A stretch of 64,000 nt of DNA from assembly GCF_014274465.1 (NCBI RefSeq), contig NZ_CP060394.1, positions 4,712,001 through 4,776,000 on the forward strand, given 5' to 3'. A program made the translations under genes and the position numbers. Positions 1 to 64,000 of this stretch are shown piece by piece. The notes below the pieces were generated by a model. It ran no database searches and was not told where the DNA came from. It saw only the letters and a program-made list of their open reading frames with translations. The stretch's first letter is position 1. Each line of letters begins with the position of its first letter. The DNA comes from Alloacidobacterium dinghuense (GTDB taxonomy: Bacteria > Acidobacteriota > Terriglobia > Terriglobales > Acidobacteriaceae).

Positions 1-2
1 GG

Positions 3-1826
3 CAGAAGTCCTGCATCTTTCCGATTCAAGGTTCAGGGATACATTCCCTCACACGCGGCGCTGAAGGAGCAGTGAAGACCTTCACAGAAATACTTGATGA
101 AGACTCCAAGGATGATGCGGGGCGCTGGTTGCTGAACATCGCCTACATGCAACTGGGGAAATATCCCCAGGGTGTTCCGGCAAAATGGCTCATCCCCGCG
201 GACCTCTTCAAATCCGAGTACGACATCGGAGATTTTCTGGATGTTGCGCCACAGGCGGGCGTGGCCATGGTTGGACATGCTGGCGGAGTGATCCTTGACG
301 ACTTCGATGGGGATGGCCTGCTTGACTTGATGATTTCGTCTTCAGCGCCCATGGAGCAGTTGCGGTTCTTTCACAACAACGGAGATGGCACTTTCAGCGA
401 TCGCACGCGGCAGGCCGGGCTCACTGGTGAAGTGGGCGGCTTGAACATCGTGGAAGCGGATTACAACAATGACGGCTATCCCGATGTGCTCGTGTTGCGC
501 GGCGGATGGTGGGGCAAATATGGCGAATATCCCATGTCTTTGCTTAGAAACAATGGCAACGGAACATTTGATGATGTGACCGCAGAAGCAGGATTGCTTT
601 CCGTGCATCCTACTCAAACCGCAGCCTGGGCAGACTTTGATAACGATGGTTGGCTCGATCTTTTCGTCGGCGTCGAATCAACTCCGGGAAATCCGCATGT
701 TTCGCAGCTCTTCCACAATAATCACGACGGCACATTCACTGAAGTCGCAGCACCGAATGGACTGGCAAATCTCGGCTTCGTGAAAGGCGTGGCATGGGGT
801 GACTTCAACAATGACGGTTTCCCTGACTTATATGTCTCGGTCCTGGGGGGCGCCAATCATCTGTTCCGCAACGACGGCCCGCGCGACCCACAGCACCCGC
901 GAGCCGATCAATGGAAGTTTACAGATGTGACGGAACAAGCGGGAGTGGCGCAGCCACTCAAGAGCTTCGCTACCTGGTTCTTCGACTACGACAACGACGG
1001 CTGGCCAGATATTTATGTGTCGGGGTATTGGGTCGATTCCATGAACGATGTGGCCGATTTCGAGATGGGCAAGCCATTTCACGGCGAATTGCCGCGCCTC
1101 TATCACAACAATCACGATGGAACATTTACCGACGTAACGAAGGCCATGCACCTCGATCGCGCGCTTCTGCCTATGGGTGCAAACTTCGGCGATCTGGATA
1201 ACGATGGCTGGCTCGATATCTATCTTGGTACCGGAGCTCCTTCCTATCAGGCTCTTCTGCCGAACAAGATGTTTCGCAACAATGAAGGCAAGGTCTTTCA
1301 GGATGTCACGACATCCGGTGGATTCGGGCACTTGCAGAAGGGACATTCCATTGCTTTCGGCGACATCGAGAACAACGGAAACGAAGATGTTTTCGAAGGG
1401 ATGGGAGGCGCGCTGCCGGGAGACAGCTATCAAAGCGTTCTTTACCGCAACCCCGGGCATGGGAATCACTGGATCACTTTGGAGCTTGAGGGCGTTCAGA
1501 CGAACCGGGCGGCATTCGGTGCGCGTATCGCTCTCACCTTCAAAGACCAGGGCACAACACGACACGTCTATCGCACCGTTGGATACGGTTCCAGTTTCGG
1601 AGGAAATCCACTCCGTCAACATATCGGTATTGGAAAAGCAGCTTCAATTGAGAAGGTTGAAATTTATTGGCCTGTCTCACAAACCACGCAGATCTTTACG
1701 AATGTTGCGATTGACCGAGCCTTTCATGTGAGGGAGGGCGCGTCGAAGCTGGAGCCTAGAAGTTACAAACAGTTTGCGTTCAGTACGCTGCCCCTTTCAA
1801 AAGACAGCATGGGCATGCAGCACTAG
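3..1826 (+). CDS. CRTAC1-family FG-GAP/VCBS and ASPIC-UnbV protein, 5' end outside window
   Basis: The reading frame is open to the left edge of the window. A GTG at 72 is in frame, but upstream codons read on as a plausible helical (TPR-like) segment, so I treat the gene as truncated by the window. Seven Asp-rich calcium-binding repeats of the FG-GAP/VCBS type follow (DFDGDGLLD, DYNNDGYPD, DFDNDGWLD, DFNNDGFPD, DYDNDGWPD, DLDNDGWLD and the degenerate DIENNGNED). The C-terminal 120 residues form an ASPIC/UnbV domain (GNHWITLELEG to the IYWP motif). Such proteins are extracytoplasmic beta-propellers of unknown substrate, often expanded in Acidobacteria. lipA starts 26 bp downstream on the same strand but is functionally unrelated. 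Family is clear; biological role is unknown. Confidence 0.85.
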   Translation, partial: QKSCIFPIQGSGIHSLTRGAEGAVKTFTEILDEDSKDDAGRWLLNIAYMQLGKYPQGVPAKWLIPADLFKSEYDIGDFLDVAPQAGVAMVGHAGGVILDDFDGDGLLDLMISSSAPMEQLRFFHNNGDGTFSDRTRQAGLTGEVGGLNIVEADYNNDGYPDVLVLRGGWWGKYGEYPMSLLRNNGNGTFDDVTAEAGLLSVHPTQTAAWADFDNDGWLDLFVGVESTPGNPHVSQLFHNNHDGTFTEVAAPNGLANLGFVKGVAWGDFNNDGFPDLYVSVLGGANHLFRNDGPRDPQHPRADQWKFTDVTEQAGVAQPLKSFATWFFDYDNDGWPDIYVSGYWVDSMNDVADFEMGKPFHGELPRLYHNNHDGTFTDVTKAMHLDRALLPMGANFGDLDNDGWLDIYLGTGAPSYQALLPNKMFRNNEGKVFQDVTTSGGFGHLQKGHSIAFGDIENNGNEDVFEGMGGALPGDSYQSVLYRNPGHGNHWITLELEGVQTNRAAFGARIALTFKDQGTTRHVYRTVGYGSSFGGNPLRQHIGIGKAASIEKVEIYWPVSQTTQIFTNVAIDRAFHVREGASKLEPRSYKQFAFSTLPLSKDSMGMQH

Positions 1827-1852
1827 CAAATCCCGTACAATAAAGGGTTGCC

Positions 1853-2767
1853 ATGGGTACTGCTGCCGAACTTATACAGATCGACGTCGCTCCTCGTAAA
1901 CCCGCGCCTAAACCAGATTGGCTGAAGGCACGCGCTCCAGTTGGCGATAACTATCACAACCTGAAGAAGCTGGCGCGCAGCCTGAATTTGCACACGGTGT
2001 GCGAATCGGCGCACTGCCCCAACATCGGCGAATGCTGGAACCATCGCACTGCCACCTTCATGATGCTCGGCAACACCTGTACTCGCCGCTGCGGTTTTTG
2101 CGCGGTGCCCAAAGGACGCCCCGACGCCATCGATTTCGATGAACCCCGCCGCGTAGCCGAGGCCGTTGCCACTCTGGGACTAAAGTTCGCCGTCATCACG
2201 AGCGTCAATCGTGATGACGATATTCTCGGAGGCGCACGCGCCTTCGCCATGGTGATCGACGAGATTCGCAAGCAGGCACCCGGCTGCCAGGTCGAAGTTC
2301 TGATCCCCGATTTCCAGGGCAATGAAGAAGCCATCCGAATAGTTGTAGAGGCCCGTCCGGAAATCCTGAATCACAACACCGAGTCAGTGCCGCGTCTCTA
2401 TCGCGCCGTCCGCTCCGGAGCGCGCTACGAGCGAACGCTGCGCCTTCTCGAATACGCTAAAGAACTCGATTCGACCATCACGACGAAATCCGGAGTCATG
2501 GTCGGCATCGGTGAAGAGATGGACGAATTACTCCGGGTCTACCGCGACCTTGCCTCCGTCGGGACCGACGTACTCACCATCGGACAATATCTGCGGCCAT
2601 CAAAGGATCATCTCCCAATAGCGCGGTACTATGCGCCGGACGAGTTTGCCTTCATGAAACAGGAAGCGCTCAGGATGGGCTTCCGCCACGTCGAGTCCGG
2701 ACCGCTTGTACGCTCTTCATACCACGCGCATGAGCAAGCAAGTTCTTCGGGTATCACTTGTCAGTAA
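1853..2767 (+). CDS. lipA: Lipoyl synthase
   Basis: 304-residue radical SAM enzyme that inserts two sulfurs into octanoyl groups on lipoyl domains of 2-oxoacid dehydrogenases and GcvH, in the cytoplasm. The auxiliary cluster motif C50-x4-C55-x5-C61 is present, followed by the radical SAM motif C76-x3-C80-x2-C83. The C-terminal RSSY motif (R287-Y290), whose serine ligates the auxiliary cluster, is intact. Length and N-terminus fit the family. No lipB is adjacent. The downstream csoR is convergent, with a stem-loop between them. Confidence 0.97.
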   Translation: MGTAAELIQIDVAPRKPAPKPDWLKARAPVGDNYHNLKKLARSLNLHTVCESAHCPNIGECWNHRTATFMMLGNTCTRRCGFCAVPKGRPDAIDFDEPRRVAEAVATLGLKFAVITSVNRDDDILGGARAFAMVIDEIRKQAPGCQVEVLIPDFQGNEEAIRIVVEARPEILNHNTESVPRLYRAVRSGARYERTLRLLEYAKELDSTITTKSGVMVGIGEEMDELLRVYRDLASVGTDVLTIGQYLRPSKDHLPIARYYAPDEFAFMKQEALRMGFRHVESGPLVRSSYHAHEQASSSGITCQ

Positions 2768-2813
2768 CATCGCTCTTTGCGATCCAGACATACTCCGCAA
2801 TATTCAATCGGGA

Positions 2814-2839
2814 CAGGGTTCCCCATGAGGGGACCCCTG
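2814..2839. terminator. Stem-loop between convergent lipA and csoR
   Basis: An 11-bp stem with one wobble pair (CAGGGTTCCCC / GGGGACCCCTG) closes an ATGA loop. It sits between the two converging stop codons and could end transcription in both directions. No clear T-run follows on either strand, so intrinsic termination is only a guess. Confidence 0.45.
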
Positions 2840-2853
2840 CAGTTGTGGGCTTT

Positions 2854-3210
2854 CTAGCGAGCGTTCTTATAAATCATTTCGAGCAGCTCGTCGTACATGG
2901 CCTCTTTCTCTTCTTCTGAACCGCTCGTGATGGCATGACTCGCACAATGCGTCAGGTGGTTGCGCATCAGAGAGCGAGCGACGGCGCGAAGCGCTTCCTG
3001 CGCAGAAGAGATCTGCATCAGAATATCGGCGCAATACCTGTCCCCTTCTACCATGCGCTGAATCCCGCGCACCTGACCCTCAATACGGCTAAGGCGGCGC
3101 AGGTTGGAGGCTTTTATCTCAGCGTCGACTCCTACAGCTTTCCGCCCCGCGATCGGAATCTCGCCTCCAGAAGAAGGAGCGGGACAATATGTAGTTTTCC
3201 TGGTAGCCAT
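2854..3210 (-). CDS. csoR: CsoR-type copper-sensing transcriptional repressor
   Basis: 118-residue DUF156 (CsoR/RcnR/FrmR) protein. The Cu(I) ligands of the CsoR class are present with exact family spacing: C60, H85 and C89 (25 and 4 residues apart). The N-terminal 30 residues are an extension with an extra Cys (C9). It is the last gene of a minus-strand operon, 10 bp after copA. A perfect inverted repeat of the CsoR type lies at the head of that operon (5880-5896), so it most likely represses copZ-copA-csoR until Cu(I) binds. Cu(I) as inducer is inferred from ligand spacing. Confidence 0.93.
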   Translation of the reverse strand: MATRKTTYCPAPSSGGEIPIAGRKAVGVDAEIKASNLRRLSRIEGQVRGIQRMVEGDRYCADILMQISSAQEALRAVARSLMRNHLTHCASHAITSGSEEEKEAMYDELLEMIYKNAR

Positions 3211-3220
3211 AACTCTCTCC

Positions 3221-5620
3221 TTACGTAAGTTTCAACCGGCTCAGACGCAGACTATTTGTAACGACACTGAATGAGCTGAAAGCCATCGCTGCGCTGGCCA
3301 GCACTGGACTGAGCAGTAACCCGCAAACGGGATACAGAACTCCGGCTGCGATCGGAATACCGATGACGTTATACGCAAGAGCCCAGAACAGATTCTGGCG
3401 CATAACTCGCATGGTGCCGCGCGACAGCGCAATCGCGGCTGCCACCCCGTTTAAATCGCTGCGCATGAGCGTGACATCACCGGCTTCCATAGCGACGTCA
3501 GAGCCTGTCGCCATGGTGATGCCTACTTCCGCCTGCGCCAATGCGGGTGCATCGTTGACGCCGTCGCCGACCATGGCAACCGACCGCCTCTGTTCCTGCA
3601 GACGCCGGATGGCATCCACTTTGCCTTGCGGCAGCACGCCGGCAATCACGTCATCCACCCCTACCTCGCGGGCGATAACGTGCGCGGTCCGTTCGTTGTC
3701 GCCGGTGAGCATCACTACGTGCAGGCCTTCGCGATGCAGTCGACGAATGGCCTCGATCGAGGTTGGCTTGACTGTATCAGCGACGACAATCATTCCTGCA
3801 AGTTCGCCGTCGATCGATACCCACAGCGGCGTCCGGCCTTGTTCTGCCGCCTCATCAGCAGCCCGAGTCAGCGGCGCGACGGAGACGCTGTGCCCCTGCA
3901 TCAGCTTCACATTGCCGATCAGGGCTGCATGCCCTTCAACGATTCCCACAACGCCCTGACCCGTCAGCGACTCGAATTCCTCCGGCCGCTGCAGCGTCAG
4001 ACCGTTCTGCGTTGCATGGCGAACGACGGCCTCACCCAACGGGTGCTCGCTGGCGCGCTCGAGTGCCGCAGCGACGGAAAGGACCCGATCCTGAGAAAAG
4101 CTACTCGACGGGCTGAGCACCACCTTTGTGACCTCTGGACGTCCTGCCGTGATAGTCCCCGTCTTGTCGAGCACCACAGTATCAATCTTTTCCAGTCGCT
4201 GGAGCGCTTCGCCTCCCTTGATGAGCAATCCAAACGCTGCTCCGCGTCCGGTCGCCACCATGACAGCGGTGGGAACGGCCAGGCCCATAGCGCACGGGCA
4301 TGCGATTACGAGCACAGTGACAGCCGCGGCAAAGGCCTGCATCGTGCCCGCACCGTGAGCAAAGAATCGCCACGCTCCGAACGTGACGATGGCCAGAGCC
4401 AACACGGATGGCACGAAGATGGCGCTGATGCGATCTGCAAGATGCTGAATCGGCGCGCGAGATCCCTGGGCCTCACGCAAGAGCCGTACAATCTGTGCCA
4501 GCGTGCTTTCGGCGCCCAGCATGGTGGCACGGTACTGGAGCGACCCACGCTGATTGAGAGTGCCCCCGATAACGCGATCCTGCGTTTCCTTTTCGACGGG
4601 CAGCGACTCGCCGGTTAGCATCGACTCGTCCACACTGCTTTTGCCCGAGATGACTTCGCCATCTGTTGGAATGCGCTCGCCAGGACGGACGAGGATGATG
4701 TCGCTGCGCTGGATTGCTTCGAGTGGCACATCAGACTCCAGACCTTCTCGGAGCACGCGTGCGGTCTTCGGCTGCAGTTGCACCAGCTTGCGCAGTGCGA
4801 GAGCAGTCCGGCCCTTGGCTCGACTTTCCAGAGTGTTGCCAACCAGGACGAGTCCGATGATCAGAATGCCCGCTTCGTAATAAACATCAGGCGCGATGCC
4901 GTGCGCGAGGAAAAAGCCCGGCGCCATGGTGTTGGCTGCGGAATAAAGAAATGCGGCACCCGTTCCCAGCGCAACCAGCGTATTCATGTCCGCCGTCTTG
5001 TGCAGCAACGCTGACCACGCCTTGACGTAAAATCGACGTCCAGCCCAGCCGATGATGAATACGGAGAGCACAAAAAGGAACCAGCGTATGCTGTTGTCGC
5101 TGACGGAATACAGCCATGGCGCCATTTTGCGCAATGCTGGATCGAGGGCCCGCATGGACCAGCTCATGAACGGGTCCTTCATGCTCTGGAGGCCTCCCGC
5201 ACTCGACATGCTCATCAGCGGCATGGAGGTAACCATGGCGATGACGCCCGCCAGAACACTGACCCAGGCCTTCCAGCGCAACTGTTGATACTCGCGCAGC
5301 TGGTCTTCGTCATTCTTCTCCTGTGCGGCGAGAACCGATTCATTCGCTACCGGCAATTCGGCGCCGTAGCCCGTGCTGCGAATCTTCTCGACCAGCCCGG
5401 AAGGTGTGATCACCCGCGGATCAAAGGTCACGGTCGCATTGTGCAACATGAGATTGACGGTCGCGTCCTGGACTCCAGACTCACCTGCCAATGTCCTTTG
5501 GATAAAAGACTGGCATGCGGCGCAGGTCATGCCCGTGACCGGAATGTTGACCCGTTCGAGAGTGCCAGTCGAAGCGGCATCTCTATCGCTTACGACCCCG
5601 TCTTCTAAAGCTTTCGCCAT
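3221..5620 (-). CDS. copA: Copper-exporting P1B-type ATPase
   Basis: 799 residues. One N-terminal heavy-metal-associated domain has CxxC at C33/C36. The P-type ATPase landmarks follow in order: TGES (336-339), the transmembrane CPC metal site (441-443), phosphorylation motif DKTGT (485-489), SEHPL (524-528) and GDGVND hinge (685-690). Y750-N751 and M779-x-x-S-S match the Cu(I)-specific signature of the last two transmembrane helices. It should pump Cu(I) from cytoplasm to periplasm using ATP. It lies 3 bp after copZ and 10 bp before csoR, so the three are one transcription unit. Not truncated. Confidence 0.96.
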
Positions 5621-5623
5621 CGA

Positions 5624-5848
5624 TTACTCCCCGAAACCGTCATCAACCCGAGCCGTGAACCCAATGCGATCCACAGCGGCCGTGATCTCGTCTGGTGAGG
5701 TTTTTGTGGCGTCGAACTTGATCTGTGCTGAGCCAACTTCCACAGAGTCAACACGAACGCCATCGACCCCGGCAAGCGCATTCGTCACCCGTCGCGCACA
5801 AGCTCCGCAGTGCATCCCTTCAATGGAAAGTTTGATTGTGTTTTCCAT
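5624..5848 (-). CDS. copZ: CopZ-like copper chaperone (HMA domain)
   Basis: A 74-residue single heavy-metal-associated domain with GMHCGAC (C14, C17), the Cu(I)-binding loop. It would deliver Cu(I) to the N-terminal domain of CopA, encoded 3 bp downstream. I choose the ATG at 5848, preceded by GGAGA about 10 nt upstream. An in-frame upstream ATG at 5881 lies inside the operator, ahead of the likely -10 box, and is unlikely to be used. It could equally act as a detached CopA metal-binding domain. Confidence 0.88.
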   Translation of the reverse strand: MENTIKLSIEGMHCGACARRVTNALAGVDGVRVDSVEVGSAQIKFDATKTSPDEITAAVDRIGFTARVDDGFGE

Positions 5849-5865
5849 GCTTTTGATCTCTCCGC

Positions 5866-5896
5866 TAGTATACATGCCCATACCCCCTTGGGGTAT
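5866..5896 (-). promoter_or_regulatory. Promoter and CsoR operator of the copZ-copA-csoR operon
   Basis: The perfect inverted repeat ATACCCC-CTT-GGGGTAT occupies 5880-5896; TACCCC/GGGGTA arms are the hallmark of CsoR operators. On the minus strand a TATACT -10 box lies at 5872-5867. The -35 position, about 17 bp upstream, falls inside the inverted repeat. CsoR binding there would block RNA polymerase. The arrangement is seen directly; the regulatory role is inferred from known CsoR sites. Confidence 0.8.
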
Positions 5897-6018
5897 TCAA
5901 CAATAATCGAGATCAAGACCCTCGCAGCGATTTTATTCCTTCATACCAGTAGGGGGTTGGGGCATCTAAACAGTTGAGCAGATGCAATTGGCAACAGCTG
6001 AAGATCCAGTTGCCCGGG

Positions 6019-8721
6019 TTACTGAGCTCGAAGCGCCTCGACGGGATCAATAGCAGCAGTGCGGCGCGCCGGCAGATAGCTTGCCAGCGCAGCTGCAGCG
6101 ACCAGAACTACCGGCACAGCGATGAATGTGACCGGGTCGAGCGGGCTGATGCCAAACAATAATGTTTGCATAAGGCGCATGAGTCCGGCTGCTGCACCCA
6201 GTCCGACAGCAGTACCGACACCGGTAAGCACCAGCGCTGAGCGAACAAACATCCACGCCAGCTCGCTCTTCTTCGCACCCAGCGCCATGCGGATGCCAAT
6301 CTCGCGCGTACGCTGAGAAACCGCGTATGAAATCACGCCGTAGATGCCGAGGATGCCGAGAGCGAACGCCATCGTTCCAGCAATGGCCAGCATGACGAGC
6401 GTGAACGAGGTACGCGCCATCGACTCGCCGTAGATATCCTGCATCGTTCTGATCGAGTCCACCGCCAGGTTCGAATTCACTGACCAAACGGCCTGCTGCA
6501 TTTCGTTGATCAAGGCTTGTGTCCCGGCACGATTGCTGCGCATTGCAAAGTAGACGGTGCGCCTGGCATCGAAAGATCCAGGACCGTAGATGTCATGCAT
6601 CATCGAAGGCCAGTACACGGTTGCGGGCGAGATCTGGTCGACGCCGTTCTCTCGCACATCCTGGACCACCCCGACCACTTCGTGCCATGGCATAGCCGGC
6701 CATTCGCGGAACCGTTTGCCGATGGCCGCCTGAGCAGATCCCCATAGCTCGCGAGCAAGGCTCTCAGACAGGATCCCTACCGGCCTGAGGCCGTATATGT
6801 CCGTCCACGCGAAATCGCGCCCGGCAACCATTCTTGTGCCCGCGGTATGGAAATAACCCGGCGACACGTAGTTGAACAGGCGCAAGGGAGGCTCTTCGCC
6901 TGCATAGTTTTTCCCTTCGATGGTGATTTCGTTCCAGTTCGGTTCAGCTCCACTCGTGGGAACAGAAGCGGCGAAGCCAGCAGAGGCAACGCCAGGAATC
7001 GCGGCGAGTTTGTCCTGAATGTCGTTCTGCATCCGCGTGACTATCTGCGGGTCGCGAACCAGCGTCCCCGGAATGGAAATGCGCATCACCTGGAGCGACT
7101 CAGGACCAGAGAAGCCCGGATCGACAGTGCGCATCGCATTAAACGTTCGGATCATCAGCACCGCGCTGATGAGCAGCACCAACGCCATGGCTACCTGCGC
7201 GACCACCAGCAGGTTGCGTCCACGCTGCCGCTCATGGCTCACGCTCGATGTCCGCACAGCACCACCAAGCAGCGGCACGGATTGCTGCGAAGGCGCATAA
7301 CGCAGCACAGGAATGGACCCGAACAACAGCCCGGAGAGCACTGACAAGATCACCGTGAATGCGAACGATCGGCCGTCAAGCGAGATCTCACTCAGGCGCG
7401 GCAGATTCTCCGGCCCTATCACCGTCAACAGGCGCAGCCCCACATATGCAACTCCCACGCCGACCGCGGCGCCTAACAGGCCCAGCGTCACACTTTCCAC
7501 CAGCAGCTCGCGCGCAATTCGCCACCTTCCCGCACCCAGCGCGGCGCGCACCGCGAGTTCCTGCTGGCGGGCATCCGCACGAACCAGCAGCAGGTTGGCA
7601 ACGTTGGTGCACGCGATCAGCATCACCACGCCGATCGTCGCCATCACCACCCACAATACATTGCCCACGCTGCCGACCACTTGGTCCTTCAAAGGTTTAA
7701 GCGCAGGCGTGATCTTCCAGGTCAGGTAAAAATACGGATCGATCCCCGGACCGTTCGTCCACGAACCCATCCAGACCATGATCAGACGCGCTACATCGGC
7801 GTCGGCCTGCGAGATCGTCACGCCGGGCCGGAGCCGCGCGATGCCGTGGTATGCAAATCCGGCCAGCGACTCGTGTACAGGATCGAATGCCAGCGGCACC
7901 AGCAGATCAAAATCGTAATTGACTACCTTGAATCCGCGCGGCATCACACCGGCAATCTCACGCGTTTGTGAATCAACGCTGATGGTGCGTCCCACGACAC
8001 TCGGATCGCCGCCGAAGCGCCGCTGCCAGTATCCGTAGCTCAACATCACCCGCCGCGCTCCGCGTGGGTCCTGGTCGGCCGCCGTAAGCCATTGCCCGAC
8101 CGTAGCAGGCACATTGAGTGTCTGGAGAACACCATCAGTGATGAGTGCCGTGTTCACCTGCTCCGGCTGCGCAGTGCCAGTAATAGTTGCTGTACTGGAT
8201 TGCCATACGCCCACCGATTGGAATGCACGGTTATGCGCGGCAAAGGTGAGATACATCGAGGCCGAGAGGCGTAGTTCATCCCGGAAATCAGCCAGCCCCG
8301 GCGCGCCGGGCGCGTTCAGATGTAACGCAACCAATTGCTGCGGCTCAGGGTATGGCAGCGGCCGGATCAGCACGCTGTTCACTACACTGAACACGGCCGT
8401 ATTCGCTCCGATACCGATCGCCAGCGTGAGCACCACCGTGATCGCGAATCCCGGCGATCTCCCTAGCCGGCGGCACACATGCTTCAAGTCCACCAGCAGC
8501 GATTCGAGCCTCTGCCACTGCCATTCTTCACGGCTGCGCTCCTGCATGAGCGTCACATTGCCGAACTCGCGCCGCGCGTTGTGTTCGGCCTCACCTCGCG
8601 ACATGCCCTCATCCATCAACTCGTCGATCCGCTCGTCGATATGCTCCTGGATGGAGACAGAAATGTCGTCATAGCGGCGCTTCCTGAAGAAATGGGAGAA
8701 GAACTGACTGAGACGCGACAA
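6019..8721 (-). CDS. ADOP-type ABC transporter permease (MacB/FtsX-like)
   Basis: About 900 residues. An N-terminal soluble helical region (about 1-85, with RREFGN-type motif) precedes the first transmembrane helix (AITVVLTLAIGIGANTAVFS), a periplasmic MacB-core domain and a three-helix FtsX block, then a second core and FtsX block ending in YLPARRTAAIDPVEALRAQ. This duplicated layout is the acidobacterial duplicated orphan permease. I choose the TTG at 8721: AGGAGG overlaps the padR stop codon 6 nt before it, and the protein then begins like other members. The in-frame ATG at 8952 lies inside padR. No ATPase gene is adjacent, as usual for the family. Substrate unknown. Probably co-transcribed with padR (10-bp gap). 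Confidence 0.88.
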   Translation of the reverse strand: MSRLSQFFSHFFRKRRYDDISVSIQEHIDERIDELMDEGMSRGEAEHNARREFGNVTLMQERSREEWQWQRLESLLVDLKHVCRRLGRSPGFAITVVLTLAIGIGANTAVFSVVNSVLIRPLPYPEPQQLVALHLNAPGAPGLADFRDELRLSASMYLTFAAHNRAFQSVGVWQSSTATITGTAQPEQVNTALITDGVLQTLNVPATVGQWLTAADQDPRGARRVMLSYGYWQRRFGGDPSVVGRTISVDSQTREIAGVMPRGFKVVNYDFDLLVPLAFDPVHESLAGFAYHGIARLRPGVTISQADADVARLIMVWMGSWTNGPGIDPYFYLTWKITPALKPLKDQVVGSVGNVLWVVMATIGVVMLIACTNVANLLLVRADARQQELAVRAALGAGRWRIARELLVESVTLGLLGAAVGVGVAYVGLRLLTVIGPENLPRLSEISLDGRSFAFTVILSVLSGLLFGSIPVLRYAPSQQSVPLLGGAVRTSSVSHERQRGRNLLVVAQVAMALVLLISAVLMIRTFNAMRTVDPGFSGPESLQVMRISIPGTLVRDPQIVTRMQNDIQDKLAAIPGVASAGFAASVPTSGAEPNWNEITIEGKNYAGEEPPLRLFNYVSPGYFHTAGTRMVAGRDFAWTDIYGLRPVGILSESLARELWGSAQAAIGKRFREWPAMPWHEVVGVVQDVRENGVDQISPATVYWPSMMHDIYGPGSFDARRTVYFAMRSNRAGTQALINEMQQAVWSVNSNLAVDSIRTMQDIYGESMARTSFTLVMLAIAGTMAFALGILGIYGVISYAVSQRTREIGIRMALGAKKSELAWMFVRSALVLTGVGTAVGLGAAAGLMRLMQTLLFGISPLDPVTFIAVPVVLVAAAALASYLPARRTAAIDPVEALRAQ

Positions 8722-8731
8722 TCGACACCTC

Positions 8732-9076
8732 CTACGCTTTGGCTGCGGCAAGCACGCGGGTAAAACCTGCAAACATCCTCTCGAAACTGACAACCTCACG
8801 TTCGAGATGACGAATGCCTGCATCCGTGAGACGGTAAATCCGCGTTGGTCGACCCTTGGCCGAGGTCCCAGTCTCAGCTTCCAGCAAGCCTTCCTTGAGC
8901 ATTCGCTGCAACGCCGGATACAGCGAGCCTTCTTCCACCTGCAGCAGGTCATCAGAAACCTGCTTGATGTGTTTCACCAGCGCATATCCGTGCATGGGTT
9001 TCAGCCGCAACGATTGGAGAATCATGATCTCCAATGCGCCGGGGAAAAGATCACGATGTTCAGAATTCTTCGCCAT
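8732..9076 (-). CDS. PadR-family transcriptional regulator
   Basis: 114 residues with a PadR winged-helix domain (ALEIMILQSLRLKPMHGYAL, then a wing with EEGSLYPALQRM and KGRPTRIYRLT). It is directly upstream of, and probably co-transcribed with, the ADOP permease, a pairing very common in Acidobacteria. It likely represses its own operon through the palindrome at 9099-9119. Effector unknown. Confidence 0.92.
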   Translation of the reverse strand: MAKNSEHRDLFPGALEIMILQSLRLKPMHGYALVKHIKQVSDDLLQVEEGSLYPALQRMLKEGLLEAETGTSAKGRPTRIYRLTDAGIRHLEREVVSFERMFAGFTRVLAAAKA

Positions 9077-9083
9077 TCCAAGA

Positions 9084-9119
9084 AGTATAGACTCAAAATA
9101 CCTATTTCAGAAATAGGTA
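9084..9119 (-). promoter_or_regulatory. Promoter and palindromic operator of padR-ADOP operon
   Basis: A perfect 21-bp palindrome (10-bp arms TACCTATTTC / GAAATAGGTA around one A) fills 9099-9119. On the minus strand TATACT (9089-9084) is a good -10 box, so the -35 zone falls within the palindrome. The -10 ends only 7 nt before the padR ATG (9076), predicting a leaderless or nearly leaderless mRNA. PadR binding is inferred from position. Confidence 0.65.
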
Positions 9120-9205
9120 CAGAGGCACTCATTCCGTCTCATCAAGAACCGATGTAGCTTGCGCTGAAGACGGTCTTCGGGCCGGGCCTGCCGTTCGACT
9201 GCGCT

Positions 9206-9460
9206 GAGCTATTGGCTTTCGATGTAAAGCACAACTTCGGGATGAGCTATGATTATTAATTGCCCTTCGACCAGTTTTTCGATCCCAACCGCCTGACGAA
9301 GGGCTGGTCGCTCTCCGGCATCACCCGCCTTGCGTCCATTGGCACTCGTCTCTGCTCACTTCGATGAAGACGGCGTGTCCGATCTTGTAATTGCCTATGG
9401 TCTCTAGAAGGGCGCGATTGCCCTCTCGCGCGGCCATTCCGATGTACGCGGGTTTTAAAA
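9206..9460 (+). pseudogene. Fused remnants of an Oar-type TonB-dependent receptor and a VCBS-repeat protein
   Basis: Residues readable from 9206 to about 9345 (LAFDVKHNFGMSYDY, stop, LPFDQFFDPNRLTKGWSL, SGITR) match the late beta-barrel region of Oar/TonB-dependent receptors, with an internal TAA at about 9258. In another frame from about 9354, AHFDEDGVSDLVIAYGL, stop, KGAIALSRG resembles a VCBS/FG-GAP repeat protein. Two unrelated fragments thus abut, each with stops and no start. Neither can be expressed as a functional protein. The identification is by motif memory only. Confidence 0.55.
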
Positions 9461-9466
9461 ATCAAA

Positions 9467-9480
9467 AATTGTATACAATT
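9467..9480. promoter_or_regulatory. Perfect palindrome upstream of DUF885 gene, possible GntR-type operator
   Basis: AATTGTATACAATT is a 14-bp perfect palindrome 39 bp before the DUF885 start. TTGTATACAA resembles binding sites of GntR/FadR-type regulators. It also lies where core promoter elements would be expected. No GntR gene is in the window. Confidence 0.35.
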
Positions 9481-9518
9481 ATTTCCTCCGAAGAAATTCC
9501 ATCATCAGGGGTTAATGG

Positions 9519-11420
9519 ATGACCACTCGCCGCGCCTTTCTTTTTCGCAGTGTGCCTTCTGCCGCAGCTCTCGGTCTCGTAGCGCCCAACTTCGCACTTG
9601 CATCGCCTGACTCGAAAACACTACCGGCTCCCAGCGTTGGCATTGATACTGCATCCAGTGAACTCCGTCCCTACGTAGAGCGATTTTCAACCGACCAGGA
9701 ACTCCTGCACCGCTTTTACAGCATTCCTTTCGCGCCGCAGACACACGACCGCATGCGCAAGTTCTACACCGAGTGGCAAGGAGTGCTTGCCGAAGTCAAT
9801 TTCGACAAGTTGAGCGAGGCCGCGCGCATCGACTATATCCTCTTCAGCAACTATCTCTCGCGCCAGCTCGGTCACCTGGAGGAGGACACACATTTCGAAA
9901 ACGAGGCAGCCGTATATATACCTTTCGCCGACATGATCATCGCCCTGTTCTTCGCTCAGCGCGATATGGAACCGATCGACGGCAAGCAGTCCGCAGCCAG
10001 CCTCTCGCAACTCCAACATGCATGCGCCAATACTCAGAAGGATCTGGAAGCGAAATTGGCAGCAACAAAAGAAGATCCCAAAAGCACTGCTGCGCAGCGA
10101 CAGCGTGAGGCCGCCAATCGAGCCGCCGAGCACGTCGCGACGCTGCGGCAACTGCTGCACAACTGGTTTGAGTTCTACAACGGCTACGACCCGATGTTCA
10201 CCTGGTGGGCAGAGGAGCCGTACAAGACGACTGATTCAACTCTGGATGCCTATGGCAAATTCCTTCGGGAGAAGGTTGTAGGGCTGAAGCCGCCTCCAGG
10301 CGAGCAAAAGCAACCGTCACAGCGTGGTGAGGATGAAGATGGTTATGCCCAGTCCATCGCCAATGCGCACCCCGATGACACGAGCGATATCATCGGCCAC
10401 GCCATCGGTCGAGATGCTTTGCTCCATGAACTTCAATTTGCCATGATTCCTTACACGCCGGAAGAGTTGATCGCCATCGCCGAAAAGGAATTCGCCTGGA
10501 ACGATGCCGAAATGATTCGCGCATCGCGCGAGATGGGCTTTGGCGACGACTGGAAAAAGGCTCTCGACAAAGTAAAGAACACCTATGTCGAGCCGGGAAA
10601 ACAGACGGAGCTGGCTCGCAAGTACGTGCTCGAAGCGCTGGAGTTCATCGACCAGCACGATCTCGTCACCGTGCCGCCCTTGGCTCGTGAAACCTGGCGC
10701 ATGCGGATGATTCCACCCCAGCAGCAACTCGTCTCGCCGTTCTTTCTCGGCGGCGAAGTGCTCCAGATTTCCTACCCGACCAACACCATGTCGTACGACC
10801 AGCGCATTACAACAATGCGCGCCAACAACATCGCGATGTCGCACGCGACAGTCTTCCATGAGATGATGCCCGGACACGAACTCCAGGGCTTCATGGAGCA
10901 CCGCTATCGTACCTATCGCCTGGCCTTCGGCGGCACACCCTTCCTCATTGAAGGATGGGCACTCTACTGGGAAATGCTTTTCTGGGACATGGGCTTTGAC
11001 CACACGCCAGAAGAACGCGTAGGCGCACTGGCCTGGCGCCGCCATCGTTGCGGACGCATTGTCTTTTCCCTCAATTTCCATCTCGGGAAGTGGACACCGC
11101 AGCAATGCATTGATCTCCTGGTCGATCGAGTCGGCTTCGAGCGGCAGGCTGCCACGGGTGAGGTGCGCCGCTCGCTCGGCGGCGAATATGGACCCCTCTA
11201 TCAGGCTGCCTATCTGCTGGGCGGCATGCAGATTTATGCATTGCACCGCGAGTTAGTCGGCTCCGGCAAAATGACGAACCGGCAATTCCATGACGCTGTA
11301 CTCAAAGAGAACAACATACCGATTGAGATGATCCGCGCCAGCCTGACTCGCCAGAATCTAACGAAAGACTTCCATACGCAATGGAAGTTCTACGGGGATG
11401 TAACCGCCGCAACTCAATGA
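9519..11420 (+). CDS. DUF885-family secreted metallohydrolase, Tat signal
   Basis: 633 residues. The N-terminus TTRRAFLFRS followed by a hydrophobic stretch ending in AFALA-like sequence is a twin-arginine signal, so the protein is probably exported folded. The central HExxPGH motif (H447-E448, G452-H453) is the zinc-site signature of DUF885, a family distantly related to gluzincin peptidases. Homologues are annotated as putative peptidases or hydrolases with no firm substrate. Start at ATG 9519, with AGGGG about 8 nt upstream; another ATG at 9515 is out of frame. Its 3' end overlaps the convergent channel gene by 7 bp. Confidence 0.85.
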   Translation: MTTRRAFLFRSVPSAAALGLVAPNFALASPDSKTLPAPSVGIDTASSELRPYVERFSTDQELLHRFYSIPFAPQTHDRMRKFYTEWQGVLAEVNFDKLSEAARIDYILFSNYLSRQLGHLEEDTHFENEAAVYIPFADMIIALFFAQRDMEPIDGKQSAASLSQLQHACANTQKDLEAKLAATKEDPKSTAAQRQREAANRAAEHVATLRQLLHNWFEFYNGYDPMFTWWAEEPYKTTDSTLDAYGKFLREKVVGLKPPPGEQKQPSQRGEDEDGYAQSIANAHPDDTSDIIGHAIGRDALLHELQFAMIPYTPEELIAIAEKEFAWNDAEMIRASREMGFGDDWKKALDKVKNTYVEPGKQTELARKYVLEALEFIDQHDLVTVPPLARETWRMRMIPPQQQLVSPFFLGGEVLQISYPTNTMSYDQRITTMRANNIAMSHATVFHEMMPGHELQGFMEHRYRTYRLAFGGTPFLIEGWALYWEMLFWDMGFDHTPEERVGALAWRRHRCGRIVFSLNFHLGKWTPQQCIDLLVDRVGFERQAATGEVRRSLGGEYGPLYQAAYLLGGMQIYALHRELVGSGKMTNRQFHDAVLKENNIPIEMIRASLTRQNLTKDFHTQWKFYGDVTAATQ

Positions 11421-12064
11421 CCGGCCACTTTGGGCAGATTCCAGTGCCTATGCACTGCAGCCATCCTTAGCGTAAAGCAGACTGCGATACCGATCGTCGT
11501 GGCCACCGCGGGACGCGCTCTCAGCCGAAGAGCCAGAATCATGGCCGCCGCTCCAGCGAGCGCCGCAGCAGCATACACATCGGCGCGGAGCACGGAAGGA
11601 ATGCGCGCCAGCAGCACGTCGCGGATTGTCCCACCGCCCACACCCGTAATTCCGCCCATCAGCGTTGCAAGGAAAGGATGGATGTTGAAATCGAGCGCCT
11701 TCGCGGCTCCTGCTGCGGCAAACAGAGCCAATCCGGCAGCGTCGAGCGTCGTAATGAGCGACTCCGGAACCTTATTCACGAAGCTGCTCTGAAAGAAAAC
11801 AATAGCTCCGCCTGCGAACGCAGCGGCAGGATACCGCCAGTTACAAATGGAATTGGGCGGAATGGCGCCGATCAACACGTCACGAATAATTCCGCCGCCC
11901 AGTGCTGTAGCAAAGGCAAGGACCATCAGCCCGAGAATGTCCAGGTTACTTTGTACCGCGGCCATGGAGCCCTCAACGGCGAACACAAATGTGCCGATAA
12001 GATCGATGGCCAGCAGCAGGGTGGCGGAATGAAATGTTACGGGAAGACGCTTCTCGGGTATCAT
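11414..12064 (-). CDS. TRIC-family (UPF0126, YicG/YadS-like) membrane channel
   Basis: 216 residues, about seven hydrophobic helices arranged as two repeats, each with the glycine-rich signature (GLMVLAFATALGGGIIRDVL and FLATLMGGITGVGGGTIRDV). This is the bacterial UPF0126/TRIC fold, described as trimeric cation channels and for some members as glycine transporters. Cytoplasmic membrane protein. The transported species here cannot be told from sequence. Confidence 0.9.
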   Translation of the reverse strand: MIPEKRLPVTFHSATLLLAIDLIGTFVFAVEGSMAAVQSNLDILGLMVLAFATALGGGIIRDVLIGAIPPNSICNWRYPAAAFAGGAIVFFQSSFVNKVPESLITTLDAAGLALFAAAGAAKALDFNIHPFLATLMGGITGVGGGTIRDVLLARIPSVLRADVYAAAALAGAAAMILALRLRARPAVATTIGIAVCFTLRMAAVHRHWNLPKVAGH

Positions 12065-12234
12065 TTTGTGTCCGGTTTGAAAACCAGAGTAATGGCAACT
12101 ATTCCAAGAAACAAATATTCTATTTAGAGGGATTGGCCACGGGTCACAGGACCGGTTTCACTCGATTGCCAGAAAGAGTCCCTATTTCCCAATACATCTG
12201 TAATGGAAGTGTTGCGCGAATCAAGGAGTAGTTG

Positions 12235-12696
12235 ATGAAGAAAAACCATTCTGCGCTTTTTCGCTGCTGTGCTTTTGTACTTATTGGACTATTGAACATC
12301 TCTGCAGTCTCCAGCCTTCATGCGCAGAAACGTGTCAGCGATAAAGATGTCGAAGCCCTGATGAAGAATCTGAAGGAAGATTCCAAGTCTTTCCGCGAGA
12401 ACCTTGACAGTGCGCTCAAGAAGAGCGCCATCCGCAGAACCAGCCAGGAAAAAGACGTCAAGGGTCTGGTAGCCAGTTTCGAAAAACAGACCGATTCGAT
12501 GTTCAGCGAATTCAGAAAGACAAAGCGGAGCGATGTCGCCGTCGAGACGACGATTGGCAGCGCGCAGGAAATAGAGCGCCTCATCTACAGCCTCCAACTC
12601 GATGCCAAGACCCTCTCCGAATGGGAAAAAATTCGAGCCGAACTCGATCGCGTTTCGAGCGCCTTCGGAATCAACGTACCCTACAGCCGCATGTGA
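12235..12696 (+). CDS. Exported helical protein of unknown function
   Basis: 153 residues. ATG at 12235 follows GGAG by about 8 nt; a TTG one codon earlier is less likely. Residues 1-31 form a signal peptide ending near LHAQ. The mature part is charged and predicted helical (KDVEALMKNLKEDSKSFREN, then KDVKGLVASFEKQTDSMFSE), with repeated Lys/Glu-rich amphipathic helices. I recognise no domain. It precedes frr by 80 bp with a small inverted repeat (CTTGAC/GTCAAG, 12698-12714) between. Confidence 0.7.
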   Translation: MKKNHSALFRCCAFVLIGLLNISAVSSLHAQKRVSDKDVEALMKNLKEDSKSFRENLDSALKKSAIRRTSQEKDVKGLVASFEKQTDSMFSEFRKTKRSDVAVETTIGSAQEIERLIYSLQLDAKTLSEWEKIRAELDRVSSAFGINVPYSRM

Positions 12697-12776
12697 GCTT
12701 GACACTCCGTCAAGGTGACGCGGCTCTCCTGACAAAGTAAAATACGGGTTTTGGATCGAGATAAAGGAAGACAACC

Positions 12777-13364
12777 ATGGCAGTCTCAGTAATGGCCGGC
12801 ATACCGGCGCTCAAGGATACACACAGCCAGCTCAAGGTCCGCATGGAGAAAGCTGTGCACGATTTCCAGACGAACCTCGCGTCCACACGCACCGGACGCG
12901 CTTCGGTCGGCATGCTCGACCAGGTGAAGGTCGACTATTACGGCACGCATACGCCGATCAACCAGCTCGCGCAAGTGACCACTCCAGACGCCAACATGAT
13001 CGTCATCCAGCCGTGGGACGCCAGCGTCATCGGCGAAATCGAAAAAGCACTTCGCACCTCTGATCTCGGCTTCAATCCCCAGAACGACGGCAAGCTTCTC
13101 CGCGTGCCGGTTCCGCCCATGACGGAGGAACGCCGTCGCGAAGTGGTCAAGCATCTGAACAAGGTGCTTGAAGAGCACAAGACTGCTGTCCGCAACATTC
13201 GCCGCGATGGCAACGATCTCATCAAGAAGGCAGCCAAGGACAAAAAAATCTCCGAAGACGAGGAAAAGCGCTCGCTCGAAGAAATACAGAAGTTGACAGA
13301 CGAAGAAATCAAGCGCATGGACGAGATGAGCAAGAAAAAAGAAGCCGAAATCATGCAGGTCTGA
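12777..13364 (+). CDS. frr: Ribosome recycling factor
   Basis: 195 residues covering the whole RRF fold: first helix (LKDTHSQLKVRMEKAVHDF), FQTNLASTRTGRASVGMLD, VDYYGTHTPINQLAQV, and the three-helix C-terminus rich in Lys/Glu. RRF with EF-G splits post-termination ribosomes. The start has GGAAG upstream and a ten-residue N-terminal extension. frr usually follows pyrH or tsf, but here those are absent. A strong stem-loop follows the stop. Confidence 0.97.
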   Translation: MAVSVMAGIPALKDTHSQLKVRMEKAVHDFQTNLASTRTGRASVGMLDQVKVDYYGTHTPINQLAQVTTPDANMIVIQPWDASVIGEIEKALRTSDLGFNPQNDGKLLRVPVPPMTEERRREVVKHLNKVLEEHKTAVRNIRRDGNDLIKKAAKDKKISEDEEKRSLEEIQKLTDEEIKRMDEMSKKKEAEIMQV

Positions 13365-13384
13365 GCAACCCATTCATTCCAAAA

Positions 13385-13420
13385 CGAAGGCCGCTGCGAA
13401 TGCAGCGGCCTTCGTTCTTG
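13385..13420 (+). terminator. Intrinsic terminator after frr
   Basis: A perfect 13-bp stem (CGAAGGCCGCTGC / GCAGCGGCCTTCG) with a 4-nt loop lies at 13385-13414, 21 bp after the frr stop, then TTCTTG. AAAA precedes the stem, so it may also serve the convergent gene at 13434. Confidence 0.8.
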
Positions 13421-13433
13421 CCCGATTTGCTTC

Positions 13434-13985
13434 TTACATTAGAAATTTCTGGGCCCCGCTCGGTGGCACTGTCCCGGGCAATCTGCGTTCCAGTTCGCTG
13501 CGCACCTGGTTCAACCCGTACATGCAGCTTTCGAAAGCCTCAGACAGGCGGCCAAACAGCGGCGCCTCCACTGCATATTCAAACAGGTCGAAAGTGGAGA
13601 CGATATAGTAGCTCTCCTTGCCGGCGCGAATCATGTCGTAAAGGTTGGCGTTTTCGTTCTCACGCCATTTGTGCACCGACTCCGGATACATGCCAGTGCA
13701 GAAAAGGGCGTAGTCGCCAATGTGTTTGCGAATCTCGCGCTCCGCGTCGAAAGAGGGCGCGCTCCCGTGAACGGGGTCGGAGGCGAGCAGCATCTCGCCC
13801 ACTTCCTTCACCGGGCGTCCCGCCACATCGCGAATGGGATAGAGGCGGTCAGAGATACAGAAGTCCGTCAGCAGATCTGCAATGTAGGTTGTGACCTCGC
13901 CGTCCCTGATGCCTACATGTTCGTCGTAGCACTCGGCTACGACATTGTGGAAGAACTGACGTAACGCATGATCCTGTGAAATCAT
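13434..13985 (-). CDS. Conserved hypothetical protein, cytoplasmic
   Basis: 183 residues, no signal peptide or membrane segment. Mixed alpha/beta composition with motifs such as DYALFCTGMYPE and ESYYIVSTFDLFEYAV. I do not recognise a domain, though the length, codon use and good start argue for a real gene. It converges on frr, sharing the terminator region, and has a 266-bp upstream gap before the divergent phosphoesterase. Confidence 0.65.
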   Translation of the reverse strand: MISQDHALRQFFHNVVAECYDEHVGIRDGEVTTYIADLLTDFCISDRLYPIRDVAGRPVKEVGEMLLASDPVHGSAPSFDAEREIRKHIGDYALFCTGMYPESVHKWRENENANLYDMIRAGKESYYIVSTFDLFEYAVEAPLFGRLSEAFESCMYGLNQVRSELERRLPGTVPPSGAQKFLM

Positions 13986-14251
13986 CCTGGGCCTCCCTGC
14001 ACGGGCTGCGCAAAGCGCATGTGCTTTATTCTGACGCGCTTTTCAGCGAAGCCGCATACTCCGTATGGATTACAAATGAATGAATTCGTTTCATAAAACA
14101 AGAGACTTCTTTGGTTCCACCCAAATAATTAGCAGTCACAATGCCAAACTGCGACATCTAACCCAAATTAAAAATGTCACGCTCCATTCAAAATTCCCAC
14201 CATAGAACGGGCGTATGATGAGTTGCGCGTCTTTATTGGAAGGACATAGCT

Positions 14252-15577
14252 ATGGCAAAGCAGACTTCCTCCAAACATCCGCACAAGCCATCTCATCCCG
14301 CAAAAAAACCTCATCCCACCCCGCCGCCGACTCCTGCGCCCAAGCCTTCTCCAACGCCGCCGTCAACAAGTGGCGACACCCCTGTATTCGCGCAGCCACA
14401 GCCGAGCCCGGATCCTACATCCTTCAAAGTGCCCCACCCTTCCGATAACAATTTGTACAACAAGGTCAACAGTAAGTTGTTGCAGCCCATCCCGCCGCCG
14501 CGCGGCGGAGCTGCAGAGCCGATCCTGTCGCTGACAGATGTCTACGACGACCAAGGCGCCAAGGCTAATGCGATCCAGCAGGCCAAGCAGATCGTTTTTC
14601 ATTCCGTCGGCGATACGGGCAGCGTGAAAGGACCGCTGACCGAAGATAAAGTAGCCGACAAGATGGTCGCCGATTTCAACGAGACAGATCCGGCGAATGT
14701 GCCGGCGTTCTTCTTCCATCTCGGCGACGTGGTGTACAGCTTTGGTGAAGCCAAGTACTACTACGATCAGTTCTACGAGCCATACCGCCTGTATCCGGCC
14801 CCCATCATTGCCATTCCCGGCAATCATGATGGAGTGGTCTACACCGGCGATCCTGCGCCGACGCTCGATGCCTTTCTGCGCAACTTCTGTGCTGAAGCGC
14901 CCGTGAATACGCCGGAAGCGGGTGGCCTGCTGCGCACAGCGATGATCGCTCCGGGGGTGTATTTCACCTTTGACGCACCTTTCGTTCGCATTCTCGGGGT
15001 GTATTCCAACGTGCTGGAAGACCCGGGGGTCATCTCGAGCGAGGGCGGCACGCGGGCGAACGTTACGGACGTTCAATTAGCGTTTCTTAAAGCTGCACTC
15101 GGGCGATGCAAATCGGAAAACTATGCCGGCGCGGTGATTATTGCGGTGCACCATCCTCCTTACACGGGCGGGACAGCACATTTTCCCAGCCCGAATCTGT
15201 CTGCTGACCTGGATAGCGCGGCAGAGGCAGCTGGTTTCTGGCCGCATGCAGTGATTTCCGGCCATGCGCACAACTACCAGCGCTTTACCCGCACGTTGAA
15301 CGGCATGTCGATCCCATACGTAGTGGCCGGCTGCGGCGGTCATGGCGTCACCAGCCTGCAGAGCGATTCGAGCGGGAACCCGATCCGAACGCCGTATCCG
15401 ATCGACAGCGAGCTGACGCTGAACAGCTATGATGACACCGACTATGGCTACCTGCGGATTGTCGTCGACGCAACGACGATGCGGATCGAGTACCATCCCG
15501 GCTCGGACGGCTCGACAACCAAAACCCCGGATGACAGGGTGATCGTGAACCTGGCTACGAGGACCATTTCTTCGTAG
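14252..15577 (+). CDS. Calcineurin-like metallophosphoesterase (purple acid phosphatase-like)
   Basis: 441 residues. The first 60 are Pro/Lys/Thr-rich low complexity. The catalytic domain follows with HSVGDTGS, LGDVVYSFG, GNHDG, VHHPPY and GHAHNYQRF, the five metallophosphoesterase motifs; the last resembles purple acid phosphatases. A dinuclear metal site would hydrolyse phosphate esters. No classical signal peptide is visible although relatives are often exported. AAGGA lies 8 nt before the ATG. The stop codon lies inside a tandem repeat. Confidence 0.85.
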   Translation: MAKQTSSKHPHKPSHPAKKPHPTPPPTPAPKPSPTPPSTSGDTPVFAQPQPSPDPTSFKVPHPSDNNLYNKVNSKLLQPIPPPRGGAAEPILSLTDVYDDQGAKANAIQQAKQIVFHSVGDTGSVKGPLTEDKVADKMVADFNETDPANVPAFFFHLGDVVYSFGEAKYYYDQFYEPYRLYPAPIIAIPGNHDGVVYTGDPAPTLDAFLRNFCAEAPVNTPEAGGLLRTAMIAPGVYFTFDAPFVRILGVYSNVLEDPGVISSEGGTRANVTDVQLAFLKAALGRCKSENYAGAVIIAVHHPPYTGGTAHFPSPNLSADLDSAAEAAGFWPHAVISGHAHNYQRFTRTLNGMSIPYVVAGCGGHGVTSLQSDSSGNPIRTPYPIDSELTLNSYDDTDYGYLRIVVDATTMRIEYHPGSDGSTTKTPDDRVIVNLATRTISS

Positions 15578-15781
15578 TCACCACCCCGGGATTTTATTCT
15601 TCGTAGTCACCCCGGGATTTTATCTAAATTCTTCTAAATAAATAGACTTAGACCTCTCTGCCGTTTCAATTCCTCCTTTCGCGGCCTCGATGCCCAGGGG
15701 CTTCTGATACCGCGCAGCCGGGAGCTGACATCGGAACCGTCTCCCCCACTTTGGCTAAATTCCTCCAAATAAAGGTACTTA
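15569..15781. repeat. Two families of short direct repeats downstream of the phosphoesterase
   Basis: The segment starting TTCTTCGTAGTCACC and ending CCCCGGGATTTTA occurs twice in tandem (about 15569-15596 and 15597-15622, the second 3 nt shorter); the first copy contains the TAG stop. Further on, CTAAATTCTTCTAAATAAAT (15624) and CTAAATTCCTCCAAATAAAG (15754) are the starts of an imperfect 28-bp direct repeat ending ACTTAG. The function of either is unknown. Confidence 0.6.
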
Positions 15782-16256
15782 GTCAATATTTAAGATAAAT
15801 TACTCTTTCCAAATGATTTAGGCGATTTAGCGGGAGGGCGGTGCAGGTGGCTTCTTCATGATGAAGATGAAACGGTTCTCTATATCTATTGTACCGGTTC
15901 CAGCAAAACAACACGCCAATTGCACCCAAGTTTAATTCCATTATTATGAGCAGGTTAGAGGATTTCTTCACTTTTGGGGACTTGACAGTGTTTTCTAGTC
16001 CCAATCAACCACCGGTGTCCAGAAACGCACAATCGCGCCCACATCCGGACGACAAAAGCCGTGCATTTGCCGAAATAAAACAACGTAAACCAGTGATTTA
16101 TTTAACCTTTGATCGCGAACAGCGATGGCATCCCGATTGCTACGAAGCAATTCGTACATAACCATTTAAGAATTCGGCTGTCTAAGCTTTCTCAAACGAT
16201 TATCCCGTTCCCCCGTCAGTAAGAACAAAACTCCGCAATTGCCAGCGAGGAGGGCT
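15782..16256. other. AT-richer intergenic stretch without a convincing gene
   Basis: Noticeably richer in A+T than its surroundings. Overlapping short frames exist on both strands (plus 15889-16161, 90 codons; minus 15783-16004, 73 codons), but neither has a good ribosome site or recognisable domain. The end of the stretch carries the SD of the next permease. Confidence 0.4.
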
Positions 16257-18680
16257 ATGCAGAACCTGCTTCAGAATCTCCGCTTCAGCCTGCGCATGTT
16301 GTTCAAGAATCCCGGCCTGACCATCACCGTGCTGCTCACACTCGCGCTCGGCATCGGCGCAAATACGGCCATCTTTACCGTCGATTACGCAACGCTGCTG
16401 GCGCCGCTGCCCTATCCCCAACCAGATCAGGTTGTGATGGTGTGGTCGAAGATTCAGACCTTTCACAACGGAGTTTCGGCGGGCGATTATCTTGACTGGA
16501 AAGCGCAGAGCAAATCGTTTCAAAGCCTGGATGCGTGGACGGGCGGCTCGTTCAACATTGCGACGAAGGATCAGCCGGCGTTCGTGCCGGGAAACAGCGT
16601 GACGGCTGACTTCTTCAACATGCAGCGTCTGCCGTTTTTTCTTGGGCGCGGGTTTCTACCTGAGGAAGGCCAGGACGGCAAGAACCACGTTGTCGTCCTC
16701 TCGCACAAGCTCTGGCTGAAGCTGTGCGGCGACATGAAGATCGTTGGCAAGACGATGCAGCTCGACGGCACTCCGTACACCGTCGTGGGAGTGGAGCCAC
16801 CAGGATTTCAGGATCGCCTGCCCGCCCAGTTGACGGTGCCGCTGGTCTTCAAGCCGGAGCAGATTAATCACGACTTTCATTTTCTGCTGGTAATGGGCCG
16901 TTTGAAGGACGGCGTGACGATCAAGCAGGCGCAGGCGGACATGAACGCGGTAACGGACCACATCGCGCAGACGTACCCGAAGAGCGACAAGGGCTGGGGC
17001 GCGTTTGTCGAGCCGCTGAAGAATGATTTTCTCCCGAGCGAGCGAATCCAGACCCTCTGGCTGCTGCTCGGCGCGGTGGGATTCGTGCTGCTGATTGCCT
17101 GCGTGAATGTGGCGAATCTTCTGCTCGCGAAGAGCATGACGCGGCAGAAGGAAATTGCTGTGCGCAGTTCGCTGGGCGCGACGCCGGGGAAGATCTTTGC
17201 GCAACTGATTACCGAGAGCCTGCTGCTTGCATCCTTCGGCGGTGCTCTGGGCGTGGGTGTTGGCTACGCGATGCTGCGTGGACTGATTGCCGTAATGCCC
17301 GAGGGAACGCTGCCGAGCGAGGCTGACCTAAGCCTGAATTTTCCCATTCTGCTCTTCACGCTGGCCGCGACAACGCTTGCCGGATTGTTGTTCGGCTGTA
17401 TCCCAGCATGGATTGCTTCCCGCGTCGATCCGGCGGAGACGCTGAAAGAAGGCGGGCGCTCGGGCACGAGCGTGGGGCGGCATCAGCTGCGCAGGGTTCT
17501 GGTGATAGGCGAATTTACCCTAGCGCTGGCTTTGCTCGCAGGGGCTGGGCTAACCATTCACAGTTTCCTGAATCTGCAGCGCGTCGATCTCGGCGTGAAG
17601 ACAGACCACGTTATGACGTTTTTTCTCTCTGTACCCGACTCGCGCCCAAAGGATCCGGACCACATCGTTGCCTATTACCGGCAGATGCTGTCGGCTATTC
17701 AAGGCGTGCCGGGCGTGATGCATGCTTCGGCTGAAACTGGATTGCCGCTGGAAGGCTCGGGTTTTGGCATGCCCTTTGAGCTGGCCGACAAGCCGACGGT
17801 CGCCGATCCATCGCAGAGGCCGAACACATCGTTCGGCATGGTGACGCCGGATTATTTTCAGACTTTCGGCATCAAGCTGGTGAAAGGGCGATTCTTTAAC
17901 GATCAGGACACGGCCAACAGCGTGAAGGTGGCGGTGGTGAATGAGGAGTTCGTCAACAAATATATGAAGGGCGCGGATCCCCTGCAGAAGCGCGTCAGGG
18001 TAGAGCAGCTGATTCCCGGGGTGACGAAGCTCGGCCCTTATCAGGAGTGGCAGATCGTGGGCGTCTTCCACAATGTGCGTTCGCGCGGATTCCGCGAGGA
18101 CTATCCCGAGATGGAAATCCCGTTCTGGCAGATTCCGTGGCCCAGTGCGGGGATGGGCGTGCGCACGCAGGAAGACCCCGCGTCGATGCTGAAGAGCATT
18201 GCTGCAGCTGTGCATTCTGTAGACCCGCAGATTGCTCTTGCAGATCCGAAAACGATGGAACAGGTGCACGACGACGTGCTGGCGAATGACCGCTTCACGC
18301 TCATCCTGTTTGCCTGCTTCGCCGCAGTGGCGCTGCTCTTGTCTGCGTTAGGAATCTACGGCGTAATGGCGTTTTCGGTTGCGCAACGCTCGCATGAAAT
18401 TGCCTTGCGCATGGCCCTGGGAGCCACGCGAAATCGCGTCGTCACGTTGATTCTGAAAGAGGGCGTGATTCTCGCCTTCTGCGGACTAGGGTTGGGGCTG
18501 GTCGGCGCTTACTTTGTTGGCCGCGCGATGCGCAGCACCTTGTATGGCGTGGGCGCGATGGATCTCTCCGCCTTCGCGGTGGTCGGGCTCGTGCTGTTGG
18601 TGGCGGCGCTGCTGGCTTGTTATCTGCCGGCGCGGAGAGCCGCGTCGGTCGAGCCTATGCAGTTATTGAGAATGGAATAG
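16257..18680 (+). CDS. ADOP-type ABC transporter permease (MacB/FtsX-like)
   Basis: About 807 residues with two MacB-core plus FtsX blocks: first helix PGLTITVLLTLALGIGANTA, mid block LLGAVGFVLLIACVNVANLL, and a C-terminal block ending YLPARRAASVEPMQLLRME. Unlike the copy at 6-8.7 kb it lacks the N-terminal soluble helical region and has no PadR gene next to it. ATG at 16257 has GAGG/AGGAGG 3-6 nt upstream; a TTG six codons earlier is less likely. No ATPase gene adjacent. Substrate unknown. Confidence 0.87.
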   Translation: MQNLLQNLRFSLRMLFKNPGLTITVLLTLALGIGANTAIFTVDYATLLAPLPYPQPDQVVMVWSKIQTFHNGVSAGDYLDWKAQSKSFQSLDAWTGGSFNIATKDQPAFVPGNSVTADFFNMQRLPFFLGRGFLPEEGQDGKNHVVVLSHKLWLKLCGDMKIVGKTMQLDGTPYTVVGVEPPGFQDRLPAQLTVPLVFKPEQINHDFHFLLVMGRLKDGVTIKQAQADMNAVTDHIAQTYPKSDKGWGAFVEPLKNDFLPSERIQTLWLLLGAVGFVLLIACVNVANLLLAKSMTRQKEIAVRSSLGATPGKIFAQLITESLLLASFGGALGVGVGYAMLRGLIAVMPEGTLPSEADLSLNFPILLFTLAATTLAGLLFGCIPAWIASRVDPAETLKEGGRSGTSVGRHQLRRVLVIGEFTLALALLAGAGLTIHSFLNLQRVDLGVKTDHVMTFFLSVPDSRPKDPDHIVAYYRQMLSAIQGVPGVMHASAETGLPLEGSGFGMPFELADKPTVADPSQRPNTSFGMVTPDYFQTFGIKLVKGRFFNDQDTANSVKVAVVNEEFVNKYMKGADPLQKRVRVEQLIPGVTKLGPYQEWQIVGVFHNVRSRGFREDYPEMEIPFWQIPWPSAGMGVRTQEDPASMLKSIAAAVHSVDPQIALADPKTMEQVHDDVLANDRFTLILFACFAAVALLLSALGIYGVMAFSVAQRSHEIALRMALGATRNRVVTLILKEGVILAFCGLGLGLVGAYFVGRAMRSTLYGVGAMDLSAFAVVGLVLLVAALLACYLPARRAASVEPMQLLRME

Positions 18681-18763
18681 GAAGCACGCGTCATACATAA
18701 GCGTTTCCCGCGACAAGCTGGGCTTATCGGATACTCTATCCATGAAGCTCGGCCCATCCTGAC

Positions 18764-19957
18764 ATGTACCGCGTTCTCGCCATCATCATCGCTCTGGAGT
18801 TGACCGCTTCAAACATGGCGCCGGGCTGGCACTCTCCACTTGCTGCCGCCCAGGCTGCCTCGTCCGCGAAATCAAATGAACGGGCCAACTACGTTGGCGA
18901 CAGCGCTTGCCAATCCTGTCACGGGGACAAAGTTGGCACATTCCACCAGACCGCGCACTATCTGACTTCGAGCGCACCGGACAGCAAGTCCATTCTGGGC
19001 AGCTTCACTCCTGACGCCAACATTCTGAAAACTTCCAATCCAAGTCTGTTTTTCCGGATGGACGACAAAGATACCGGCTTCTTTCAAACCGCTGTTGCGG
19101 GAACACCACCACACACAAACGAGCGCACGGAGCGTTTCGCAGTGGTGGTTGGATCAGGCGATAAGGGCCAGACCTATTTGTACTGGAATGATGATCAGCT
19201 CTTTCAGCTGCCGGTGTCCTATTGGAAAGATCTCGGCTGGGTGAACAGCCCCGGATATCGCGATGGCTTCGCCAATTTCGATCGCGCAATTATTCCACGC
19301 TGTCTCGAATGTCACGCAACGTATTTTGCCGCGCTTCCGCCGCCATCAAATCGCTATCGCACAACCGGCTTCTCGCTGGGCATCACATGCGAGAAGTGCC
19401 ATGGCCCAGGCCGCGAGCACGTGGAACTGGAAACAGCCAAGCCGGGCTCGGGGACATCCTCTGCCATACTCAATCCCGCTCAATTCACGCGAGAACGCCA
19501 GATGGATCTTTGCGCCTGGTGCCACGCCGGACATGGCCGGCCGCTCCTGCCGACATTTTCCTACCTCCCCAACAATCCGCTGGAGAAATACCTCGATCTC
19601 CCGCCGCCCGATCCGAATGCTCCGCTTGATGTTCATGGAAATCAGGTGGAATTGCTGAAGCGAAGCCGGTGTTTTATTTCGTCAAGTATGACCTGTCTCA
19701 CCTGCCATGATGTTCATCGCACGCAGCATGATCTGGCTGAGTTCTCCCAGAAGTGCCTGGGCTGCCACAAACCCGACTCTGCAACATTCTCGAAGAGCAA
19801 TCACCCTGTCACCAGCAATTGCATCGACTGCCACATGCCGAAGCAGGAAACGAATCTGATTGTTTTCAACTGGAACGGCAAAACCTTAAAGCCGCAGATG
19901 AGGAGCCACCTCATTAAGGCCTACTCCGCCGCCGGTACTCCGGCTTCAAATCAATGA
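18764..19957 (+). CDS. Periplasmic heptaheme c-type cytochrome
   Basis: 397 residues with an N-terminal signal-like hydrophobic stretch and seven CxxCH heme-binding motifs: CQSCH, CLECH, CEKCH, CAWCH, CLTCH, CLGCH and CIDCH. The layout (one heme site early, a gap of about 130 residues, then a cluster) resembles cytochrome c554-like multiheme proteins of Acidobacteria and delta-proteobacteria. It would carry electrons in the periplasm; donor and acceptor are unknown because no redox partner is adjacent. The convergent transaldolase terminator follows. Confidence 0.85.
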   Translation: MYRVLAIIIALELTASNMAPGWHSPLAAAQAASSAKSNERANYVGDSACQSCHGDKVGTFHQTAHYLTSSAPDSKSILGSFTPDANILKTSNPSLFFRMDDKDTGFFQTAVAGTPPHTNERTERFAVVVGSGDKGQTYLYWNDDQLFQLPVSYWKDLGWVNSPGYRDGFANFDRAIIPRCLECHATYFAALPPPSNRYRTTGFSLGITCEKCHGPGREHVELETAKPGSGTSSAILNPAQFTRERQMDLCAWCHAGHGRPLLPTFSYLPNNPLEKYLDLPPPDPNAPLDVHGNQVELLKRSRCFISSSMTCLTCHDVHRTQHDLAEFSQKCLGCHKPDSATFSKSNHPVTSNCIDCHMPKQETNLIVFNWNGKTLKPQMRSHLIKAYSAAGTPASNQ

Positions 19958-19993
19958 AAACGATCCCGATTCCTCGCCGCCCGCGAATCAAAT

Positions 19994-20020
19994 AAAACAG
20001 GCAGCCCGAAGGCTGCCTGT
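19994..20020 (-). terminator. Intrinsic terminator of transaldolase gene
   Basis: On the minus strand ACAGGCAGCC-TTCG-GGCTGCCTGT is a perfect 10-bp stem with a stable UUCG tetraloop, followed by TTTTATTT. It is 22 bp past the tal stop. Textbook intrinsic terminator. Confidence 0.9.
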
Positions 20021-20041
20021 CGCTATTCGAAGAAGAGTGAA

Positions 20042-21052
20042 TCAGTCGGCGCTGACCAGCTTTGGCTCGCGCGCTTCGAGTTCGGTGAGGCGCTTTGCCA
20101 GAAGGTGTTCAAGGTTTTCCAGCGCCTTGCTGAAGCCTTCGATGCCTTCCTTCAACTTGTCGTGGGCCATGCGGTCCGCAGCATGCATCTTGTCGAAGGT
20201 CGCCTTGTCGATGCTGAGCTTTTCGATCTGCATTGTCTTGGCTTTTTCGGGATCGAGCTTGCGCGGCAAATCGCCTTCGGTGGTCGCGAGTTCTGTGATG
20301 AGGTGCGGGGAGATCGTGAGCAGGTCGCTGCCGGCAAGCTCGGTAATTTCACCGAGGTTGCGGAAGCTCGCGCCCATGACCACAGTCTTGTAGCCAAAAT
20401 GCTTGAAGTAGTTGTAAATGCGGGTGACCGACTGGACGCCGGGATCGTCAGCTCCAACGTAGTCTTTGCCGGTGTCCTTTTTGTACCAGTCAAGAATGCG
20501 GCCGACGAAGGGCGAGATAAGGGTCACGCCGGCTTCGGCACAGGCAATGGCCTGGTGCAGTCCGAAGAGCAGCGTCAGATTGCAGTGAATGCCTTCCTTT
20601 TCCAACTGTTCGGCGGCGCGAATGCCTTCCCACGTGGAGGCGATCTTAATGAGTACGCGCTCGCGCTTGATGCCGGCGCTCTCGTAGAGGCCGATGATGT
20701 CGTGGGCCATCTTCTTGGTGGCTTCGGTGTCGTAGGAGAGGCGGGCATCCACTTCGGTTGAAACGCGGCCAGGGACGACAGCAAGGATCCGTTTACCGAA
20801 CTCGATGGCTAAATGTTTGAACGCCAGGTTGGCTACATCCTTATCGCTGGCTTTGTCACCGAGCTGCTTATGCGCTTCGAGCAGCGTGTCATCCACGATG
20901 GACTGATACTGCGGCATCTGCGCAGCCGCGGTAATGAGCGACGGGTTGGTAGTCGCATCCTGTGGCTTGGCTTGTTCGATAGCTTCAATGTCGCCGGTGT
21001 CGGCTACGACGACAGTCATTTCGCGGAGCTGTTGGAGCAAAGACTTCGACAT
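20042..21052 (-). CDS. tal: Transaldolase
   Basis: 336 residues, full-length TalB-type. DATTNPSLI (32-40) and the Schiff-base lysine K136 in [13 protein letters not shown] are present, as are the later NLTLLFG and [10 protein letters not shown] motifs. It transfers a dihydroxyacetone unit between sedoheptulose-7-phosphate and glyceraldehyde-3-phosphate in the pentose phosphate pathway. Single-gene unit judging from its own terminator; the FAH-family gene upstream on the same strand is 80 bp away. Confidence 0.97.
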
Positions 21053-21131
21053 ACATTCCTCCTGATCTCAGGCCTGATTATGCGGGGCTACAGAGTTAGA
21101 TGCGACGGAGCAGACTAAGATACCGCTTCGA

Positions 21132-21926
21132 TTATCCCACGATTACCGGGTTTGAGAGCGTTCCGATGCCTTCTATCGAAACCTCTACCGTGTCGCCGGG
21201 CTGCATCGGAGCAACGCCCGATGGGGTCCCAGTCGGGATTAAGTCGCCGGGATAGAGTGTGATGGCGGCCGTGATGTGGCGCAACAAAAAATCAATCGGG
21301 AAGATCAGGTCGCGCGTGTTGCCGTCCTGCCGCAGCTCGCCGTTCAGGCGTGTCTGCACCTGAATGCCGGCATCAGGATCGATCTCGTCAGTAACGATCG
21401 GGCCTGCCGGACAGAAAGTATCAAAGCCTTTCGCGCGGGACCACTGCCCATCGCTCTTCTGCAAGTCGCGAGCCGTGACATCGTTGACGATGGTGTAGCC
21501 GCGAATATACTGCCGCACATCTTCATCGGAGCCGATCTTCGAGCAGCGCTCGCCGATGACCACCGCCAGCTCGCCTTCAAAATCAACGCGTTGCGAGATA
21601 GCTGGTTTATGGATTGCCTGCTTGTGCGCGATAAGCGATGACGGAGTTTTCAGAAAGAGCAACGGCTCTTTCGGGACTTCGTTTCCCAGCTCGACAGCGT
21701 GCTCTTTATAGTTGCGTCCGACGCAAACGATTTTCGAAGGTACAACCGGCGAAAGAAGCGTGGCCTGATCGAGCGGCACTGGCTTGAATGCGCCTTGATC
21801 GACGAACTTCGTCCAGGGATCTTCTTCCGGCGGCGGCAGAAGACGCTCGATCCAAAGCGAGCCGTTTCGGTCTACGACTTCACCATATTGCGGACCTGAT
21901 TCAGATTGGAAGCGGCAGTATTTCAT
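21132..21926 (-). CDS. Fumarylacetoacetate hydrolase-family protein (acylpyruvase-like)
   Basis: About 264 residues. FAH fold signature KIVCVGRNYKEHAVELG, metal-binding DFEGELAVVIG, NDVTARDLQ and TGTPSGVAPM are all present. Members cleave C-C bonds in acylpyruvates, decarboxylate oxaloacetate, or act late in aromatic and sugar-acid catabolism; the substrate here is undefined. I choose ATG 21926 (GAGG 5 nt upstream), because an in-frame ATG at 21956 lies inside the preceding gene. Probably co-transcribed with the FN3 lipoprotein gene 7 bp upstream. Confidence 0.9.
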   Translation of the reverse strand: MKYCRFQSESGPQYGEVVDRNGSLWIERLLPPPEEDPWTKFVDQGAFKPVPLDQATLLSPVVPSKIVCVGRNYKEHAVELGNEVPKEPLLFLKTPSSLIAHKQAIHKPAISQRVDFEGELAVVIGERCSKIGSDEDVRQYIRGYTIVNDVTARDLQKSDGQWSRAKGFDTFCPAGPIVTDEIDPDAGIQVQTRLNGELRQDGNTRDLIFPIDFLLRHITAAITLYPGDLIPTGTPSGVAPMQPGDTVEVSIEGIGTLSNPVIVG

Positions 21927-21933
21927 TCGTTCC

Positions 21934-23031
21934 TCATTGCGGAAGAGATTCTTCAACCTCGGGAGACTTGCGGCTCTCGTTCTTGTCCTGATCGATGGCG
22001 CTTACCGAATAGGCGTACCGCTTTCCAGGCACGGCTGCCGCATCGCGGAAGGCCGGTCCGGCGATGGGTTGCTCAGGCGAAATACGAACGGCGTCCGCAG
22101 TTGGGCCGGCTTCGCGGCGATACACAACATATCCGGCTAGATCGTTCTCTGGGTTTGGCGACCACGACAGGTCGATCGCGTGCTCATCCGGGCTGGCAAC
22201 TGCAACCAATCCCGTGGGCACGGCAGGCGCAAAGATATCGCGTGTATTCAGAATGTAGGTATGGCTCGGATCGCTGGCAATTTCGATCTTGTGTCCGCCT
22301 AAGTTGAGCGTCGCGACGCGCTGCACAACGTAGCGATACTGCTGGTCGAAGGCAGCATCCTTGTCGTAGGCATGGGCCGGATCGCGTTCGGATGCGTAAC
22401 CAACTTCAAGAGTCTGTTGCGCGGGTTCCTCGGCGCCTTTGCGCAGCAAGGCAGAACCCGCTTTCGTTGACGTTCCCGGCTTCGGCGCCAGTGTGCGCTC
22501 GATGCGCAGAATCGTGCCTGCATCCTGCGTAGGCTGCCAGTGGAGCAGGACCCCGTCAGTGTGAATTTCCGCAACGAAGTCGGTCACCTGAGCAGGAGCG
22601 GCTCCGGAGGCGGACCATGCAGCATTGGATGGTCCCGCAGTTCGGCCCCGCTGATTGCGCAGCTCAACGGTGTAAGTAATAAGTTGCGGTGGGCCGCTGG
22701 TCAATGCTCCGGGCAGGTGGTCCGTGAAGTCGGCCTGCGCCTCAGGAGCATATTTCGCGTCGCCTGCCGGCTCACACGCGCCTCCGGCAACGCTGCGACA
22801 GACATGCGCAGCCTGATCTCCCTTGAGCAATACCCTGTCAGTGGCGCGCTTCGGCATCGTCCAATGCAGGTGGACATCGCTCCCAATACGCGCTGCGCTA
22901 AGATCGGTAACCGGCTGAGGCAGATGAAGGCTCGGCGGTTGCGGCGGAGCGACCATGCCGCAGCCGGCAAGAAATCGCAGAACGGCGGCCAAAGAGATGA
23001 AGAAGAGAGATGCCCGCGCGCGCTGTTTCAT
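21934..23031 (-). CDS. Fibronectin type III-domain lipoprotein
   Basis: 365 residues. A lipoprotein signal with lipobox LAGC (C24) predicts lipid anchoring. Two or three FN3-like beta-sandwich units follow (PQPVTDLSAARIGSDVHLHW; PAQVTDFVAEIHTDGVLLHW; PAVPTGLVAVASPDEHAIDL). Such proteins are surface or periplasmic and may bind polymers or other proteins; no catalytic domain is visible. It sits between the epimerase gene (19 bp) and the FAH-family gene (7 bp), likely one operon. Confidence 0.8.
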   Translation of the reverse strand: MKQRARASLFFISLAAVLRFLAGCGMVAPPQPPSLHLPQPVTDLSAARIGSDVHLHWTMPKRATDRVLLKGDQAAHVCRSVAGGACEPAGDAKYAPEAQADFTDHLPGALTSGPPQLITYTVELRNQRGRTAGPSNAAWSASGAAPAQVTDFVAEIHTDGVLLHWQPTQDAGTILRIERTLAPKPGTSTKAGSALLRKGAEEPAQQTLEVGYASERDPAHAYDKDAAFDQQYRYVVQRVATLNLGGHKIEIASDPSHTYILNTRDIFAPAVPTGLVAVASPDEHAIDLSWSPNPENDLAGYVVYRREAGPTADAVRISPEQPIAGPAFRDAAAVPGKRYAYSVSAIDQDKNESRKSPEVEESLPQ

Positions 23032-23050
23032 TCCTGATATTTTTTCCGTT

Positions 23051-23974
23051 CTAGTTCAGCCTAGCAGAGGCGAGCAGAGACTCCAGCGCCGGAGCAACTT
23101 GCGGGTACTTGAATTGAAATCCATCCTCGACCAGCTGTGCGGGGATGACCCGCGCGCTCGCCAGCAGGGCCTCGTCTGCCATTTCTCCCACCACTGCGCG
23201 GAGTGCGAAAGCTGGCGCGGGAATGACGGCGGGGCGATGGAGCACGTGGGCCAGGGTTCGCGTGAATTCAGAGTTGGTGACGGGCATCGGCGCGACCATG
23301 TTAATCGGACCTGAACACTCGGGAGCATCGATGATATGAAAGACCGCACTCACAAGGTCAGGCAAAGCAATCCAGCTCATCCATTGCTCGCCCGATCCAA
23401 GCCTCCCGCCAAGACCAAGACGAAAAACGGGCAGCATCTTTGCCAGCGCACCGCCTTCCGGCGAGAGCACCACTCCAAAGCGCAGATGCGCAACCCGAAT
23501 CTCAGCATTTTTTGCTGGTTGAGCCGCCGCTTCCCATGCTGCGCAGGTTTCCGCAAGAAAGCCTGAGCCCGGTTCTGAATCTTCAGTCAAGGTCTCCCCG
23601 TCCCGATCCCCGTAAATGCCAACTGCTGATGCGCATAGAAGCGCCTGCGGAGGGTTGTTCAAAGCTGCCAGCAACCGAGCCAAAGCGCGCGTAGTTTGCA
23701 CGCGGCTTTCAACAATCTCCTTCTTGTATGCGGGTGTCCAGCGGTGCGCGCCGATGTTAGCCCCGGAGAGATGAATCACCGCATCGAAGCCTTCGAGAAG
23801 CGTCGGATTGGCGATTGTCGGCGATGCCTGAGGAGACCACAGGATCTCCTGCTGACCGTCAGGCTCCCGGACAAGACAGACTACAGAAATCTGCAATGCA
23901 GTGAAGGCACGTACTAATGCTGTGCCAATCAATCCGGAGGCGCCGCTGATCAGGATTCTGGATTCTCTGTTCAT
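23051..23974 (-). CDS. SDR39U1-type epimerase/NAD(P)-binding protein (TIGR01777, YfcH-like)
   Basis: 307 residues. Rossmann motif GASGLIGTAL at the N-terminus, then AVIHLSGANIGAHRW and SAVGIYGDRDGETLTED, and a C-terminal DUF1731 domain (PAFALRAVVGEMADEALL). This is the TIGR01777 family of extended SDR proteins whose reaction is undefined. First gene of a likely three-gene minus-strand operon with the lipoprotein and FAH-family hydrolase. Confidence 0.9.
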   Translation of the reverse strand: MNRESRILISGASGLIGTALVRAFTALQISVVCLVREPDGQQEILWSPQASPTIANPTLLEGFDAVIHLSGANIGAHRWTPAYKKEIVESRVQTTRALARLLAALNNPPQALLCASAVGIYGDRDGETLTEDSEPGSGFLAETCAAWEAAAQPAKNAEIRVAHLRFGVVLSPEGGALAKMLPVFRLGLGGRLGSGEQWMSWIALPDLVSAVFHIIDAPECSGPINMVAPMPVTNSEFTRTLAHVLHRPAVIPAPAFALRAVVGEMADEALLASARVIPAQLVEDGFQFKYPQVAPALESLLASARLN

Positions 23975-24221
23975 CGCTCGAAAACGGGTTTGGCCTAGGG
24001 AAATGCGCGTATCGAAAAGATTTTTTACAAGCTAATGACAATTTCCGGACAAACAAAACGGAGGAACTCCCTACGATTCATCTAAATGCGGATGCTGCGA
24101 GAGTACCCTTTGTGCCCCGGAAAACTCAGATCGCATTTGATGCTGCGCAAATATTTGTTTACTACTGCAACATAAATGTATTTCACTGCATCCCTAAGGA
24201 TGCGGGAAAGAGGTCGGAAAT

Positions 24222-25010
24222 ATGGCCACTAAACAATCAAGTAACGAGCAGATTGATCCTGCCAGCGCGGAATCCTTTATATCCGAAAAGCATATCGGTG
24301 AGCGCATTAAGCGTCTGCGACTAAAGAAATCGATGGGGCTGGTCGAACTGGGGAGGCACACTGGCCTTTCCGCCAGTTTTCTTTCCCAACTTGAGACCGG
24401 TCGTGTGGTGCCGACGCTGCGGAACTTGGCGCGAATTGCCATGGTCTTCAGCAAGGATCTGTCCTATTTCTTTGAATCTGAGCCACATACGGTCTTCCGC
24501 GTGCACAAGAAAAATGAACGCGTGCGCCTGCCGCAGACCGGCGTAGATGACCCCACCTACTACTTTGAAAGTCTCGGCTACATGGTGCCTGATCGCCATC
24601 TCGACCCTTATTACGCGGAATTTGTTCCCCTGAAAAAAAACACCGAAGTGCGCCCGCACGTGCATCCCGGCTACGAATTTCTATACATGCTCGATGGCGA
24701 GCTGGAAATTCGTCATGCGGATAAGACGCGCGTCCTCGAAGCTGGAGACAGCGTCTACTTTGACGCCAGCACACCGCACTCCTATCGCTGTGCAGGCAAG
24801 ATCCCGGCAACCGCAATCATCGTGACGATGCACCAGCAGCATGTTCAGCAGCAACCTGGCATACATCTGCGCACTGTGGGAACTCCGCCGGCTCCCCCTG
24901 CGCGACCGCTCGGGGCAAAAACTGAGTCCGGATTCGAGAGAACTTCAGGACAGCAGTTTTCAGGCGTTCCGCGGCCCGCTGGCGTAATGCCGGGAAACGG
25001 CCACAGTTAA
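24222..25010 (+). CDS. XRE-family regulator with C-terminal cupin sensor
   Basis: 262 residues. An HTH-XRE domain at about residues 25-85 (IGERIKRLRLKKSMGLVELG, SASFLSQLETGRVVPTLRNL) is joined to a cupin_2 barrel at about 145-210 (RPHVHPGYEFLYMLDGELEI, DSVYFDASTPHSYRC). The architecture is that of regulators such as PuuR and SutR, with the cupin binding a small molecule. The C-terminal 50 residues are Gln/Pro/Gly-rich and likely disordered. GAGG lies 8 nt before the ATG. Its 3' end overlaps the convergent nucleotidase by 4 bp. Target genes unknown. Confidence 0.9.
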   Translation: MATKQSSNEQIDPASAESFISEKHIGERIKRLRLKKSMGLVELGRHTGLSASFLSQLETGRVVPTLRNLARIAMVFSKDLSYFFESEPHTVFRVHKKNERVRLPQTGVDDPTYYFESLGYMVPDRHLDPYYAEFVPLKKNTEVRPHVHPGYEFLYMLDGELEIRHADKTRVLEAGDSVYFDASTPHSYRCAGKIPATAIIVTMHQQHVQQQPGIHLRTVGTPPAPPARPLGAKTESGFERTSGQQFSGVPRPAGVMPGNGHS

Positions 25011-25546
25011 GGCTTTCCGACTGACAAGAAAAGATGTTCCACTTGCTGCCAGTTGTCCACGCGGCGGTAGCCTGTGACGTTCAGGTTGTGGGGCGCGCTG
25101 AAAAGAATTCCTTCACCGGAAAATCGCCGGAAATGCAGCGGCTGATCGTCGATCAGATAGTCAGCGTTCAGAATTCCCTTGTCGCCGCAAAAAACAAAGT
25201 GTGTCGGCGGCAGAAATGGAAAGTGGCGGCGCAGCCAACGAAACTTGGGCCCAAAAGAATTTGGAAACTCCATTGCCGCCGTTGCGATGAATACTTCATA
25301 CTGCTCCGCCAGGGCTTTCACCACGCCCTGGCTGTCGGCCATCACTTCCAGATCTTCAAAGAAATCCTCTGAACGCAGATACCCTTCAAGCCGCTCCTGC
25401 CGATCTGTGGAAACAATCTCCCACAACCACTTGCCTTCTAGATCGGTCCTGGTAATGGCCTCGTCATGATCCCGGTTGTATCGCGCAATGTGTTCGCCAA
25501 GTGTGTCGGCCAGCACCTCGTCCATATCGATGGCGATGCGCTTCAT
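25007..25546 (-). CDS. 5'(3')-deoxyribonucleotidase (NT5C type, HAD fold)
   Basis: 179 residues. HAD motif [10 protein letters not shown] at the N-terminus (catalytic Asp pair), motif II in VFIATAA, and motif [14 protein letters not shown]. These match the 5'(3')-deoxyribonucleotidase family, which dephosphorylates dNMPs. Its start overlaps the end of the zinc-ribbon protein gene by 4 nt, so the two are translationally coupled, although no common pathway is known to me. Confidence 0.88.
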
Positions 25547-26331
25547 GACTCGCTCTCGGCCGCCTCAATTCCTGTCTTTTTCTTCCGCTTCGATGGTTCA
25601 ACGATGGGGGGCTCAGGAATCGGCTCAAGCGAAGCATCGAAATAGAGCAGTCGTCCGCAGCTTTCGCAGTGAATCAGCTGGCCTTCGCGCGCCTGGTTCC
25701 ACATCTGCGGACGCAGAGCCATCTGGCAGCCCAGGCAGCGTTGGCCTTGTGCGCGCGCAATGCCCGTGCCGCGCGAGGATGCGATGCGATCGTAGTCGGA
25801 AAGCAGATCCTCGTCGATCTGGCTGCGAACCTCGGCGCGAGACTTGTTCAGCTCATCAAGGCGCGACTGCTGCTGGACGCTTTGTTTGCGAGCCGATTCC
25901 TTTTCCCTTTCAACAAAGGCTTTGTGGCTGGTCAGGTCCTGACGGGCCTGCGCGCGGCTCCGTTCCAGGTGGTCGCTGCGCTCCATGCTTTCCAGTTCCT
26001 GATCTTCGAGCTTGCGAATTTCGCCTTCGGCAAAGTTGATCTCATGCTGCAGGGCGTGGAACTGCTCGTTGGTTTTGACGCTGCTCGATTGATCGCGAAA
26101 TTTTGCGATCTTCTGCTGTTGATCCTTTATGTCGCTCTCGAGCCGTCGTCGTTTGGCTTCTTCCGCCTGCACCGTCTTCTCGGCCTGTTCGACGGCCAGC
26201 CCTTGCGCGCGGAGTTTCTCCTCAATAGTCGCCAGATGAGCGGGGAGGGCAGCGATGGATTGCCGAAGTTTTGCCGATTCAACATCGGCTTCCTGCAAGC
26301 GGATAAGCTGTTCGAGAGAAGCGTCCATCAT
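25543..26331 (-). CDS. Coiled-coil C4-type zinc ribbon protein (CdsZ/DUF164-like)
   Basis: 262 residues. Residues 1-170 form a long antiparallel coiled coil ([20 protein letters not shown] onwards). A C4 zinc ribbon follows: RCLGCQ and [11 protein letters not shown]. This is the widespread zf-RING_7/DUF164 family, thought to bind nucleic acid or act in protein complexes. Two adjacent ATGs (26331, 26328) are possible starts. The C-terminus is Lys/Glu rich. Confidence 0.88.
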
Positions 26332-26439
26332 TGAAAATGCAGTCTAGCATGCGCGAGGCAGGCGCGCCTTGGGTTGCAGGTATGTAAAAAACTCTTTTGC
26401 TTTCTGTCGTTGAGCGTCGCTCCGTAATATTCCTCAACG

Positions 26440-27306
26440 TCAAGAGCCCATCGTGCTGTAGCCCTGCCCCGCACTCGTCCGCTGCTCGCGCAGTAAATCG
26501 TCTATATCGCCAAGCTTGTCCGAGAGCAGATTGAGCTTGCGTGCCAGCCCCTGAATCTCCGATTCGGCGCGGCGATTGACATCGAAATCCAGTTCGCCGC
26601 GCAGACGGTCTTTGGTGTCCTGGCGGTTCTGGCTCATCATGATGACCGGCGCCTGGATAGCGGCGAGCATCGAGAGAAAGAGATTCAGCAAGATAAATGG
26701 ATAAGGGTCCCAGGCCTTGCCTCTAAGAACGATGTTGATCATCGTATACACCATCAGAACAATCAAAAACGAGATGATAAAGGCCCACGAGCCGCCGAAG
26801 CGCGCCACTTCGTCGGCGATTCTTTCCCCCCAGGTCGCATCTTCTTCAATCAGCTGGTTTACATTGCGACTGGCGCGGCCGCGCACAAGTTGCTGCGATG
26901 CATGGAATTGACGGCCGAGTACAGTAAGCATATCCATGCCCGCCATCGGTTTCCGTTCTAAAAGAATCGCAATGTCGTCGCGGCTTATTTCCAGACAAGT
27001 CGTCTCTTCGGTGGCGACCGCATTCGTCTGATGAGCTGTTTGCTCCAGCATCGAGGCAAAGCCGAAAAATTCCCCATGGCCAGGTTCAGCCACAACTACT
27101 TCCTGGTTGTCCTCGTCCACCGTGCTCACTGTCACGCCGCCCGACATGACAACGTAAGCATTCTTGCCCGGATCTCCGATTTTATAGATGCGCTGCCGCG
27201 GCGCAAAGCGCTTGAGTTCAACCTGGGTGGCGAGGAGAGCGGCCTCCTCATCATCGAGCAGCGCAAAGAGTGGAACGTGCCGCAGCTCATCCTTCGTTAA
27301 ATTCAT
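26440..27306 (-). CDS. Cyclic nucleotide-binding domain fused to DUF1003 membrane protein
   Basis: 288 residues. A Crp/cNMP-type domain (about 1-125; LRHVPLFALLDDEEAALLAT, GHGEFFGFASMLEQ) is followed by DUF1003 with two membrane helices (SWAFIISFLIVLMVYTMINI, and the signature DPYPFILLNLFLSMLAAIQA). It probably senses a ligand at the inner membrane; the output is unknown. I choose ATG 27306 with GAGGTGA 5-6 nt upstream over an in-frame start at 27366, whose N-terminal extension is low quality. Confidence 0.88.
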   Translation of the reverse strand: MNLTKDELRHVPLFALLDDEEAALLATQVELKRFAPRQRIYKIGDPGKNAYVVMSGGVTVSTVDEDNQEVVVAEPGHGEFFGFASMLEQTAHQTNAVATEETTCLEISRDDIAILLERKPMAGMDMLTVLGRQFHASQQLVRGRASRNVNQLIEEDATWGERIADEVARFGGSWAFIISFLIVLMVYTMINIVLRGKAWDPYPFILLNLFLSMLAAIQAPVIMMSQNRQDTKDRLRGELDFDVNRRAESEIQGLARKLNLLSDKLGDIDDLLREQRTSAGQGYSTMGS

Positions 27307-27511
27307 GGGTTCACCTCGTGCTGATCCACCGACGCAGCCTCCTCGGAAAAACCGCAGAATCGTCACTGTGCGATTCTGCTAGAGACAATACCAGAAGGTT
27401 CGCGGCATGGTCGGCATGAAAAAGCGCGTTTGCTGATCGATGATCCCTCTTACAACGCGGGATGGCTAGAATGCCAGCCATTTCAGTTATGCTCCTTTAA
27501 CAGGGATAGGG

Positions 27512-28306
27512 ATGGGTTTTCCAACGGCAGTGGATGCATCACCAAATCGGACGGTTCCTACTCCCCGGCCGGTCAATTTGCCGGAGCTCGCGGGTCTGGA
27601 TATTAAGTCCAGATACCTGGAAGACCGCTGCAGCGGAGACTTCTTCGATGCCGTGCTGACCGGTGCACGCGTGTTGTTCCTCTTAACGGACATTGCGGGC
27701 AGCCGGGAGGAGACTCATCCGATCGCAGCGCAAGTGCAAGAAGTATTCCGGGCGAAGGCGCGGGAGTTGTTCGAGCCGCCGGACGCAAATGAATCAGAAG
27801 GCATTGCGCTGCTGGCGCACGCTGTGAACCGCGCCCTGATGGACGCCGCACACGGCGTGCGCTTTGCTCCCACCTTTGTTGGCTGCTTCAATTTGCCAGT
27901 CGGCGTCCTCACATATCACAACGCCGGCGCCATGACGGCAATCTTCCGCGATGCAGGGGGCACGCGGATTCTTGGGTCTGGTGGAATCCCCATGGGGCTC
28001 TTTACGCACAGCACATATGAGCCCGCGTTTCTGGCATTTGATGCAGGTGCGCAGTTGCTGATCGTGACCAAGGGAGTGACCGAAATCCGCCATGGAGCAA
28101 CGACGTTTGGTATCGATCGCGTGCAACGCGCACTTGAGAATTCCGGCACAGAGTCGGCGTTGCAGATTTGCGAGGACGTGCTGCGTGAAGCGCACGACTC
28201 CGAGAACCATCCGTGGTCGCGGATCTACGGCTTCCTGCATCCAGGTAAACGGCAATGCAGAGATGACATGACCGCTGTGGCTCTTGTCCGCAAGCCGATC
28301 CGATAG
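27512..28306 (+). CDS. PP2C/SpoIIE-type protein serine phosphatase
   Basis: 264 residues forming a lone SpoIIE/RsbU phosphatase domain: SGDFFDAVL with a metal-binding Asp, LLTDIAGSREETHP in place of the usual DVSGKG motif, LTYHNAGAM, and the C-terminal DDMT motif. It should dephosphorylate an anti-sigma antagonist-type or other Ser-phosphoprotein. No sensor domain is fused, and no kinase or STAS partner is adjacent. The degenerate GKG motif is worth noting but the acidic residues are kept. Confidence 0.8.
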   Translation: MGFPTAVDASPNRTVPTPRPVNLPELAGLDIKSRYLEDRCSGDFFDAVLTGARVLFLLTDIAGSREETHPIAAQVQEVFRAKARELFEPPDANESEGIALLAHAVNRALMDAAHGVRFAPTFVGCFNLPVGVLTYHNAGAMTAIFRDAGGTRILGSGGIPMGLFTHSTYEPAFLAFDAGAQLLIVTKGVTEIRHGATTFGIDRVQRALENSGTESALQICEDVLREAHDSENHPWSRIYGFLHPGKRQCRDDMTAVALVRKPIR

Positions 28307-28421
28307 GTTCTCGCCGAAAAATTGTCGAGCGGAAATCAGCCTACCGCGTCCGTGTCGATAGAAGATCCCATCGAAGCCAGTGAAAAATCAGGGTTGATCT
28401 TCTGCGAACGTGAGGCAAAAC

Positions 28422-29204
28422 ATGAAATCGAATTGTTGTGAACCTAGAAGCCGGACGACTTCTGTCCCAACGCTTGTCATAGCGGCAATCGTCATGGCGC
28501 TTTGGGCACCGGGCGCAGGTGCCCAGACGCAGACGACAGCTTCAAATTCCGCTGAAACTCAGAAAAGCGGAGAAATATACAAAACGCTTTATTTGACAGG
28601 AACGACTAAGGACAGCGGTGCGGTCGACGTTGTCACCGACCTCCGCAACATGCTGCCGAACGCAAGACTGTACTATGTGCCGTCGCAGAACGCGATCTCA
28701 ATGCGAGGGAGCGCGGAGGACCTCCAACTCGCGCAAAAAATTCTCGCGGACACTGACCGCAAGCCAAAGACCTATCGCCTGACCTACACGATTACCGAAA
28801 TGGATGGAGGCCAACAGACTGGAACGCGGCATGTCGCTCTCGTCGTTGTCTCGGGAGGAAAGACCGTGTTTAAGCAAGGCAATAAGGTGCCGATAGTTAC
28901 TGGGGTGCTGAATGAAGGATCTTCAAACCCCAATTCTCAGGTGCAATACCTCGATGTAGGACTGAATATCGACGCAGCTCTGGAGGAATCGCCAGACGGC
29001 TTGAAGCTGCGCAGCAAAATCGAGCAATCGCGGGTCGCGGAAGAGAAATCCGCGGCGGGTTTGCCGGATCCAGTGGTCCGGCAAACAACTCTGGAGGGTA
29101 CGTCCACCTTGACTCAGGGGAAACCAGTCGTTCTCGGATCGATCGATATCCCGGAAACAACCCGACGGCAGCAAATTGAAATCGTCTCCGAGCCGGTTCT
29201 CTAG
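28422..29204 (+). CDS. Exported protein with secretin N-domain-like (NolW-type) fold
   Basis: 260 residues from ATG 28422 (GAGG 6 nt upstream; the in-frame GTG at 28410 is less likely). Signal peptide to about residue 35 (APGAGAQ). The segment YKTLYLTGTTKDSGAVDVVT to QLAQKILADTDRK resembles the short secretin/TonB N-domain that detects a conserved turn before beta repeats. The rest is a beta-rich C-terminal domain I do not recognise. Probably periplasmic. No secretin gene is adjacent. Confidence 0.65.
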   Translation: MKSNCCEPRSRTTSVPTLVIAAIVMALWAPGAGAQTQTTASNSAETQKSGEIYKTLYLTGTTKDSGAVDVVTDLRNMLPNARLYYVPSQNAISMRGSAEDLQLAQKILADTDRKPKTYRLTYTITEMDGGQQTGTRHVALVVVSGGKTVFKQGNKVPIVTGVLNEGSSNPNSQVQYLDVGLNIDAALEESPDGLKLRSKIEQSRVAEEKSAAGLPDPVVRQTTLEGTSTLTQGKPVVLGSIDIPETTRRQQIEIVSEPVL

Positions 29205-29239
29205 GGTTTATCCACACCCTAGGTTGTCGCAATTTGCAA

Positions 29240-29268
29240 GCTGGGCTAAACCGAAAGGTCAGCCCAGC
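29240..29268 (-). terminator. Stem-loop overlapping the GH125 stop codon
   Basis: GCTGGGCT and AGCCCAGC form an 8-bp stem, extended by an inner ACC-GAAA-GGT hairpin. The TGA stop of the GH125 gene (29259-29261) lies in the structure. T-rich sequence after it is weak. A second small inverted repeat (CTAGGGT/ACCCTAG, 29202-29223) overlaps the stop of the upstream plus-strand gene. Confidence 0.5.
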
Positions 29269-30698
29269 AGTGCAGGCTTCGTCACGGCCAGCGTTGCGAT
29301 CAACTCACCAAAGAGCGTATTCGCCCATGCAAACCACGAGCGTGTGAATTTCTTTGGGTCGTCCTTGAAATAGCTTTCGTGAATGAAGCCGCTGCCTGCC
29401 GATGAGACTTTGATCATCGACAGCGCCTGGCGAATCTCGGCGTCGGAATTGCTCGTGAGTGCGTAAATGGTTTGCGACATTGGCCAGATCATGTCCTTGC
29501 CTTCGTGCGGACCGCCGATGCCTTCACCCGCAGTTCCGCGAAAGAACCACGGGTTCTCTTCGCTCCAGGCAAATTTTCGCGTGCGCTCGTAGAGCGCGGC
29601 ATCGGGCGAACTTGCGATATAGGGCAGTCCGAGAAGGCTAGGCACGTTGGCGTCGTCCATCAGCAACTGACTGCCGAAGCCATCCACTTCATAGGCCCAG
29701 ATCGTGCCGTCCTGCGTTTGCGCAATGGCGTGCTGGCGCAACGCTGCTTCAACTTCGAACGCCAAACCCTGCGCCTGATTTGCAAGCGCCGAGTCGTGAA
29801 GAACTGCGTTCGCCATTTCCGCCAGCTGGCGCAACGATGTAACCGAAAAGAGATTCGACGGAACCAGAAACGGAAAGATGCAGGCATCGTCGGACGGGCG
29901 GAAGCCGGAAGCGATCAGCCCAACCGGCTTCACCGGATTTCCGTACCCGTCGGCAGGCAATGTCTCTGTCGAAACAAAGGACTCGCGTTGGAAGCGGTAC
30001 GGGCCGAGGCCGTGCTTGCGCTGCTGCACAATCATTGTCTCGACAGTCAGCGCCATCGCCTGCTGCCAGCCCGCATCGAAGGGGCGCGTGTCTCCGGTCT
30101 GCTTCCAGTAACCATGCGAGAGCCGTATGGGATAGCAGAGCGAATCGAGCTCCCACTTGCGTTCTCCTACGCCTTGCTTCAGATCGGTCTTGTCCTTACG
30201 GCTCCATTCGAGCGAAGGCGCGTTGAGATCAGCCATGAAAGCGTTCGCGTAGGGATCGATGAGAATGCAGCGTGCCTGCCGGCGGATGACGCCTTCGAGC
30301 AGCGCGCGCAGTGGCTCGTCTTTGCGCGCCAGCGGCAGGTAGGGCCACACCTGCGCGGAAGAATCGCGCAGCCACATCGCCGGAATGTCGCCAGTGATCA
30401 CAGGGGTGTCGGGCTTGCCTTCAAACTGTCCCGGCTCAACAGTCGTATCGAGCGTGTTGGGAAAGCAGTTCGCGAACATCACAGCAAGTTCCGAGTCGCC
30501 AATACGCGTTCGCGTCTCGTCGATAAATGCCTCCACGGCCGCGCTGCGGAAGCGGCGATCAGCCGGCTTCGGACGTTTAGATTCTTCCTGACTGTCGCTT
30601 ACTGCGAAGAGAGGGGATGGCAATGCCGATTGGATTGCTGTTGCGATAGCCGCACTACCTGCTGATCGCAACAACGTCCTCCGTGTCCATTTGTCCAT
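29259..30698 (-). CDS. GH125 exo-alpha-1,6-mannosidase (metal-independent)
   Basis: 479 residues. Twin-arginine-like N-terminus (RRTLLRSAGS) indicates export. The GH125 (alpha/alpha)6 barrel is recognisable by TLDTTVEPGQ, TGDIPAMWLRDSSAQVWPYL, LIDPYANAFM, GLIASGFRPSDDACIFPFLV, FGSQLLMDDANVPSLLGLPY and GGPHEGKDMIWPMSQTIYAL. The family releases alpha-1,6-linked mannose from mannans or N-glycan cores. It stands alone, with no polysaccharide locus around it. It is divergent from the toxin-antitoxin genes. Confidence 0.93.
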   Translation of the reverse strand: MDKWTRRTLLRSAGSAAIATAIQSALPSPLFAVSDSQEESKRPKPADRRFRSAAVEAFIDETRTRIGDSELAVMFANCFPNTLDTTVEPGQFEGKPDTPVITGDIPAMWLRDSSAQVWPYLPLARKDEPLRALLEGVIRRQARCILIDPYANAFMADLNAPSLEWSRKDKTDLKQGVGERKWELDSLCYPIRLSHGYWKQTGDTRPFDAGWQQAMALTVETMIVQQRKHGLGPYRFQRESFVSTETLPADGYGNPVKPVGLIASGFRPSDDACIFPFLVPSNLFSVTSLRQLAEMANAVLHDSALANQAQGLAFEVEAALRQHAIAQTQDGTIWAYEVDGFGSQLLMDDANVPSLLGLPYIASSPDAALYERTRKFAWSEENPWFFRGTAGEGIGGPHEGKDMIWPMSQTIYALTSNSDAEIRQALSMIKVSSAGSGFIHESYFKDDPKKFTRSWFAWANTLFGELIATLAVTKPALLG

Positions 30699-30749
30699 AA
30701 TTCATCGTAGAACGCCGGAAGCAGATTGGCGATGCGCTGAGATTGAATT

Positions 30750-30768
30750 GAGATACAATGCATCTCAG
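30750..30768 (+). promoter_or_regulatory. Promoter-operator of the RelB/DinJ-YafQ module
   Basis: TGAGAT and ATCTCA (30750-30755, 30763-30768) are inverted with a 7-bp spacer and overlap a TACAAT -10-like box (30755-30760). The antitoxin ATG is at 30778 with AGGAG between. Autorepression by the antitoxin is inferred from position and family habit. Confidence 0.5.
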
Positions 30769-30777
30769 GAGAGCAAA

Positions 30778-31035
30778 ATGTCCTCGACGACAATGGTTCA
30801 TGTCCGGGTGGATGAGAAGGTGAAAGAACAGGCATCTGAGACACTGGCAAAAATGGGGATGTCCGTTTCCGACGCTGTGCGAATGATGCTGGTGCGGGTA
30901 GCTGCGGAGAAAGCGCTTCCCTTTGAAGTGCGGGTCCCGAATGCAACCACTGTAAAAACCATGCGAGCGGCAGACAAGAAGAAGGGCAAGCGATTCAGCT
31001 CTTCCAAGGCACTGTTTAAGGACCTGGGTATCTAA
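30778..31035 (+). CDS. RelB/DinJ-family antitoxin
   Basis: 85 residues. N-terminal ribbon-helix-helix (MVHVRVDEKVKEQASETLAK, MGMSVSDAVRMMLVRVAAEK) of the RelB/DinJ family, then a basic tail typical of toxin-neutralising segments. ATG 30778 has AGGAG about 6 nt upstream; an in-frame start at 30691 would run through the promoter. It binds DNA as a dimer and should neutralise the YafQ-type toxin at 31224. The 188-nt gap to the toxin is unusual. Confidence 0.88.
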   Translation: MSSTTMVHVRVDEKVKEQASETLAKMGMSVSDAVRMMLVRVAAEKALPFEVRVPNATTVKTMRAADKKKGKRFSSSKALFKDLGI

Positions 31036-31223
31036 GGTATAACGCCTATACCTGCAGAAATGTTGTGACCTGGCTTGACCCGACTTTCGGTCAATGCTGG
31101 AATCGAATTGAGAATACGCCATCACTCCTTGCGAGAAGGAAGCGCCTCAAGAGAAAGCTGCTGCTGTTCATGCTGTCGCTCCTCTTGGGGCGTTTTTCCG
31201 TTCAGAGCAAAGGAGAAGAACAA

Positions 31224-31490
31224 ATGCGCAATATTGTCGGCACCGCTCAGTTTAAGCGCGATGTGAAGTTGGCCGTGAAACGTGGTAAAGACATGGCGAA
31301 GCTGCGGGAACTGATTCTGCTGCTCGAGGAAGACAAGCATTTGCCTCCGCATTACAAAGATCATCCCCTGAGCGGAGATTGGAAACATCATCGCGACTGC
31401 CATATCGAGCCTGACTGGCTGCTAATTTACAAAATCGATGGGAAGGATCTGTATCTGGTTCGTACCGGCACTCACGCTGATTTGTTCTAA
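31224..31490 (+). CDS. YafQ-family mRNA interferase toxin
   Basis: 88 residues. Catalytic set matches E. coli YafQ in spacing: H47, H60, D64, W65, H84 and F88 (E. coli H50, H63, D67, W68, H87, F91). YafQ cleaves mRNA on the ribosome and is neutralised by DinJ. ATG 31224 follows AAAGGAG by 8 nt; the frame is open upstream to 31065, but that part reads poorly. Paired with the antitoxin at 30778. All active-site residues are intact, so it is probably active. Confidence 0.92.
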   Translation: MRNIVGTAQFKRDVKLAVKRGKDMAKLRELILLLEEDKHLPPHYKDHPLSGDWKHHRDCHIEPDWLLIYKIDGKDLYLVRTGTHADLF

Positions 31491-31576
31491 GAGAGCAAGG
31501 AGGCACTAAAATTGTTCTTTCGCCGCACATCGAATCTTCCCGAGCGGCGTAAGCCAATTTTCGGGGGGTTTTCGAA

Positions 31577-33781
31577 GTGCATCGTTTGTCAGCTTTTGCC
31601 TCAGCTCTGCTGTTGGTTGTCAGTTTTCATGCCCAGGCGCAAAAACAATGGACCGTCACCGACATCTTCGGCAACGGCAGTCTCGCCCAGCGTGAACCGG
31701 GTGAGATGACATGGGCGCCTGATGGGAGCCGCGCCGTCTACATCGGCGAGCAAGGCGACCTGATGGAGCTAAGCGCCTCGAACGGAAAAATGAGCCGGCT
31801 GCTGAGCCGCGACAAACTTGCGCCGATCATGAACGCGCAACTGAACGAGAAGGACCGCGACCATCGCGCGCGCTACAGCGAGCCGGACTATATCTGGACG
31901 CCCGATTCGAAGCGTCTGCTCTTCGACACCAACGGCACACTCTGGATGTATGACCTGCAAAACGGAACCGGCGTCGAAGTCGGACGCACCGGGCAAGGCA
32001 GCGGCGACGATCCGAAGTTTTCACCGAATGGCCAGTTCATTTCCTATCTGCACGATCACAATTTGTACGTAGGCCGTCCTTCTACTCCAGCCGCCGCCGT
32101 CACCAATACGCACGAACCTACACTGCTGAATGGCGAGGTGGATTGGGTCTATCTCGAAGAGCTGAGCGTCCGCAGCAACTACTTCTGGTCACCGGACTCC
32201 AAGCAGCTCGCCTATCTGCAGATGAATGAGGCCTCGGTACCGCAGTACCCCATTGTCGACTGGATCCCGACCCATGCAGCTGTCGACGAGCAGCGTTATC
32301 CGCAGCCCGGAGACGCGAATCCCGGCGTGCGCGTCGGTGTGGTCAGCGCAATGGGCGGCAAAACAAGCTGGATGAAAGTGCCGATGGATGAAAGCAACGA
32401 CTACATCCCGCGTTTTGGATGGATCAATCCGCACATCGTTTGGATCGAAGTCCTGACACGCGATCACAAACATCTGAACCTGTACTTCGCCGATACTCAT
32501 ACAGGAGATTCACGGCTGGTCCTGGCGCAGAACGACGACAAGTTCTTCGATGAAGTCTATGACGTAAACTTCTTCGCTCCCGGCGACTTTCTCATCACCA
32601 GTTGGCGCGACGGCCACACGCACATCTTCCGCTATAACTACAACACAGAGAATCCGCTTGATGGTCCCGCACAACCGGTACATCAGCTCGAAGATGGCGA
32701 CTACGAAGTAAACTCGATCCAGTCCGTCGACACAAACGCCAAGACTGTCTACTACCTCTCGAACGAAGGCGATCCACTGCAGGAACAGGTATGGTCGGTG
32801 AAGCTCGACGGAACGGGCAAGCAGCGCATTTCAAAACCAGACGGCGTGCATCGGACCAACTTCGCGGAAGGCACTGCGACATATATCGATCATTATTCCG
32901 ACAAGATGACGCCGCCCACGATCAGCCTTTGTCACGATGCCATCATTTGCCAGAGAATCTGGCACGCCGAACCGCCGAAGGGATATGACCTCGTTCGTCC
33001 CGAGATCCTGCAGCTGAAAGCCGCGGACGGCAAAACGACGATCTATGCTTCATTGCTTCTGCCGCCGGGCGCGACCTCTCCTGCCAGCGTGCCGCTGATC
33101 AACAATCCTTACGGCGGCCCACACGTGCAGACGGTGCGTGATAGTTGGGGAGGGCCGAATTTCTTCTTCGACGAGCTGCTCGCGCAGCATGGATTCGCCG
33201 TGTTGCACGTCGACAACCGCGGCATGGGCGGTCGTGGACGCGACTTTGAGCAAGCAGCATATCGCAACTTTGGACCGGTGCAGTTAAGCGACCAGCTGGC
33301 AGCGATCGATCAGGTCCTGGTGAAGTATCCGCAGCTCGATAAGAATCGTCTCGGCTGGTGGGGCTGGAGTTGGGGAGGCACATTCACGCTCAATGCCCTC
33401 TCTCACTCCGATCGATTCCGCGCCGGTGTTTCCGTCGCCCCCGTCACCGACTTCAGAAATTACGACTCAATCTACACCGAGCGTTATCTCGGCTTGCCCG
33501 AACAAAACGCCGAAGCCTATCGCGAAGCTTCCGTGCAGGAGTCCGCAAAGAATCTGAAGGGCCATCTACTGCTGGTGCATGGCACGGGCGACGACAATGT
33601 GCACTTCGCCAACTCCATCCAGTACATTCAAAAGCTGATCGATGCGAAGATCCCCTACGACTTCCAGCCTTATCCGCGCAAAACGCATTCGATTGCCGGA
33701 CCAGTGGCGCACACGCATCTCTATGAGCGCATCCTGTGGCACTTTGAAACGTATCTCAAACCGACAGGTGCAGCACAGTGA
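31577..33781 (+). CDS. S9-family prolyl oligopeptidase (dipeptidyl peptidase IV-like), exported
   Basis: 734 residues. Signal peptide (LSAFASALLLVVSFHAQA). N-terminal DPPIV beta-propeller (TWAPDGSRAVYIGEQGD, GEVDWVYLEELSVRSNYFWS with the substrate-binding Glu pair). C-terminal alpha/beta hydrolase with triad S598 (GWSWGG), D672 or D673 (GTGDDNVH) and H704 (KTHS). Removes X-Pro or X-Ala dipeptides or similar. GTG start. Its stop overlaps the next gene's start (GTGA), implying translational coupling. Confidence 0.93.
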   Translation: MHRLSAFASALLLVVSFHAQAQKQWTVTDIFGNGSLAQREPGEMTWAPDGSRAVYIGEQGDLMELSASNGKMSRLLSRDKLAPIMNAQLNEKDRDHRARYSEPDYIWTPDSKRLLFDTNGTLWMYDLQNGTGVEVGRTGQGSGDDPKFSPNGQFISYLHDHNLYVGRPSTPAAAVTNTHEPTLLNGEVDWVYLEELSVRSNYFWSPDSKQLAYLQMNEASVPQYPIVDWIPTHAAVDEQRYPQPGDANPGVRVGVVSAMGGKTSWMKVPMDESNDYIPRFGWINPHIVWIEVLTRDHKHLNLYFADTHTGDSRLVLAQNDDKFFDEVYDVNFFAPGDFLITSWRDGHTHIFRYNYNTENPLDGPAQPVHQLEDGDYEVNSIQSVDTNAKTVYYLSNEGDPLQEQVWSVKLDGTGKQRISKPDGVHRTNFAEGTATYIDHYSDKMTPPTISLCHDAIICQRIWHAEPPKGYDLVRPEILQLKAADGKTTIYASLLLPPGATSPASVPLINNPYGGPHVQTVRDSWGGPNFFFDELLAQHGFAVLHVDNRGMGGRGRDFEQAAYRNFGPVQLSDQLAAIDQVLVKYPQLDKNRLGWWGWSWGGTFTLNALSHSDRFRAGVSVAPVTDFRNYDSIYTERYLGLPEQNAEAYREASVQESAKNLKGHLLLVHGTGDDNVHFANSIQYIQKLIDAKIPYDFQPYPRKTHSIAGPVAHTHLYERILWHFETYLKPTGAAQ

Positions 33782-34674
33782 GCCATCCGGCAGAACGGGC
33801 TGACTCGCATGAGCTGATTCGCGGCCGAACCACACTCGGCGATTTCGAACTCACCGTATTGAGCGATGGTTTCTACTTCCTTGATGGCGGAGCCATGTTC
33901 GGCGTCGTACCCAAGCCCTTATGGGAAAAGCGCGCGCCTACCGACGATCAGAATCGCATTCTACTGGGCCTGAACACAGTCGTAGTGCGCACCGGAAAAC
34001 AGACCGTAGTCATTGAGACAGGAATTGGTAACAAGCTCAGTGACAAATTACGAGAGATCTACGGCGCAAAGCAGAACCTGCTGCGCGCCTTCGCCGCTGC
34101 CGGAATCAAGCCGGAAGAAGTCGACATCGTTATCAACTCCCATCTGCATTTTGACCACTGCGGATGGAATACCACGCGCACGTCAGATGGAAGGGTCGTC
34201 CCCACTTTCCCAAATGCGCGCTACTTCGCGCACCGCGGCGAAGTAGAACACGGCCACCTGCAACTGGAGCGCGACGCAATCAGCTACATCAGCGAGAATT
34301 ATGATCCCCTGGTAGAGAGCCGGCAGATGACGCTGCTTGATGTAAAGCGCGGTGAAACGCGGGAGATCGTTCCCGGCATCTCCGTCGAAGGTTTTCCCGG
34401 ACACACGTCACAGCTCATGGCGGTGCATCTCGAATCAGGCGGCAAGCGAGCCTGCTATATTTCCGACCTGATTCCGACGAGCGCCCACCTCGACATCACA
34501 TGGGTGATGGGCTACGATCTCGATCCGCTCACCTGCATCGAAGAGCGCAAGCGCTTCTATGCGCGGGCAATTCCCGAAGAGTGGCTGGTGCTCTTCACAC
34601 ACGACCACCACACCCCCTTCGGTTACGTCGCGCTCAACGACAAAGGCAAGCCGGTGATACAACCGCCTCGTTAG
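33778..34674 (+). CDS. Metallo-beta-lactamase-fold hydrolase
   Basis: 298 residues, no signal peptide. Zinc motif H122-L-H124-F-D126-H127, later PGHTSQLMAVHL and DHHTPFG carry further ligands. The layout (VIETGIGNKL, FPNARYFAHRGEVEHG) resembles quorum-quenching lactonase or AttM-like members, but activity is not decidable. GTG start overlaps the S9 peptidase stop by 4 nt. The 3' end overlaps the convergent sedolisin gene by 4 bp. Confidence 0.88.
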   Translation: MSHPAERADSHELIRGRTTLGDFELTVLSDGFYFLDGGAMFGVVPKPLWEKRAPTDDQNRILLGLNTVVVRTGKQTVVIETGIGNKLSDKLREIYGAKQNLLRAFAAAGIKPEEVDIVINSHLHFDHCGWNTTRTSDGRVVPTFPNARYFAHRGEVEHGHLQLERDAISYISENYDPLVESRQMTLLDVKRGETREIVPGISVEGFPGHTSQLMAVHLESGGKRACYISDLIPTSAHLDITWVMGYDLDPLTCIEERKRFYARAIPEEWLVLFTHDHHTPFGYVALNDKGKPVIQPPR

Positions 34675-36266
34675 CTTCCCGAGGCGGCCGTCGCGACTAC
34701 TGCCGCCAATGCGGTCACAATGGCTGCGCCTTTCGGCGAGCCAAGACCCGTGCAGGCATCCCATCCGGGTCCAGCCGAGTAGGCGCCGTTGTTGCCTTGC
34801 GTAATGTCATTGAATGCGCTGGCGTTTTCATAAAGCGTGGGATTGATAAAGCCCGCCGAAGGCGAATTCTGCGAAGCCAGCTGCTGGTTCGCCAGAGCGA
34901 TCAACCCTGCGTACAGCGGAGCCACCGCACTCGTGCCGCCAACCACCTGCGGCTGACCATCGACAATGATGTTGTATCCGCTCTCTGGGCTCGCATCGCC
35001 GGAAACATCCGGTACGCCGCGTCCGCTGCTGCCCGAAGGCAATGCGCTTGCCTGCCACGTTGGCACGGCGAAAGATCCGCTGAATCCGCCGCCGGTTGCG
35101 CCACCTTGCGGTTGATCGTCCCAAACAACTTCTTCCGCAATGCTGGTGCCATTGGCAAACAGTTCCGTTCCGCCGCAGGCAAGCACATGCGGACTGGATG
35201 CGGGAAAGTCGACCACGGTGCCATTCGTTCCATCGCTCGACCCGCTATCGCCCGAAGCCACTGTGATCGTCACCCCCAGCGCCCCTGCTGACTGGCAGGC
35301 ATTGTCAAGCGCAGTCACAGAAGCCGCCGACCAGGCCGACTCCGGACCACCCCAACTGATCGAAAGCACAGAAGGCTTGTTCGTGGTGTCGTGAACCGCG
35401 GTCGTGATGGCATCAATGAATCCCTGGTCGGTATTCGGTGCAAAGTACACCGCGATATTCGCCGCATTCGCCACAGAGCCGGCTACCTCAATATCGAGTT
35501 CCACTTCGCCGTCCGCGCCGTTCGGATCGCCGGGCGAGTTCGACCCGCCGTCAACGCTGACTGCCGTCACGTTGGGTGTGCTAAGTCCTACACCTTGAAA
35601 ATAAGTCTGAAGATCGCTATCGGTGTAGCCACCGCCCAATTCGAGAATGCCAATCGTCTGGCCGCTTCCGTTCAGGTTGGTTGGGAATCCGTAAAGCTGT
35701 CCAACCTGCACCGCGCTGAAGGGCTGAGGCTGAAGCGAGGGAGTAGTCGGCTGCTGTTTCTTTCTTTTGTCAGGATCAGCAGAATCGTCTCTGCGCCGGA
35801 AATGCGGCGTTGCAATCGGGCGCGAATCCAACCCGAGCACGGCTTCGATGGCCGGCGCGTGGTCTTCCGGAACGGAGATCGTACCTTCAAAGGCGTGGAA
35901 GCGCTTCTTGTGCCGCGTGTCTTCATAGGAGTTCAGTTGAACGCCGAAGGCTTGCTCCATAGCCTCAGCCGTGCCCTTCAACACAATCGTCCGGCGTGGC
36001 AGGCTCGAAGCCGCTTCATCCACGGAGAGACCGTGATTCTTCGCGAAGACGCGTATGTTTTCGAAATCCGCCGGATTGGCCGCATACTGAGCGTTGAATT
36101 CCGCATGCGATAGCCGGCGCCCTTTCAACTCGCTCAGCTTGAGTGGATTCTTCCGCCTGACGATGACGGAGACACTGATCACGTTGCCTGATGGTGTGCG
36201 CCCCAGATGCGTGGCATGTGCAGGCGCTTTATGTAGGGTTTTTTCCAGAGTGACGCGGGAAGCCAT
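34671..36266 (-). CDS. Sedolisin (S53) serine-carboxyl peptidase, kumamolisin-like
   Basis: 531 residues. Prodomain of the Pro-kumamolisin type at 1-165 (PLKLSELKGRRLSHAEFNAQ), then the catalytic domain with E254-xxx-D258, oxyanion D340 (SGDSGSSDG) and nucleophile S446 (GGTSAVAP). Calcium-site sequence is near the C-terminus. Sedolisins are secreted acid proteases, which suits an acidic habitat. No N-terminal signal peptide is evident. GAGGTGA precedes the ATG at 36266. A further Lys/Arg-rich linker (157-175) probably marks the cleavage zone. Confidence 0.93.
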   Translation of the reverse strand: MASRVTLEKTLHKAPAHATHLGRTPSGNVISVSVIVRRKNPLKLSELKGRRLSHAEFNAQYAANPADFENIRVFAKNHGLSVDEAASSLPRRTIVLKGTAEAMEQAFGVQLNSYEDTRHKKRFHAFEGTISVPEDHAPAIEAVLGLDSRPIATPHFRRRDDSADPDKRKKQQPTTPSLQPQPFSAVQVGQLYGFPTNLNGSGQTIGILELGGGYTDSDLQTYFQGVGLSTPNVTAVSVDGGSNSPGDPNGADGEVELDIEVAGSVANAANIAVYFAPNTDQGFIDAITTAVHDTTNKPSVLSISWGGPESAWSAASVTALDNACQSAGALGVTITVASGDSGSSDGTNGTVVDFPASSPHVLACGGTELFANGTSIAEEVVWDDQPQGGATGGGFSGSFAVPTWQASALPSGSSGRGVPDVSGDASPESGYNIIVDGQPQVVGGTSAVAPLYAGLIALANQQLASQNSPSAGFINPTLYENASAFNDITQGNNGAYSAGPGWDACTGLGSPKGAAIVTALAAVVATAASGS

Positions 36267-36419
36267 GGGATCACCTCGTATTTCTTAGATTGACTTTGCG
36301 ACCCAGGTTTAACGGCAGGCAATAACATACCACCGCTGAGTGAATAGTGTGCAATGGCAAGCTGACGTTTCAGCCTGCGATCAGGAAAATGGTCAGACTT
36401 TAAAGATTTAGACGAAGGC

Positions 36420-36704
36420 TCAAGCCGCGCGTTTGTGCTCTTTTGCGCGTGCTTTCTTTACCCGCTCTGAAAGCAGTTCTTTCGCTTTTTCCAGGCGTGC
36501 TTTGTCCGTCGCGCTTAAGCCCTTTCCTGCGCGATTGATAAAGTATGTCAGCATTCTCATACCGGAACCGGGCCCCTTGGGCGAAACCTTTTTCGAGGCA
36601 AGCGAGCGCGCAATGGTTTCGGGATTCTTCTTGAAGAGTCCTTCTGGAGGGTGCGTGGAATCAGTCTTTACCTCCCTGACCCATTTTTTCTGCGACGTAG
36701 CCAT
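36420..36704 (-). CDS. DUF3175 small basic protein
   Basis: 94 residues, highly basic. KKWVREVKTDSTHPPEGLF and LASKKVSPKGPGSGMRMLTY match DUF3175, a family of unknown function often annotated simply by that name. No membrane segment. The Lys/Arg-rich C-terminus suggests nucleic acid contact, but that is speculation. Confidence 0.85.
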   Translation of the reverse strand: MATSQKKWVREVKTDSTHPPEGLFKKNPETIARSLASKKVSPKGPGSGMRMLTYFINRAGKGLSATDKARLEKAKELLSERVKKARAKEHKRAA

Positions 36705-36783
36705 CTCTGCATCTCCAGCTTCGGGTTTTTGGCGTGCTTATAGAAAGAGATGCGAAATCTCAGAAAGAGGCTTTTCGTAAGCG

Positions 36784-37125
36784 TTAAGTCTGCCGATCGC
36801 CATGACTTGGAGGCTGCGAAACCACCAGGAAGCGCAAATCCGTACCGGAGCAGTTCTTTGCCTGATGCGGCAGACCGGGCGCGATCTCAACTCCCTGGCG
36901 CGAACGAATGACGGCGGCCCCGTCGTCGAACTGCATCGTCAGCTCACCTTCAAGCACATAGAAAAACTGACGCGCGCGCTCGTGCCAATGCCGCTGCCCT
37001 TCGCTTCCCGCAGGCATGCGCTCTTCGATAATGCTGAGGCCATCCGAGCGCAAGAGGTGCCAGCCATCGCAAACCTGGCCCCAGACGTAGTGCTCCGCAG
37101 TCGCCACGCTGACAGGTTCGCTCAT
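36784..37125 (-). CDS. Single-domain cupin protein
   Basis: 113 residues, one cupin_2 barrel with metal-binding motif [17 protein letters not shown] and second motif GLPHQAKN. Small cupins of this kind bind a metal and a small ligand or act as isomerases or dioxygenases. Its start overlaps the end of the carboxylase gene by 4 nt (ATGA), so it is translationally coupled to it. Confidence 0.87.
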
Positions 37126-38741
37126 AGCGGAATATTCCCGTGCTTCTTCGGCGGATTCTTGTCGCGCTTGCCCTGCAGCATTTCGAGCGCGGTGATGAGG
37201 CGGCGACGTGTTTCGCGGGGAAGAATCACTTCATCGACATAGCCGCGTTCAGCGGCAATATACGGATTGGCAAACTGCTCACGAAATTCGTGCACTTTTT
37301 CCGTGCGCGCAGCAGCCAGCAACTGCTGCCTGCGTTCCTCGCTCAACGGACCTTCGCTGGCCTCGGCATCAGCGACAACCTGATTCAAGTCGCGTCCATA
37401 GACGATATTCACGGCGCCCTCAGGACCCATCACCGCGATCTCCGCCGTCGGCCAGGCAAAATTCATGTCAGTGCGAATGTGTTTCGAACTCATAACGCAA
37501 TACGCTCCGCCATACGCCTTGCGCGTAATCACAGTCAGTTTTGGCACCGTCGCCTCCGCGAAAGCGTAAAGCAATTTCGCGCCGTGGCGAATGATTCCGC
37601 CATACTCCTGCTGCGTTCCAGGCAGAAAGCCGGGCACATCCTCCAGCGTGATAAGCGGAATATTGAAGGCATCGCAGAAGCGCACAAATCGCGCGCCTTT
37701 CACGCTTGCGTCAATATCGAGCACACCCGCGAGAAATGCAGGCTGATTGGCGACAATGCCCACCGGCCGCCCGTTCATGCGCGCAAACCCAATCACGATG
37801 TTGCGAGCGAAGTGCTCATGCACCTCAAAGAAATATCCATCGTCCACCACGCGCTGGATGACATCCTTGATGTCGTACGGTTGGTTCGATTCCTCGGGCA
37901 CCAGCGAATCAAGCTCCCGATCGGCGCGATCCATCGGATCGGTGCAAACACGGCGCGGCGGATCGTCGAGATTGTTCGACGGTATGAAGCCGAACAGCTC
38001 GCGAATCATCGCCAGGCATTCCGCATCGTCGTGCGCCATGAAATGCGCAACGCCGGAGCGTTCGTTGTGCGTGCTCGCCCCGCCCAGTTCTTCCTTGGTG
38101 ACCTCTTCATGCGTGACTGTCTTGATCACGTCCGGCCCGGTCACAAACATGTAGGAAGTCTTATCCACCATCAGCGTGAAATCAGTAATGGCCGGCGAAT
38201 AGACCGCCCCTCCGGCACAGGGCCCAAGAATCGCCGAGATCTGCGGAATCACGCCGCTGGCCAGCGTATTGAGCAGAAAAATGTCCGCATACCCCGCGAG
38301 TGAAACCACGCCCTCCTGAATCCGCGCCCCGCCCGAGTCGTTCAGGCCAATCACCGGCGCGCCCACGCGCATGGCCGTGTCCATAATCTTGACGATCTTC
38401 GCCGCATTCGTCTCAGAGAGCGAGCCGCCAAAGACGGTAAAATCCTGCGCGAAAACAAAGACGGTGCGGCCATCGATGCGCCCGTAGCCGGTAACAAAGC
38501 CGTCACCGGGAATGCGCTTCTGCTCCATGCCGAAGTCAGTGCAGCGATGTGTAACCAGCTTGTCGGTTTCTTCGAAGCTGCCTTCATCGAGCAGCAGGTG
38601 GATGCGCTCGCGCGCAGAGAGCTTGCCTTCCTTGTGCTGGCGTTCGCGCCGCTCTTTCCCGCCGCCTTCTTCCGCCAGTCGGTTACGGCGCTCCAGTTCT
38701 TCGAGCGATTCCGCTCGTACAGCTGGCTTAGATGTCTCCAT
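37122..38741 (-). CDS. Acyl-CoA carboxylase carboxyltransferase (beta) subunit
   Basis: 539 residues with the two crotonase-like carboxyltransferase halves: [19 protein letters not shown] with [14 protein letters not shown], and [20 protein letters not shown] with [20 protein letters not shown]. It belongs to the propionyl-CoA/methylmalonyl-CoA carboxyltransferase group. It transfers CO2 from biotin to acyl-CoA. The biotin carboxylase and carrier subunits are not nearby. Downstream cupin overlaps by 4 nt. Whether the acyl-CoA is propionyl, methylcrotonyl or other cannot be fixed from the sequence. Confidence 0.9.
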
Positions 38742-39221
38742 GAAGTCGGATTATAGAGGAGCACAGAGATGCGTTCAGGGGTAAGGGTCTTTACTGCTTG
38801 GCCTAGTTGCGTGCGTCGATGCTAATAAACTTCTTTGTGAAAGAGGTCGTCTTTCTCTTCGCACGGAGTGCAAACACAACCAACAGCGCATCCGATGAGC
38901 ATCGCCACACCGATCGTTACCAGGATAGCAGGCAAAAAATCGCTCAATCGCGATAAATGGCCCAACAAATCGTGCATTCTAAGGAACCACATAGTCCATG
39001 CCCTCTTTCGGAATCTGCGTCATGCCGCACAGATTCCAACGGGTGCCATCATCATCTCACTGTTTCTGCCCACAGTAAGCAAATTTTGTGAGAGTTTCGC
39101 GGCTAGATGCCTTATCGGCGCAGGGCCGCTGGGCATGAACAGTCTATTAGATGCAGTCTCACCGCATCGCGTATAGATTCCGCTGTACTGCCAGCGAACG
39201 AAATACGAAAATAAAAGCGCT
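38742..39221. other. 480-bp intergenic region without a supported gene
   Basis: Between the divergent carboxylase and polymerase genes; it should hold promoters for both, but I see no strong boxes. An open frame at 38868-39176 (102 codons, plus) has no ribosome site or recognisable sequence. Confidence 0.4.
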
Positions 39222-40529
39222 GTGCCCTCTTCTAGCCAACTCGTTGAAAAATCTGAGCCGCGGGTCCGCTGGCTCTTCCTCGACTTGAACTCCTACTTCG
39301 CCTCCGTCGAGCAGGAGCTCCGCCCCGAGCTGCGCAACCGGCCCGTAGCCGTCGTCCCGCTCATGGCCGACACCACTTTCTGTATCGCCGCCAGCTATGA
39401 AGCGAAAGCCTTTAAGGTCAAAACCGGAACGCAGGTCGGCGAAGCCAAACGTATGTGCCCGGGCATCGAGCTGGTAGAAGCGCGACACGAGCTCTACGTC
39501 GAATATCACAAGAAAATCGTCGCCGCCGTCGAAAGCTGCGTCCCCGTTTCCACCGTCATGTCCATCGACGAGATGGCCTGCAGCCTTATCGGCCGCGAGC
39601 AGCCCCTGGTTGCGGCCCTCGACCTGGCGCGTCGCATCAAGGAAACGATCAAGCGCGACGTAGGCAGCACCCTCTGCTGCTCCGTTGGACTCGCGCCCAA
39701 TCGCTACCTCGCCAAGATCGCCTCTGACATGGAGAAGCCCGACGGCCTCGTCGCCCTCACCAGGGACATTCTCAAACCAGCCTTGCAGCAACTCGAATTG
39801 CGCGACCTGCCCGGCGTTGGCATTCGGATGGAAAAGCATCTGCACTCCCGTGGCATCCGCACCATGGAACAGTTGCTCGCCCTCGACCACGAAAAGCTGA
39901 GCGAGGTCTGGGGCGGTGTTGGAGGGGAAAAACTCTACCACTGGCTGCGCGGCGAAGACTTCAACGACCCCAAGCTCGAGCACCAGAAGTCGATCAGCCA
40001 GAGCCACATGCTCCCGCCCGAGTTCCGCACGCGCGACGGAGCCTACGCCATCGCCCACAAGCTGCTGCACAAGGCCGCCATGCGTCTGCGCGCCGCGCAT
40101 CTCTGGACTACGAACATATCGCTCTCCGTAAAGTTTGTCGTCCCCAAGGAAATCGCCAAAAAACGTCACCTCTCCGGCATTCCGCAGAGCGGATGGTCCC
40201 ACGGCATGACCGTCATCGAGTGCCAGGACAATCAGACTCTCGTCGAAGCCCTGTGCAAACTCTGGGCCGAGCTGCCCCAGGGCGACCAGTTTCAAAGACC
40301 ATTCTTCGTCGGCGTATGGCTGGGAAACCTCGTGCCCGACCACCTGCACACGCTCAGCCTCTTCTCCGGTCTCGAAGATGAATCGCGGCGCACGCGCCTC
40401 TCCACCACCATGGACACCCTCAATCACAAATACGGGCTCGACACTTTGTTTCCGGCAAGCATGCTGCTCGCGAAAGCCGCCGCTCCCACGCGCATCGCAT
40501 TCACCAGCATCCCCGATTTATTTGAGTAG
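39222..40529 (+). CDS. Y-family DNA polymerase (DinB/ImuB superfamily)
   Basis: 435 residues. Palm motif LDLNSYFASVEQE has metal-binding D21 and steric-gate F26; the SIDE motif supplies D116 and E117. A finger, a helix-hairpin-helix thumb (LRDLPGVGIRMEKHLHSRGI) and a little-finger domain follow. It should perform error-prone translesion synthesis. It lacks a recognisable beta-clamp box at the end, and no imuA/dnaE2 neighbours are seen, so Pol IV-like is the best call. GTG start. The TIR gene lies 12 bp away convergently. Confidence 0.88.
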   Translation: MPSSSQLVEKSEPRVRWLFLDLNSYFASVEQELRPELRNRPVAVVPLMADTTFCIAASYEAKAFKVKTGTQVGEAKRMCPGIELVEARHELYVEYHKKIVAAVESCVPVSTVMSIDEMACSLIGREQPLVAALDLARRIKETIKRDVGSTLCCSVGLAPNRYLAKIASDMEKPDGLVALTRDILKPALQQLELRDLPGVGIRMEKHLHSRGIRTMEQLLALDHEKLSEVWGGVGGEKLYHWLRGEDFNDPKLEHQKSISQSHMLPPEFRTRDGAYAIAHKLLHKAAMRLRAAHLWTTNISLSVKFVVPKEIAKKRHLSGIPQSGWSHGMTVIECQDNQTLVEALCKLWAELPQGDQFQRPFFVGVWLGNLVPDHLHTLSLFSGLEDESRRTRLSTTMDTLNHKYGLDTLFPASMLLAKAAAPTRIAFTSIPDLFE

Positions 40530-40541
40530 TGGCTTGGGTAG

Positions 40542-41537
40542 TTAGTACATCTTGGGTCGCCTGATCTTTCCGTTCGCCATTTTCTCCATCAGTTCCATAA
40601 ACTGCAGGATGCATTTCGTCGCCAGTTCTTTTGACGAAATGAAGCCTTGGGATTTTCTCTTGAGCGTCCAGCCATATTCTCGCGACCGTGAGAGCTCCGG
40701 CTCATATTCAATTTCACGAATCTGGTCAGGAGGGCGCAGCTGCATAAAATGGCCCAACTCACTCGGCAAGAGGATCCGTCCATTGAATTCCCGAAGATAG
40801 AGTCCGCTATTTTCTAGCCTGCCGAAATACAGCTGATGCCAAACTACGGTAATGCTGACCTGTTCGTTTATGAGGAAGATGGCCTGATCGGTGGCTCTGT
40901 TCTGATAATTGCTCTCACAGACGATTTGCTGATGGCCTTGGGTATTTAGTTCTTCACAGCCCGCATATATTTCCTTGAAGAGTTCTTTGACTTTCTCCAA
41001 AATTTGCGCAAGGCCTTCCGGAGAGTCCATACGACTCTTGTCGTATCGGTATTGCTCATCGATCCTTAGCAGCTCCGCCTTTTTTAAGGGCGTCATTGGA
41101 GAAAGCTGGCCGCCATTTTCTAGTACCCGTGATTTGATAATGCCGATGGCTTGATCAATACCGAATTCCTCGAAGTTGTATCTGACGTAATACTCCGGGA
41201 GCCAGTTCGGAAGGAGGCCGGTTTTCTCTAGCGCGACAAAAAAGAGTCGTTTCCAACCACCGTTAAAGCACGCCTCTTTGATGGCAGTTTCTTCAATGGC
41301 CGTCCATCGGGTTTTGCCCCATTGCTCGCGATACAGAACGACCATCACGCGCGAGTCTTCTAAGAAGGGCTTTCGCATAGTCTCCATCCCGTCTGTGCCA
41401 GCGAGATCCTCTTGGTTCTTCGGATAATAGAAGACGCCCAACGTTTCGCTAAGTCCGCGGTAGAAGGCTTCGGCAATAGCTTCGTCCTTTGCAAGAAAAG
41501 AAATAGCTACATCGTATTCAGGATTATCAAGTGCCAT
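40542..41537 (-). CDS. TIR-domain protein with uncharacterised C-terminal domain
   Basis: 331 residues. N-terminal TIR-like domain at about 7-120: first strand YDVAISFLAKDEAIAEAFYR, VMVVLYREQWG and WTAIEETAI, where W78 and E82 match the W-x-x-x-E of catalytic TIR NADases. Residues about 130-190 are charged helices, and 200-325 an unassigned mixed domain (VCESNYQNRATDQAIFLINE, ITVVWHQLYFGRLE). Composition is more A+T-rich than its neighbours, suggesting horizontal transfer. No ThsA, SIR2, cyclase or STING partner is adjacent. NAD cleavage in immunity is inference from the family. Confidence 0.75.
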   Translation of the reverse strand: MALDNPEYDVAISFLAKDEAIAEAFYRGLSETLGVFYYPKNQEDLAGTDGMETMRKPFLEDSRVMVVLYREQWGKTRWTAIEETAIKEACFNGGWKRLFFVALEKTGLLPNWLPEYYVRYNFEEFGIDQAIGIIKSRVLENGGQLSPMTPLKKAELLRIDEQYRYDKSRMDSPEGLAQILEKVKELFKEIYAGCEELNTQGHQQIVCESNYQNRATDQAIFLINEQVSITVVWHQLYFGRLENSGLYLREFNGRILLPSELGHFMQLRPPDQIREIEYEPELSRSREYGWTLKRKSQGFISSKELATKCILQFMELMEKMANGKIRRPKMY

Positions 41538-41709
41538 AAATTTCTCGGAACCATTTCACGATAGCTGTCGTTGACAACCAAATTATCTCAATTCGTTAAG
41601 AGCACTGGGGCTCGCATTTTTGAGACCCTGGGCTTCCGACGGAACCCGAACTCCCCGACTTGCGTATCACCCTTCAGGACGGCGACCCGCTCCATCGGAG
41701 GCCAACCCA

Positions 41710-44181
41710 GTGGAATCCTTTAAAAGCCAGCTGAGACAGGTTTTGCGCAGACTATGGCGTGCGCCCATGTTTACGTGCATCACATTGATCACTCTCGCCG
41801 TCGGCGTCGGCGCCAATACCGCGGTCTTCAGCGTCCTCGAAGGCGTCCTGCTCAAGCCTCTCCCCTATCCCCATCCCGAACGACTCGTCGGCGTGTGGCA
41901 CACAGCTCCCGGCCTTGGCCTTCAAGACGTGAACATGGCTCCGTCGAATTACTTCATCTACCGCGAGCAGAACCGCACATTTCAGGACATCGGCCTCTAC
42001 CAGGGCGATTCGGTCAGCGTAACCGGAACAGCGGAGCCGGAGCACGTGAACGCGCTCGATGTAACCGATGGCCTGCTGCCCGTACTCGGCGTTTCCCCGA
42101 TGCTGGGCCGCTGGTTCAATCGCACCGACGCCACCACAGGCAGCCCGGATACGATCCTGCTGACCTACGGCTACTGGCAGCGCAAGTTCGGGTCCGATCG
42201 CTCCATCGTCGGTCGCACCCTCACCGTCGATGGCAAGCCGCGCCAGATCATCGGCGTCATGCCGAAAGAGTTTCAGTTCCTCGACTGGGAAATGCCCGCG
42301 ATCATCCTGCCCATCCAGTTCGATCGCAACAAGACAACCCTCGGCCAGTTCAGCTATGAAGGCATCGCCCGTCTCAAGCCCGGCGTAAAGCTCACCGAAG
42401 CCAATACCGACGTAGGCCGCATGATTCCCACCGTCTGGGATAGCTTCCCCACGCCTCCCGGCTTCAGCATTGGCCTATTCAAGAAAGCGCAACTAACGCC
42501 CAAAGTCCGCCCGCTCATGCAGGATGTAGTCGGAGATGTCGGCAAGCTTCTCTGGATCCTCATGGGCAGCATCGGCATGGTCTTGTTGATCGCATGCGCG
42601 AACGCTGCAAATCTCTTGCTCGTTCGCGCCGAAGGCCGCCAGCAGGAATTTGCCATTCGCTCCGCACTCGGCGCCAGCCGGGGCCGCATCGGTGGCGAGT
42701 TGCTCCTCGAGAGCATGGTGATCGGGTTGGCTGGAGGCGCACTCGGACTCGCTCTCGCCTATGGCGCCCTGCGTGTTCTGGTAGCGCTCGCTCCGGCAGG
42801 GCTTCCGCGTATCGACGACATAGGCATCAACACTCCCGTGCTCATCTTCACTCTGATTGCTTCGCTCTTCGCGAGCCTTCTCTCCGGCTTGATTCCCGTC
42901 ATGCGATACGCGGGCGCGCGCTTAGGACTGGCGCTTCGCGAAGGCGGACGCGCACAGAGCCAGGGACGCGAGCGCCATCGCACCAGAAACACTCTGGTCG
43001 TCATTCAGGTTGGTCTCGCCTTTGTGCTGCTCATCTGTTCGGGCCTGATGGTGCGCACCTTCCGCGCCCTGATGCACGTCAGCCCTGGATTCTCCGATCC
43101 CGCCCACGTTCAAACCTTCCGCATCACCATCCCCGAAGCCGAGGTCTCCGACGAGCAGAAAGTCGTGCGCATGCAGGAAGCCATCGCACACAAGATCGAG
43201 GCCATTCAGGGCGTATCCTCGGTTGCGCTCACCAATTCCGCGCCCATGGACGGCGGCCAGTGGCAGGACCCGGTCTTCGCGCAGGACCGCGCCTACGCCG
43301 AAGGAGATTTCCCTCCGCTCCGCCGTTTCAAATTCGTCTCGCCGGGAGAATTTCAGACTGTGGGCACTCCATTCATCGCCGGTCGTGACTACACCTGGAC
43401 CGATCTCTACGACAGGCGTCCCGTCGCCATCGTCTCCGAGAATTTCGCGCGCGAGTATTGGCGCAGCCCGTCCAATGCGCTCGGCAAACAGATACGCGTC
43501 AGCACGAAAGATGACTGGCGCGAGATCGTCGGCGTCGTCGGCGATATACACGATGACGGCATGAACAAGGACGCGCCCTCCATCGCCTACTGGCCGCTTC
43601 TCCTCAACCATTTCGAGAGCGACATGGTGCACGTGAGCCGCACCGTGGTGTTTGTCATCCGCAGCCCGCGCGCAGGTTCCGAGAGCCTGATGAAAGAGGT
43701 GCGGCAAGCCGTATGGTCGGTCGACGCAAACCTCCCGCTCGCCGACGTTCGCACCGAGGGCTACTTCTATTCGAAGTCGATGGCGCGCACTTCCTTCACG
43801 CTGGTCATGCTCGCCATCGCAGGCGGCATGGCATTGCTCCTCGGCATCGTCGGACTCTACGGCGTCATCGCGTATTCCGTTACGCAGCGCACGCGCGAGA
43901 TCGGCATCCGCATCGCCCTCGGCGCGCAGCGCAAAGACGTCACCGGAATGTTCGTCCGTCAGGGATTGATTCTGGCCGGAGCAGGCGTCATCTGCGGACT
44001 GATCGTCGCGGTCGCCGTCACGCGCCTCCTGTCCTCGCTGCTCTTTCACGTGAGTCCAATGGACCCCATCACCTACGGCTCCGTCTGTCTGGGACTCGCC
44101 GCAGCCGCTGCGCTCGCCAGCTATGTGCCGTCGCGGCGCACAACAGCGGTGAACCCGGTCGACGCCCTGCGCGCCGAGTAG
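41710..44181 (+). CDS. ADOP-type ABC transporter permease (MacB/FtsX-like)
   Basis: 823 residues. Two MacB-core plus FtsX blocks: APMFTCITLITLAVGVGANT, LLWILMGSIGMVLLIACANA, and the C-terminal VTGMFVRQGLILAGAGVI to SRRTTAVNPVDALRAE. I choose GTG 41710, with GGAGG 8 nt before it, so the protein starts at ESFKSQLRQVLRRL as related proteins do. An ATG at 41620 would add 30 low-complexity residues. No PadR gene or ATPase gene adjacent. Closely resembles the 6 kb copy in the TALSYGYWQRRFG-type periplasmic motif (here LLTYGYWQRKFG). Confidence 0.88.
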   Translation: MESFKSQLRQVLRRLWRAPMFTCITLITLAVGVGANTAVFSVLEGVLLKPLPYPHPERLVGVWHTAPGLGLQDVNMAPSNYFIYREQNRTFQDIGLYQGDSVSVTGTAEPEHVNALDVTDGLLPVLGVSPMLGRWFNRTDATTGSPDTILLTYGYWQRKFGSDRSIVGRTLTVDGKPRQIIGVMPKEFQFLDWEMPAIILPIQFDRNKTTLGQFSYEGIARLKPGVKLTEANTDVGRMIPTVWDSFPTPPGFSIGLFKKAQLTPKVRPLMQDVVGDVGKLLWILMGSIGMVLLIACANAANLLLVRAEGRQQEFAIRSALGASRGRIGGELLLESMVIGLAGGALGLALAYGALRVLVALAPAGLPRIDDIGINTPVLIFTLIASLFASLLSGLIPVMRYAGARLGLALREGGRAQSQGRERHRTRNTLVVIQVGLAFVLLICSGLMVRTFRALMHVSPGFSDPAHVQTFRITIPEAEVSDEQKVVRMQEAIAHKIEAIQGVSSVALTNSAPMDGGQWQDPVFAQDRAYAEGDFPPLRRFKFVSPGEFQTVGTPFIAGRDYTWTDLYDRRPVAIVSENFAREYWRSPSNALGKQIRVSTKDDWREIVGVVGDIHDDGMNKDAPSIAYWPLLLNHFESDMVHVSRTVVFVIRSPRAGSESLMKEVRQAVWSVDANLPLADVRTEGYFYSKSMARTSFTLVMLAIAGGMALLLGIVGLYGVIAYSVTQRTREIGIRIALGAQRKDVTGMFVRQGLILAGAGVICGLIVAVAVTRLLSSLLFHVSPMDPITYGSVCLGLAAAAALASYVPSRRTTAVNPVDALRAE

Positions 44182-44240
44182 CGGGCTGGCCTCATTCAAA
44201 ACTCGAGGTCGTCATTCTGACGACCAACGGGAGGAAGAAT

Positions 44241-44480
44241 CTCAGCGATGCACGCGTAACACAGCAGCACGTTCAAGCAGCCGCTCGTTCCTCTCCACCC
44301 GCGCAATATGCACACGCCCCCAGCCACAAATCTGTTCCAGCACCGGAGCCAGCGTCCATCCATACCTCGTAATCGAATACGCACGCACGGCGGCACGCGT
44401 TTCTCTTCATGCCTTTCAAGAATCCCGCGCACCAGCTCCTGCAGGTGCCGGATCAGCATGCGTTCCGCTCCAGGCGCATG
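44241..44480 (-). pseudogene. Frameshifted, truncated HxlR-family regulator
   Basis: Read on the minus strand, ERMLIRHLQELVRGILERHE then, after a change of frame near 44388, RAYSITRYGWTLAPVLEQIC and GWGRVHI match the HTH wing and C-terminus of HxlR regulators (typically VEYSLTxxGxxLxPVLxxLC-W). The first third, containing the LGxxW-type start, is missing. Stop at 44243-44241. The pieces lie in different frames and lack a start, so no functional product is expected. Confidence 0.6.
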
Positions 44481-44517
44481 AAGGAGAACAGCATATCCAG
44501 CTTCGTATAATTTCCGC

Positions 44518-45192
44518 ATGTCAGCGCTACGCTCCCTGCCTCTTGCCTTCATCCTCACGATGCTCGCGGCAGCGCAGCAAACCATCTCGTTTCCAACCAA
44601 AGATGGTGGTCAAGTATGTGGTGACCTTTATGGTCAAGGTGATCGCGCGGTGGTCCTCGCCCACGGCGGCCAATTCAACAAGGAGAGTTGGAAAGAGCAG
44701 GCACAGGTTTTAGCAACGAAAGGATTTCGAATCCTTGCCATTGATTTTCGCGGATTTGGCTGCTCGACAGGCCCCGGCCAGGCAGATTTCTTCACTGCCC
44801 CGTTTCCGAACGACGTGCTTGCCGCCGTTACCTACTTGAAAGCGCACGGCGCTAAAACCGTATCGGTCATTGGTGGGAGTTTCGGCGGCGCAGCCGCTGG
44901 AGATGCGTCCATCATGGGAGCACCGGGTGAAATTGATCGCATCGTATTTCTGGGCGCTGCGCCCAACCTCTCCGCAGAAAAGCTGAAGTCGAGGGCGCTG
45001 TACATTCTTGCGCGCGAAGATCGCAGTGGAGACGGCCTGCGACTCCCTGGGATTCGTGCCCAGTACGAGAAGACTCCCCAGCCGAAGGAACTCATCATCC
45101 TTGATGGTTCTGCTCACGCTCAATTTCTGTTTCAAACAGACCAGAACGACAGAGTCATGCGCGAGATTGAACGATTCCTATCGACGCCCTAG
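44518..45192 (+). CDS. Alpha/beta hydrolase, exported
   Basis: 224 residues. Signal peptide (LPLAFILTMLAAAQQ). Hydrolase fold with VVLAHGGQFNKESW oxyanion region, nucleophile elbow GGSFGG, acid region YILAREDRSGDG and histidine in DGSAHAQFLF. Resembles dienelactone hydrolase/YfhR-type esterases. Substrate unknown. The minus-strand HxlR remnant lies just upstream. Confidence 0.85.
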   Translation: MSALRSLPLAFILTMLAAAQQTISFPTKDGGQVCGDLYGQGDRAVVLAHGGQFNKESWKEQAQVLATKGFRILAIDFRGFGCSTGPGQADFFTAPFPNDVLAAVTYLKAHGAKTVSVIGGSFGGAAAGDASIMGAPGEIDRIVFLGAAPNLSAEKLKSRALYILAREDRSGDGLRLPGIRAQYEKTPQPKELIILDGSAHAQFLFQTDQNDRVMREIERFLSTP

Positions 45193-45273
45193 CTGGGCCG
45201 AATCCGACGGCAATACCGACATCTCGGTGCGTACTTCCGTGTTGCCGGCCACACGAACATTTCGCGGTAAAGT

Positions 45274-45633
45274 CTACTTCGTTACGGCCTTTGCTTTCCG
45301 CACCGCCTCGAACAGCTCCCCAACTGTGAACTCACGGACCGTTGGTTCCACGCCGAACAGCGAGGTAAATCGGAATGGGAATATGTCCCAACCTTCGGAG
45401 TGAAAGAGGTATTCATTCGGCCCGAGGTTGAACGTCTCGCGCAGTCCTTTTTCCTCAGAGGCGAGCGTTACACGAAAACGTTTCTCTGTGGCTTCTAGCA
45501 AGTCGCTTCCGTCGTCCCCAGTCAGTCCCAAATCGCGCTCGAACTGCGTTTCCGGCGAAATCCTCTTCCGGTCAGGAACCTGCCGGTACTCCCGAATGAA
45601 GTCAGCGAACTCGTCAAACTTCAGTTCATCCAT
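45274..45633 (-). CDS. DUF1493 acyl-carrier-protein-like protein
   Basis: 119 residues. SPETQFERDLGLTGDDGSDLLEA is the DUF1493 signature, a family that resembles acyl carrier proteins in fold but lacks a clear phosphopantetheine serine motif DSL. No fatty acid or polyketide genes are adjacent. Function unknown. Confidence 0.8.
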   Translation of the reverse strand: MDELKFDEFADFIREYRQVPDRKRISPETQFERDLGLTGDDGSDLLEATEKRFRVTLASEEKGLRETFNLGPNEYLFHSEGWDIFPFRFTSLFGVEPTVREFTVGELFEAVRKAKAVTK

Positions 45634-45864
45634 GGCAGCAATACTTGCTCAAGTGTACCGCCCCGGTTGTCGGCAATACTTCCCTTATGGTTTCTGGTCT
45701 GAGGAATTTTTGGGGCCATGACATCACACCGCATGTTGCCACATTTTGAAAGAGTTGGTTCATGATCGGGAATACCGGAACGCCGCTGCATTGAGTCAGT
45801 AGATTCGATCGTCCTGCGTTTAACACGGCTGCGGTAAATTCAATGGTGCAAATGGAGTGAAGAC

Positions 45865-46452
45865 ATGTCCGACCATAAAGTACGGCTTTGGCTGATTCGA
45901 CATGGCGAAACAGAATGGAGTTTATCCGGTGCGCATACCAGCAGGACGGATATTCCTCTAACCGACAGAGGACGGGAACGCGCTGCGCACATGGCAGATC
46001 ATCTGCACCAGCAGCAGTTTTCTCTGGTGCTGACCAGTCCGCGCCAACGTGCACGCGAAACCTGTAGCATCACGGGCTATGGTGATGTTGCTCAGATCGA
46101 TTCCGATTTAAGCGAATGGGATTACGGAGAATACGAAGGCCGCACAACCGCTGACATCCGAAAGGAGCAGCCTGGGTGGACGATCTGGAAGAACAATCCT
46201 CGTGAAGGCGAAACGCTTGCACAGGTAAAAACCAGAGCCCAATCGATCATTGATCGGTGCACAGCTTCAGTTGGACAAGTCGCGCTCTTCGCCCATGCCC
46301 ATATTCTCCGCATACTGGCCGCCACCTGGATCGGTCTACCGCCGGAAGGGGGCAGTCTATTGGCATTGGGAACAGGGTCGGTGAGCACACTCGGATTTGA
46401 ACGCGAGACACGCGTCATCGAGACCTGGAATCGCTCATTCGAACTTGAGTAA
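45865..46452 (+). CDS. Histidine phosphatase-family (phosphoglycerate mutase-like) protein
   Basis: 195 residues. RHGE motif (R12-E15, phospho-acceptor H13), TSPRQRARET, the Glu-containing EWDYGEYEGR and second His in FAHAHILR are all present. Typical of cofactor-dependent phosphatases such as CobC or sugar phosphatases; length fits. GGAGTGA is upstream of the ATG. Substrate not determinable. Confidence 0.9.
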   Translation: MSDHKVRLWLIRHGETEWSLSGAHTSRTDIPLTDRGRERAAHMADHLHQQQFSLVLTSPRQRARETCSITGYGDVAQIDSDLSEWDYGEYEGRTTADIRKEQPGWTIWKNNPREGETLAQVKTRAQSIIDRCTASVGQVALFAHAHILRILAATWIGLPPEGGSLLALGTGSVSTLGFERETRVIETWNRSFELE

Positions 46453-46617
46453 TCGTCTAATCTCATCAAGCCGGAGCTTCAAACCGGGAGCACCATTGTA
46501 AGAATTGGGCGCTTGCTCTGGGCAGACGAATACATTTGCGCAGACCAAACCGTCATCTTCACTTTTCGCCTGCGTCAGCGCGGCGGACCATACATTCCGT
46601 ATTGCCGGTGATCAGGA

Positions 46618-47289
46618 TCAAGGTGCATCGAGCGTCCGGGTTCCTTTGTTTGCGACACGCTCCAGATATTCGGCCCGGGAAATTTGCCCCCTCTTGAGCA
46701 TTCCCAATTCCAGCTTTTGTCTCTGACGTTCTATATAGGCACCAAACAGGGGGCGAATGATTCGACGGCCTATGCCCATCCAGCGAAAGCGTTGTAGGTG
46801 GTAATTGCGCTCGAGGCGCACCTTCCAAACATCCGCCACGTCCTCCTTTTCACGGTGCTCCGGGCGAACAGCACGATGAATGTGGTGTCCGATTTCATGG
46901 AAAAGCACGTCGGACAGTCTTCCCTCACGGATGTAGGGAATTCTCAGCCACCATCCCTTTTCCCAACCCCGAAGGGCGTTGTCCACGAATATTTCGATCC
47001 AGGCAGAGCTGCCGCGAGACGCCCCGTGATATGCGCCGCTTGCCGTAGCCAAGCTCACGTTGCGCTTTCTCGATTTGACTCTGATATCGCGACGTTTACC
47101 CGAAAGGCCGCTTGAGTTGGAAAGCACTACCTCACCCAATCCCACCAGATAGTTCTTGGGCACCGAATCGAGCATGCGGCGAACAATTGGCGCTGGATCA
47201 AACGGAGGCTCGTAACCAGAGAAGGAGACGATCACTTTCGGCGATCTAGTTTGGTTCTCGAATGACGCCCCATCGCTTGAGTTCTTCAC
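46618..47289 (-). CDS. HExxHH metalloprotease-like protein, unassigned family
   Basis: 223 residues. LSDVLFHEIGHHIHRAV contains HExxH, with an extra His directly after it, and a downstream acidic stretch (EHREKEDVADVW) may give a third ligand. The N-terminal half is beta-rich (KVIVSFSGYEPPFDPAPIVR). The C-terminus is basic (RRIIRPLFGAYIERQRQKLE). No signal peptide and no named family I recognise. It may be a cytoplasmic zinc peptidase or nuclease partner; that is inference. Confidence 0.6.
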   Translation of the reverse strand: MKNSSDGASFENQTRSPKVIVSFSGYEPPFDPAPIVRRMLDSVPKNYLVGLGEVVLSNSSGLSGKRRDIRVKSRKRNVSLATASGAYHGASRGSSAWIEIFVDNALRGWEKGWWLRIPYIREGRLSDVLFHEIGHHIHRAVRPEHREKEDVADVWKVRLERNYHLQRFRWMGIGRRIIRPLFGAYIERQRQKLELGMLKRGQISRAEYLERVANKGTRTLDAP

Positions 47290-47457
47290 ATGTCAAAGAA
47301 TAATATATGGGTCGTCAGAGATACGGACGTTTCAAGCACCGGAAAATTCCCAATGAGCACCGTCGCCTCCTCGCGAACTCCGCGTGCTGAACGCGAAAGA
47401 ATCTTGGCTTCTTGGAGACTCCTTGTTACGTTAGATTGCTTTCCGGACATATCCATT

Positions 47458-47511
47458 CGCTAGACTAACCCCGTGACCTCACCCTATCGTGGCCGCCTCG
47501 CTCCTTCGCCC
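47458..47511 (+). repeat. Duplicated 5' end of gluQRS (upstream copy)
   Basis: A 54-bp segment starting CGCTAGACTA and ending TTCGCCC matches 48313-48366 with two differences (A/G at the eleventh base and C/T in the second codon). It contains the GTG start and the codons for xSPYRGRLAPSP of gluQRS, then diverges into an unrelated frame. The two copies flank the VapBC genes, leaving a truncated pseudo-start here. Confidence 0.8.
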
Positions 47512-47600
47512 GCTGCCGCATCTTCTTCCTCGTTGGTGGCGATGGTCTTCCTGCTGAAGGGAATTCTCCTAGATGACCAGAACTGTCAGGGCCGCAGGAT

Positions 47601-48035
47601 TCAACGAATCACATGCAGCGCCTGGGGTCCGTTCATCACGGCATCTGTAACCAGACGCTGGTCAAAAGTTGCCAATTGGCCTTCATGCGCGCGCGCGAGC
47701 GCCAGAAGATAGCTATCCGTAACCTGCGCGGAGTCCAGCAGACGATCCGCGGTCACATGCTCCCGGTCAAACAGAGACAGATCGTCGGGCCAAAACATAT
47801 GTCCGGGCAGTTTTCGGAATGAGGTCAGCAAGTCCGCAACCGCTGCAGGACTGCCCGGGGAGTTTGGATATCGGAGATGCCCGACAATTCGCACGACTCC
47901 GTTTTCCGTGAGCGGGCACGTGGCCCAGGCCATTCGTCCCTTCGACGCAAACCATTCGTGTGCGCGGTCATGCTGAACGTGAACAGGATCGATCAGCGCA
48001 ATCAGCACATTGATGTCGAGAAGGAACCGGGTCAC
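47601..48035 (-). CDS. vapC: VapC-family PIN-domain toxin
   Basis: 144 residues. PIN-domain acidic site D7 (FLLDINVLIALID), E44, D107 (VTDSYLLALARAH) and D125 (LATFDQRLV) is intact. VapC toxins are RNases that cut tRNA or rRNA. Its start overlaps the antitoxin stop by 4 nt, the usual vapBC layout. Located between duplicated gluQRS 5' ends. Confidence 0.92.
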   Translation of the reverse strand: MTRFLLDINVLIALIDPVHVQHDRAHEWFASKGRMAWATCPLTENGVVRIVGHLRYPNSPGSPAAVADLLTSFRKLPGHMFWPDDLSLFDREHVTADRLLDSAQVTDSYLLALARAHEGQLATFDQRLVTDAVMNGPQALHVIR

Positions 48036-48262
48036 ATCAACTCTTCGCGGAGTTGATGGACTAGTTCTGAAGTCACCCGCGTCGCACCTTTACGCACTTC
48101 GAGAAGCGGCACGCCATTTCGTGTTTCGGCTTTCGATGCGACGGGCACCAGCGCGCGCCTTGCGAGAGCAGAGATCACCTCCCCGACAGACTTTTTCTCC
48201 ATGGCAGCCATCTCTTTGGCAGCGCTGAGGACATCGTCGTCGATGGAGAGGGTGGTTCGCAT
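48032..48262 (-). CDS. vapB: VapB-type antitoxin (ribbon-helix-helix)
   Basis: 76 residues from ATG 48262 (in-frame ATGs at 48271 and 48268 are alternatives; no strong ribosome site before any of them). N-terminal RHH MRTTLSIDDDVLSAAKEMAA, then a linker VPLLEVRKGA and a helical C-terminus for toxin binding. An inverted AACATC/GATGTT pair (48271-48290) upstream, beside a TATGAT -10-like box, is a likely autoregulatory operator. Confidence 0.88.
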   Translation of the reverse strand: MRTTLSIDDDVLSAAKEMAAMEKKSVGEVISALARRALVPVASKAETRNGVPLLEVRKGATRVTSELVHQLREELM

Positions 48263-48312
48263 CGTCATCAAACATCATACATCAGATGTTCATAAATGCA
48301 CCATTTCTGTTG

Positions 48313-48366
48313 CGCTAGACTAGCCCCGTGATCTCACCCTATCGTGGCCGCCTCGCTCCTTCGCCC
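48313..48366 (+). repeat. Duplicated 5' end of gluQRS (copy in the intact gene)
   Basis: Partner of 47458-47511. It begins 15 bp before the GTG and runs 39 bp into the functional gluQRS. Together the pair forms an 855-bp direct-repeat spacing that encloses vapBC. Confidence 0.8.
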
Positions 48367-49176
48367 ACCGGCCTGCTGCATCTCGGCCACGCACGGACGT
48401 TTTGGACCGCCTACCAGCGCGCGCAGCAGGCGAATGGCGTCCTGGTGATGCGCAACGAAAACCTTGACCCGCAGCGCTCAAAGACCGAATACACAACCGC
48501 CATGTTCGAAGACCTGCGCTGGCTTGGCATCTGGTGGCAGGAAGGACCGGACGTCGGCGGCCCTTACATCCCCTACGTCCAGAGCCGGCGGCGAGAGTTC
48601 TATCTCGAAGCATGGCGAAAGCTGGTGCAGACGGGCTTCGTCTATCCCTGCCGATGTTCGCGCAAAGACCTGGCGCGCAGCGCGCAGGCTCCGCATGACG
48701 AAGACGACGAGCCGATCTATCCCGGAACCTGCAGACCCCGGCACGCAGCGAGCGGCGAAATCGCCGTACCCGAATCGCCCGCACGCCTGAATTGGCGCTT
48801 TCGCGTTCCCGACGGCGAAGAGATTGCCTTCGCAGACGGCCATCTCGGGCAGAAAAGCTACCTCGCCGGGCTCGATTTCGGCGATTTTCTCATCTGGCGG
48901 CGCGATGATGTTCCCGCCTACCAGCTCGCTGTCGTCGTAGACGACGCAGCCATGCGAATCACGGAAGTCGTGCGCGGCGCCGATCTCTTGCGCTCCGCCG
49001 CACGACAGCTTCTCGTCTATTCCGCGCTGGGCCTGGAGCCGCCCGCGTGGTATCACTGCCCGCTGATGCTCGACGCAACCGGCCAGCGCCTCGCAAAGCG
49101 GCACGACGCCCTTTCCCTGCGCGCCCTGCGCGAACAGGGCAGAACCCAGGAAGACGTCGTCGCCATGCTCCGCTGA
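48328..49176 (+). CDS. gluQ: Glutamyl-Q tRNA(Asp) synthetase
   Basis: 282 residues. Class I aminoacyl-tRNA synthetase core: HIGH-type motif H18-L-G-H21, zinc-binding CRC and Y-P-G-T-C, and KRHDALSL as the KMSKS region. It lacks the anticodon-binding C-terminal half of GluRS, as GluQRS does. It attaches Glu to queuosine in tRNA-Asp. GTG start without a strong ribosome site. The preceding vapBC lies between a copy of its own 5' end and this gene. Confidence 0.95.
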   Translation: MISPYRGRLAPSPTGLLHLGHARTFWTAYQRAQQANGVLVMRNENLDPQRSKTEYTTAMFEDLRWLGIWWQEGPDVGGPYIPYVQSRRREFYLEAWRKLVQTGFVYPCRCSRKDLARSAQAPHDEDDEPIYPGTCRPRHAASGEIAVPESPARLNWRFRVPDGEEIAFADGHLGQKSYLAGLDFGDFLIWRRDDVPAYQLAVVVDDAAMRITEVVRGADLLRSAARQLLVYSALGLEPPAWYHCPLMLDATGQRLAKRHDALSLRALREQGRTQEDVVAMLR

Positions 49177-49286
49177 AATGGCTGTCACCCCCTTCCTGCA
49201 AAATTTTTATGGTGATCCCTTGACGGAGGTGGAGTTGGACCGTTTGTCCTGCGCAGCAGGACAGCGGTGAAAGAGCGGTGGGCTAA

Positions 49287-50419
49287 ACAGGCTGCGGAAA
49301 AAGACTCTTTAGAGTCACTGTTTATGCAGCGGAGGATGAAGTAAGAAACAGGCATGGGTGGAGATGAGGAACAACAGAGTGGGATGTTCAGTTACGTAAC
49401 GATGGAGGCTTGGATTGCATGGGATCATCCGGCGCGTCAGATTCGTTCGTTGGTGGACCGGGCATGGCAGCGGATGGACGGGGAGTTGGGGAAGCTTTAT
49501 GCGAGCACAGGCCGTCCGTCGATTGCCCCCGAGCGGCTGCTGCGCGCGCAGTTGCTGCTGGCCGTGGTGGAAGAGGCCCGGGCTCACCAGTGGTTGAGCG
49601 AAGCGCACTTCACGGTGGACGGGACGCTGATCCAGGCCTGGGCTTCGACGCGCAGTTTCCAGCCGAAGAAGGAGCCGCCGCAAGCGGGCTCGGGAACTGG
49701 CGACGGAGGCCGGATTCGGTTGCGCGACAAGGTGGAGTCGAGGACCGATCCGGATGCGCGGCTTTACCGCAAGGCGGCGGCTGACCGCAGTGTTCCCAGT
49801 TATCTGGGTCACGCGTTGATGGAAAACCGCAGCGGATTAGTGATCGCAGCCGAAGCCAGTCTGGCCGCGACGGATGCGGAACGGAGGGCGGCGATCAGGC
49901 TGCTGGACCGCGGGGTGGCGCGTCCGGCTGGGGGCAGGTTTACGCTGGGGGCCGACACCCAGTATCAGGCAGCGGAGTTTATCCAGGCGCTGCGGGAGCG
50001 CTCGGTGGCTCCGCACGTCAGCGAATATGTGCACGGGAACCTGGGCAAGAATCACCTTACGGCGGCGGAGAGGTCCGATCCGTGGCGCTCAGTAAGTCAG
50101 CGCAAACGCAAGTTGATCGAGCGGGTCTTCGCCTGGAGCAAGTTGCACCGGGGGCTGCGGCAAGTGAAACTGCGCGGACTGGAGCGCGTGGACTGGTTCT
50201 ACCGGCTCACCATCGCTGCATACAACCTGGTGCGCATGCGAAGGCTGATTCCGATGCAAAGCATGGCCGCTTAGGGCCGAAGTGTCTCTGGAGGCCACCA
50301 AAACGCCTTTCCAGAGACAAAAACCGCAACCGCAACAAACCGCTGCACAGGCTCAAAGCGCGAAAAAACTCTTCAGCAAGACCATACCAAGCTGAAAGCA
50401 GTCTTTTTCCGCAGCCTGT
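49287..50419 (+). mobile_element. IS5/IS1182-type insertion sequence, internally deleted
   Basis: 1133 bp bounded by perfect 20-bp terminal inverted repeats (ACAGGCTGCGGAAAAAGACT at 49287-49306, its complement at 50400-50419). It carries a single transposase frame with an internal deletion. No target duplication is obvious. Likely immobile on its own but potentially mobilised by a full-length relative. Confidence 0.85.
49354..50274 (+). CDS. IS5/IS1182-type transposase with in-frame internal deletion
   Basis: 306 residues. N-terminal DUF772-type start (RQIRSLVDRAW, GRPSIAPERLLRAQLLLAV) runs straight into EEARAHQWLSEAHFTVDGTL, whereas full-length relatives have about 60 residues between, covering the MEQLDYNLLFRWFVGL-type segment. 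First catalytic Asp (FTVDGTL), second Asp (GADTQYQ) and Glu (RKLIERVFAW) remain. The joint is in frame, so a protein can be made, but activity is doubtful. Confidence 0.75.
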   Translation: MGGDEEQQSGMFSYVTMEAWIAWDHPARQIRSLVDRAWQRMDGELGKLYASTGRPSIAPERLLRAQLLLAVVEEARAHQWLSEAHFTVDGTLIQAWASTRSFQPKKEPPQAGSGTGDGGRIRLRDKVESRTDPDARLYRKAAADRSVPSYLGHALMENRSGLVIAAEASLAATDAERRAAIRLLDRGVARPAGGRFTLGADTQYQAAEFIQALRERSVAPHVSEYVHGNLGKNHLTAAERSDPWRSVSQRKRKLIERVFAWSKLHRGLRQVKLRGLERVDWFYRLTIAAYNLVRMRRLIPMQSMAA

Positions 50420-50568
50420 GAAGCCCTTCTTTGCCAGGCCTAACGCGGGGCTGAAGCCCCGCTCTTCTACCGTCGTCCTGCTTTCGCAGGACAAATGGTC
50501 TACTCCGACCTCTGTCAAAGACATTTAGCTCGATTTCTTCTGCCAAAGGGGCTTGATATGGTTTTTAG

Positions 50569-50610
50569 GTTAGGAACTACCCCTACTCGTTAGGAACTCT
50601 ACCCCTACTC
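50569..50610. repeat. Tandem repeat and R1-hairpin remnant before DinB gene
   Basis: GTTAGGAACTACCCCTACTC and the same unit with a TC insertion (50569-50588, 50589-50610) stand in tandem. Just beyond (about 50618-50646, minus strand) CATTCAAGCCTTCTT matches the left half of the R1 hairpin repeat. No gene lies between 50275 and 50653. Confidence 0.5.
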
Positions 50611-50653
50611 AAGGTGAAAGAAGAAGGCTTGAATGGACCACCCGTTATCTCAT

Positions 50654-51268
50654 TCACCGGACCTTTAACCCGTATTTCTGCGTCATCGGAGGAACGATGC
50701 CGTTCATTCGCAGGTACTCGACGAGCTGCCCGTAATGGTCGGTGATGTGCCAGACGGAAACGACTGAAATCCCGAGCTTGGTGTTCGGTCCCGCGTAGCG
50801 GCCTTCGACGCGGTCGAGCGCGTTTTTCTCTGTGAGCGTCGCCAGGACGCGGTTGGAGTAGTCGAAAGAAGACTTCAGGTACTGGATCAGTTCTGCTTTC
50901 GTTTTTGCCGGATCGTGGCCGCCCTTCTCGCAGTCGTCGGGCGGCTGCCTGCCCTCGAATTCGTTGAAGAAAGCGAACTGGGCGCAGGCGACGTGTTTTA
51001 CCTGCTCGCCGAAGCTGCGGACTCCGTCGAACTTTCCCGCAGTGGGGATGAACGAATACTTGTCCTCGGGCATGGCTTCGGCAACGCCGAGAAAATCTCC
51101 TTCGGCGAACTGGAGAGTGCTGCTGATGCTTTCGGCGATGGATTTGGGGATGTCGGTCTGCTGCGCGGCTTGTTTGGAAGTGGATTCCTGCATAGTTTCG
51201 GATTTTACGGTCGAAGTTAGCACAAGGCCACACACGATGAGCAGAGCGGCGAGACGCAGAATGTTCAC
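50654..51268 (-). CDS. DinB-family (DinB_2) exported protein
   Basis: 204 residues from GTG 51268 (GGAGG about 6 nt upstream; an in-frame start at 51352 is less likely). N-terminal signal (ILRLAALLIVCGLVLTSTVKS). Four-helix DinB fold with metal-binding His in QVKHVACAQFAF and HITDHYGQLVEYLRM, which give the usual three-His site. Despite the name this family is unrelated to DNA polymerase IV; members are metal-dependent thiol transferases or unknown. Export is unusual but common in Acidobacteria. Confidence 0.85.
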   Translation of the reverse strand: MNILRLAALLIVCGLVLTSTVKSETMQESTSKQAAQQTDIPKSIAESISSTLQFAEGDFLGVAEAMPEDKYSFIPTAGKFDGVRSFGEQVKHVACAQFAFFNEFEGRQPPDDCEKGGHDPAKTKAELIQYLKSSFDYSNRVLATLTEKNALDRVEGRYAGPNTKLGISVVSVWHITDHYGQLVEYLRMNGIVPPMTQKYGLKVR

Positions 51269-51380
51269 TCTGTCCTCCAGGAACTGCTGACGAGAGTGTA
51301 GCCTCAGGCTGGATGCTCTGAACACTGAGACATGTTTTTGCTCGTCTGGCAATCTAAACTACCCACACAAGCCAAAAGAA

Positions 51381-52681
51381 TGTTCAGTGCCATGACATGC
51401 TTTCCAGGATGTTTCTAGTCATCCTTTACACTCCCTGCGCGAGCGAAGCGAGAGCAGGGAGTGAGACTGAGGATGCCTTGGAAGACGATGGACGTGCGGG
51501 AACAGCGGGTGCGGTTTGTGGTGGCGGCGTTGCGCCGTGAGCGGAGCTTGAGCAGCTTATGCCGGGAGTTTGGCATCTCGCGTCCAACTGGGCGGCTGTG
51601 GGTCGAGCGCTATCGGGCTGGCGGGGTGGAAGCCATCGCGGAACGCAGCCGACGCCCCCTGCACAGTCCACAGCAGACCGCGCCGGAGGTGGAAGGGCGT
51701 GTGATCGAGCTACGCCTCCGCTATCCCGACTGGGGTGCGCGCAAACTGCAGGTATTGCTCGAGCAATGCGGGACACGTTTGCCCGCAAGCACCATCCATC
51801 GCATTCTGCTGCGCCATCAACTGGTGCGCCCCGAGGACCGGCATCGCCCCGCGCCCAGGCGCTTCGAGCGGGCCGCGCCCAACGAGCTGTGGCAGATGGA
51901 TTTCAAGGGTCCCAAGTCGTGGCACCAGCCGATCGGACCGCTTTCCATCCTGGATGATCACAGCCGTTATGTGATCGCGCTGGAGGCGGTGGGCAGCACC
52001 CAGGCCGAGCCGGTCCGTGTGCGGCTGGAGCATGCCTTTCAAGAGTGCGGTCTGCCCGAGGCCATGCTGATGGATCACGGCGTGCCCTGGTGGAGTTGGG
52101 CCGGACCACAGGCGGCGACGACAGGACTGGCGCTGTGGCTGATCAAACAGGGCATACGCCTCTGCTGGAGCGGCATCGGGCATCCGCAGACGCAAGGCAA
52201 GGTGGAGCGCTTTCACGGCGCGCTGGAACGCGCGCTCACCCGGCGTGGACTGCGTGGCCACGCGCCCCAGCAGTGGCTGGACCGCTATCGCTGGGAGCAC
52301 AACCATCTGCGTCCGCACGAAGCCCTGGGCATGCAGACTCCAGCCAGCCGCTGGCGCCCCAGTGAGCGGCGCTACGATCCCAACCCGCCGCGCTGGCAGT
52401 ACCCCGAGGGAGCCTGGGTACTGAAGGTCGACTGTCAAGGCAAGCTGGAGATCGCCGATACCAAGTGGCGCATCGGTCGCGCTCTGGCCGGTGAATGGGT
52501 GCAGATCCTCCCTGTCGAACAGCGGCTCCAGGTCTATTACTGCAACACCCTGATCCGGGAACTCGATCCCGCCATCCAACGCTCGACGATCGTCGAGCGT
52601 TGGATACCAGCTCAAAACCCTCGACCCTAACTGGAAAGAATGTCCAGAGACAAACTGCAAACGATGTCGTGTAACTTGACA
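51381..52681 (+). mobile_element. IS481-family insertion sequence, copy 1
   Basis: 1301 bp, identical by eye to 55720-57020. Ends start TGTTCAGTGCCATGACAT (left) and TGTCAAGTTACACGACAT (right, complement), as in the IS481 family (5'-TGT). Instead of a direct target duplication, the left flank is AAAAGAA (51374-51380) and the right TTCTTTT (52682-52688), which are reverse complements. Both continue as arms of the R1 hairpin (CAAGCC, GGCTTG). The flanks therefore seem to come from two differently oriented sites. Confidence 0.9.
51473..52630 (+). CDS. IS481-family transposase (copy 1)
   Basis: 385 residues. HTH of the IS481/Tn7-TnsB type (RVRFVVAALRRERSLSSLCR, FGISRPTGRLWVERYRAGG), then the rve DDE core: first Asp in LWQMDFKG, second in MLMDHGVPW and Glu in HPQTQGKVERFH. 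C-terminal beta barrel ends in WIPAQNPRP. I prefer ATG 51473; a GTG at 51461 is also in frame. Upstream, inverted ACTCCCTGC/GCAGGGAGT could limit expression. All catalytic residues are intact. Confidence 0.93.
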   Translation: MPWKTMDVREQRVRFVVAALRRERSLSSLCREFGISRPTGRLWVERYRAGGVEAIAERSRRPLHSPQQTAPEVEGRVIELRLRYPDWGARKLQVLLEQCGTRLPASTIHRILLRHQLVRPEDRHRPAPRRFERAAPNELWQMDFKGPKSWHQPIGPLSILDDHSRYVIALEAVGSTQAEPVRVRLEHAFQECGLPEAMLMDHGVPWWSWAGPQAATTGLALWLIKQGIRLCWSGIGHPQTQGKVERFHGALERALTRRGLRGHAPQQWLDRYRWEHNHLRPHEALGMQTPASRWRPSERRYDPNPPRWQYPEGAWVLKVDCQGKLEIADTKWRIGRALAGEWVQILPVEQRLQVYYCNTLIRELDPAIQRSTIVERWIPAQNPRP

Positions 52682-52868
52682 TTCTTTTGGCTTGAGTGGG
52701 GCAGTTTGTCAATCCTTCGAAAGAGCAAACTCCCAAAACAGATAGAGGTGCGAAAGCGCGTTTCAAGGGTAAAAGCCGGCGACTTCAGTCCCCGGAATAA
52801 AACCGTCGAAGGCGACCACCTCGCTGCCGTAGGCCTGAGCGCAGGCAAAGCCGAAGTGACTCGACGGC
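52682..52868 (+). repeat. R1 interspersed multi-hairpin repeat, 3' half beside IS copy 1
   Basis: Starts with TTCTTTTGGCTTGAGTGGGG and continues through GATAGAGGTGCGAAAGCGC, then AGCCGGCGACTTCAGTCC and GTCGAAGGCGAC to CAAAGCCGAAGTGAC. It aligns with 59396-59588 over its length with gaps. The compact stems CCGGxGACT/AGTCxCCGG and GTCG/CGAC are kept despite sequence changes. No protein frame of note. Confidence 0.7.
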
Positions 52869-53170
52869 GAAATCGGGTAAGCTGGCCGATTCAAGCCTCT
52901 TCCAATTCAAGTCTTTACGTGATGGCCCATAACCCATGCTGATCGGATCAAGGTCCCCGTTTGCCAACCATAGGATATGCGGTCTATATTCAACAACGCC
53001 ATCTAGTAGTCACGAAACGGTTCGATGGCAAAGGCCCTCCCATAACGTCAGCAAGTGAACCGTTTCATAACTTGTCATCCCAAATTCGCTCACCATCAAC
53101 AAACTTGAGCAGCACGACGTTGGAGCCTGGACGCAGAGTCGCCAGGTAGCTCAGGAATAGGAGTACAGTT
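52869..53170. other. 302-bp stretch with no supported gene
   Basis: Non-coding by inspection. It ends with GGAG before the gene at 53171 and must contain its promoter. Confidence 0.4.
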
Positions 53171-53476
53171 ATGCATCTGACACCAGAACAACTTGAGCAA
53201 GTCAATAGTGAAGTGAAGAGATTCGCAACGGATCTCAACCTCTCCTCTGATCAGAAAGAAAAACTGCAAACTGCTTTTCAGGATGCTCGAGGAAAGCTGG
53301 GCGATTACATGAAGGACCATCCCGGTATCACGAAGGCCGATATCGTTAAAGAGGTCTCAGGTCAGCGTGACCAGATTCGCAAGCGTGTAGTGAACTTCCT
53401 CAACCCGGACCAACTTAAGAAATGGGACAGCGAGATCGCCAAGGCCAAGGATTTCCTCGGCCATCACATGGCATAA
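53171..53476 (+). CDS. Small Spy/LTXXQ-like helical protein without signal peptide
   Basis: 101 residues, wholly helical. LNLSSDQKEKLQTAFQDARG resembles the LTXXQ repeat of the Spy/CpxP family, and LNPDQLKKWDSEIAKAKDFL gives a second such helix. Unlike Spy it has no signal peptide, so would be cytoplasmic. GGAG is 8 nt before the ATG. A strong terminator follows. It may be unrelated to Spy by descent; function unknown. Confidence 0.65.
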   Translation: MHLTPEQLEQVNSEVKRFATDLNLSSDQKEKLQTAFQDARGKLGDYMKDHPGITKADIVKEVSGQRDQIRKRVVNFLNPDQLKKWDSEIAKAKDFLGHHMA

Positions 53477-53492
53477 CTAGATTTCTCAATCC

Positions 53493-53530
53493 GCTCGGTG
53501 GCGGCCCACCTTGTTCGCCACCGAGCCTTT
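53493..53530 (+). terminator. Terminator-like stem-loop after 53171 gene
   Basis: Perfect 11-bp stem GCTCGGTGGCG / CGCCACCGAGC (53493-53503, 53516-53526), then CTTT. It is 17 bp after the stop. Confidence 0.7.
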
Positions 53531-54262
53531 GCCGACTCCCCCTGCGCCGTTATTCGCATTCAAATTGGGGACGACTTCCTTTGATGTGGCCATGGCTCAC
53601 GCAGAGACCGAGCGCTTCATTTCGCAACAACTCCCACAACTCTTTAACCAGGGCGACCTGGAGCACTTCGTTGTACTGCATCCACTCGCACTCAAACGCG
53701 ATCGGAAGCATCGTCATGCCGCAATACGCAAGCCTGTTTCCGTCGCGGGGACGCGGGTCTATGAGATTTGCAAGATTCGGGATCATCGCATCGCCATCCT
53801 TAGCCAGGAGTTGTTTTTAGCTCATCGGGGGTTAGCGAGCGCTCCCTAAATATAAGTGAAAGGGTGACGTGGAGCGCTCAAGCCTTGCTGTTACTGCTAA
53901 CACTATGGAGCATCGACAAGAGATGCGCATCCCGAACCAGAGTGTTTTTGGACTACCACTTCTAAGGCGTCCGACTCTACCCTGAAGCCTCAATGTAGAC
54001 ACCCCAGTACCTGGCGGAATGGGCCAAATCATGGCGACACCGCAACGAACGCCCGCGAGAAACTTGCATTTTCCCGCCCTGCCCGATTTTTCCATTGAGC
54101 GTCGCACAACTCTGCATTAGAATCCCCGCGCTGGAAATTTCAGGAAACACCTCGACTGAACCGGTTCCCCCAATTCATAACTTCGCCGCAGAAATGCTGC
54201 ACGTCCTTCGCTCGTCGGTCCGATGCTGTCCTGCGGCTGAGCAACCAAAGAGAGGATTCCCC
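53531..54262. other. About 730 bp without a recognisable gene
   Basis: Open frames of 79-132 codons overlap on both strands (plus 53511-53849 and 53422-53820; minus 53550-53786) with no homology or ribosome site I trust. It may be decayed sequence. The 3' end contains the leader of the beta-helix gene. Confidence 0.4.
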
Positions 54263-55636
54263 ATGCATGCTTCTCGCTTCCTTCTGTTGATTCCCTGCTG
54301 TGCCCTCCTCGGCATGAGCCTTACTCCAGCGCTCAAAGCAGCCAATCTCTGCGTCCACCACCATCCTGTTCCCGGCTGCTACACATCCATCCAGGCAGCC
54401 GTCAATCACGCCGCTCCCGGAGACACCATCAAAGTTTCGCGCGGCACTTACAAGGAATACGTAACCATCGGCATTCCAATTTCCATCCTCGGTGAAGATG
54501 CCGATTCCACCATCGTGGACGCCACCAACCAGCCGCACGGCTTCTTCGTAGACGGCTTCGACAACGCCAACCTCGCCAACGTCACCATCAGCGGCTTCAC
54601 CGTAGAGAACGCGCTTTTTGAAGGGATTCTTGTCGTGAGCGCTTCGAATGTTACGATCCGCGACAATCAAGTCAACAACAATGACGCCACTTCAGGCCTG
54701 AGCTTCACCGGTGCACCCACGGGATGCCCCAACCAGCCCGGCAATGGGGTCTACGAGAACGACGAGACGGGCGACTGCGGCGGCGCGATCCATCTGATAG
54801 GAACGGCCCATTCCACCCTCTCTGACAACTCCATTACAGGCAACGCCGACGGCGTCCTCATCAGCGACGAAACGGCGGAAAGTCACGACAACCTGCTCAT
54901 CCACAACGCCGTCATCGACAATCCATTGGAGTGCGGCATTGTCCTCGCCTCTCATCCTCCCACCGGACACACCGCGCCTCCGTTCGCTCCTCACTTCGGC
55001 GTCGATCACAATACCGTCGCCGAGAACGTCTCGATCGGCAACGGAGTGCAGATCGGGGGTTCCGGCGCAGGTCTCTTCACCGACGGCATGGGAACTGGCC
55101 ACGTAGTCGGCAATGTCATTATTCATAACAAGCTGGTCGGCAATGGTCTCGGAGGCGTCGCTCTGCATACGCATGTGGGTCCAGCTTTCGGACTGCCCGC
55201 GGATGATATGGACGACAACGTCATCGTCGGCAACTTCATCGCCAGGAACCTTCCCGACCAGGCTGACACCGCCACCCCCGGCAACGTGGGAATCAACATT
55301 AATAGTGGCGGTGGCGGCTCCCCCGTTCACGGCACCGTCATTGCATACAACATCATCCGCGATGAGGACGTAGACATCGCGGTGAACACTCCGACTGAGG
55401 TCGATATCCACCTCAACGATCTGGGCGGCGGCAAAATCGGCGTCGCCGATGTTTGCGCGTTTGACAAGGCAACCATTTGTAACGGCACGATCGAAGCCAG
55501 TGAAAATTATTGGGGATGCCCTCATGGTCCCGGATCTGCCGGCTGCGCCACGGTCAGCGGCTCAGATATCAGCTTCGTGCCCTGGCTTCAAAAGCCGCCC
55601 GAGCATGCTGATCATGAGGAGCACGATCGCGACTAG
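54263..55636 (+). CDS. Secreted right-handed parallel beta-helix (NosD/pectate-lyase-like) protein
   Basis: 457 residues from ATG 54263 (AGAGGA 7 nt before). Signal peptide (LLLIPCCALLGMSLTPALKA). YTSIQAAVNHAAPGDTIKVS starts the typical beta-helix domain, followed by repeated Asn/Val/Gly coils (NVTISGFTVENALFEGILVV, NVTIRDNQV, LSDNSITGNADGVLI). Two small Cys pairs are present near the C-terminus. Such proteins often bind or cleave polysaccharide, but no catalytic residues are recognised. Its tail is His/Asp-rich (HADHEEHDRD). IS copy 2 lies just downstream. Confidence 0.85.
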   Translation: MHASRFLLLIPCCALLGMSLTPALKAANLCVHHHPVPGCYTSIQAAVNHAAPGDTIKVSRGTYKEYVTIGIPISILGEDADSTIVDATNQPHGFFVDGFDNANLANVTISGFTVENALFEGILVVSASNVTIRDNQVNNNDATSGLSFTGAPTGCPNQPGNGVYENDETGDCGGAIHLIGTAHSTLSDNSITGNADGVLISDETAESHDNLLIHNAVIDNPLECGIVLASHPPTGHTAPPFAPHFGVDHNTVAENVSIGNGVQIGGSGAGLFTDGMGTGHVVGNVIIHNKLVGNGLGGVALHTHVGPAFGLPADDMDDNVIVGNFIARNLPDQADTATPGNVGININSGGGGSPVHGTVIAYNIIRDEDVDIAVNTPTEVDIHLNDLGGGKIGVADVCAFDKATICNGTIEASENYWGCPHGPGSAGCATVSGSDISFVPWLQKPPEHADHEEHDRD

Positions 55637-55691
55637 CTCGACTGTCACTACCAGACTTGTTCCACTCAGAATATATTCATCCTTGCGACGA

Positions 55692-55719
55692 GCCGGGTGC
55701 CCCATTCAAGCCTTCTTTT
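55692..55719 (+). repeat. R1 hairpin, left arm beside IS copy 2
   Basis: GCCGGGTGCCCCATTCAAGCC then the loop bases TTCTTTT, ending exactly at the IS. With 57021-57040 on the other side (TTCTTTTGGCTTGAGTGGGG) it reconstructs an uninterrupted R1 hairpin like 59376-59412. Confidence 0.8.
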
Positions 55720-57020
55720 TGTTCAGTGCCATGACATGCTTTCCAGGATGTTTCTAGTCATCCTTTACACTCCCTGCGCGAGCGAAGCGAGAGCAGGGAG
55801 TGAGACTGAGGATGCCTTGGAAGACGATGGACGTGCGGGAACAGCGGGTGCGGTTTGTGGTGGCGGCGTTGCGCCGTGAGCGGAGCTTGAGCAGCTTATG
55901 CCGGGAGTTTGGCATCTCGCGTCCAACTGGGCGGCTGTGGGTCGAGCGCTATCGGGCTGGCGGGGTGGAAGCCATCGCGGAACGCAGCCGACGCCCCCTG
56001 CACAGTCCACAGCAGACCGCGCCGGAGGTGGAAGGGCGTGTGATCGAGCTACGCCTCCGCTATCCCGACTGGGGTGCGCGCAAACTGCAGGTATTGCTCG
56101 AGCAATGCGGGACACGTTTGCCCGCAAGCACCATCCATCGCATTCTGCTGCGCCATCAACTGGTGCGCCCCGAGGACCGGCATCGCCCCGCGCCCAGGCG
56201 CTTCGAGCGGGCCGCGCCCAACGAGCTGTGGCAGATGGATTTCAAGGGTCCCAAGTCGTGGCACCAGCCGATCGGACCGCTTTCCATCCTGGATGATCAC
56301 AGCCGTTATGTGATCGCGCTGGAGGCGGTGGGCAGCACCCAGGCCGAGCCGGTCCGTGTGCGGCTGGAGCATGCCTTTCAAGAGTGCGGTCTGCCCGAGG
56401 CCATGCTGATGGATCACGGCGTGCCCTGGTGGAGTTGGGCCGGACCACAGGCGGCGACGACAGGACTGGCGCTGTGGCTGATCAAACAGGGCATACGCCT
56501 CTGCTGGAGCGGCATCGGGCATCCGCAGACGCAAGGCAAGGTGGAGCGCTTTCACGGCGCGCTGGAACGCGCGCTCACCCGGCGTGGACTGCGTGGCCAC
56601 GCGCCCCAGCAGTGGCTGGACCGCTATCGCTGGGAGCACAACCATCTGCGTCCGCACGAAGCCCTGGGCATGCAGACTCCAGCCAGCCGCTGGCGCCCCA
56701 GTGAGCGGCGCTACGATCCCAACCCGCCGCGCTGGCAGTACCCCGAGGGAGCCTGGGTACTGAAGGTCGACTGTCAAGGCAAGCTGGAGATCGCCGATAC
56801 CAAGTGGCGCATCGGTCGCGCTCTGGCCGGTGAATGGGTGCAGATCCTCCCTGTCGAACAGCGGCTCCAGGTCTATTACTGCAACACCCTGATCCGGGAA
56901 CTCGATCCCGCCATCCAACGCTCGACGATCGTCGAGCGTTGGATACCAGCTCAAAACCCTCGACCCTAACTGGAAAGAATGTCCAGAGACAAACTGCAAA
57001 CGATGTCGTGTAACTTGACA
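55720..57020 (+). mobile_element. IS481-family insertion sequence, copy 2
   Basis: 1301 bp, identical by eye to copy 1. It has a 7-bp direct repeat TTCTTTT at 55713-55719 and 57021-57027, so this copy is the product of simple transposition. The repeat equals the loop of the R1 hairpin, meaning the loop is the target. Confidence 0.92.
55812..56969 (+). CDS. IS481-family transposase (copy 2)
   Basis: 385 residues, protein identical to the copy at 51473, with HTH, DDE core and C-terminal barrel. Identity of two copies 4.3 kb apart points to recent transposition. Confidence 0.93.
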   Translation: MPWKTMDVREQRVRFVVAALRRERSLSSLCREFGISRPTGRLWVERYRAGGVEAIAERSRRPLHSPQQTAPEVEGRVIELRLRYPDWGARKLQVLLEQCGTRLPASTIHRILLRHQLVRPEDRHRPAPRRFERAAPNELWQMDFKGPKSWHQPIGPLSILDDHSRYVIALEAVGSTQAEPVRVRLEHAFQECGLPEAMLMDHGVPWWSWAGPQAATTGLALWLIKQGIRLCWSGIGHPQTQGKVERFHGALERALTRRGLRGHAPQQWLDRYRWEHNHLRPHEALGMQTPASRWRPSERRYDPNPPRWQYPEGAWVLKVDCQGKLEIADTKWRIGRALAGEWVQILPVEQRLQVYYCNTLIRELDPAIQRSTIVERWIPAQNPRP

Positions 57021-57261
57021 TTCTTTTGGCTTGAGTGGGGTATCGGTGTCCTCTGGCCAGCCCTAAGGTTGCAAAGGGGCTCACCGAAGAAAAAGGATTC
57101 CGGCAAGAGTTCTCGTTCTTATTGACAGACCAAAATCATCGCTTCATAATCGGTCACCTCTCCCCTAATTGATCGTCTCCCCCACAATCGGGTGCTCCCG
57201 CTTTCGACCACGTGATTCGTAAAGGGTCCTGAACATCGCCACGACAACAGGAAAGGGAATC

Positions 57262-58260
57262 ATGAATACTCCACGCACGAGTGTATGGCTCGCGAGTATC
57301 GTCCTTGGCACAGCCTTGATGGCGGCGCCTGCGGAATTGGCTTTTGGTTCAACATCTGCCAGCGGCGCTCAGGAAGCCGCCTCTGTCAACACGCATCCCA
57401 TTGCCGGACCAAACCGTCCCGCCAATGTGCCCGACGGATACGTGATCACACCGTTCGGTTACTTCCATGCATCCTGCGTACGAAGCCTGGTCAAAGGCGA
57501 AAGACTGATGGCCGACGGACGCCTTCAGCATGCGGACGGAAGCATCGACGAGAAGGCCGCCGTCTGCAGCTATCCGCACTACCAGCGCAACGGAGTCTCC
57601 AGCGCAGGAAACACCAGCACATCACCTGAAATCAATGGCTGGGTCGAAAACGCCAACTTCACCACAGGAACTCCGAGCAAAACATACGGCTCTCTGGTGT
57701 CAGGGTGGATCGTGCCACCGCAACCCGCGGCAAATGATGGTCAGGTTCTCTACTTCTTTCCCGGGTTCGAAGATATCAACGACCCCCAAACATCCATCCT
57801 TCAGCCCGTGTTGGGTTGGTATCAGGGACAGTGGACGATTGCCAGCTGGAACTGTTGCCTGAACGGCATTACGACAAACAGCCCAGCCGTGAGCGTAAGT
57901 CCCGGCGACCTGATCTATGGTTCCATCACGAGCAATTGTGGAGCGGGAAGCGTCTTGTGTTCCGGCTGGAATGTGCTCAGCGTCGATCTCTCAACCGGGC
58001 AAAGCACGATCCTGGCCAACACTCCCAGCGATGGGCAGGCATTCAATTGGGCCTTCGGGGGCGTGTTGGAAGCCTATTCCATCGTCAGGTGCGAGGACTA
58101 TCCCTCAGACAGGCGGCTGACTTTCGAAACAGTGGTTTTCAACCAGGACCTTAATCCCATTCTCGATCCGAAGTGGGGCAAAGCCGTCAATAACAATGGC
58201 ACCCCACAGTGTAACTATGGCGTAAAACCGGACCGTCTCAAGGTGACAGTTGACTACTAG
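57262..58260 (+). CDS. Secreted beta-sandwich protein, possibly glutamic-peptidase (G1)-like
   Basis: 332 residues. Signal peptide (VLGTALMAAPAELAFG). The mature part has WIVPPQPAANDGQVLYFFPG, SILQPVLGWYQGQWTIASWN and VSPGDLIYGSI, a pattern like the lectin-like fold of eqolisins (family G1), in which a Gln (here in ILQ) and a Glu are catalytic. The Glu in GVLEAYSI is a candidate. Five Cys after the signal suggest disulfides. The match is weak and the true role is unknown. Confidence 0.55.
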   Translation: MNTPRTSVWLASIVLGTALMAAPAELAFGSTSASGAQEAASVNTHPIAGPNRPANVPDGYVITPFGYFHASCVRSLVKGERLMADGRLQHADGSIDEKAAVCSYPHYQRNGVSSAGNTSTSPEINGWVENANFTTGTPSKTYGSLVSGWIVPPQPAANDGQVLYFFPGFEDINDPQTSILQPVLGWYQGQWTIASWNCCLNGITTNSPAVSVSPGDLIYGSITSNCGAGSVLCSGWNVLSVDLSTGQSTILANTPSDGQAFNWAFGGVLEAYSIVRCEDYPSDRRLTFETVVFNQDLNPILDPKWGKAVNNNGTPQCNYGVKPDRLKVTVDY

Positions 58261-58335
58261 AAAGCATCGTTTTCTTCTGCGCCGTGTTTTTCCTCACGGA
58301 TATAATCAACGGACTTTATCCCGAGGAGAAATACG

Positions 58336-59361
58336 TTGAACTCACAAGCAGGTTCGGCCACACCGGATCACATCATGCAGATCGGTCTGGGATTCTGGGC
58401 ATCGAAGGTACTGCTGAGCGCCGTCGAAATGGGAGTTTTCACCGAACTGGCGCATGGGCCGGAGCAATTCGACAATTTAGCCGGACGACTCGGCCTGCAT
58501 CATCGCTCGTCGCGTGACTATCTCGACGCGCTCGTCGCCCTCGGCTTTTTGCAGCGGTCAAATGGAGTCTACTCCAACACTCCTGAGACCGATCTTTTTC
58601 TCGACCGGAATAAGCCGGGCTATCTCGGCGGCATCCTCGAGATGGCGAACGCGCGTCTCTACGGCTTCTGGAACCACCTCACCGAAGCGCTCCGCACCGG
58701 ACGGCCGCAAAACGAAGCCAGGGACAACAGCGGTGAATCCCCATTTGGCGCGCTGTATGCCGACCCCGCCCGCCTCAAGTCATTTCTCGCCGCCATGTCA
58801 GGCATCAGCCACGGTGCCAACGTCGCCATCGCGAACAAGGTTCCCTGGGCTAACTACAAGACATTTGCCGATGTGGGAACCGCGCAAGGAGATCTCGCCG
58901 TTCAGATCGCCCTCGCCAATCCTCATCTCAAGGGAATTGGATTCGACCTCGCGCAGGTAGGCCCAACCTTTGAAGAATATGCCGAAGCCAACGGAGTCCA
59001 CGACCGCCTTACCTTCCAGCCGGGAGACTTCTTCACCGAAGTTCTGCCGAAAGTCGACGTCATCACCATGGGCCATATCCTGCATGACTGGGATCTCGAA
59101 GAGAAAAAAATGCTCATCGGCAAGGCATACGATGCCCTCAATCCCGGTGGAGCGCTGGTTGTCTACGATGCGATCATCGATGATGACCGGTCAAGGAATG
59201 CCTTCGGCCTGCTGATGAGCCTGAACATGCTGATTGAGACCAGTGGAGGATTCGACTACACCGGCGCTGAGTGCATTGAGTGGATGAAAGCCGCAGGCTT
59301 CCGTGATGCCTATGTAGAACACCTGGTAGGTCCAGACTCGATGGTCGTCGGCTTCAAATAG
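58336..59361 (+). CDS. SAM-dependent O-methyltransferase (ASMT/COMT-like)
   Basis: 341 residues. N-terminal dimerisation domain ([40 protein letters not shown]) followed by a class I SAM domain with [16 protein letters not shown] and the catalytic-His region [20 protein letters not shown]. Such enzymes methylate hydroxyls on small molecules. TTG start at 58336, with GAGGAG 7 nt upstream. No biosynthetic cluster around it; substrate unknown. Confidence 0.88.
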
Positions 59362-59375
59362 CTAGTCGGCAATAT

Positions 59376-59588
59376 GCCGGGTGCCCCTTCAAGCCTTCTT
59401 TTGGCTTGGGTGGGTAGATTAGCTCGCTGGCAGTGTCGATCCTTCAGAAAAGCAAAAATTATCAAAACAAAAAGAGGCGCAAAGCGCCTTCAGGTAGAAG
59501 CCGGGGACTTTAGTCTCCGGAATAAACCGTCGCCGCAGGCGACCGCCTCACTGCCGTAGGCGGGAGTGGAGGCAAAGCCGAAACGGCT
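59376..59588 (+). repeat. R1 interspersed multi-hairpin repeat, complete copy
   Basis: About 213 bp. A 5' hairpin CAAGCC-TTCTTTT-GGCTTG (59390-59408), extended by CCC/GGG-type pairs, is uninterrupted. Downstream are CCGGGGACT/AGTCTCCGG (one mismatch), GTCGCC-GCA-GGCGAC and CCTCACTGCC/GGCGGGAGTGGAGG stems. It lies in the 232-bp gap between convergent genes. The 5' hairpin is an empty site for the IS481 element. Confidence 0.75.
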
Positions 59589-59593
59589 AGGAC

Positions 59594-60652
59594 TTACCTC
59601 ACCAGAAAGGACAACATCATCCGCGCCATCTTCGCTTTGATGTTCGCTTTGAAAGAAAAGAAAGAATGGCTTGAGCCTCTCTGCGAATGCGTAGCAGACG
59701 AGAGTCTGAGGACACGTTCAGCGTTCCGATACGCAAGCTTCTCTCTGTCCTCGTTGGATAGCTGGGCCTTCCTGAGAAAATCCACGCCCTCGAAATTGTC
59801 ACCGAAGGGATCATCGACCGAGAACAGGACGTTATCGATTCCGAGCTCTGCAACCGCGCACTGCAGAGCCGCCTGATCGAAAAAGCCGCTCGTCGTAATG
59901 AAGACATTTGCGCGCATGTAACAGAGCAGACTCTTCTGCATGCCCTTCTGTTCTTTCAGAAGCCAGTTGCCCATCGTAATCGCGGCATTGACGCGCTTGA
60001 GGGTAAACGGAATCAATTCGCCCATGTGCCCAACGATGATTTTCAGGCGCGGATAACGATCGAAGACACCGCTCGAAATCAGCTTAAGAAGATGCGTCCC
60101 CGTTTCGACCTGCCATCCCCAACTCTGCATCATCGCAGGAGAGTCTTTGTAGTACGTGTCGATGATCGACTGAGGTGGATCGGTCGGATGAATATAGATC
60201 GGGACATCCAACGCTTGCGCTCGCTCAAAGATCGGCGCGAACGATTCCTCGTCCAGATAGCGCCCTTGCGTGTGACCGTTAATGAGCGCCCCTTTAAATC
60301 CAAACTGAGTCACCGTCCGCTCCAATTCATCGGCAGCGTCCGCAGGTGATTGCATTGGCAGCATCGCAAAACCGGCGAAGCGTGTCGGGTACTGGCTGAT
60401 GCGCTCAGCCAGCCAGTCGTTGACCTCACGGGATAAGCGAATAGCTAAATCACATTCAAGGGCCTGCACGCCGGGCTGAACATGAGATAGCACTTGCAAA
60501 TCAATGCCGGCAGCGTCCATGCGGCGAATTCGATCTTGCCCAACATTGGTAAGACGATCTCCGACCATGTCGAGCAACCTGACGTACGCCGGCGAATATA
60601 ACGCCCGCAGTTTGTGGTGCAGGAACGCTTCTTCGAGAGCAATGACTCGCAT
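59594..60652 (-). CDS. Amidohydrolase-family decarboxylase (ACMSD/gamma-resorcylate decarboxylase-like)
   Basis: 352 residues. Metal site visible as E in IALEEAF, H in IYIHPTDP and GHMGE, and D in SVDDPFGDN; the family uses a zinc or manganese ion. Close to 2,6-dihydroxybenzoate/5-carboxyvanillate decarboxylases and ACMSD, so aromatic acid decarboxylation is likely. ATG 60652 (or GTG 60655). The last 35 residues are a basic, Ser-rich extension. A TetR gene lies 73 bp upstream on the same strand with a palindrome between, suggesting substrate-controlled expression. Confidence 0.85.
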   Translation of the reverse strand: MRVIALEEAFLHHKLRALYSPAYVRLLDMVGDRLTNVGQDRIRRMDAAGIDLQVLSHVQPGVQALECDLAIRLSREVNDWLAERISQYPTRFAGFAMLPMQSPADAADELERTVTQFGFKGALINGHTQGRYLDEESFAPIFERAQALDVPIYIHPTDPPQSIIDTYYKDSPAMMQSWGWQVETGTHLLKLISSGVFDRYPRLKIIVGHMGELIPFTLKRVNAAITMGNWLLKEQKGMQKSLLCYMRANVFITTSGFFDQAALQCAVAELGIDNVLFSVDDPFGDNFEGVDFLRKAQLSNEDREKLAYRNAERVLRLSSATHSQRGSSHSFFSFKANIKAKMARMMLSFLVR

Positions 60653-60657
60653 CACTC

Positions 60658-60695
60658 AAAGTATACTCTCATTAGTTAACTATAGTTAACTAATG
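60658..60695 (-). promoter_or_regulatory. Promoter and TetR-type palindromic operator of the amidohydrolase gene
   Basis: A perfect 26-bp palindrome fills 60670-60695, with paired GTTAAC blocks about a TATA centre (TTAGTTAACTATAGTTAACT is its core). On the minus strand TATACT (60663-60658) is a -10 candidate, so the palindrome covers the upstream promoter. Binding by the adjacent TetR protein is inferred. Confidence 0.7.
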
Positions 60696-60725
60696 ACATG
60701 CGCCGCGCGCTCCCTAAGAAAACCG

Positions 60726-61343
60726 CTATTGAAACCCGTTCCAGACCATCCGGTGGAACATCTCATCCATGGTCGCAGGCGATTCTTTCGTGCCGCGATC
60801 CATCCACCATCGCAACAGCGACAGCAAACTCCCGGCCAGCGCAAAAGTGCGGGCAGTCAATTCACGCTGCGGAAGCTTCGGCAGCCGCTTCAATTCCTTG
60901 AGGCGTCGCTCAATCCCGCGAGCAAAGTATCCTTCCGCGAGTTCGAAAAAGTCGTCGAGTCGGCCCGAGTCCTCCAGCATCCGATAAAACTTCTTCTGAC
61001 TGCCAATGTGCTCAAACATCTCTGCCACGGGCACAACCCGGTGTGATTCTTCCTTGCGCACACTGAGCGCTGTGCTCATCATTTCCAAAAACTGTTCAAA
61101 CTGGCTGAGCAGCAAATCATCCTTGTCGCGGAAGTGAAGATAAAACGTGGACCGACCAATCGACGCGCGATCCAGCACCTCCTGTACCGTCACATCATCC
61201 ATTGACTTCTCCTGAATCAACGAGACCAAAGCGCTGCCAAGCCGAGCATGCGTACGCCGTATACGCTGATCCGGTGCGCGTCGCCGCTTCTCTTCTTTCT
61301 GCTCGCCATGATCCTGAACTCTGGAGTCCACATTTCTGGACAT
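60726..61343 (-). CDS. TetR/AcrR-family transcriptional regulator
   Basis: 205 residues. N-terminal HTH with DDVTVQEVLDRASIGRSTFY (about 48-67), preceded by a basic arm (EEKRRRAPDQRIRRTHARLG), then an all-helical ligand domain with WWMDRG typical of TetR_C. GAGG lies 7 nt before ATG 61343. Probably represses the downstream amidohydrolase gene via the palindrome at 60670-60695. Confidence 0.92.
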   Translation of the reverse strand: MSRNVDSRVQDHGEQKEEKRRRAPDQRIRRTHARLGSALVSLIQEKSMDDVTVQEVLDRASIGRSTFYLHFRDKDDLLLSQFEQFLEMMSTALSVRKEESHRVVPVAEMFEHIGSQKKFYRMLEDSGRLDDFFELAEGYFARGIERRLKELKRLPKLPQRELTARTFALAGSLLSLLRWWMDRGTKESPATMDEMFHRMVWNGFQ

Positions 61344-61543
61344 TGGCTGCCTCTTTGTTCAACAACGCGAAACTCGCTCTCGACTTCGTAACAGATTCTC
61401 GCTACATTGCGAATCATATGACAAACCGCTGCTCACAACAGAACAACATTTTCATGTCAGCGAACGAAAACCGTGAGACAGCGGCGCGTCGTTTGAATTT
61501 CATCGACGGCATCCCGTGCCGTCGAGATGCAAAGGAGAGAACC

Positions 61544-61951
61544 ATGAATCGGAATCGCTTCCGCTTACTTGCAATCGGGACCATGTTGATCGTCGCGCTC
61601 ACTCTACCCGCGCAACAGACTCCCGCTGGATCAGGTAGTACTGACCAGCACAGCGCGCAAAGCGGTATGCCATCAGTCGAACAGCATTTGAAAGTGCTGT
61701 CTGAGAAGCTTGATCTCACTGACGACCAACAGTCCAAAGTCAGGCCCATTCTCCAGGAGATGCATGACGGTATGCAGAACGTCATGCAAGACCAAAGCCT
61801 GTCGCCGGAAGAGCGTCACGAGAAGATGAAAGCGTTGCACATGAAAGCAGACAAACAGGCTCGCGAGATCCTCAACGACGACCAGAAGAAGAAACTCGAT
61901 CAACTCGAACAGGAGCCGCACCCGGAACTGCACGGCAATCCGAATGCGTAA
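61544..61951 (+). CDS. Spy/CpxP-like periplasmic LTXXQ protein
   Basis: 135 residues from ATG 61544 (AAGGAGAG upstream). Signal peptide (FRLLAIGTMLIVALTLPAQQ). EKLDLTDDQQSKVRPILQEM and LSPEERHEKMKALHMKADKQ and ILNDDQKKKLDQLEQEP are LTXXQ-type helices of Spy/CpxP chaperones or metal sensors. The frame is open upstream to 61202 but that part covers the TetR start. It converges on the PP2C gene. Confidence 0.82.
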   Translation: MNRNRFRLLAIGTMLIVALTLPAQQTPAGSGSTDQHSAQSGMPSVEQHLKVLSEKLDLTDDQQSKVRPILQEMHDGMQNVMQDQSLSPEERHEKMKALHMKADKQAREILNDDQKKKLDQLEQEPHPELHGNPNA

Positions 61952-62030
61952 CCCGCAGCCGCAACCGCAACCATCATAGATCTGAAGAGACCCATCTTCA
62001 CCTGTGATGGTTCGGCGGCTTGGAAGCAAC

Positions 62031-63104
62031 CTACAAGACTTTCAAAACCACCAGCGTCAGATCATCCGCCTGTTCCGTCTCTCCGGCAAACACCGCTACC
62101 GCCTCGGAAACATGAGCCACCACCTGAGCCGCCGACCCGCCGCCATCCCGGCAAATCACATCTTCCAACCGATCCACTGAGAACTCTTCGCCCTGCTCGT
62201 TCTCCTGTTCCGTCACGCCATCCGTGAAGAGCGTGAGAATATCGCCCTGCGCAAGCGTGAGCGAAGTGTCTGAATACTGCGCGTTCGGCAGAATCCCCAG
62301 GATCGGGCCGCCGGCTTCATCTAAGAATTGCGACTCGCACGAGCTCGCGCGCAGCAGCACCGGCGGATTGTGCCCCGCGTTCGCGTATTGCAGCGTGCGC
62401 GTCACGCGATTCAGCCGGGCATAAAACATCGTCACAAACGTCGCCGCGTTGGTGATCTGCTTCAAAATCTCATCCAGGTCTTGAATCACCTCCGAGGGCG
62501 CTTCCAACTCGCGCGCGCGCAATCGCAGCGCAACGGCAAGCGAGGGCATCAACAATGCAGCCGCCGCGCCCTTGCCCGAAACATCGGCAATCACCACATC
62601 AATCACATCATCCGAGACGGGGAAAAAATCGTAGTAATCGCCGCCCAGCATCCGCGCCGTCTTCATCTTCGCGGCAATATCGACTCCCGGCAAAGTAAGG
62701 GGCTTGGGCAAGACGCGACGTTGCACCTGCGCAGCAAGAGCAAGGTCGCGCTCATAGGCGTCGCGCTGCTCGCGTACCTCCTCGGCCATGCGGTCGCGCT
62801 GCTGCGCAATCAGCGTCACAAGAAAGCCAACCACGACGAAGCTCGCCAGATAGACAACATTGTGCACGATCCGCCAGTACAACGAAGGAGCAGGAGGACC
62901 GAAAATATCCCCGAGAAAAGTGCAAATCGTTCCCAGCCCGATCGTGAAAGGAAGGGGATTGACTAAAGCGCAGAGTGCAATTGGAAGCACATAAAGGTAG
63001 GCAAGGGAAACATCCGCAACGATCAGCCAATCGGTGTAGGCCACGGCAGCAACCGCCGCGACCACGACAAAGTTCAGCAATCCCGCGACACGCTGCTCGC
63101 CCAT
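62031..63104 (-). CDS. Membrane-anchored PP2C/SpoIIE-type serine phosphatase (RsbU-like)
   Basis: 357 residues from ATG 63104 (AAGG 9 nt before). About five hydrophobic segments at 1-110, then a coiled signalling helix (QQRDRMAEEVREQRDAYERD), then a complete SpoIIE domain: GGDYYDFF, DVSGKGAAAALLM, YANAGHNPP, LFTDGVTEQEN and DDLTLVVL. It should dephosphorylate a Ser-phosphoprotein such as an anti-sigma antagonist in response to a membrane signal. The frame is open upstream to 63617, but that extension has no domain. Confidence 0.9.
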   Translation of the reverse strand: MGEQRVAGLLNFVVVAAVAAVAYTDWLIVADVSLAYLYVLPIALCALVNPLPFTIGLGTICTFLGDIFGPPAPSLYWRIVHNVVYLASFVVVGFLVTLIAQQRDRMAEEVREQRDAYERDLALAAQVQRRVLPKPLTLPGVDIAAKMKTARMLGGDYYDFFPVSDDVIDVVIADVSGKGAAAALLMPSLAVALRLRARELEAPSEVIQDLDEILKQITNAATFVTMFYARLNRVTRTLQYANAGHNPPVLLRASSCESQFLDEAGGPILGILPNAQYSDTSLTLAQGDILTLFTDGVTEQENEQGEEFSVDRLEDVICRDGGGSAAQVVAHVSEAVAVFAGETEQADDLTLVVLKVL

Positions 63105-63271
63105 GCGCCACGCCTTCTGCGGCCCGTGCCGCGTTATTCCTGCGACCTCAAACGCAGGGTCACTGCATCGCACGAATTGTACCTGACTACGCAAGCTCGG
63201 CCAGACCACCGAGGCGCTGCCTTTTGCGTCCTCCTGTATTGCAACTCCATCCAATCCGCCAGGAGATTCCA

Positions 63272-63638
63272 ATGCCCAAAGCTGTTCGCTTTCGTGAAAT
63301 AGAGGGTCCGGAAGTTCTAAAGCTTGAAGAAGTGCAACCGCAGAACCCCGGCAAGGGCGAAGTGCGGCTGAAAGTACAGGCAATCGGACTGAATCGCGCC
63401 GAGTCGATGTTTTATCGCGGACAGTACCTCTATCAGCCCAAATTTCCCGCGGGGCTTGGATATGAGGCGGAAGCTTGACGCGGCGAAGAAGTACATCTAC
63501 GAGCGCCTTGAGGATGGGCGTTTCCAGCCGAAGATTGCGAAGACATTTTCGTTTGCTCAGGTGGTCGAGGCGTACCAGTATCTTGAGTCGAGTGCCCAGA
63601 TAGGAATTCGTTATCACCGTGCCCTGAAAGCGAGCTAA
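63272..63638 (+). pseudogene. Zinc-type alcohol dehydrogenase/quinone oxidoreductase with large internal deletion
   Basis: ATG 63272 with AGGAG upstream begins a MDR-type N-terminus (KAVRFREIEGPEVLKLEEVQ, AIGLNRAESMFYRGQYL, GLGYEAEA) that stops at 63478. In another frame the C-terminus follows at once: LDAAKKYIYERLEDGRFQPK and FSFAQVVEAYQYLESSAQIG. About 220 central residues, including the NADPH-binding Rossmann fold, are missing. Nothing functional can be made. Confidence 0.82.
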
Positions 63639-63665
63639 GCCTCCACGGTCTGTTACCGTGGAGGC
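63639..63665. terminator. Strong stem-loop between the pseudogene and the methyltransferase gene
   Basis: Perfect 11-bp stem (GCCTCCACGGT / ACCGTGGAGGC) with loop CTGTT at 63650-63654, between convergent ends. No T-run on either side. Confidence 0.6.
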
Positions 63666-63677
63666 GCCTATGCAATG

Positions 63678-64000
63678 TCAGGCCTGAGCAGTCGGCTGTT
63701 TCAGAATGATTCCGAACAGTCCTTTCTTGTTGAAGCGCCGCAAGTCCGGATGGAGCGGCTCAGCCTCACAAACCATCGATAGATGACCGGAAAATGTCTG
63801 CGTAAAAGACCGGAACCCCCAATTGGCATCCACGTCATCAACAACCAAAGCGCCATTCGGTCGCAGCACCGCCCATGCGCGATCGAGTTTGAAACGCACG
63901 TTCCGTTCGCTGTGCAGACTGTCGTGAATGAAAAGATCAATCTGGCCCAGGTGGGAAAGCAGCTGAGGCAGATGCCGCCGGCTGGAACCCTTGATGTAGG
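63678..64000 (-). CDS. Class I SAM-dependent methyltransferase, 5' end outside window
   Basis: The minus-strand frame is open to the right edge, so the N-terminus is beyond it. Visible residues SRRHLPQLLSHLGQIDLFIH, DSLHSERNVRFKLDRAWAVL and GGALVVDDVD-like NGALVVDDVDANWGFRSFTQ match the back half of a Methyltransf_24-type fold (IDxxxHDxxHSYxxVxxDL). Substrate unknown. A GTG at 63899 is in frame but internal. Confidence 0.75.
   Translation of the reverse strand, partial: YIKGSSRRHLPQLLSHLGQIDLFIHDSLHSERNVRFKLDRAWAVLRPNGALVVDDVDANWGFRSFTQTFSGHLSMVCEAEPLHPDLRRFNKKGLFGIILKQPTAQA

Follow-up and report, generated by a model that had tools for sequence, protein, structure and literature searches.

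Several families of insertion sequences (ISs) include members that insert into the stem-loops of chromosomal repeats. In its accessible parts, the 2006 survey by Tobes and Pareja assigns REP-targeting elements to the IS3, IS110, IS4, IS256 and IS5 families (PMC1525189), as the first-pass annotation of this locus had stated without naming them, and those parts contain no occurrence of the name IS481. Furthermore, among the titles and abstract beginnings of the openly licensed literature, no description of hairpin or REP targeting by IS481 elements was found, which is consistent with the view of that annotation that this is not a described habit of the family.

Within the IS481 family, a CTAG target is not required of all members, and the Bordetella IS481 belongs to the classic group. 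This classic group (Bordetella IS481, ISRe46/TnRErm46) targets CTAG, whereas most sites of the clade described here lie in hairpins. For instance, the available text on ISRe46 gives CTAG as its target, with duplication of NCTAGN (PMC6794481). Our analysis indicates that there is very probably a clade of IS481 elements with long transposases in which the transposase picks short REP-like palindromic repeats as its target.

Element A and its target hairpin

The window, i.e. the whole stretch of 64,000 nucleotides that was analysed, carries two copies of an element that we call A. The copy studied here (1,301 bp, ends TGTTCAGTG...AACTTGACA) is bordered by TTCTTTT direct repeats, outside which lie the two arms of a hairpin, R1 (Table 1). 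Taking away the element and one repeat restores CAAGCC-TTCTTTT-GGCTTG, the duplicated bases being exactly the 7-nt loop, and an intact, empty copy of this hairpin, CAAGCCTTCTTTTGGCTTG, is found 2.4 kb away. The first-pass annotation had described the same arrangement, namely an IS481-type element whose duplicated bases are the hairpin loop and whose removal rebuilds the intact copy, and its coordinates all proved right.

Table 1. Positions in the window of element A, its target hairpin and related features
Feature	Position	Strand	Basis or remark
L003, the other window copy of element A, in an R1 hairpin	51381-52681	+	loops AAAAGAA / TTCTTTT, without direct repeat
Left arm of target hairpin, CCCCATTCAAGCC	55700-55712		flank reading and stem test
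Target duplication copy 1, loop TTCTTTT	55713-55719		flank reading
Element A, IS481-family IS, 1301 bp, four identical copies in the genome	55720-57020	+	DNA search, family model, end-finding
Transposase gene, 389 aa, GTG start	55800-56969	+	ORF, profile matches, predicted structure
Perfect palindrome, 14-bp stem, near the 3' end of the transposase gene	56913-56944		
Target duplication copy 2, loop TTCTTTT	57021-57027		flank reading
Right arm of target hairpin, GGCTTGAGTGGGG	57028-57040		flank reading and stem test
Unoccupied intact R1 hairpin with outer arms	59384-59414		CAAGCC-TTCTTTT-GGCTTG core at 59390-59408

The assignment to IS481 is confirmed by the transposase, which scores 245.4 bits against model NF033577 (curated cut-off 224), and by the other traits of the family: a single ORF, imperfect terminal inverted repeats with TGT...ACA ends and a direct target repeat. 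Passing NF033577 and having TGT...ACA-type ends are shared with the classic group. An in-frame ATG at 55815 is another possible start of the transposase. The integrase core is recognised by an rve match, and D147, D205 and E249, which are invariant in 46 aligned proteins, are in our reading the putative DDE catalytic triad. In the predicted structure (mean pLDDT 87), six N-terminal helices are followed by the integrase core and then by a beta-rich C-terminal domain (about 319-377); the N-terminus matches HTH models. Beyond the integrase-core match, the protein of the classic member from the same genome ends after 29 aa, versus 95 aa for the element A protein. Since the classic protein ends sooner, the CTAG group apparently lacks the beta-rich domain, and one guess prompted by this difference is that the domain might read the target.

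Two side observations concern sequences in and around these elements. The palindrome with the 14-bp stem is also present at 52574-52605, and similar ones lie near the end of two relatives (L079 and L095). The sequences past two R1 hairpins (59409-59560 and the right flank of L003) look alike by eye and end in CCGGAATAAA; R1 may therefore be part of a longer intergenic repeat.

Insertion sites of copies and relatives

In the own genome, a single contig of 6.27 Mb, a DNA search detected A four times, in identical copies, and a related element, B, likewise four times; A and B share 69% DNA identity. All eight copies sit in R1-type hairpins (CAAGCC-loop-GGCTTG), each inserted at a position that is fixed to the base with respect to the arms. 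The arms are exactly CAAGCC and GGCTTG in seven of the eight; the right arm of L001 is imperfect (AGCTTG). Exact 7-bp loop duplications are found in two of the four A copies (TTCTTTT in L002 and AAAAGAA in L001). This length is a trait of A: element B duplicates CC-loop-GG in three of its four copies, i.e. 10 bp over a 6-nt loop (L005) or 11 bp over a 7-nt loop (L006 and L007), which suggests that the arms set the cuts. No ORF of at least 100 aa runs into the border at six of the eight copies; one does so at L001 and at L006.

The other two A copies, L003 and L004 (G000:C1:4651138-4652438), have no direct repeat as they stand. Swapping their right flanks makes the loop bases match in 7/7 and 6/7 positions. 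Since the two copies are in opposite orientation and 112 kb apart, a recombination inversion between them is the simplest reading, and the flank exchange is best explained by such a 112-kb inversion. A point against it is that the present arms have 2 and 1 mismatches, whereas the exchanged arms have 3 and 2. The remaining B copy, L008 (G000:C1:5846422-5847716), has matching arms and border repeats, CCTGGTTTTGG and CCTTCTTTTGG, that differ at two bases; gene conversion is our guess for this mismatch. The transposase gene of L008 is split into two reading frames. Elsewhere, two empty R1 hairpins, one A copy and one B copy occur within about 11.5 kb (G000:C1:5843001-5860000, L286).

Only 14 uninterrupted perfect CAAGCC-N3-12-GGCTTG dyads are present in the 6.27 Mb. 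Four of them have R1-like flanks, and a fifth empty R1 hairpin has three mismatches; about 13 R1 hairpins were recognised in this genome, 8 occupied and about 5 empty. Sampling 19 stretches of 20 kb (380 kb, stem score at least 10) gave 34 hairpins, about 89 per Mb, and none of these 34 is of R1 type. Two are CCCAGGTCTC...GAGACCTGGG and others are of CCCATCCTT type, and element relatives occupy both types elsewhere. Since A and B are all in R1 though other hairpin families are present, not just any hairpin is used, and any-hairpin targeting in this genome was rejected. Within the order, 73 of 298 genomes contain the pattern CCCANWCAAGCC-N5-9-GGCTTGWNTGGG as hairpins free of the element; the loops are highly diverse, and the outer arms show compensated changes among the places listed. 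The reversed-pattern control gave 0 among the matches listed. With regard to the criteria for REPs, R1 reaches up to 57 copies in related genomes, compared with about 13 recognised here.

The same habit is found with a different hairpin in a related single-contig genome, G042, in which one element (53% aa identity) is present in 14 copies. Their borders read GCTnnAGC on the left in all 14 and on the right in 13 (L194 has GCTAAAAGC). Both arms are of GGCACGGCTnnAGCCGTGCC type in 13 copies, L189 having no left arm, and an exact 8-bp repeat is present in 8. At two sites (L191 and L192), the arms are changed yet still complementary. These counts leave aside L202-L206: L204 and L205 are G086 copies, represented by L171 and L070, and the other three are more distant.

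Within the order, 28 of 397 genomes encode a relative of the transposase at E<=1e-60, and a search of species genomes from many phyla supplied the best 80 of 98 candidates encoding a relative. Among the matches listed, the closest named relatives are from Acidobacteriaceae and Terriglobia. In these loci and in those from a few fuller searches, element ends were assigned with a matrix that took no account of hairpins and had been trained on copies whose repeats span 5 bp or more. After merging of duplicates, 82 distinct two-ended sites from Acidobacteria, Proteobacteria and other phyla were kept; loci that lacked ends (37) or lay at contig edges (18) were dropped, both counts including repeats of the same place. 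Some of the dropped loci (such as L112 and L146) resemble hairpin sites.

A stem is rebuilt around the insertion at p<0.05 in 67 of the 82 sites and at p<0.01 in 59 (2,000 flank shuffles per site; with 300 shuffles, 68 reached p<0.05). This concerns 45/49 sites with at least 45% identity and 22/33 below 45%. By element, 45 of the 55 have a site at p<0.05; the combined per-element p is about 5e-66 if the 55 elements are treated as independent, an assumption that related elements do not fully satisfy. Moreover, stem scores of at least 8 are reached by 61 of the 82 sites, versus 5.1% of 2,575 swapped flank pairs. Since 11 of the 15 sites without a significant stem are among the 33 with less than 45% identity, the habit is weaker or lost toward the edge of the clade.

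Where the stem is significant, exact duplications range from 4 to 11 bp, and a 7-bp loop as general rule was therefore rejected. Of the 39 sites that combine a significant stem with an exact repeat of 4 bp or more, 25 have the repeat centred precisely on the dyad and 14, which include the Bradyrhizobium sites, have it off centre. The group with repeats shorter than 4 bp comprises 34 sites, 33 of them without an exact repeat of at least 3 bp; the search was freer for this group and its null was treated equally. Three sites (L099, L102 and L111) have no direct repeat and have flanks that are mutually reverse-complementary up to the border, for which an inversion between copies or another insertion product are the suspected alternatives. 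The first-pass annotation had considered that its proposal would fail if most other copies had unrelated 7-bp duplications outside hairpins; most copies in the own genome, in G042 and in the clade lie in hairpins. Its proposal of the TTCTTTT loop of R1 as the target was borne out as far as R1 is concerned for A and B, and has to be widened for the relatives, which use other hairpin families with repeats of 4-11 bp.

Plasmid copies were judged by eye in 14 of 50 matched records: five are in a hairpin, four are not and five have ends that could not be placed. Two of the hairpin copies (L287 and L293) may be one site in two strains. Sinorhizobium plasmid elements, one of them annotated as ISRm20 family, lie in ATCCCTGTG-CTCGT-CACAGGGAT with the 5-nt loop duplicated, and copies on Paraburkholderia and Neorhizobium plasmids are likewise in hairpins. 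For yagA of E. coli K-12 (ISEc19, L291), the end search did not find the right end.

Hairpin insertion is absent from the classic CTAG group. The own genome also encodes a classic IS481 of 323 aa in two copies (G000:C1:1336976-1337944 and 2155632-2156600), and its relatives from the same 397-genome search provided a control of 13 distinct two-ended sites, of which 0/13 reach p<0.05 in the stem test. In this small and partly degraded set, CTAG borders the element on the left in 8 sites, on the right in 6 and on both sides in 4, the rest being altered. None of the eight A and B copies has CTAG at its borders.

Hairpin class tends to follow the tree of the transposases. A quick tree was made of 55 clade members and 6 controls, and seven hairpin classes were assigned by hand to 41 of the 55 rows, the 14 'other' or 'none' rows being left out. 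Class changes 10 times on this tree, versus a shuffled mean of 26.8 and a minimum of 21 (1000 shuffles), and 6 times in a 26-row subset versus 15.3 shuffled (minimum 9). A hairpin address thus tends to be common to related transposases and is switched from time to time. In this tree, A and B are not sisters (supports 94 and 84), though R1 is the target of both. Two of the classes resemble, in our reading, the GTAG and CGTC REP super-families; Bradyrhizobium, C. crescentus and R. palustris are named as CGTC-positive in the accessible parts of PMC3733652.

How the hairpin may be recognised

In the simplest model, each arm would place one strand joining. The two element ends would be joined to opposite DNA strands, mostly at equal distances from the dyad centre, namely where stem meets loop for A and 2-3 bp into the stem for B and the G042 element. 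The loop would be duplicated as a result, and one arm would stay on each side. The transposase itself probably reads the arms, and the benefit for the element would be to land between genes.

The palindrome could be read as ordinary duplex by a dimer on two half-sites, its folding being irrelevant, and we regard the chances of this being right or wrong as evenly balanced. Such a reading agrees with the sequence-family specificity of the targets, all sampled hairpins being non-R1 and A and B nevertheless being confined to R1, and with a helical N-terminus matching HTH models, as in dyad-binding proteins. It is less easily reconciled with the B duplication, which tracks loop length (10 versus 11 bp, in only three copies with exact repeats), or with loops free to vary and compensated arm changes tolerated, although half-site binding would still be compatible with all of these observations. 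It is possible, but rather doubtful, that the clade instead reads DNA secondary structure. The transposase would then dock on an extruded cruciform and join the two element ends to the two opposite hairpins, one end per hairpin, close to the stem-loop border, so that loop length would determine duplication length; changes in the transposase would re-address the element to other repeat hairpins, and the clade would have tracked host palindromes across several phyla.

Explanations without target choice by the transposase fare much worse. That insertion is random and that copies survive only in harmless extragenic repeats would fit the six own-genome copies with no ORF of at least 100 aa running into the border; it is very unlikely given that A and B insert to the base relative to the arms, that the other hairpin families of this genome hold 0/8 copies and that its CTAG-type IS481 lies outside hairpins. 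We consider it extremely unlikely that the arms are the outer inverted repeat of a larger mobile unit and the empty hairpins its excision footprints, even if most recognisable R1 hairpins of the own genome are occupied (8 versus about 5 empty): R1 hairpins, with their very varied loops, occur in 73/298 genomes and relatives of the element in 28/397 (overlapping, non-identical sets), and the loop in A or CC-loop-GG in B is directly duplicated in the copies given above. Arms and loops also differ between identical A copies, and the hairpin as a part of the element was therefore rejected. Finally, a chance likeness in a single copy has a practically negligible probability and was rejected on the eight copies out of eight, as well as on the combined p of the clade, which takes elements as independent.

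Target choice by the transposase, the reading that we prefer, makes hairpin targeting a trait of a clade, with CTAG relatives lacking it inside one IS family and even in one genome. It would explain the frequent intergenic position of such elements, as well as the common copies with exchanged flanks, which are a sign of inversion. Moreover, the clade offers a natural series of related transposases that differ in their heritable hairpin address, in which the residues that choose the target could be identified and in which it could be asked if folded DNA can be read by a DDE transposase.

Relation to known hairpin-targeting elements

The best solved relative of the A transposase is IstA of IS21, which matches nearly its whole length (8q4d, E 2.7e-14 with a sequence profile; 8b4h, E 2.7e-12 with Foldseek). 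IstA belongs to another IS family, with 14-16% identity and a TM of about 0.3-0.4, and 8q4d is its complex with IstB, whereas element A has no partner gene inside. Unlike IS481, IS110 elements use another transposase chemistry and RNA-guided targeting. Several of them (IS621, ISPa11, ISPpu9, ISPpu10 and ISRm19) are, like A, highly selective for REPs, according to the accessible parts of PMC1525189. The same parts describe IS1397/ISKpn1 and ISPsy8, of the IS3 family, which resemble A in having an rve DDE transposase and in inserting inside an extragenic palindromic repeat, and whose target specificity is ascribed to the transposase; IS3 transposases are usually encoded by two ORFs (PMC1525189), whereas A belongs to another family and has a single one. 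In ISRm22 of Sinorhizobium meliloti (IS4 family), as far as the accessible text goes, every copy is in a REP with the direct repeat inside the palindrome, as here, and some repeats are imperfect, which was attributed to recombination, as we suspect in our case (PMC1525189). ISRm22 differs by its transposase family and by its 6-bp repeats, versus 4-11 bp across this clade. Tobes and Pareja retained ISs with at least four copies, more than 45% of them REP-associated, and with insertion point and duplication inside the palindrome. Here, the association concerns 4/4 copies of A, 4/4 of B and, for both arms, 13/14 of the G042 element, and both the insertion point and the duplication lie inside the palindrome. 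IS481 can thus be added to the five IS families for which the 2006 list gives members with a repeat palindrome as their target.
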